25,738 nucleotides of DNA, taken from positions 1 through 25,738 of the IMG/VR virus record IMGVR_UViG_3300020473_000113; one strand, written 5' to 3'. Positions 1-25,738 of the stretch are shown here, piece after piece (within the stretch, counting starts at the first letter, position 1; each line of letters opens with the position of its first letter). The notes beneath the pieces are model-generated. The model saw only the letters and a program-made list of their open reading frames with translations, was not told where the DNA came from and made no database searches. Source of the stretch: a virus. The position numbers and the translations under genes were made by a program.

Positions 1-25
1 TTACAACTTCAAAACTGTCTTTTCA

Positions 26-41
26 GATATCCTAGGATATC
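26..41. repeat. 16-bp perfect palindrome
   Basis: GATATCCTAGGATATC is its own reverse complement over all 16 bases. It lies in the 185-bp stretch after the operon terminator, where no convincing gene is seen. It could be a dimeric regulator's operator or a stem in RNA, though it has no loop bases. A second, shorter inverted repeat (TGATC-AAA-GATCA, 88-100) lies nearby. Confidence 0.5.
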
Positions 42-174
42 AGCAGTACAAGAGGTCTCCAAACATAAAGAGCAGTTATCCACAGCGTGATCAAAGATCA
101 TCTGAATTGTTGCTCACCCCTGCCTTGCGTTGATGTCTTAGTAGTTAGGAACCTAGTGATCCCTCAACACATGT

Positions 175-183
175 ACTATAGCA
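175..183 (-). promoter_or_regulatory. Weak extended -10 promoter candidate
   Basis: Directly after the operon terminator the minus strand reads TGCTATAGT, one mismatch from the extended -10 pattern TGnTATAAT. No convincing -35 box lies 17 nt upstream, where the sequence is CTATAC. Its position between a terminator and the next stretch of sequence makes a new start of transcription plausible, but the region is AT-rich and a chance match is possible. Confidence 0.25.
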
Positions 184-185
184 TT

Positions 186-207
186 AAAAAACCCCCTGTA
201 TAGGGGG
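186..207 (-). terminator. Rho-independent terminator of the six-gene operon
   Basis: On the minus strand, CCCCCT (207-202) pairs with AGGGGG (197-192) around a 4-nt loop, and the stem is followed directly by six T (191-186). It lies 27 nt past the stop of the 120-aa gene. This is a strong intrinsic terminator for minus-strand transcription and marks the end of the fibre transcription unit. Confidence 0.92.
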
Positions 208-234
208 CTTGTGACACTTTGTAATACTGGCACA

Positions 235-597
235 CTATTCTGCTGGTTTATCTGGTATCTTGTTAGTGTATGGTATACCACCAGCAGGAGTGATAACATA
301 ACATTCAATAAAATGATCAGCATCAACAGTCTGTGTTGATAGTGGAAACCAATCACTTGCTGTATCAACTGCTACACCCTGACCATCAAAGTCATAGAAT
401 GTATAGTGTTCAGCAAATACCTCACCAATCTCATCTTCTGGGATACTATCCTCATAGAATGTCTTTACTGTTGCTTGCTTGGCAGCAGCAAGAGTAAACC
501 AGTTGACATTATTAATGACTAGTACATATTTATTTGTTGATGCAGCATACTGTTTGACAATCTCATACAGTCGCTGTGCTCCTAGTGATACTAACAT
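235..597 (-). CDS. Small protein of unknown function at the end of the fibre operon (120 aa)
   Basis: Not recognised. The ATG overlaps the previous stop by one base (TAATG), and GGAG (608-605) lies 7 nt upstream, a good ribosome binding site that supports this start. The protein is acidic, especially EDSIPEDEIGEVFAEH near residues 49-64. It begins with a probable helix (LGAQRLYEIVKQYAA) and a hydrophobic strand (KYVLVINNV), and has aromatic patches such as HYTFYDFDG and DWFPL. No transmembrane segment, signal peptide or catalytic motif was seen. As the last gene of the unit, next to a chaperone-like gene and before the terminator, it could be a small accessory structural or assembly factor. 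Confidence 0.85.
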   Translation of the reverse strand: MLVSLGAQRLYEIVKQYAASTNKYVLVINNVNWFTLAAAKQATVKTFYEDSIPEDEIGEVFAEHYTFYDFDGQGVAVDTASDWFPLSTQTVDADHFIECYVITPAGGIPYTNKIPDKPAE

Positions 598-1574
598 TAT
601 AATTCTCCGTTTTCAATAGCATCTAATAATGCTTCAATATAATCTCTATTTACCTTTTCATCATCAGCTTTCCATGATTGTGCTAACTCTGTAGCACCCT
701 GTAAGTTTTCAGCAGGTCCATCAGATGATAGTTTAGTACGGAATGGACTGACCATAATACGCATTGAACTATTTGTAGCAGCAAGATTTTCATTACCAGT
801 AACATCCTCAACACATGATGTTCTTGCCATCATATAGAATGTCATTCGTTGAGCCAACCCTTGTAATGTATTCTCAGTGACTTTCCAGAAATGGTATGAA
901 CTGGTAAGATACTCAGAAGTAGTACCTTGATCACCAACATTGTCTGTAATTATCTGATCAACATCCAATGTCTTTCTCTTATTATACTCATCAGGAGTAA
1001 TTGGAAGTACTATATCATATGGTGTTGCAGCATTTTGTAATACAGGAATGTCTCTAATATATGATCTATACTTTTTCCACAATAGTTTATCAGCATCAGA
1101 TACAGGAGAATCCTCTAGAAGAACATAATCACTATCTTGAAGCATAAACCTTCTCAAAAGTTTAAGTTTATTCCAAGTTACTGAATTGGTACGAGCATAC
1201 TCAGTTTGTATTGCTTTCTCATACCTATTCTCTTCTACATCTCTAAACTCAATAAACTTTTCTTTTATTTGAGTAGCAAGTTGTTCAACATTATATTCAC
1301 TAGTACCAGCAGGATCAAACTCATATGATATCCACTTACCACTATTGTCATTAAAATTCTTCTTATACTTATTTCTGTGTATAGAATACGTACCATCTTT
1401 CCTAACTAAAAAAACTTCAAGCTTATCTTTGGCACTATCCCACAATGGGTATAAAAGTGGACTAATGTCAGTCTCCCAATAGGAATCAGTAATATCTTTA
1501 CGAATACCCTGATATTGGATACTTCGTTCAATCGCATTTAAATAAATGTCTGTATTTTTAGTTGCTATGCTCAT
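597..1574 (-). CDS. Tail assembly chaperone-like protein (325 aa)
   Basis: Residues about 131-192 carry the pattern of the phage tail assembly chaperone family (Phage_tail_APC type): KLLRRFMLQDSDYVLLEDSP, then LLWKKYRSYIRDIP, then IVLPITPDEY. The family signature is an SD[WY]...D-x-P segment, then W-x-x-YRxxLRD-[IL]-P and a short Pro-rich tail. Members often lie beside tail fibre genes and are thought to help fibre or tail assembly. This protein is long for the family, with about 130 extra residues before and after the motif, both probably mixed alpha/beta. The ATG lies one base after the stop of the 1897-aa gene. No clear Shine-Dalgarno is seen, so it is probably translated by re-initiation. 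Which fibre it serves is inference; the upstream adhesins are the obvious candidates. Confidence 0.78.
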   Translation of the reverse strand: MSIATKNTDIYLNAIERSIQYQGIRKDITDSYWETDISPLLYPLWDSAKDKLEVFLVRKDGTYSIHRNKYKKNFNDNSGKWISYEFDPAGTSEYNVEQLATQIKEKFIEFRDVEENRYEKAIQTEYARTNSVTWNKLKLLRRFMLQDSDYVLLEDSPVSDADKLLWKKYRSYIRDIPVLQNAATPYDIVLPITPDEYNKRKTLDVDQIITDNVGDQGTTSEYLTSSYHFWKVTENTLQGLAQRMTFYMMARTSCVEDVTGNENLAATNSSMRIMVSPFRTKLSSDGPAENLQGATELAQSWKADDEKVNRDYIEALLDAIENGEL

Positions 1575-1575
1575 T

Positions 1576-4500
1576 TTAAAATGCTTTTATTAAATATTTA
1601 GCACGATGGTATCTAGTAATCAATGCTATATTCTCCTGTGGTTGTGCAGATACAGAAACTGAAACTGGTGTTGAAGATGATAATGCAAATGTACCATCAT
1701 TAAATCTAATATTAGATTCTTTAGCAGTTACAGTTTTCCTTATCAAATTAACACCTGTGTCAGGACCACATGCACCTTCATTTCCAGGTAAGTATGCATC
1801 TATAGATGGTATGAATACATTTTGAGTAACTTCACCATATTCTATACCAAATTGACCAAATCCCCAATTATCTTCAGTAGCATTACTATTATCACCAGCA
1901 TTAGATGGTCTTGCTTGTTTAACTAAAAGATACACCCCACTTCTTCTTGCAGGATTATTCTCATCAAGAGTAACTTCAGAAGTAAACCAAGCACCATTTG
2001 CACCATCTGAAGGTGTTGCTATCTGTTGGATATCCTGATAAGTATCACTATCAGCAGAAGTATTAAACTTCAACTCTAATGGTTCTTCTGGTGGTTGTCC
2101 ACCATTACTACCAGTACCTCTAATAATATTAAATACCATCTTATTAGCAGCAGATAAATCCAATGGTCCTATTCTTAAGAATCTATCACCACCACCAGAG
2201 AATCTAAAATAATTATTTGTTGGATGACCAGTTGGTACAGTTGAATGATTTGCTAATGCAGGAAATGTTCCTGTAGCAGGAGTAATCATTTTAATATCTT
2301 CACTTGCACTATGCCACACATCAGCTTTAGATGCTGTTGATCCAGTATCTGCATCTGACCAATCTTCATTTGCAGTACCAAATCCAGGAACATCATATAC
2401 ACGACCTGCTGGTGATGTATAACCAAGTATTTGTCTTCCTCCTTCTACTACTGGATATGCAGCAACTGCAACATAACCATCCGTTCCATCACCAGCAGGA
2501 GTTGGTGCAGCACCAGCACCAGCAGCACCTCTTGATCCAACACCAACAGTAACTGTGCTTTGAATATCATCACCAGTAATAGTGAAATTTACTCTTGCAC
2601 CAGCACCACCACCGCCACCACTTTCGTTAATTTGACTTCCTTCGTAAAAAACTTTAAATCTTATCCATCCATCACCATCTCCACCTTCAGCATCATTTGC
2701 TGGTATACTACCTGCATTTAAGTATGACAATGATCCAGCACTTCTTCCAGCTTCTCCACCATCACCAGATCCAGTATTTACGTGACCTGCACCTGCCTGT
2801 CCTCCAGCACCACCATCACCAGCAGAACCTGTTCCGAAGCCACCGCCTCCTCCTCCACCGCCACCTGCGGTACAACCTGAGGAACCACCTGTTCCACCTG
2901 AAGTTCCACCTGGTGCAATAGCAGCTTGTATGAAAACTGAATTCTGATTTGGTAAACCATTACCACCATTCCAACAAGCATCAATAATACTACCACCATT
3001 ATTACCACCACCAGCAGCACCAGCACCACCGCCTCCTCCAGCTCCCATAATCCATGTTCCAGAAGCAGTTTTTAATCCTGAGGATCCACCACCACCAGCA
3101 CCAGAAGAACCATTACCCCATGCACCTGATCCTCCACCACCACCATTTGTTACACCTATACCACCACTTGTAGCACTTTCACCAGTTGTACCATCATTAA
3201 CATTCTGACCATCTTGACCTTTCTTTCCTAAAATCCATGTGAAGCTGGTAATAAACTGTGGTGCTGGATAATCACTCTCAGCTCTACCAGTCTTAGCAAA
3301 CATCTTCCTACCTTTACCACGGTCACCACCATAACCATCTTGTCCAGATCCAACACCAGTAGTAATTCTATTATAGTTATTAATACCGCCTGGTGGTAAA
3401 ACTGTAGGGCAATTACCTTTTAAATTTTTTGCTCCATGACCACCAGCACCACCAGTCATTTCAATTTCAATGTAATCAATATTTGATCCTTGAGGTATTC
3501 TAGGATCTGACATTGCATTATAACTTCCATTGGAAGTCATTGGTGCTCCACCTGCATCAGGATACCAGAAATTACCTGAACCAGGAGTTGTTGTATATGA
3601 TCCAATTCCACCACCACCCATAGCAGTTCCATCTCCTGCTGGTGCGAACCATCCCATTCCACCAGCAGATGTTTGTTCATTAGCAACACCACCTGTAGTA
3701 CCTGCTGGACCTGGATCATTTACACTAAAGTTTACACGATCATCATTTAATAATGCAGAAGGATTCCCATCACTGGCAGTAATAGTAACAACTCCACCAG
3801 CTCCACCACCTCCACCAGATTCTCCTTTTGTTCCTCCTCTACCACCTTGAAGTGTAATTGTATAGTCAACACTATTTCCACCAACAGGCAATGAGAACGT
3901 AGCAGTAACATTTCCACCATCACCACCATCAGTGTCAGATGAACCACCTCCACCGCCTGGTGCAACCATCTGATAACTATACATTGCTACAGTATCAGAT
4001 GCTGCAAGATTCTTTGAAAAACTATTACTTCCCTTTACTTCCCATATTGCATCACCATACTGATCAGGATCAGTAGAATATATTGGTTTACCACCTATTA
4101 CAGTTGGTAAATTATCAATAGACCAAACATTCGGATCTGGTGTAGTAGTAACTTCTTCATAATATCCTGCTGCCTTTTTAAGGGTGATATCACCACCAGC
4201 AGCAGTATTATTAGCAGGAGCTCCATTTTCAGGAATATATTTAAATGTATTAGTATTCCAACCATCACTTATTATTTGATGATCTCCATTATATTTCGCT
4301 GGTTCACCAGTTGTACCTGATCCTTTAACACTTATCCAATCACCAATCTCCAATCCATGATCGTCAACAGTAACTACAGTAACTTCAGTACCATCACTTG
4401 TAATAGTATCAATTCCTATTAATGGTGGCTCTGTAATCTTATACTTATAACAACCAGTTGATTGCTGCTTGACTTCTATTTCACTACCACCACTAAGTGT

Positions 4501-7269
4501 AAGCTTAAGATCATAGAGACGACAATATCCATCACCACTACCACTAAGAGGATTACCATCTGTTACAAAATATAGATCAGTCAATGAAATAGCACTACTA
4601 TTATAAAGAGTTAATGCTTTTCTACTATCATCTGCTGCTGTACCAGTTGTAGTATTACCTCCATTATATCCAAAGTCACCTTTACCATCATATCCAATTA
4701 CAATCTTAGTGACATTAGCAATAGGAGTACCAAATGTTAACTTACTCCATTTAGTATCGGTAGTAGTAAGTTCATAGAAATCTCCAGCATCACCATCAAA
4801 TGCATTTATCATTGGATAATACTCATCCAATGGTGCTTTAGTCGCATCATCCTGATCACTATAAACAGGTAAACTACTGTTACCAAAATCATCTTTCAAT
4901 GATCCACCAGAATATTCTAATACTCTATCACCGATACCAACACTATTACCATAAGTTGTCATGGCAGAACTAACTGGTCTAGTATCCATCAACGCATGAG
5001 AATGACCAAGAGCAGTGCCATCAGATGTATCTGGTTCAAAGTCTTCAATACGACCTTTAATATTGGCGTAAGTTGTGGTAAATCTATCTACACCACCTAC
5101 ATTATTTTCGTACTGTTCATCTGCCTCACTGTGTAATAGATAATGTTCGTGTTCTGGTGCTCTATTAAAAATATATTCTTCTATAGGACCAATTTTAAAC
5201 TTCTTCTCACCAGTCAAATATGAAGTAATTAATGTTTGAACACCACCATAACCACTAGTAGAAACATCACTAACATCAAAAAATTCCTGTGCATCATCAA
5301 TAACATCTTTTGATATTGTCCACTCACCTCCAATACCTCCCATTTCAGCTGAAGATCTTGCTCCAACTAAAGGTGATCCAGAACCAGAAACACCTTCACC
5401 CATACCAATTAGTTTTCTATCTCTATAATCTGGTACTTTAAACTTACCTAATAATTGTGGATAATCTGCACTATTATATGACTTTCTTATCTTAACCCTT
5501 GGATGTCCTGAAATTGTACCAGCAGTATTAGTATATGCTGGAAGAGTAGTCCAATCAATGTTCCACTGTGTAGTGGTAAATCCACTATTATTTCCTTGTG
5601 ATATTAAACTATCAACAAAATGAGGAGAATCCTGTAATGGTTCATCTTCACCATCAATGATTTTAAAAGCTCCATCAATTCTTATAGAAGCGAATCCTGC
5701 ATCTCCAGCAGAATTAGAATAATTCTCAAATTCTATCTTATGAATTGTTCCTTGAGGTACTGATCCATCGGTTACAGGAACCTTTGTATCTATCTCTGTC
5801 CATCCTGTACCATGATTTACCCAATTTAATTGAGTACTAGATGTAGGCCAAATCCTTGACCTAGTATTACCATTACCAGAAGGATCATATATTTCTACTT
5901 TATGATTATATTCAACAGTAGTATCTGGTGTCCATGTCAATCCACCTGTTCCAGTTGCTCTTCCTACTGTTTCATCTTCATCAAATCCACTTGTTGCTTG
6001 TTGTATTGTGCCAGGTGATGTAAGTTGGCTACTCCAAGTTCTTGTACCACTATTAGAAATTGGTGTCATTACCACCCCAGTACTACCAGCAGTAAAATCC
6101 AATGATTCAACAAGTGTTTGACCATTAGATAGATGAGCTATAACATTAAATCTGTAAAGATGTTTACTATTACTATTTGGTTGTGGTCCACTATAACCAT
6201 TAGTTCTAACCCAACCAGGTATACTACCTACTGGAAACGGTCTTGGTATTGCTTTTCTATCTATAGTATTTTTTACAACAGTACAACTACTTGGTAATGT
6301 GGCATTTGCACCGAATGATGTAGTAGTAGCAGGAATATTTTTCACATGCCAGTGTATTCTGTTAGGACGTGACATATTTTGCAAATACACCTCCCATGTA
6401 TCCACACTAACACCATCAGGAAGTCCACTTAGATTACCCCATGATAATTCTGGACTCCAATTCTCAGCATCAGTATATTGATAATATCCTGTAGGATTTG
6501 GATTTACTATTCCAGTTTGAGGATTAGGTTGTAAAGAAGCTGGATCAGACTCAGGAACAGTACCATAATACTTAACAGGAAGAATTGGATATGGATCCTG
6601 AGTTTGAATTAAAGTACTAGATGAAATACTCCAAGTAAGATCTACAGTGTCTGTTGCTTGACCAATAATAAATCTATGTACTGTTGTATCTTTACCAGCA
6701 GTTTTTTTATCTTGATATAATGAAGCATATTCTAAAACTACTGGAATATCTTTTTTAAAAATTGGATTACTATTAGCATCAGTACCAGCAGGAAAATCAC
6801 CTAAACCACCAACAAATGTTACTGCTGCTCCATTAGGTACAACACGTGTTTTGAATACATTACCACCAATAGTATCTACTTTCTGATACAGTTCTGCATA
6901 TAAATTACCATCATCAACAAATGTTCTATAGATTGAACCAGGAGTAGTAGCTTGAGTGAATACTATAGAATTATTATTAACAGGATTAGTCAGACTATTA
7001 GAATCTGTTGAATCATTATAAGTATTTTGTATTTTATCATATAAGTTTGGATAATCAGTTATGTTATACTCTGCTCCATCACAATATAAAAATCCCTTCT
7101 GACAATAATGAGGATCCTGAAGTGATTGATTTGGTGGGGCAGTATAACCTGTCTCTGTCTTATCTGTAGTCCACTGATTAGCAAGTACAGGAACAATAGC
7201 TCCTATGGCGACATATGAACCTTGCTTATCAGTATAAAAATTCTTGTACGTATTTCTATATGTTGCCAT
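1576..7269 (-). CDS. Large tail-collar adhesin with PEBP-like and glycine-rich domains (1897 aa)
   Basis: Regions by residue: 21-80, first half of a collar domain (GFLYCDGAEYNITDYPNLY, 59-77); about 263-392, PEBP/YbhB-like; about 428-542, a beta-sandwich ending ASIRIDGAFKI; 595-625, second collar half (ADYPQLLGKFKVPDYRDR); His-x-His pairs H707/H709 and H756/H758; about 820-940, a second copy of the beta-sandwich, starting NAFDGDAGDFYEL; about 945-1030, an HGLEIGD...YNGDH...NTFKY module; about 1105-1605, glycine-rich; about 1623-1822, jelly-roll-like; end, RAKYLIKAF, matching the other two collar proteins. The ATG overlaps the previous stop by one base and no strong Shine-Dalgarno is visible, so coupling is likely. 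It is much longer than an ordinary collar protein. The likely role is as a receptor-binding tip or large fibre (inference). Confidence 0.88.
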   Translation of the reverse strand: MATYRNTYKNFYTDKQGSYVAIGAIVPVLANQWTTDKTETGYTAPPNQSLQDPHYCQKGFLYCDGAEYNITDYPNLYDKIQNTYNDSTDSNSLTNPVNNNSIVFTQATTPGSIYRTFVDDGNLYAELYQKVDTIGGNVFKTRVVPNGAAVTFVGGLGDFPAGTDANSNPIFKKDIPVVLEYASLYQDKKTAGKDTTVHRFIIGQATDTVDLTWSISSSTLIQTQDPYPILPVKYYGTVPESDPASLQPNPQTGIVNPNPTGYYQYTDAENWSPELSWGNLSGLPDGVSVDTWEVYLQNMSRPNRIHWHVKNIPATTTSFGANATLPSSCTVVKNTIDRKAIPRPFPVGSIPGWVRTNGYSGPQPNSNSKHLYRFNVIAHLSNGQTLVESLDFTAGSTGVVMTPISNSGTRTWSSQLTSPGTIQQATSGFDEDETVGRATGTGGLTWTPDTTVEYNHKVEIYDPSGNGNTRSRIWPTSSTQLNWVNHGTGWTEIDTKVPVTDGSVPQGTIHKIEFENYSNSAGDAGFASIRIDGAFKIIDGEDEPLQDSPHFVDSLISQGNNSGFTTTQWNIDWTTLPAYTNTAGTISGHPRVKIRKSYNSADYPQLLGKFKVPDYRDRKLIGMGEGVSGSGSPLVGARSSAEMGGIGGEWTISKDVIDDAQEFFDVSDVSTSGYGGVQTLITSYLTGEKKFKIGPIEEYIFNRAPEHEHYLLHSEADEQYENNVGGVDRFTTTYANIKGRIEDFEPDTSDGTALGHSHALMDTRPVSSAMTTYGNSVGIGDRVLEYSGGSLKDDFGNSSLPVYSDQDDATKAPLDEYYPMINAFDGDAGDFYELTTTDTKWSKLTFGTPIANVTKIVIGYDGKGDFGYNGGNTTTGTAADDSRKALTLYNSSAISLTDLYFVTDGNPLSGSGDGYCRLYDLKLTLSGGSEIEVKQQSTGCYKYKITEPPLIGIDTITSDGTEVTVVTVDDHGLEIGDWISVKGSGTTGEPAKYNGDHQIISDGWNTNTFKYIPENGAPANNTAAGGDITLKKAAGYYEEVTTTPDPNVWSIDNLPTVIGGKPIYSTDPDQYGDAIWEVKGSNSFSKNLAASDTVAMYSYQMVAPGGGGGSSDTDGGDGGNVTATFSLPVGGNSVDYTITLQGGRGGTKGESGGGGGAGGVVTITASDGNPSALLNDDRVNFSVNDPGPAGTTGGVANEQTSAGGMGWFAPAGDGTAMGGGGIGSYTTTPGSGNFWYPDAGGAPMTSNGSYNAMSDPRIPQGSNIDYIEIEMTGGAGGHGAKNLKGNCPTVLPPGGINNYNRITTGVGSGQDGYGGDRGKGRKMFAKTGRAESDYPAPQFITSFTWILGKKGQDGQNVNDGTTGESATSGGIGVTNGGGGGSGAWGNGSSGAGGGGSSGLKTASGTWIMGAGGGGGAGAAGGGNNGGSIIDACWNGGNGLPNQNSVFIQAAIAPGGTSGGTGGSSGCTAGGGGGGGGGFGTGSAGDGGAGGQAGAGHVNTGSGDGGEAGRSAGSLSYLNAGSIPANDAEGGDGDGWIRFKVFYEGSQINESGGGGGAGARVNFTITGDDIQSTVTVGVGSRGAAGAGAAPTPAGDGTDGYVAVAAYPVVEGGRQILGYTSPAGRVYDVPGFGTANEDWSDADTGSTASKADVWHSASEDIKMITPATGTFPALANHSTVPTGHPTNNYFRFSGGGDRFLRIGPLDLSAANKMVFNIIRGTGSNGGQPPEEPLELKFNTSADSDTYQDIQQIATPSDGANGAWFTSEVTLDENNPARRSGVYLLVKQARPSNAGDNSNATEDNWGFGQFGIEYGEVTQNVFIPSIDAYLPGNEGACGPDTGVNLIRKTVTAKESNIRFNDGTFALSSSTPVSVSVSAQPQENIALITRYHRAKYLIKAF
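2450..3965 (-). repeat. Glycine-rich (polyglycine-II-like) region of the 1897-aa protein
   Basis: Residues about 1105-1605 are dominated by Gly runs such as APGGGGGSSD, GESGGGGGAGG, MTGGAGGHGAK, WIMGAGGGGGAGAAGGG and a run of nine Gly at residues 1469-1477. The runs are separated by short non-Gly segments, some ending in hydrophobic or aromatic strands (IDYIEIEM, FTWILGKK). The gp38 adhesins of phages S16 and T2, and the ALK glycine-rich domain, fold such sequence into packed polyglycine-II helices. The DNA here is a low-complexity CC-rich tract on the plus strand, but Gly codons are mixed (GGT, GGC, GGA), so it is not a simple repeat. Confidence 0.8.
6090..6483 (-). other. PEBP/YbhB-like domain encoded inside the collar protein
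   Basis: Residues about 263-392 follow the order of conserved motifs in the PEBP/YbhB family: NWSPELSW (family: N-x-SP-x-LxW), then HWHVKNIPATT (family: HWVV-x-N-[IL]-PA-x-T), then NGYSGPQP (family: GYxGPxPP), then KHLYRFNVIAH (family: HRYxFxVxA). The pocket residues H306 and H370 and the GYSGPQP loop (358-364) are kept. The DPDAP motif that normally precedes HW is replaced by LQNMSRP, so anion or lipid-head-group binding may be altered. PEBP proteins normally stand alone, bind phosphate-bearing ligands or regulate kinases. Inside a tail protein a ligand- or receptor-binding role is a guess. Confidence 0.7.
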
Positions 7270-8717
7270 TAGATCTTAATCAGGTACTCAGTTATAATAT
7301 ATGGTTGTATATATTTATCTGCTTTAGGAGAAGTGTTTGTTGTAAAACTAACCTTAGAAACTAAACCACTATCAGCTCTAGCAGTAGCAGCTCTAGTTAC
7401 CATTTTATATGTATGTGGATCATCATCAGGATTTAAATCAATCCTATGTCTATGCTCACCTGTATTACCAGTCCTTCCTGTTGCTGTTGTCATGTTGGCA
7501 ACAGCTGTTAATCCAGATGGATATGCAGGATCAACACCACGACCTGTAGGAAGATTTTTATTACCTTGAAGATCTGTTTCTAATACCTTTGATCCTGCTG
7601 ATGGGTTTCTTTGAGGGTGACCATTATAACCACCCCAACATACCCCAAGTACAGTAGCACAATCACAATCCATAGTCCAAGTAGGTTCATACTCAATACC
7701 AGGATTACCAGTCAAACTTGTGTTATTTCCACGAGCACCAATACCAAAGAAAGTAGTAACTCCTTCAAAATTGTCACTGGTATTACAATCACCAGGATCA
7801 CCAGTAATATCCAGACGAATATTCCATGCTCCAGCAGCAGGGTCTTGTGCTGATCCAGGAGTATTCTCATTCACCATATTAGGACATGTTGTTTCATCAG
7901 GCCACAAGCAATATCCTTGACTACTAAAATTAGTACAACCAGTAAAACAAGCTCCAAACATTGTAACTGTAGTAGGTCCTACCGTGGTTGTTTGTGGGTA
8001 ACCACCAAAATCACTATCACCTGTAAACTTCCAATAGCACAAATCTTGTCTGGTATTTTCCCACCAACGACAGACATTAAGAGTAGTATTTGCTCTTACT
8101 GAATTTTTCTGTCTATTACTAAAATAACTACCATTAGCAGCTTTCTGCCTTGCTCTCAATGTTTCCGATCTATGCATATGTGGTTGAAATGCAGTCTCAG
8201 GAACTTCAGCAGTAAATGTATATGATCCTGTTTCTAATGAAAATCTAGGTTCACCTCTAAGAGGTGTTGTTTGTGGTGGAATATAAAAAGAACCAGTATA
8301 ATTGATAGTATACGGACTCTCAATGTTTGCGATAACATCAAGACCAACACCTGCTTTCTCTATTGCAGCATCATTATTATTAAGTACTTCTAAATCATTA
8401 TAGTCTCCTATATTTGCAGAAGTAGTTGCTCTAATATGTTTACTCCTTAAATCAGGTATTTGAATTTGGAAATCAGTTAAAGGTTGATCTGCCTTTTGAT
8501 ACTTACAACTAGATCCAGTTCCCAATACAATAGCAAGCATAGGATAATCAGCAGCAGCTAATACTCTACCATCACATCTAATATAACCTGCTGGTAGTAT
8601 TTTCTTATTGATGACACTTGCTGGATCTTCAGTATCTGTTATTTCAATTGGAAAAGATATAATACTTCCAGTCAAAGAACCATGACTTCCTTTTAATTCG
8701 TTGTAATATACTGCCAT
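7269..8717 (-). CDS. Tail-collar-domain protein with cysteine-rich insert (482 aa)
   Basis: The N-terminal collar motif reads SLTGSIISFP (14-23), LPAGYIRCDGRVLAAADYPML (41-61) and FQIQIPDLRSKHI (83-95). His-x-His pairs lie at H180/H182 (PHMH) and H422/H424 (EHRH). The C-terminus ends YIITEYLIKI. Between the His pairs is a region with ten cysteines (216, 227, 257, 261, 270, 278, 311, 351, 353, 360) that is also rich in Trp, Gly and Asn. This is unusual for a phage fibre and suggests a disulfide- or metal-stabilised receptor-binding head. Its ATG overlaps the stop of the 502-aa gene by one base (TAATG), with GAGG about 10 nt upstream. It is probably a second fibre or adhesin of the same set. 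The collar assignment is firm; the role is inference. Confidence 0.87.
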   Translation of the reverse strand: MAVYYNELKGSHGSLTGSIISFPIEITDTEDPASVINKKILPAGYIRCDGRVLAAADYPMLAIVLGTGSSCKYQKADQPLTDFQIQIPDLRSKHIRATTSANIGDYNDLEVLNNNDAAIEKAGVGLDVIANIESPYTINYTGSFYIPPQTTPLRGEPRFSLETGSYTFTAEVPETAFQPHMHRSETLRARQKAANGSYFSNRQKNSVRANTTLNVCRWWENTRQDLCYWKFTGDSDFGGYPQTTTVGPTTVTMFGACFTGCTNFSSQGYCLWPDETTCPNMVNENTPGSAQDPAAGAWNIRLDITGDPGDCNTSDNFEGVTTFFGIGARGNNTSLTGNPGIEYEPTWTMDCDCATVLGVCWGGYNGHPQRNPSAGSKVLETDLQGNKNLPTGRGVDPAYPSGLTAVANMTTATGRTGNTGEHRHRIDLNPDDDPHTYKMVTRAATARADSGLVSKVSFTTNTSPKADKYIQPYIITEYLIKI

Positions 8718-10225
8718 TAAAATGCCCTCATGATATACATCATCGTGAGTGATGGTGTATTTGGATTCACAGCAACAGTCAATGCAGTTTCTTGAGTAAC
8801 TGGATTAGTAGTTCCAGTAGAAACATTATTAACAAGTATTGTTGCTGGTATTGATAGTCCACTTCCCATACTTACTTCCATTGCATCATGATTATGAGAT
8901 CTTAAAGAACCAGCCCACCTTTCTCCTGGATGATTAAGAGTAGTGGAGAATGTATTACCTCCTACTGGTGGAACATTCGTGTTAACTGGTTGTGATCCAG
9001 TATATACCATATCATTAATATATGACATTGGCATATTAGCTCCTCTATGAGATTTTTTGATATCTGGAGAAGCATAGTAATTTCTTCTTCCTTGATATTT
9101 TCCTGGTGGTGGGAATGCACCAGTATGAGCATCTGCTGCTACTGCTGCTACTGCACTATAATCATCTTGATAAGAATGTTCTATCATATTATAAGCTTCA
9201 ATTGTTCTTGTTGTAGCTGGTGTACCAGGATATACATCAACATCTGGTATCTTCTTCTTTGTATCTACATCACCATCACCATCAGTATCAGAACCAATAT
9301 TCCATTGTCTATTAGTTAATACCATAGATGTTCCACCATCTTCACTATCATACCAAGTAAATTGTCCGTAACCTGGAGTCCATTGTTGAGCAGGAAGAGT
9401 GTCGCCTCGGTGACTTGATGGTTGAATAGTAGTAGTCTCTGTTAGACTATTAGCTCTTACTGCTTTTCCTGGAACAAATTCTAAAACTGGACTTGCATTT
9501 GGATAAGCACTCCAAAACTGATCTGAATCAGCCTCACTAGCAGGTCTATGAGTATGTCTTGGAGTGTGATCAATACCTAATTTTCTAGGTATAACATATG
9601 CTGTGGTAAAATATATTGGTGGTTCCATAACAGTACCAGTTATTCTACCAGCAAGATTACTTGATGATTCTACTTCAAATACTAAATCAACATTACTCTT
9701 TACTTCTGTTTTTGCTTGTTTTCCACTAGATCCGTTAGGACTAATAAACTCTCCAATATCTTGTAAATTATTATATCTATGATCTGCCTTTACAGGTGGG
9801 TTCGCACTAGGATTACCTGGCTCATACACACTAGGATCAGAAATTCTACTTTGTTCTAAATCAACCAGAGGAACTTGATTTAAATTAGGAAGATTAAATT
9901 TATCTACTGGTTTAGATTCATCATGTCCTGGTCTTCCTGCTGGTGGATTATATGGAAATCCTTTACCACCATTAGATTCAAATATAATACCAATATTCAA
10001 TCCAATTTCTTCTTGAGCACTAGCAGGAAATGGTCCATATAAATTACCAATCACCCTAGCAAGCAAAGGATAATCAGCAGCATTTAAATTTGTTTGTCCT
10101 GAATTTAATACTATCCATCCAGATGGTACGCCATCCAAAGAACCTAATCCAGAAGCACCAGCATAAGGCATTATTGTGCCTATGGGTGCTTGCTGTGCAG
10201 CTTTAATTCGGTTGTAACTTGCCAT
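8717..10225 (-). CDS. Tail-collar-domain short fibre/adhesin-like protein (502 aa)
   Basis: The collar-domain motif is clear: PIGTIMPYAG (14-23), PSGWIVLNSGQ, NAADYPLLARVIGNLYG, then FNLPNLNQVPLVD (about 114-126). This family includes T4 short tail fibre gp12 and baseplate gp10. Two His-x-His pairs are present, H224/H226 (RHTHRP) and H444/H446 (RSHNHD); in gp12 such pairs bind a metal along the trimer axis. The protein ends SLTMMYIMRAF, like its two neighbours. A DTDGDGDVD segment at residues 313-321 resembles a calcium-binding loop. No cysteine was found. The start is supported by AAGGAGG 8 nt upstream and by the MA-x-Y start shared with both paralogues. It follows the giant gene with a 3-nt gap. 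Closest functional analogue: a trimeric short fibre (inference). Confidence 0.88.
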   Translation of the reverse strand: MASYNRIKAAQQAPIGTIMPYAGASGLGSLDGVPSGWIVLNSGQTNLNAADYPLLARVIGNLYGPFPASAQEEIGLNIGIIFESNGGKGFPYNPPAGRPGHDESKPVDKFNLPNLNQVPLVDLEQSRISDPSVYEPGNPSANPPVKADHRYNNLQDIGEFISPNGSSGKQAKTEVKSNVDLVFEVESSSNLAGRITGTVMEPPIYFTTAYVIPRKLGIDHTPRHTHRPASEADSDQFWSAYPNASPVLEFVPGKAVRANSLTETTTIQPSSHRGDTLPAQQWTPGYGQFTWYDSEDGGTSMVLTNRQWNIGSDTDGDGDVDTKKKIPDVDVYPGTPATTRTIEAYNMIEHSYQDDYSAVAAVAADAHTGAFPPPGKYQGRRNYYASPDIKKSHRGANMPMSYINDMVYTGSQPVNTNVPPVGGNTFSTTLNHPGERWAGSLRSHNHDAMEVSMGSGLSIPATILVNNVSTGTTNPVTQETALTVAVNPNTPSLTMMYIMRAF

Positions 10226-10228
10226 TAA

Positions 10229-13200
10229 TTAAACCTCCTTGAGCCACCAACCTGAGACAGAACCACCAACACTATTTCCTAATGAATCAGTTCCACCAAG
10301 ATATACTAGAGTCAGTCCAGCGTTAGGTGTTTGAACAATCATTTCACCTGAAGCATAAGGTGTAGATCCTGCTAGTCCCAATGTAGTACCAGTTGAATCT
10401 CCCTGAACCTTAGTTGCAGTTCCTTGTGCTCTAATGACAAGTGATGTGTTGTAAGTTAGATTACCACCAACATCAATTATACTTACAGAATCACCACTAA
10501 TAGGATTCTCTGGTAAGTATACAACAAATGTATCTCCACTTGCTATATTAGCAAAATATTGAATATTTGCTGTTAAATATTTATCACTCTCATCTGCACC
10601 AGTTGCAATGTATCTTGCATGACGACCACCAGCTTTACCATAGAAGTTCTCAATGCCAAAGGCATCAATTGACATATCATGGTTAATGTTATATGTATTA
10701 GCACCATTGATTCCTAATCTATTGATACTAAACTTAGCATTAGCAGAAGGACTTTCTGCAACATCACCTAATACTGTTAGACTTGATCCAGCACTAACAT
10801 TTCTACCTGAATCAACAGAGAATGCTTCTTCACAATTACTGGTTATACTCTCTGGACATGATATTGGATATATTGTAAGAATACCTCTACCAACAATACC
10901 AGCATTAAATGTGATGCTACCAGCATGATCAGCATGACCATCATCATTTGCTATTCCAAGTATGGTAGTGCTCTTTACAGAATCATATATCTTAACATCA
11001 CCACCAATCATTTCAAGGTTCTTATTAACCTTTAATGTACCAGTGTTACCTCCACCAACTTGTCCAAGAGTTGCATACTCATTCATTGTAGTGGTATGAT
11101 GAGTTCCTTCCATCACACCAGTTGCAATGAAATACTGATCATCAATACCACCAGTTAATCTAGTATCATGAAGTCTGATAAGTTGCATGTAATCAAACTT
11201 GATCTGAGTAATATAACCCTTATCAAGAATCAATGAAGCATAGTCAACAGAAACACCACTTACTGATCTCTGTCTGAGAGCAGCATCTACTAGTTGAGAT
11301 GTTTCCTCATACTTAAGGAATCTAATAACATGAGCACCATTGATATCAGTAAGATCAGTACCTGCTTGATAATCAGTAAATGCTCTAGCAACAGTTCCTT
11401 CTTGTCCAGGAGTACATCTAAGAGTCTTAGAAGTTTCATCTATAGATTCAATTTTCATGAACTCCCACTTAGGAGCAGAAGTTCCACTAGGAGCATTCCA
11501 TCCAGTGTCAGATCCACCTAAAGCATCAATGTCACCTTTCTTACCAACGAGAACTAAATCACCAATCAAGAATTTACCATCACCAACTCCTAAACTATCA
11601 ACTTTTAAGTATGCAGATCCAGGAACAGTTCCTGTTACTGCTACAGAAGTTAGGAATGTTCTTGGTCCACCAGCGTTTGCATTTTTTGGATCCATCCAGT
11701 AAGAGTAAACTCTTAGATGTTCCTCAATACTACCAATAGTAGTAATAGTATCAGAAGCAGATTGTGGAGTAGGTGTTATTCTCTCAACATCCAATCTCTT
11801 ACGTTGGTTACCAACTTGAAGAGTACCTGAACATGTATCAAGGTGAAGAGCAGTTCTACCATTACCATCAGTAATGTGGAACTCTTCGTTCCTTACAGCT
11901 CTAAATCCTACACCAGTAGTATTAGCATTGAATATAATAAATTCACTAACTCTAATCCAAGTCTCATCAATTTCAACAATCTTAGTATCTGGAACTACCT
12001 TAACTGGTAGTCCTTCAGTATGAGCAGCAAGTTTAATTACATCACCAATTTTAAGTTTTTCTACATCAACAGCAACAATGTTACTAATATAATTACCACC
12101 TAGAGTTGTATTAAGATCACCAACGAATGTTTCTCTACCATTACCATCAAATACTGTCTTAGTACTTTCACAACCACCATTAATATTAATGGAGTTCTCA
12201 ATGGTAAGCTTACCACCAATATAAGTATCACCATTCGTTGAATTAACTTCAAACCATGTAGTATCAGTAGGAGTACCACAATCAGAAATCTTAAACTTCT
12301 GATCTATCTTAGCACCTAATGTATTAACCTTAATAACCTCACCATATCCTGCATTAGATGGATCACGACCAATAATGACATAATCAGTTGTGTTTAGACT
12401 ACCACCAAACTCTGCAAGGTCCACTGTATCTTGTGGTCCTGTATTATCCAAACGTGCCTCAGTCCATGTAGAATCAAACTGAACATTACACTTGAATATA
12501 GGAGTAAGATCTGGATGGTTTGTATTTACAGCAGTAAATGTACCAAATGGTTGACGCTTAACCTTAAGATAATAAGGTGAATTAATTACACTTGTTAATT
12601 CAACAATCTGAACTATCTCAGGATGTCTTACTGGGGAAGTACTAATACCACTATTAATAATGATATAATCATTCTCTTTAAAATATCCATTTGGATCAGC
12701 ATTCTTAATTGGTAGATAGTATTCATCACCACTTAGAGCTGGTAGATTTGGAGTTACGTTAGTTCTAGTATTCTGATACTCAGTACCACCCCAAGGATCT
12801 GTACCTTCACTGTTAACCTCATTGTAATTAGCATCAGAAGGAGTTAAGACAAGAACATTTACTATGTCAACATTCTTATCAGGATTAGTATCAGAGAATG
12901 GATTCTCAATACCAGTCTTCCAGAAGTCATTACCACCATTTGTTGATGATGGTAAGGATGATCCCATCTGTGCTCTATCACCAGTAAATTCAAATGATGT
13001 TGTACCACCACATAACCAAATATCAGAATGGAACTTAGCAGAAGCAACAACCTCAAGTTGGTTGTTAACCTTAGTTGTACCACCCTGACCAGCGATGTTA
13101 ATCTCAGATGCATTAGTAGCAAAGTTAATTACTGATGGACCACCAGAGTTAGAGAAGAAACTAATAGTCTGAGATTGACTGGATAGACTGGTTACATCAC

Positions 13201-16200
13201 CAAATCCTCTTCTGAATCCTAACCAAGCATCACCATCAATCTTGAGTGATTTAGTCTCAATCTGAGTATATGATAGAGACTCATTACTTGCGAAAGCACC
13301 ACCAATACCAACCTTAGAAACATGAGTTCCTGAACCATCGGCAGTTGTACCAAGGCTTATATTACTATCAAAAGATAATATACCAGCAGTAATGAACTGT
13401 TTGGCAACCTGTGCATCACCAATGCTTATCTTCTGAGCAGATCCAGCAAGTGCTAATCCACCAGTTGCAGCAGTAGGAGTAACCAAACCTGTGAATCCAC
13501 TATCCATGAATACATTCAACAGTCCAGTTGTCTTGGTAGTGGTTATGTTACCAGTACCATCAACAGCTCCACCATTGATAGCAACATCCTTCTGGAATAC
13601 AGCATTATCAGTAACTTCAGCAGTTCCTTTAACTGTCAATGCACTAAGCATTTCTGCTTTAGTTGTATTAATACCAACCCTACCACTATTTGTAGTAGAA
13701 ACTCTAAATGTCGCTGCATTGTCAGCAGAAGCACTATCACCACCAACCATGAATGCATGGTCTTGAGCAGTTTCTGTTCTGCTACTATATGCTGCATTAC
13801 CAAGGAAATCACCAATAGTCTTACCACTAATCCATGCAGTACCAACAACATCTAAGTTAGCACGTGGATCAGTAGCAAGAGAAACAAATCCTTTAGCATA
13901 ATCACTATGAGCAGCACGTGCAACAGTGTTAATACCAAGCTTGTAATCACCAATATCCTGAGTAGCAGTTCTTATTGATTCAGAACCAATGACTCCAAAC
14001 TCTTTCCATGAAGAGTTAGAATACATCAATGATACATCAGGATTTGCCTGATACTCAGTATCCCACAATCTTGGGTTATCACCATTTACATTAGCTCTAG
14101 CTTGAAGTATAGTAAACTTGACTGTTGCTTCATTACTATTAAATCCATTAGGATTAACAAACCATGTACCATTTAATGCAGTATCGCTGTAATTAGATAT
14201 TTGTATCTGAGAACCAGCAGTTACACCAACATCAGCATTTGTAATTTGAATTGTAGCACCAGTATTAGCATCTGTTGTAGTACCCCACTGAATAGTAATA
14301 CTCTTAGTACCATCAAATAAGAAGTGTTGAATATTATTATTTGGAACTTCTTTATAGAAGTTAGCATGTATCCATCCAAGAGATCCAGAGTATCCTACCT
14401 CAAATCCTTTGAGTAGCATATCACCAGCTTTTGGTGCTCCAGCATTACCATACTGAACATTCTGTGTTGCACTAATAGAAGTACCACCAGTACCTTGTGC
14501 ATTCCATACAGGAGTTTGATTTGGTGTGATGTTAGATCCAATTCCAGCAACAGCATGGTTTTGAATCTTATATCCTTGAGCAGCACCATTAGAACCACGA
14601 GGGTTAAACTGGAAAACTGACGCAGAAATTTTATTTCTAGCAAGTACTATATCACCACCAGTTTCTGTGTTAAGTGTCTGAGCACCTCTAGAAAGAAGAG
14701 CATCATCCTTATCAGCAGCATTAGTACTAATGAATGATGTTATACTTAAAGCATCCTTTCTAACTCTACCAAGAACATTAATTTTAACAGGTGAGTTGAA
14801 TGTATTAACCTCATCATTTGCATCACCACCATTAACAGTAATATATCTGTTGAATGTAACAGGAGTATCAAATGTAGTAACTAGACTTCCTATTGCATCT
14901 TCTTCATCTTCTGAATCCTGAAGTGATGCTTTTTCTAAGAACTCTTCCTCACCAGTTATAGCATCAATCTTACGGTTACCAATGTATAGGTCACCATTAG
15001 AGTTAAGACCAGTGTAGAATACTAAACCACCATCTTGCTTCTTAGACTGAGCATAGAAGTCTTGAATAGGTTCAAGCACAACTTCCTGTCTTTGAGGTAG
15101 ACCAGTTGAGTAGTTACCTGGACCAAAACCAAGGTATTCAAACGTATGGTTACCAGCACGTGCTATGGATGGTCGTCTAAGTTCAACATACATTCTATAA
15201 CCAGATAGAACTGTATTGTCACCAGAGATAGGAATTAATCTATCTTCAGAACCAGATGAAGCATTACCATCTTGTGCTATGATTCTATTATCAACTTCTG
15301 ATGATACTTGTGTATAAGTATTATTCTTTAAAGCTTCGGTAGCAAGAATATCAACAACAGATTCCTTAGTGGTTGATCCCTTAGCATCATTAACTCTTAC
15401 AAGACCATGAATGTAGTTATCAGCAGCAGAGTATGTTGCAGGTGGATCAACGTGAGTTGAATCTAACTGCTTATACCAGAGAGGATCATTCTTATAGTTA
15501 AGAGGATACAACTTACTGATTGGTTGAGAGAACTTCATACTTCTGAAGTTACCTAAGTTACCAGCACCAGTTGGATATGGAGAAACATTACCACGAACAG
15601 CAGTTAGATAGTAGATACCATCTTGCTGACCATAGATACGTTTCTGAATCTCCTGTGTATTGAAGATATAGAATGTATCATTTACTTCACCAACATCAGT
15701 TACAGACTCAACATAATATGTGATGTTAGCATCATCAGTAATTTCATCACCAGGTGTTATAGTATAGACTTTTGCACCTTTCTGCTTATAATAGTATTGT
15801 GGTAAATGCTTATCAATAAGATCTTTAGTTTCTAAAGACTTACCGAAGTCTGGATCAGATTCTAGATCACAGAATACAGTACCCTGAGACAATCTAATAT
15901 TATCAGTCTCTGAATATATTAGCTTAGCACTTGGAGTACTATCATCAACTGTTATATCCTTAAGAATTAAATGCCATGTATCAGTATTAGGAACTTTAAG
16001 TGCTGCATGTAAGTATGCACTTCCCTTCGCTGGTTTATTACCTTTATTAAATCCTTCCCACTCTATTTTGTTAGCAGCAGTAGATTGAGATTTATCTACT
16101 GTAAATCCACCATTAGGTCCACTACCACCTTGAGGTGCAGAAACCTTAACAGTTGTTAGAGTTTCATTCAATAGAGCATTATTAGTAATACCTTGGTCAA

Positions 16201-19200
16201 ATACTGTTACCTCTAAGTATTCATCAGTAGTTCCTTTATTAAAATACTTACCAGATTGAATTGACATAGAAACATAGTTAGTAGTTTCTATCCTCTTAAC
16301 AAACTGTGTATTTCCAACAAGATCTCTCTTATAAGGATCATACTGTGCATCTTTATTAAGATTTAGATTATTATCGGCAAATTCAGTCTCAGTATATCCA
16401 ATCTTTTCGTTTGTTTGTACTGGGTTAAAGAATGTTGCTGATGACTGTCCTGTAACAGGTTTCAATACTAACTTCTGTGGTAGAAGCTTTCTTGTTTCAT
16501 CCTTACGTACCTTAATACTAAATCCATTAAGAGGATCACGAACTGTACTTAAGTACTGAGGAATAACATAACGTAAACGATAGATACGATCATCTGCACT
16601 CCTATCATCCTTAATTCTTTCATACCAAGAATCATTTGTCTTATCCTGACCAGAAGCATCATTGTATGCTACATCATGGAATCTTGCTAATATTTCTGTA
16701 GAGTTAGCTGGAGCTCCATTTGAATTAGGTTCTACATTCAAATACCACTTACCATATATTGTTGGTGTAGTATCTGGATTTGGATATGATGGATCATATC
16801 TCATTGGAGATTCACGCTTATCTGCATACACAAAGAAATCATATGATCCTGGCTGGAAATCAATTTCATTTATATTTGCAATTGCATCATTCTTTGTAGC
16901 ATGAATAGTAAATACCTTTTCATTCTGGTATCTTGCAAAGAACTGCTTATCAGTTCTTATTTTACCAGTAGCAGTATCAGCAAAGTTTGGATTTTGATTA
17001 TAGTTAGTTCCTAATATAGGTACACTTCCACCTTCATTTGGTCTGAAGAATACTTCATGAGCTATAGTATTAGAAGTTGTAACATCAAATATATGTGGAA
17101 CATCTGTTCTAATACCAGCGTTAATTGATCCATCAAGTTCACATCTGTACTGGTGTAGATCATACTTATCATCAAGAACAAACTGATAGATATCAATCTC
17201 AACATCTGGATGAATTGCCTCTACTTCAGCAGAGTGGATGTATATACCAGCAGCAGCATTCTCTTTGCTGTTTGCTAACATAAAGTATAATCCAGAACCT
17301 GAGCTTCCATTAAAGTTAGTTGCACTACTATAATTCTCTGGTTTTGTATTTCTACCAGGAGCAATTATATAATACTTCTCGTTAGTATCAAATCCATTAG
17401 GTAATCTTACATTACGCTTATCAACATCAACGTAAGAATTGGTATTAGTATCATATCTTGGACGTGGTACAAGACGTACAGCAGTACCTGTCTCTAGGTT
17501 ATGAGGATTAGTTCCTGCAATCTTCCATAATGTAGACCTAGAAGCCAATGAAGCTGTTGTTGTAGTTGGTTGAGTTCTAGGAACTGCACCTAAACCAGTT
17601 TGAATAATTGTACTAATATTAGCAAAATACTGACGAATAGCAGTTGCTTGAGTATTACACTGAGGATATGCTGTATCTTGTGTGATAGTATCATCAACCT
17701 TAGGTGTAAACTGTGATGTATAGACTCCAGTCGGTAATGTAAAGTATAGATATGAATTTGTAGTTGATGAGTTAGCATTAACAGAAGGACCAAAAGCAAT
17801 ACCAAGTTCAGGTGTAACTCTATCAAGATTACTTAAATATCCAGGACTATTAATAGTCTGAGTAATAACACCATACAAAGTAGTAATTGTAGATGCTACA
17901 TTCTGACAAGATCCATTAGAAATAGTTCTTGTAATACTATTAAGAGCACTTCCATCTGTTACAGTAGAAGTAACAATACCAAACAATGTATCAATACTTG
18001 ATCTTACATCATGACACTTACCAACAGATCTTGTTCTCTTAACACCACCAATACTAATAGCATCAAGAGCACCAGTGAATTGATGAACACTTATATTAGT
18101 AGAAGGTACATTCTCTAAAACTTGAACACTAACTGTAGTACCAGTTGTAGCAGTTATTTGAGCAACAGTAGTACCTAATGGATCAGATGACCTAGGATAT
18201 AAATGGATAGTAGCATTTTGATCCTGTTCACATCTAAATCCTAAAGATTCATTAGGAATAGAAATAGAATCACCAACATTATAATTATGAACACCTAATG
18301 TAAGTTCCATAACTCCCGTTGATGGATCATAATCAGCACCTGATACAAACCTCTTAGAACCAGCAAGAGAAGAAGGATCCTTTATAGCATTAGTAACAAT
18401 AGTAACTAATGTATTAAGAGTAGATTCAGCATTAGCACATCTAAAGCTAGCAGCAGTACGAGCAACAGAATATAATGAAGATGGTGAAGTAATTGCATTC
18501 GTAAGAATCTGTGTCAAAGAGGTAACAGTTGCTAGAGCATTATCACATCTACCATCAGCAACACCATTAGTAATTGTTCTAGTTATTTGAGCAATTCCAG
18601 TATGACCACCAATAGTAACTGCTTCTTGTTTTACTACTTGTAGGATAATGTCACGTACTGCATTGAATGCAAAGATAGTTTCATTCTCTGATCCAGCAGC
18701 ATGAGCACCAGCGTTATACATCAACGCTGCATCCCATACACGATCATTACCACCATAAGCTACGTTATGTGATATAACATCTACAACATCTTTAAGATCA
18801 TCAAGACAATCAGTTTCAGTATAAGGAGCAGTCCATGTATAAGCTGGATACTGAGCCTTCATCCTTCCCAATGCGATTTCTGCAATGAAATTTTTATTAT
18901 CATCAATTAGATCACGAGCATCAGCAACCCTATTATCAAGTGGTGTTGCTGTATCAGTTGTAATAGGATCATTATCTGTAGAATAATGTTGGTGTAGATT
19001 ATGAGATCCGATAATGAGAATCTCTTCCTTTCTCATTGCTTGGATCATCAACTCTTTAGCATCTGTAAATGCCATAAGTGTCTGTTCTTCTTCACCAGCA
19101 ACATGAGCACCTGAAACATATAAGTTTGCCATGTCCCAAGTTCTATCATTACCACCATATCCTAGGTTGTAACTAACCTCAATAACAAAGTCTTTGATGT

Positions 19201-22200
19201 CATCCTTACAATCCTGTGAATTACCAGTAGGAGGCAAGAAGTTAGGATTCTGAAGAATCATCCTTGCATAAGCTTCCTCTACAATTAAATCAATATTTTC
19301 ATGAATTAGATTGTATGCATCAGCATTAGCATTAACTGGGAATACAGGATCAGTGTCAACAGTAATAGTAGTATCAAATACCTGTGTTAAACCATGCGAA
19401 CCAATAGGCAAGATCTTCTGATTTCTAGAAGCTTGGACTGCCATATCTTTGGCATGATTGAATACTATATTAGTTTCTCTCTCTTCACCAGCAACGTGAG
19501 CACCAGTCTTATATGAGTATGCAGCATCCCATGTCTTATCGTTACCACCAAATGCTACGTTATCTGCAATTGCTTCAAGTAGATCATTAACATCATCAAT
19601 ACAATCCTGATTGTGATATGATTGATTACCAGCAACAGAGAATACCTTATGTACTCCATTAGATTTGGATTCAACCCATGTGTGAGTATACTGACCGCCA
19701 CTAGTTACAGCACCAACTGCTGTTCCACCAGTCCATTCATGTGTATACTGTTGTCCAGCAGCAGCAATACCAACATTAACAGTAATTGATCCACCTTGCT
19801 TCTCAATACCACTAGCAGCAGCTCTCTTAAATGTATGAGCAGATTGAGGAAGATGTTTAATACCATCATTTACACTGCTATCCCATGTATGTGGAGATTG
19901 TGGTTCATATTCAATAGCATTAGCAAGAGAATCTCCTGGTACAAATGTGTGAGCATACTGATTATTAGCATCAGAATCAAAACCTACATTAAATGTAATT
20001 GTTCCATCTTGATGTGCAATATTATCACCTGTGGTTTCCTGCCATTCATGTACAGAAGTATCTTGAGAGATACCTACATTAACTTCAAATGCATTAGTTA
20101 CAACATTAGATATCTTTAACCAACGTCCACTTGCATAATCATATCCTGTACGTGGATATGTCTTATCTTGTACCTTGCCATCAAGTTCACACTTAAATGT
20201 AAGTGAATTATCAGCAATCATAATATAGTCACCATTCTGATACCCATGATTAGGAACAGAAAGTAACAATGCTCCAGTAGAAGGAGTATAAGAAGCACCA
20301 GTTGCTTTCTTAGATGTTGAACCAACAGATGTTATACTTATTGATTTACCAGCAAACGGATCAGTACCAGGACGAGGATACTTAGTAACTGCTGTATCAC
20401 CATCTCTAGTACATGTGAAAGCTAATGAATTATCTTTAAGAGTAATATCAGAACCAACTGCAAGACCATGTTGTCCTATTGTTGCAGTAAGTACACCAGT
20501 AGCAGCGTCATAAGTTGCTGCTGATACATCAAATGCCTTATTATCTCCAGCATTACCAACATTAATAGTAACAGTTGTAGTTCCTACCGCAGTAATTGGA
20601 AGAGTTCTTCCTGAAGCTTTATCTTTACCTGCACGTGGATATGATTGAGCAACTTGGTTGCCATCCATTGTACACTTAAATGATACAGCACCATTCTCAA
20701 CAAGTAATCCATCACCAACTGATAGTCCGTGACCAGATCCAATTTCTAATACTAAATCACCACTAGCAGGATCATATGTTGTAGCAGAACCAGCAGTAAA
20801 TGACTGGTTAGCACCTGCTGCACCTACGTTAACTGTAAACTTATCTCCATTTAAAATAGAAACCTCTAACCACTTATCACTACAAGGATCACTTAATCTT
20901 GGATAAGCATGTTCTGTAGCATTATTGTCAAACGAACATGTGAAGGTCAAAGACCCCTCAGAAATTTTTATAGAATCACCATTAGCAAAACCGTGATTTG
21001 GCGAGGTTATTTCAAGAATACCAGTTGCAGGATCATAATCAGCATCAGTTGCTGTCTTATATGATGATCCAACATCTTTAATTTTTAAAGCATTATGCCA
21101 AGCAAAGTCTTTCTTCTTAGTAATACCACCAGGAGCAGAACCTGAATACTGATGAACAGTAGTATTTGTAGGTGTTACACCTCTTAAAATATCAATATCA
21201 AATGTATTTGCTGTTATATTATATGGATTCAACCACTGACCACTTGCAGGATCACTTGGTCTTGGATAAGGATGATCTGACTGAAGATTATCTTGCTGAC
21301 ATTTGAATATTAATGCACCATCAGCGAGCTTAATTTGATCTCCATCAACCAAACCATGACCATTAATAGTTACAGTAACAATACCTGTATTTGGATCATA
21401 ATCAGCACCAGTTGCGTCAGGAAGAGTTGTTATATCTGTCCTAGGATATGAATGGACAGATTGATAAGAGTCTTGAGCACACTTGAAGCTTAATGATCCA
21501 TCTGCTATCTTAATTGTATCACCATTAGATAGATCGTGACCATCAATACTCAATACTAAGTCACCTGTAGAAGGATCATAAGTTGCAGTACTAACATCAT
21601 GTGACTTACCAGAAGTCTTACCAACGTCAAGAGTTATATCATTTCCACTGACAGCAGCAACTGGGAGTAATGCCATACCAGCAGGATCCTTTGCTCTAGG
21701 ATATACATGCTCACTAGCATTCTCATCCATATCACATGTAAATGTTAATGCACCGTAGTCAAGTCTAACAGCATCAACTTCTCTCTTAATTCCACCACCA
21801 ACAGCAGTTACATAACTATGAACATAGTCACCACCAGTGATTACAGCATCAGCAAGAGCACCAGCAAATGTATGAGGATCTACGTTAGTAGAAGGAGCAG
21901 ATGCCAGAACCTGTAATGTAATTGTAGTTGTAGTTACAGACTCAATATTAATTGCTTTGTCATAAAATGGGTCTGAAGATCTAGGATATGATTTCTCAGC
22001 AGCAGTACCAGTAGCACCACCAAATCCACAACTAAACTTCAATGACTCTGGAAGAAGTTTAATAGCAGTACCAGCACTCAATCCATGATTACCAATCGTT
22101 AAGGTCATAAGACCTGTTGTTGGATTGTAATCAGCAGCAGTAGGAGTAAACTTAACTAAAGGTGACTTACCTACATGAACATCAAATTGATCTCCTTGCT

Positions 22201-25200
22201 TATTAGAAATCTTTAACCATTTACCACTAACAGGGTCTGTTGGTCTTGGGTATTGCTTATTACCAGTATCCATTGAACAAGTCATTGTCAATGAATTATC
22301 TTCAATCTTTATCTTATCACCATTAACAAAATTATTACCAGTAACTGTAAGTGTTAAAATTCCAGTCTTAGCATCATAAGAAGCATCAGAAGCAGTATGA
22401 GATGTTGCTTCAGTAAGTCCATGTCCTTGAGGAAGAGTAAGAACTAACTGACCAGTAGTAGGAGTATAAACTGCATTGGTAGGAGTATATGATGCTGTGG
22501 ATGATTCCAACAACATTCTTTCAACTGATTCAGCAGCAATCAACTGCTTGTTAGCAAGAATTAAAGCACGTGCATCACCAGCTCTATCATTAACTGCATC
22601 TGGTGCTTTATATGTAATTGTAGTATCTTTAGTCTGTGTTAAACCATGTGAACCAAAGATGAATGCATCCTCATTACGCATGATCTGAATAGACATATCT
22701 CTTGCATATTCAATAGCACGAATAGTCTCTTCTTTCTTCTGTGAAATATACTGAACTGCACCACTCTCATAATGATAAGCAGCATCCCATACATCAGCAT
22801 TACCACCATAACCTGTGTTCTCAGCAATTGCTTCAACGATATCAACTAAGTCATCTCTACAATCCTGTGGACCATATCCTGTTGGTGAAGTATATGTTGG
22901 GAAATCCAACACCATTCTATCAAATGCTTCAGCAGCAATGAATAATTTGTTTGCTTCTAATAGTTCTCTAGCATCACCATGACGATCAGATGCTACCTTC
23001 TTCTCTGAAGATGTTGCTTTCTGACCTAACTCAATGGTAGCAGAGTCAACAACACGCTTAACAAATGTGTTGTCTGGAATAACAGGACTAGCAGGTCTTG
23101 TAGCACCAGTAATTAACTTATTATCAGAAGTAAACTGTGAAGGATCATAATCAGCAACTGTCATACCCTGTACAACACCACTGGTATCACCTATGTTAAC
23201 TAATGATTCACCACTATCTGTCTCTGCACCTGTACGAAGATAAGTAAAGTTACGTGTTGCAGCAATAGCAAGATCTCTAGCATAGTCATAACCTTCTAGA
23301 GTTTCTGATAATTCTCCAGTAATATATGAAAGTTGACTAGCAACAAAATATGATTCAGCAGCTTGAATAGTATTGATGTTACCACCAAGTCTTAAATCTT
23401 GTACTGTAGCATCAATCAAATAACCAATGTCTCTACGACATTTCTCAATTGTAATTCCTTCTTTAATTAATAAATTAGGATATTTACCAGTGATATATCC
23501 ATATGCTTCATAAGCAATAAAATCTTTATTCTCTTCAATTCTATCAGCAGCATCTAAATCTGCATTGTTAACCGAAATTCCACTTGGATTAAGAACATCA
23601 GCAGTAACAGTAAATTTCTTAAATCCAGTTGGAGATAACGTAGAAGTAAATACGTTGTCTGATCCTACAGTTCTTGGTGTAAGCTTAACATATACTTTAT
23701 CATCAGCTCTAGCACCAATACGATAACCATCTATAGTTGCAGCAGGTCTAGCTTTAGGATCATACCCTGTATCATCTCCAATGAATAATTTAGTATGATT
23801 TGATTGATCATTAGATGCTTGTACATCTAATGTATAATAAGAAACTTTCTTTGTATTACCAGTAGTCTCAGGTACAACCTGAGGTGGAACAATGTCAGTA
23901 ATATAACCACCCTTATCTTGGTTAAAGGCATATCCCTTATGACCAATAGCATGTAAGGATGTATTACCAAAGTTACTGTTAGAGTTGGTGATACTCATAT
24001 CACCACCAGACTCCATTAAGAAATGATCAGCGAAACCAACAGCGAAGATACTAACACACTGAATGAATGAATCTTCCGAAGCACGAACGTGGAAGTTTCT
24101 CCAGTCATCCTTCCAGAAAGCATCACCCTTAGTATGATATGGAACAGTAGCAAATGCGTCTGTTAAAGCTGCTTGGTTAAATGTGTTGGTATACTCGTCA
24201 TACCTGATGAATGCTCTATCGTCTTTCTGTAGAGATACACCCGTATACTGAGCGATAACCATTGATTTGAAACCCGTGGCTTTCAAACCATTTGCCCAGA
24301 TACCACAAATACCCCATGTAGATCTGATGGAGCAGTTGAATACGTATGGAGATGCAGATTCAACAGAGTCAACTTCTGCTTTAACTACAGCATTTGGACT
24401 TAAAGCTGGACTACTAGCTGCGGTATAAGTTGTACCACTAACAAGATTGGTAGTTGTACCAAGAGCAGCAACAGTTCCAGGAATAGTATATGTAAACTTC
24501 CTCTTATCAACCAAGTCAAGAGCATTGATAGAGAATGTACCATCTAATGCTTCATCAAGACCATTATTCTCAATGGCAATGAACTGATTCTTAAAGTAAC
24601 CATGATTAACTTTAGATGTTACTTCAACTGTTATTGTTCCAGCAGGTGATGAATCAGTACACTTGATACTGTCAATTGCACGAATATCTGATAGAGGTCC
24701 AACAATTCTAGTCTCTTGGATTCTATCACTAAACTCATTTGCATCATCAATAGTAGGTTGATACTGTGAGAATGCCTTAGCAATCTTCTGATAATATGTT
24801 GCTAATTCTTCTTTATCTGCATATTCAAATACAGTAAGCTTGTGGTGAGAGAAATTAGGTACTGCTAACTCAGTCCAAGCAGTAGCAGGACTATCAGGTG
24901 GTGGTGTTTGATTATAAACTTTACCTACACCCTCATTAACATCATATAATGGAGAAGAAGGCTCTAGATCACCATCTCTGATGGTAAACTGCCAGAAGTA
25001 ACAACCACCAGTAACATTAAAGATAGCAGATCTTTTCTCTAAATTATCAGCTGGATCAGGAACGTAGAGAGGATGGACAGATGTACGGCGAAGATCATAA
25101 CCAATGATAGATGAACCACGAGGGATAATAGCACCACCCTCGCTGTTATTAAACTTATAAAGTATGTTATTAGGATCCTTAAGGTCTAGAATAGAATTAT

Positions 25201-25516
25201 CATTCCATTCTCCCATTGCTTGATCAAAACTAAACTCATCAATTCCTTCAGTACTTAAAAGACCTGGTCTGTTGTCAATATAATGCTTACCTGGCATTAC
25301 CATGACAGTGAATTGGTCAAACCTATCGTTATCTGGACCTGGTTGGTAAGAATACCGTGAAATTTCTATGAATGCTCTCTGAAGAGATCTGAACGGTCTA
25401 ATAGGTGAATTACCTCTATTATTAAGTTCATCTGAAGCGTTAAAGTCGTCAGGAGACACATACAAATACTTACCAGTTTTAGAACTAATAAGATTGTCAA
25501 GTCTTGTCAAAGCCAT
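10229..25516 (-). CDS. Giant multidomain virion protein, probable tail fibre or baseplate-associated (5095 aa)
   Basis: One uninterrupted frame of 5095 codons, predicted at roughly 0.55 MDa. The ATG follows an AGGA sequence at about 8 nt and lies 36 nt below a perfect late promoter. Regions by approximate residue: 1-560, a pectate-lyase-like beta-helix (motifs KYLYVSPDDFN, SPIRPFRSLQRA, VMPGKHYI), holding an HG-type beta module at 295-350; 640-2310, five helical units with the motif DCxDD...YGGN...WDAA; 1005-1830, an array of YPR beta modules inserted inside the third unit; 1830-1965, short HTF/HTW motifs; 2320-2640, five Cys-led helical repeats; 2650-3540, mixed beta regions including EYLGFGPGNYSTGLP near 3460; 3540-4980, a stalk-like region with GRVGINTTKAE near 3940; 4980-5095, a C-terminal cap ending GWWLKEV. 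Repeats and a beta-helix of this kind are typical of fibres and spikes. The exact place in the virion is inference. No enzymatic motif was recognised. Confidence 0.93.
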   Translation of the reverse strand: MALTRLDNLISSKTGKYLYVSPDDFNASDELNNRGNSPIRPFRSLQRAFIEISRYSYQPGPDNDRFDQFTVMVMPGKHYIDNRPGLLSTEGIDEFSFDQAMGEWNDNSILDLKDPNNILYKFNNSEGGAIIPRGSSIIGYDLRRTSVHPLYVPDPADNLEKRSAIFNVTGGCYFWQFTIRDGDLEPSSPLYDVNEGVGKVYNQTPPPDSPATAWTELAVPNFSHHKLTVFEYADKEELATYYQKIAKAFSQYQPTIDDANEFSDRIQETRIVGPLSDIRAIDSIKCTDSSPAGTITVEVTSKVNHGYFKNQFIAIENNGLDEALDGTFSINALDLVDKRKFTYTIPGTVAALGTTTNLVSGTTYTAASSPALSPNAVVKAEVDSVESASPYVFNCSIRSTWGICGIWANGLKATGFKSMVIAQYTGVSLQKDDRAFIRYDEYTNTFNQAALTDAFATVPYHTKGDAFWKDDWRNFHVRASEDSFIQCVSIFAVGFADHFLMESGGDMSITNSNSNFGNTSLHAIGHKGYAFNQDKGGYITDIVPPQVVPETTGNTKKVSYYTLDVQASNDQSNHTKLFIGDDTGYDPKARPAATIDGYRIGARADDKVYVKLTPRTVGSDNVFTSTLSPTGFKKFTVTADVLNPSGISVNNADLDAADRIEENKDFIAYEAYGYITGKYPNLLIKEGITIEKCRRDIGYLIDATVQDLRLGGNINTIQAAESYFVASQLSYITGELSETLEGYDYARDLAIAATRNFTYLRTGAETDSGESLVNIGDTSGVVQGMTVADYDPSQFTSDNKLITGATRPASPVIPDNTFVKRVVDSATIELGQKATSSEKKVASDRHGDARELLEANKLFIAAEAFDRMVLDFPTYTSPTGYGPQDCRDDLVDIVEAIAENTGYGGNADVWDAAYHYESGAVQYISQKKEETIRAIEYARDMSIQIMRNEDAFIFGSHGLTQTKDTTITYKAPDAVNDRAGDARALILANKQLIAAESVERMLLESSTASYTPTNAVYTPTTGQLVLTLPQGHGLTEATSHTASDASYDAKTGILTLTVTGNNFVNGDKIKIEDNSLTMTCSMDTGNKQYPRPTDPVSGKWLKISNKQGDQFDVHVGKSPLVKFTPTAADYNPTTGLMTLTIGNHGLSAGTAIKLLPESLKFSCGFGGATGTAAEKSYPRSSDPFYDKAINIESVTTTTITLQVLASAPSTNVDPHTFAGALADAVITGGDYVHSYVTAVGGGIKREVDAVRLDYGALTFTCDMDENASEHVYPRAKDPAGMALLPVAAVSGNDITLDVGKTSGKSHDVSTATYDPSTGDLVLSIDGHDLSNGDTIKIADGSLSFKCAQDSYQSVHSYPRTDITTLPDATGADYDPNTGIVTVTINGHGLVDGDQIKLADGALIFKCQQDNLQSDHPYPRPSDPASGQWLNPYNITANTFDIDILRGVTPTNTTVHQYSGSAPGGITKKKDFAWHNALKIKDVGSSYKTATDADYDPATGILEITSPNHGFANGDSIKISEGSLTFTCSFDNNATEHAYPRLSDPCSDKWLEVSILNGDKFTVNVGAAGANQSFTAGSATTYDPASGDLVLEIGSGHGLSVGDGLLVENGAVSFKCTMDGNQVAQSYPRAGKDKASGRTLPITAVGTTTVTINVGNAGDNKAFDVSAATYDAATGVLTATIGQHGLAVGSDITLKDNSLAFTCTRDGDTAVTKYPRPGTDPFAGKSISITSVGSTSKKATGASYTPSTGALLLSVPNHGYQNGDYIMIADNSLTFKCELDGKVQDKTYPRTGYDYASGRWLKISNVVTNAFEVNVGISQDTSVHEWQETTGDNIAHQDGTITFNVGFDSDANNQYAHTFVPGDSLANAIEYEPQSPHTWDSSVNDGIKHLPQSAHTFKRAAASGIEKQGGSITVNVGIAAAGQQYTHEWTGGTAVGAVTSGGQYTHTWVESKSNGVHKVFSVAGNQSYHNQDCIDDVNDLLEAIADNVAFGGNDKTWDAAYSYKTGAHVAGEERETNIVFNHAKDMAVQASRNQKILPIGSHGLTQVFDTTITVDTDPVFPVNANADAYNLIHENIDLIVEEAYARMILQNPNFLPPTGNSQDCKDDIKDFVIEVSYNLGYGGNDRTWDMANLYVSGAHVAGEEEQTLMAFTDAKELMIQAMRKEEILIIGSHNLHQHYSTDNDPITTDTATPLDNRVADARDLIDDNKNFIAEIALGRMKAQYPAYTWTAPYTETDCLDDLKDVVDVISHNVAYGGNDRVWDAALMYNAGAHAAGSENETIFAFNAVRDIILQVVKQEAVTIGGHTGIAQITRTITNGVADGRCDNALATVTSLTQILTNAITSPSSLYSVARTAASFRCANAESTLNTLVTIVTNAIKDPSSLAGSKRFVSGADYDPSTGVMELTLGVHNYNVGDSISIPNESLGFRCEQDQNATIHLYPRSSDPLGTTVAQITATTGTTVSVQVLENVPSTNISVHQFTGALDAISIGGVKRTRSVGKCHDVRSSIDTLFGIVTSTVTDGSALNSITRTISNGSCQNVASTITTLYGVITQTINSPGYLSNLDRVTPELGIAFGPSVNANSSTTNSYLYFTLPTGVYTSQFTPKVDDTITQDTAYPQCNTQATAIRQYFANISTIIQTGLGAVPRTQPTTTTASLASRSTLWKIAGTNPHNLETGTAVRLVPRPRYDTNTNSYVDVDKRNVRLPNGFDTNEKYYIIAPGRNTKPENYSSATNFNGSSGSGLYFMLANSKENAAAGIYIHSAEVEAIHPDVEIDIYQFVLDDKYDLHQYRCELDGSINAGIRTDVPHIFDVTTSNTIAHEVFFRPNEGGSVPILGTNYNQNPNFADTATGKIRTDKQFFARYQNEKVFTIHATKNDAIANINEIDFQPGSYDFFVYADKRESPMRYDPSYPNPDTTPTIYGKWYLNVEPNSNGAPANSTEILARFHDVAYNDASGQDKTNDSWYERIKDDRSADDRIYRLRYVIPQYLSTVRDPLNGFSIKVRKDETRKLLPQKLVLKPVTGQSSATFFNPVQTNEKIGYTETEFADNNLNLNKDAQYDPYKRDLVGNTQFVKRIETTNYVSMSIQSGKYFNKGTTDEYLEVTVFDQGITNNALLNETLTTVKVSAPQGGSGPNGGFTVDKSQSTAANKIEWEGFNKGNKPAKGSAYLHAALKVPNTDTWHLILKDITVDDSTPSAKLIYSETDNIRLSQGTVFCDLESDPDFGKSLETKDLIDKHLPQYYYKQKGAKVYTITPGDEITDDANITYYVESVTDVGEVNDTFYIFNTQEIQKRIYGQQDGIYYLTAVRGNVSPYPTGAGNLGNFRSMKFSQPISKLYPLNYKNDPLWYKQLDSTHVDPPATYSAADNYIHGLVRVNDAKGSTTKESVVDILATEALKNNTYTQVSSEVDNRIIAQDGNASSGSEDRLIPISGDNTVLSGYRMYVELRRPSIARAGNHTFEYLGFGPGNYSTGLPQRQEVVLEPIQDFYAQSKKQDGGLVFYTGLNSNGDLYIGNRKIDAITGEEEFLEKASLQDSEDEEDAIGSLVTTFDTPVTFNRYITVNGGDANDEVNTFNSPVKINVLGRVRKDALSITSFISTNAADKDDALLSRGAQTLNTETGGDIVLARNKISASVFQFNPRGSNGAAQGYKIQNHAVAGIGSNITPNQTPVWNAQGTGGTSISATQNVQYGNAGAPKAGDMLLKGFEVGYSGSLGWIHANFYKEVPNNNIQHFLFDGTKSITIQWGTTTDANTGATIQITNADVGVTAGSQIQISNYSDTALNGTWFVNPNGFNSNEATVKFTILQARANVNGDNPRLWDTEYQANPDVSLMYSNSSWKEFGVIGSESIRTATQDIGDYKLGINTVARAAHSDYAKGFVSLATDPRANLDVVGTAWISGKTIGDFLGNAAYSSRTETAQDHAFMVGGDSASADNAATFRVSTTNSGRVGINTTKAEMLSALTVKGTAEVTDNAVFQKDVAINGGAVDGTGNITTTKTTGLLNVFMDSGFTGLVTPTAATGGLALAGSAQKISIGDAQVAKQFITAGILSFDSNISLGTTADGSGTHVSKVGIGGAFASNESLSYTQIETKSLKIDGDAWLGFRRGFGDVTSLSSQSQTISFFSNSGGPSVINFATNASEINIAGQGGTTKVNNQLEVVASAKFHSDIWLCGGTTSFEFTGDRAQMGSSLPSSTNGGNDFWKTGIENPFSDTNPDKNVDIVNVLVLTPSDANYNEVNSEGTDPWGGTEYQNTRTNVTPNLPALSGDEYYLPIKNADPNGYFKENDYIIINSGISTSPVRHPEIVQIVELTSVINSPYYLKVKRQPFGTFTAVNTNHPDLTPIFKCNVQFDSTWTEARLDNTGPQDTVDLAEFGGSLNTTDYVIIGRDPSNAGYGEVIKVNTLGAKIDQKFKISDCGTPTDTTWFEVNSTNGDTYIGGKLTIENSININGGCESTKTVFDGNGRETFVGDLNTTLGGNYISNIVAVDVEKLKIGDVIKLAAHTEGLPVKVVPDTKIVEIDETWIRVSEFIIFNANTTGVGFRAVRNEEFHITDGNGRTALHLDTCSGTLQVGNQRKRLDVERITPTPQSASDTITTIGSIEEHLRVYSYWMDPKNANAGGPRTFLTSVAVTGTVPGSAYLKVDSLGVGDGKFLIGDLVLVGKKGDIDALGGSDTGWNAPSGTSAPKWEFMKIESIDETSKTLRCTPGQEGTVARAFTDYQAGTDLTDINGAHVIRFLKYEETSQLVDAALRQRSVSGVSVDYASLILDKGYITQIKFDYMQLIRLHDTRLTGGIDDQYFIATGVMEGTHHTTTMNEYATLGQVGGGNTGTLKVNKNLEMIGGDVKIYDSVKSTTILGIANDDGHADHAGSITFNAGIVGRGILTIYPISCPESITSNCEEAFSVDSGRNVSAGSSLTVLGDVAESPSANAKFSINRLGINGANTYNINHDMSIDAFGIENFYGKAGGRHARYIATGADESDKYLTANIQYFANIASGDTFVVYLPENPISGDSVSIIDVGGNLTYNTSLVIRAQGTATKVQGDSTGTTLGLAGSTPYASGEMIVQTPNAGLTLVYLGGTDSLGNSVGGSVSGWWLKEV
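10234..10240 (-). promoter_or_regulatory. Strong Shine-Dalgarno for the 502-aa collar protein
   Basis: The minus strand reads AAGGAGG (10240-10234), 8 nt before the ATG at 10225. It overlaps the last codons of the giant gene, whose stop is at 10229-10231. It is the best ribosome binding site seen in the operon and may set a high or independent initiation rate for this gene compared with the coupled genes that follow. Confidence 0.85.
17590..18570 (-). repeat. Cys-led helical repeat family C in the giant protein (5 copies, one module A inserted)
   Basis: Five related helical segments of about 35 residues begin GRCDNALATV, FRCANAESTL, GKCHDVRSSI, GSCQNVASTI and QCNTQATAI. Each continues with a T-L-x-x-[IV]-[VL]-T-x-[AVI] helix; the first four then have a [SG]-[SYA]-L turn, and several are followed by a basic linker. 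A complete module A (18040-18348) lies between the second and third copies. The regular Cys at the start of each unit could pair within a trimer, but that is inference. Confidence 0.65.
18040..18348 (-). repeat. Isolated module A copy inside the Cys-helix repeats
   Basis: This segment reads ADYDPSTGVMEL, then a SLGFRC strand and LYPRSSDP, and ends with the VHQFTGAL motif. It is a full copy of the module seen in tandem at 20030-22490, about 1.7 kb away. It is flanked by SKR-FVSG and GGVKRTR, which match the linker found between neighbouring Cys-helix repeats. That suggests it was inserted into a linker without disturbing the helices. Confidence 0.7.
19630..20070 (-). repeat. Short HTF/HTW motif repeats in the giant protein
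   Basis: After the module A array come short repeats centred on [ATPV]-H-[TE]-[FW]: YAHTFVPG, SPHTWDSS, SAHTFKRAA, YTHEWTGG and YTHTWVES, most followed after about eight residues by NGI, SGI or similar. Single copies also occur inside the array region (VDPHTFAGAL, YVHSYVTA, VHQYSGS) and after the isolated module A (VHQFTGAL). They look like loop or strand linkers between modules. No function is assigned. Confidence 0.6.
20030..22490 (-). repeat. Module A array in the giant protein (YPR beta modules)
   Basis: Tandem, diverged modules with the pattern Y-[DTN]-P-x-[TS]-G, then H-G-[LFY]-x-x-G-[DST], then [ST]-L-x-F-x-C, then YPR. Eight modules are complete or nearly so, one keeps only its C-terminal half (VRLDYGALTFTC), and one opening copy (VYTPTTGQLVLTL) keeps only its start. 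A further complete copy lies apart at 18040-18348. The alternation of short hydrophobic stretches and turns suggests small beta-sandwich domains. Most copies keep one Cys in the F-x-C strand. Similar repeats occur in marine phage structural proteins, to my knowledge without a settled function. Confidence 0.8.
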
Positions 25517-25551
25517 ACTGCTATTCCTATGGGTATTATCTTCCGTCCATT

Positions 25552-25559
25552 TATTTATA
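25552..25559 (-). promoter_or_regulatory. T4-type late promoter (TATAAATA)
   Basis: The minus strand carries TATAAATA, identical to the T4 late promoter element recognised by the sigma gp55 / co-activator gp33 / sliding clamp gp45 system. The ATG of the giant gene begins 36 nt downstream, which leaves room for a short leader with the AGGA ribosome binding site. This was the only perfect match found by eye in the window. The tight gene packing and the terminator at 186-207 suggest it drives all six downstream genes late in infection. Confidence 0.82.
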
Positions 25560-25565
25560 CAAGTA

Positions 25566-25588
25566 AACCCTGTAATATGACTAGGGTT
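25566..25588. repeat. Inverted repeat just upstream of the late promoter
   Basis: AACCCT (25566-25571) and AGGGTT (25583-25588) form a perfect 6-bp inverted repeat with an 11-nt spacer. It ends 7 bases upstream of the TATAAATA element in the direction of transcription. No T-tract follows it, so it is not a standard terminator. It could be a protein-binding site or a hairpin in leftover read-through RNA. Its role is unknown. Confidence 0.4.
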
Positions 25589-25621
25589 CTAAGATTTTAT
25601 ATTCAAGTAATTTGAACCATT

Positions 25622-25646
25622 AAAAAAGAGGGGCATTTCACCCCTC
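25622..25646 (-). terminator. Rho-independent terminator of the upstream transcription unit
   Basis: Read on the minus strand, GAGGGG (25646-25641) pairs with CCCCTC (25633-25628) around a 7-nt loop, and the stem is followed directly by six T (25627-25622). There is no T-run on the plus-strand side, so it works for minus-strand transcription. It lies between the partial upstream gene and the late promoter, and so separates two transcription units. Confidence 0.85.
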
Positions 25647-25696
25647 ATGAGTTACTTGGGTAACAAGGCTAACTTAACCCCGATCTCACCTTAAGG

Positions 25697-25738
25697 TCAT
25701 GCAAGAGCGAGTTCACGTGAGCGAACTACTGTACCCTT
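25697..25738 (-). CDS. 3' end of an upstream gene (partial, unidentified)
   Basis: On the minus strand the frame reads KGTVVRSRELALA and then TGA, entering from the right edge. The two other minus-strand frames close within a few codons of the edge, so this is the only frame that could carry a longer gene from outside the window. A rho-independent terminator about 50 nt downstream fits the end of a transcription unit. In T4-like phages this could be another baseplate or tail gene, but 13 residues are too few to name it. That it is coding at all is inference from context. Confidence 0.4.
   Translation of the reverse strand, partial: KGTVVRSRELALA

Follow-up and report, generated by a model that had tools for sequence, protein, structure and literature searches.

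PEBPs, found in all domains of life, are for the most part known as stand-alone proteins. The bacterial YbhB/YbcL branch (TIGR00481; PDB 1fjj, 1vi3 and 1fux), like the wider family PF01161, carries the collinear blocks NxSPxLxW, HW..NIPA, GYxGPxP and Y.F.V.A. Free-standing PEBPs also occur in phage records and viral contigs, and where examined they were cargo or transduced ybcL/ybhB genes and not tail parts; the family phrog_5139 collects YbhB-type phage proteins of this kind (ybcL in DLP12-type prophages, and ybhB), all separate genes in the cases looked at. A second set of relatives is provided by the collar or short tail fibre proteins of Kyanoviridae, in the Synechococcus phages S-RSM4 and S-WAM2 and in Marine virus AG-345-P14. 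These share homologous collar and C-terminal parts, and the same tail-gene neighbourhood, with the protein described here; however, their collar loops measure only 43, 142 and 47 residues, respectively, and their whole records lack any PF01161 match. Below we compare both groups with a 1897-residue tail-collar protein encoded in the window (the whole 25,738-nucleotide stretch of uncultured viral DNA that was analysed), whose collar loop carries a PEBP-like domain.

A PEBP-like domain nested in a tail-collar protein

The earlier note had pointed to four PEBP motifs following one another in the expected order, namely NWSPELSW (residues 270–277), HWHVKNIPATT (306–316), NGYSGPQP (357–364) and KHLYRFNVIAH (369–379), with the DPDAP block replaced by LQNMSRP, and all of these are present as described. 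PF01161 matches residues 267–379 (window 6133–6471, minus strand) above its curated cut-off of 24 bits, whether searched on the segment alone (35.9 bits, E=1.1e-8), on the whole protein (30.5 bits, E=5.3e-7) or in six frames of the window (35.5 bits). An HMM trained on cellular sequences only, namely YbhB and YbcL of E. coli and seven plasmid-borne bacterial or archaeal PEBPs (nine in all), scored the native segment at 39.9 bits, while none of 5000 shuffled copies exceeded 10.9 bits; across the phage loci it matched this ORF and its orthologues only. Consistent with this, profile–profile alignment of ten viral sequences with the nine cellular ones (hhalign) returned a probability of 97.4% and E=1.5e-11, with NxSP..W, HW..NIPA, GYxGPxP and Y.F.V.A as collinear blocks. 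Judged by these statistics, the resemblance is not a product of chance, and the suspicion that the motif order might be coincidental can be set aside.

Searches of the PDB with the viral profiles retrieved three or four chains, PEBPs alone and each individually weak, the best being YbcL (1fux, E=0.01–0.016). Both 1fux and 4beg were linked to the family through a YbhB search, while 2evv and 4r7k, deposited as hypothetical proteins, are judged PEBP-like by their motif matches and on background knowledge. The segment also scored 27.2 bits (2.7e-6) against TIGR00481 and matched phrog_5139 weakly (7.7e-4; best member 5e-6); because the TIGR00481 score lies below the curated cut-off of 57.75 bits, assignment to that family was rejected. 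In every family member the PF01161 profile is covered only to position 100–106 of 135, and the C-terminal part (~106–135, the last quarter) is therefore missing. The case for homology rests on such sequence profiles, which together show the segment to be a divergent, C-terminally truncated homologue of YbhB/YbcL-like PEBPs. A scan of genome contigs with the viral alignment found no cellular relative and hence no candidate donor.

The collar domain itself is split. When the flanks on either side of the insert were joined, the PF07484 score rose from 32.3 to 43.6 bits and the match extended to profile position 55. The insert, of about 500 residues, lies between LYCDG...QNTYN and FKVPDYRDRK and holds the PEBP-like domain, the two collar halves standing 549 residues apart in the window protein and 373–614 apart across the 16 PEBP-carrying proteins described below. 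Since the collar is split and regains score once its flanks are joined, the profile evidence places the domain in a large insert within the collar loop of a T4-type tail-tip protein. The domain thus differs from YbhB and YbcL in not being free-standing, as well as in its lost DPDAP block and missing C-terminal quarter.

Table 1 Features of the collar protein and its gene neighbourhood (window positions)
Feature	Residues	Position	Strand	Basis or remark
Tail-collar/short-tail-fibre-type protein P0001	1897 aa	1576..7269	-	ORF; PF07484 and PF01161 above cut-off; matches to phrog_30655 (virion structural protein) and phrog_4924 (short tail fiber)
Phage Tail Collar, first part	55–91	6997..7107	-	PF07484, profile 10–45 of 57; 27.8 bits, cut-off 24
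N-terminal lead-in of PEBP-like domain (YYGTVPE...)	225–262	6484..6597	-	Partly conserved in relatives; viral alignment
PEBP-like domain	~263–398	6076..6483	-	PF01161 match, cellular-PEBP HMM, profile–profile comparison
NWSPELSW	270–277	6439..6462	-	N270, S272, W277 16/16; P273 15/16
HWHVKNIPA	306–314	6328..6354	-	His306 5/16; Trp307 16/16
GYSGPQP loop	358–364	6178..6198	-	16/16; aligns with cellular GYGGPCPP-type loop
HLYRFNVIAH	370–379	6133..6162	-	His370 7/16; Tyr372 16/16
Variable module after PEBP-like domain	399–545	5635..6075	-	Missing from relatives L011 and L025
Collar last strand, FKVPDYRDRK	610–619	5413..5442	-	Adjoins first part in S-RSM4 and AG-345-P14
Second variable module	786–940	4450..4914	-	Missing from relatives L011 and L025
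Long glycine-rich stretch, C-terminal half	1131–1640	2350–3879	-	In all relatives
Adjoining collar protein	482 aa	7269..8717	-	PF07484 above cut-off; phrog_4714 tail collar protein
Adjoining short-tail-fibre-type protein	502 aa	8717..10225	-	phrog_4591, full length
Tail-fibre-like protein, most of window	5095 aa	10229–25516	-	
Tail-assembly chaperone-like gene, directly after collar protein gene		597–1574	-	phrog_4697 match
Small gene, next after chaperone-like gene		235–597	-	Weak match, unknown family phrog_4883 only

All genes of the window are of the tail type. The 5095-residue fibre-like protein contains several repeats of the type NxHGLxxGDxIxLxxxSLxFxCxxDxxxxxxxYPR, and a search for internal duplication among the modules of the 1897-residue protein returned nothing significant. 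The isolates S-RSM4 and Sf-CH3 differ from the window in the gene that follows the collar gene, having there a gene annotated as dioxygenase or 2OG-Fe(II) oxygenase (with more nearby) in place of the tail-assembly chaperone-like gene.

Relatives and the ancestral pocket

Scans of IMG/VR brought the family to 16 distinct proteins, the window's included, in each of which the domain lies within this collar insert; the recurrence that the earlier note had raised is thus borne out by at least 15 proteins of other uncultured phages. Identity to the window protein within the domain is 49–81% for the first nine relatives, and four more distant ones (L009, at 18.2 bits, L194, L205 and L008) fall just below the PF01161 cut-off. 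The domain was absent from 50,697 phage records searched by tblastn with two different members as query, nor did PF01161 match anything in the closest four isolates or records. Weak matches in the cyanophages S-ShM2 and S-BM1 (tblastn, E 3–5) were dropped, as they belong to DUF7243/phrog_682 proteins without a PEBP match. Rough Nei–Gojobori values on short stretches put dN/dS between close pairs at 0.3–0.7 for the domain core and, in all but one pair, at 0.08–0.20 for the N-terminal part of the collar.

The alignment of the 16 members separates an invariant set of residues from a variable pocket. Invariant throughout are N270, S272, W277, W307, I312-P313, W353, the GYSGPQP loop and Y372. For six members the invariance of the loop is subject to bias, since GYSGPQ or LDFTAG was the motif through which they were found; the loop is equally invariant in the ten found by other patterns or through other parts of the protein. 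His306 aligns with the PEBP pocket histidine (His86 of RKIP), His370 with His118 and Tyr372 with Tyr120, a correspondence between RKIP and bacterial PEBPs that rests on their common motifs and on background knowledge. The earlier note's remark that both pocket histidines are kept holds for the window copy and fails for the family, in which position 306 is H, L, Q, N or C and position 370 is H, N, T or V (histidine counts in Table 1). The position of the DPDAP aspartate (Asp70 of RKIP) is L, M or I in all 16. The RKIP pocket includes, in addition, the C-terminal residues Leu180, Tyr181 and Leu184 (PMC8539980). As far as the alignment can show, the canonical PEBP anion pocket is not maintained in this family.

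Possible roles of the domain

Receptor recognition in the general sense is a reasonable expectation from the position of the domain in the virion protein. Given the lack of conservation at the canonical pocket positions, the domain has probably been put to a new use, as a module for attachment. We favour, with fair though not full confidence, a divergent truncated PEBP homologue that sits in the collar insert and most likely serves as a displayed adhesin module without a working anion pocket. Anchored at the tail tip by its collar, the protein would present the PEBP-like domain outward on the insert, most likely as part of the adhesin's recognition surface; a conserved face made up of the GYSGPQP loop, Trp307/Trp353 and Tyr372 might then contact a host surface molecule, or pack against neighbouring modules that do so. 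A more specific version, in which a PEBP fold captured from a cell became a receptor-recognition module with a new site on the GYSGPQP/Trp/Tyr face after the anion pocket was lost, is less probable, and we put it forward tentatively.

The main rival to the adhesin reading is that the PEBP-like domain acts as a structural spacer or folding element while other modules (for example 399–545, 786–940 or the glycine-rich part) bind the receptor. The failure to conserve the canonical pocket would fit such a role, and two relatives, L011 and L025, dispense with both variable modules yet keep the PEBP-like domain, as they might with part of a scaffold. In contrast, the collar loop varies in length from 43 to about 610 residues and the domain is less conserved than the collar, both of which are more usual for exposed parts, although either point weighs little in one direction or the other. 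On balance we regard a spacer role as rather unlikely.

Far less probable is the proposal, which takes up the lipid-head-group recognition suggested in the earlier note, that the captured PEBP still binds a phosphate or lipid head group of the host through its ancestral anion pocket. The window copy on its own would be compatible with it, having both His306 and His370 along with GYSGPQP and Tyr372, but across the family the aspartate is lost without exception, the two histidines survive in only a minority of members and the C-terminal part, which in RKIP contributes more of the pocket, is gone. Lipid-head-group recognition is thus unlikely, since the residues that it requires are not conserved.

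The fold was approached with AlphaFold and Foldseek, the check that the earlier note had suggested. Prediction from five viral sequences yielded a model with a mean pLDDT of 47.3, for which Foldseek listed FN3/Ig-like folds, none of them significant. With cellular PEBPs added to the alignment the mean pLDDT was 56.7, still of low confidence, and two PEBPs became the best PDB matches (1vi3, YbhB, E=4e-4, TM 0.43; 3n08, E=9.7e-4, TM 0.37), followed by FN3 domains at 0.06. As PEBPs were already in that alignment, the result amounts to a compatibility check and not to independent proof, and the expectation of a PEBP top match was realised under this condition alone. A viral structure library gave no match at E<=0.001. 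That the domain is instead an Ig/FN3-type beta-sandwich whose PEBP-like motifs are coincidental, as the non-significant list from the first model might suggest, is scarcely credible given the profile statistics, the shuffles, the collinear blocks in 16 proteins and the low pLDDT of the model that produced the list.

Host and significance

The cyanophage label attached to the locus by the earlier note is supported indirectly, through relatives, the window itself offering tail genes only. The nearest isolates are Synechococcus phages. One relative, on the 83-kb contig L209, encodes a T4-type gp6 that is 68% identical to that of S-RSM4, and shortly upstream of its giant fibre gene lies a CpeT-like antenna gene (phrog_488; L209:2295–2852), which points to a cyanobacterial host. 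Because these two genes coincide, the L209 relative is, by gene content, very likely a cyanophage, and the window phage, a marine one, is probably a cyanophage as well. On the fragments searched, psbA (PF00124) was not found.

A literature search, with most subscription journals outside its coverage, returned no paper linking PEBPs with cyanophages or phage tail fibres. If the role in a virion adhesin is correct, the conserved PEBP-derived module would bring a further fold into the repertoire of phage-tail recognition domains and would mark the collar-domain loop as an uptake site for large inserts; were the reading with a new site to hold, the receptor-binding domains of phage tails would gain a new class. 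Residues 225–400 provide a defined fragment with which to probe the host targets of marine cyanophages.
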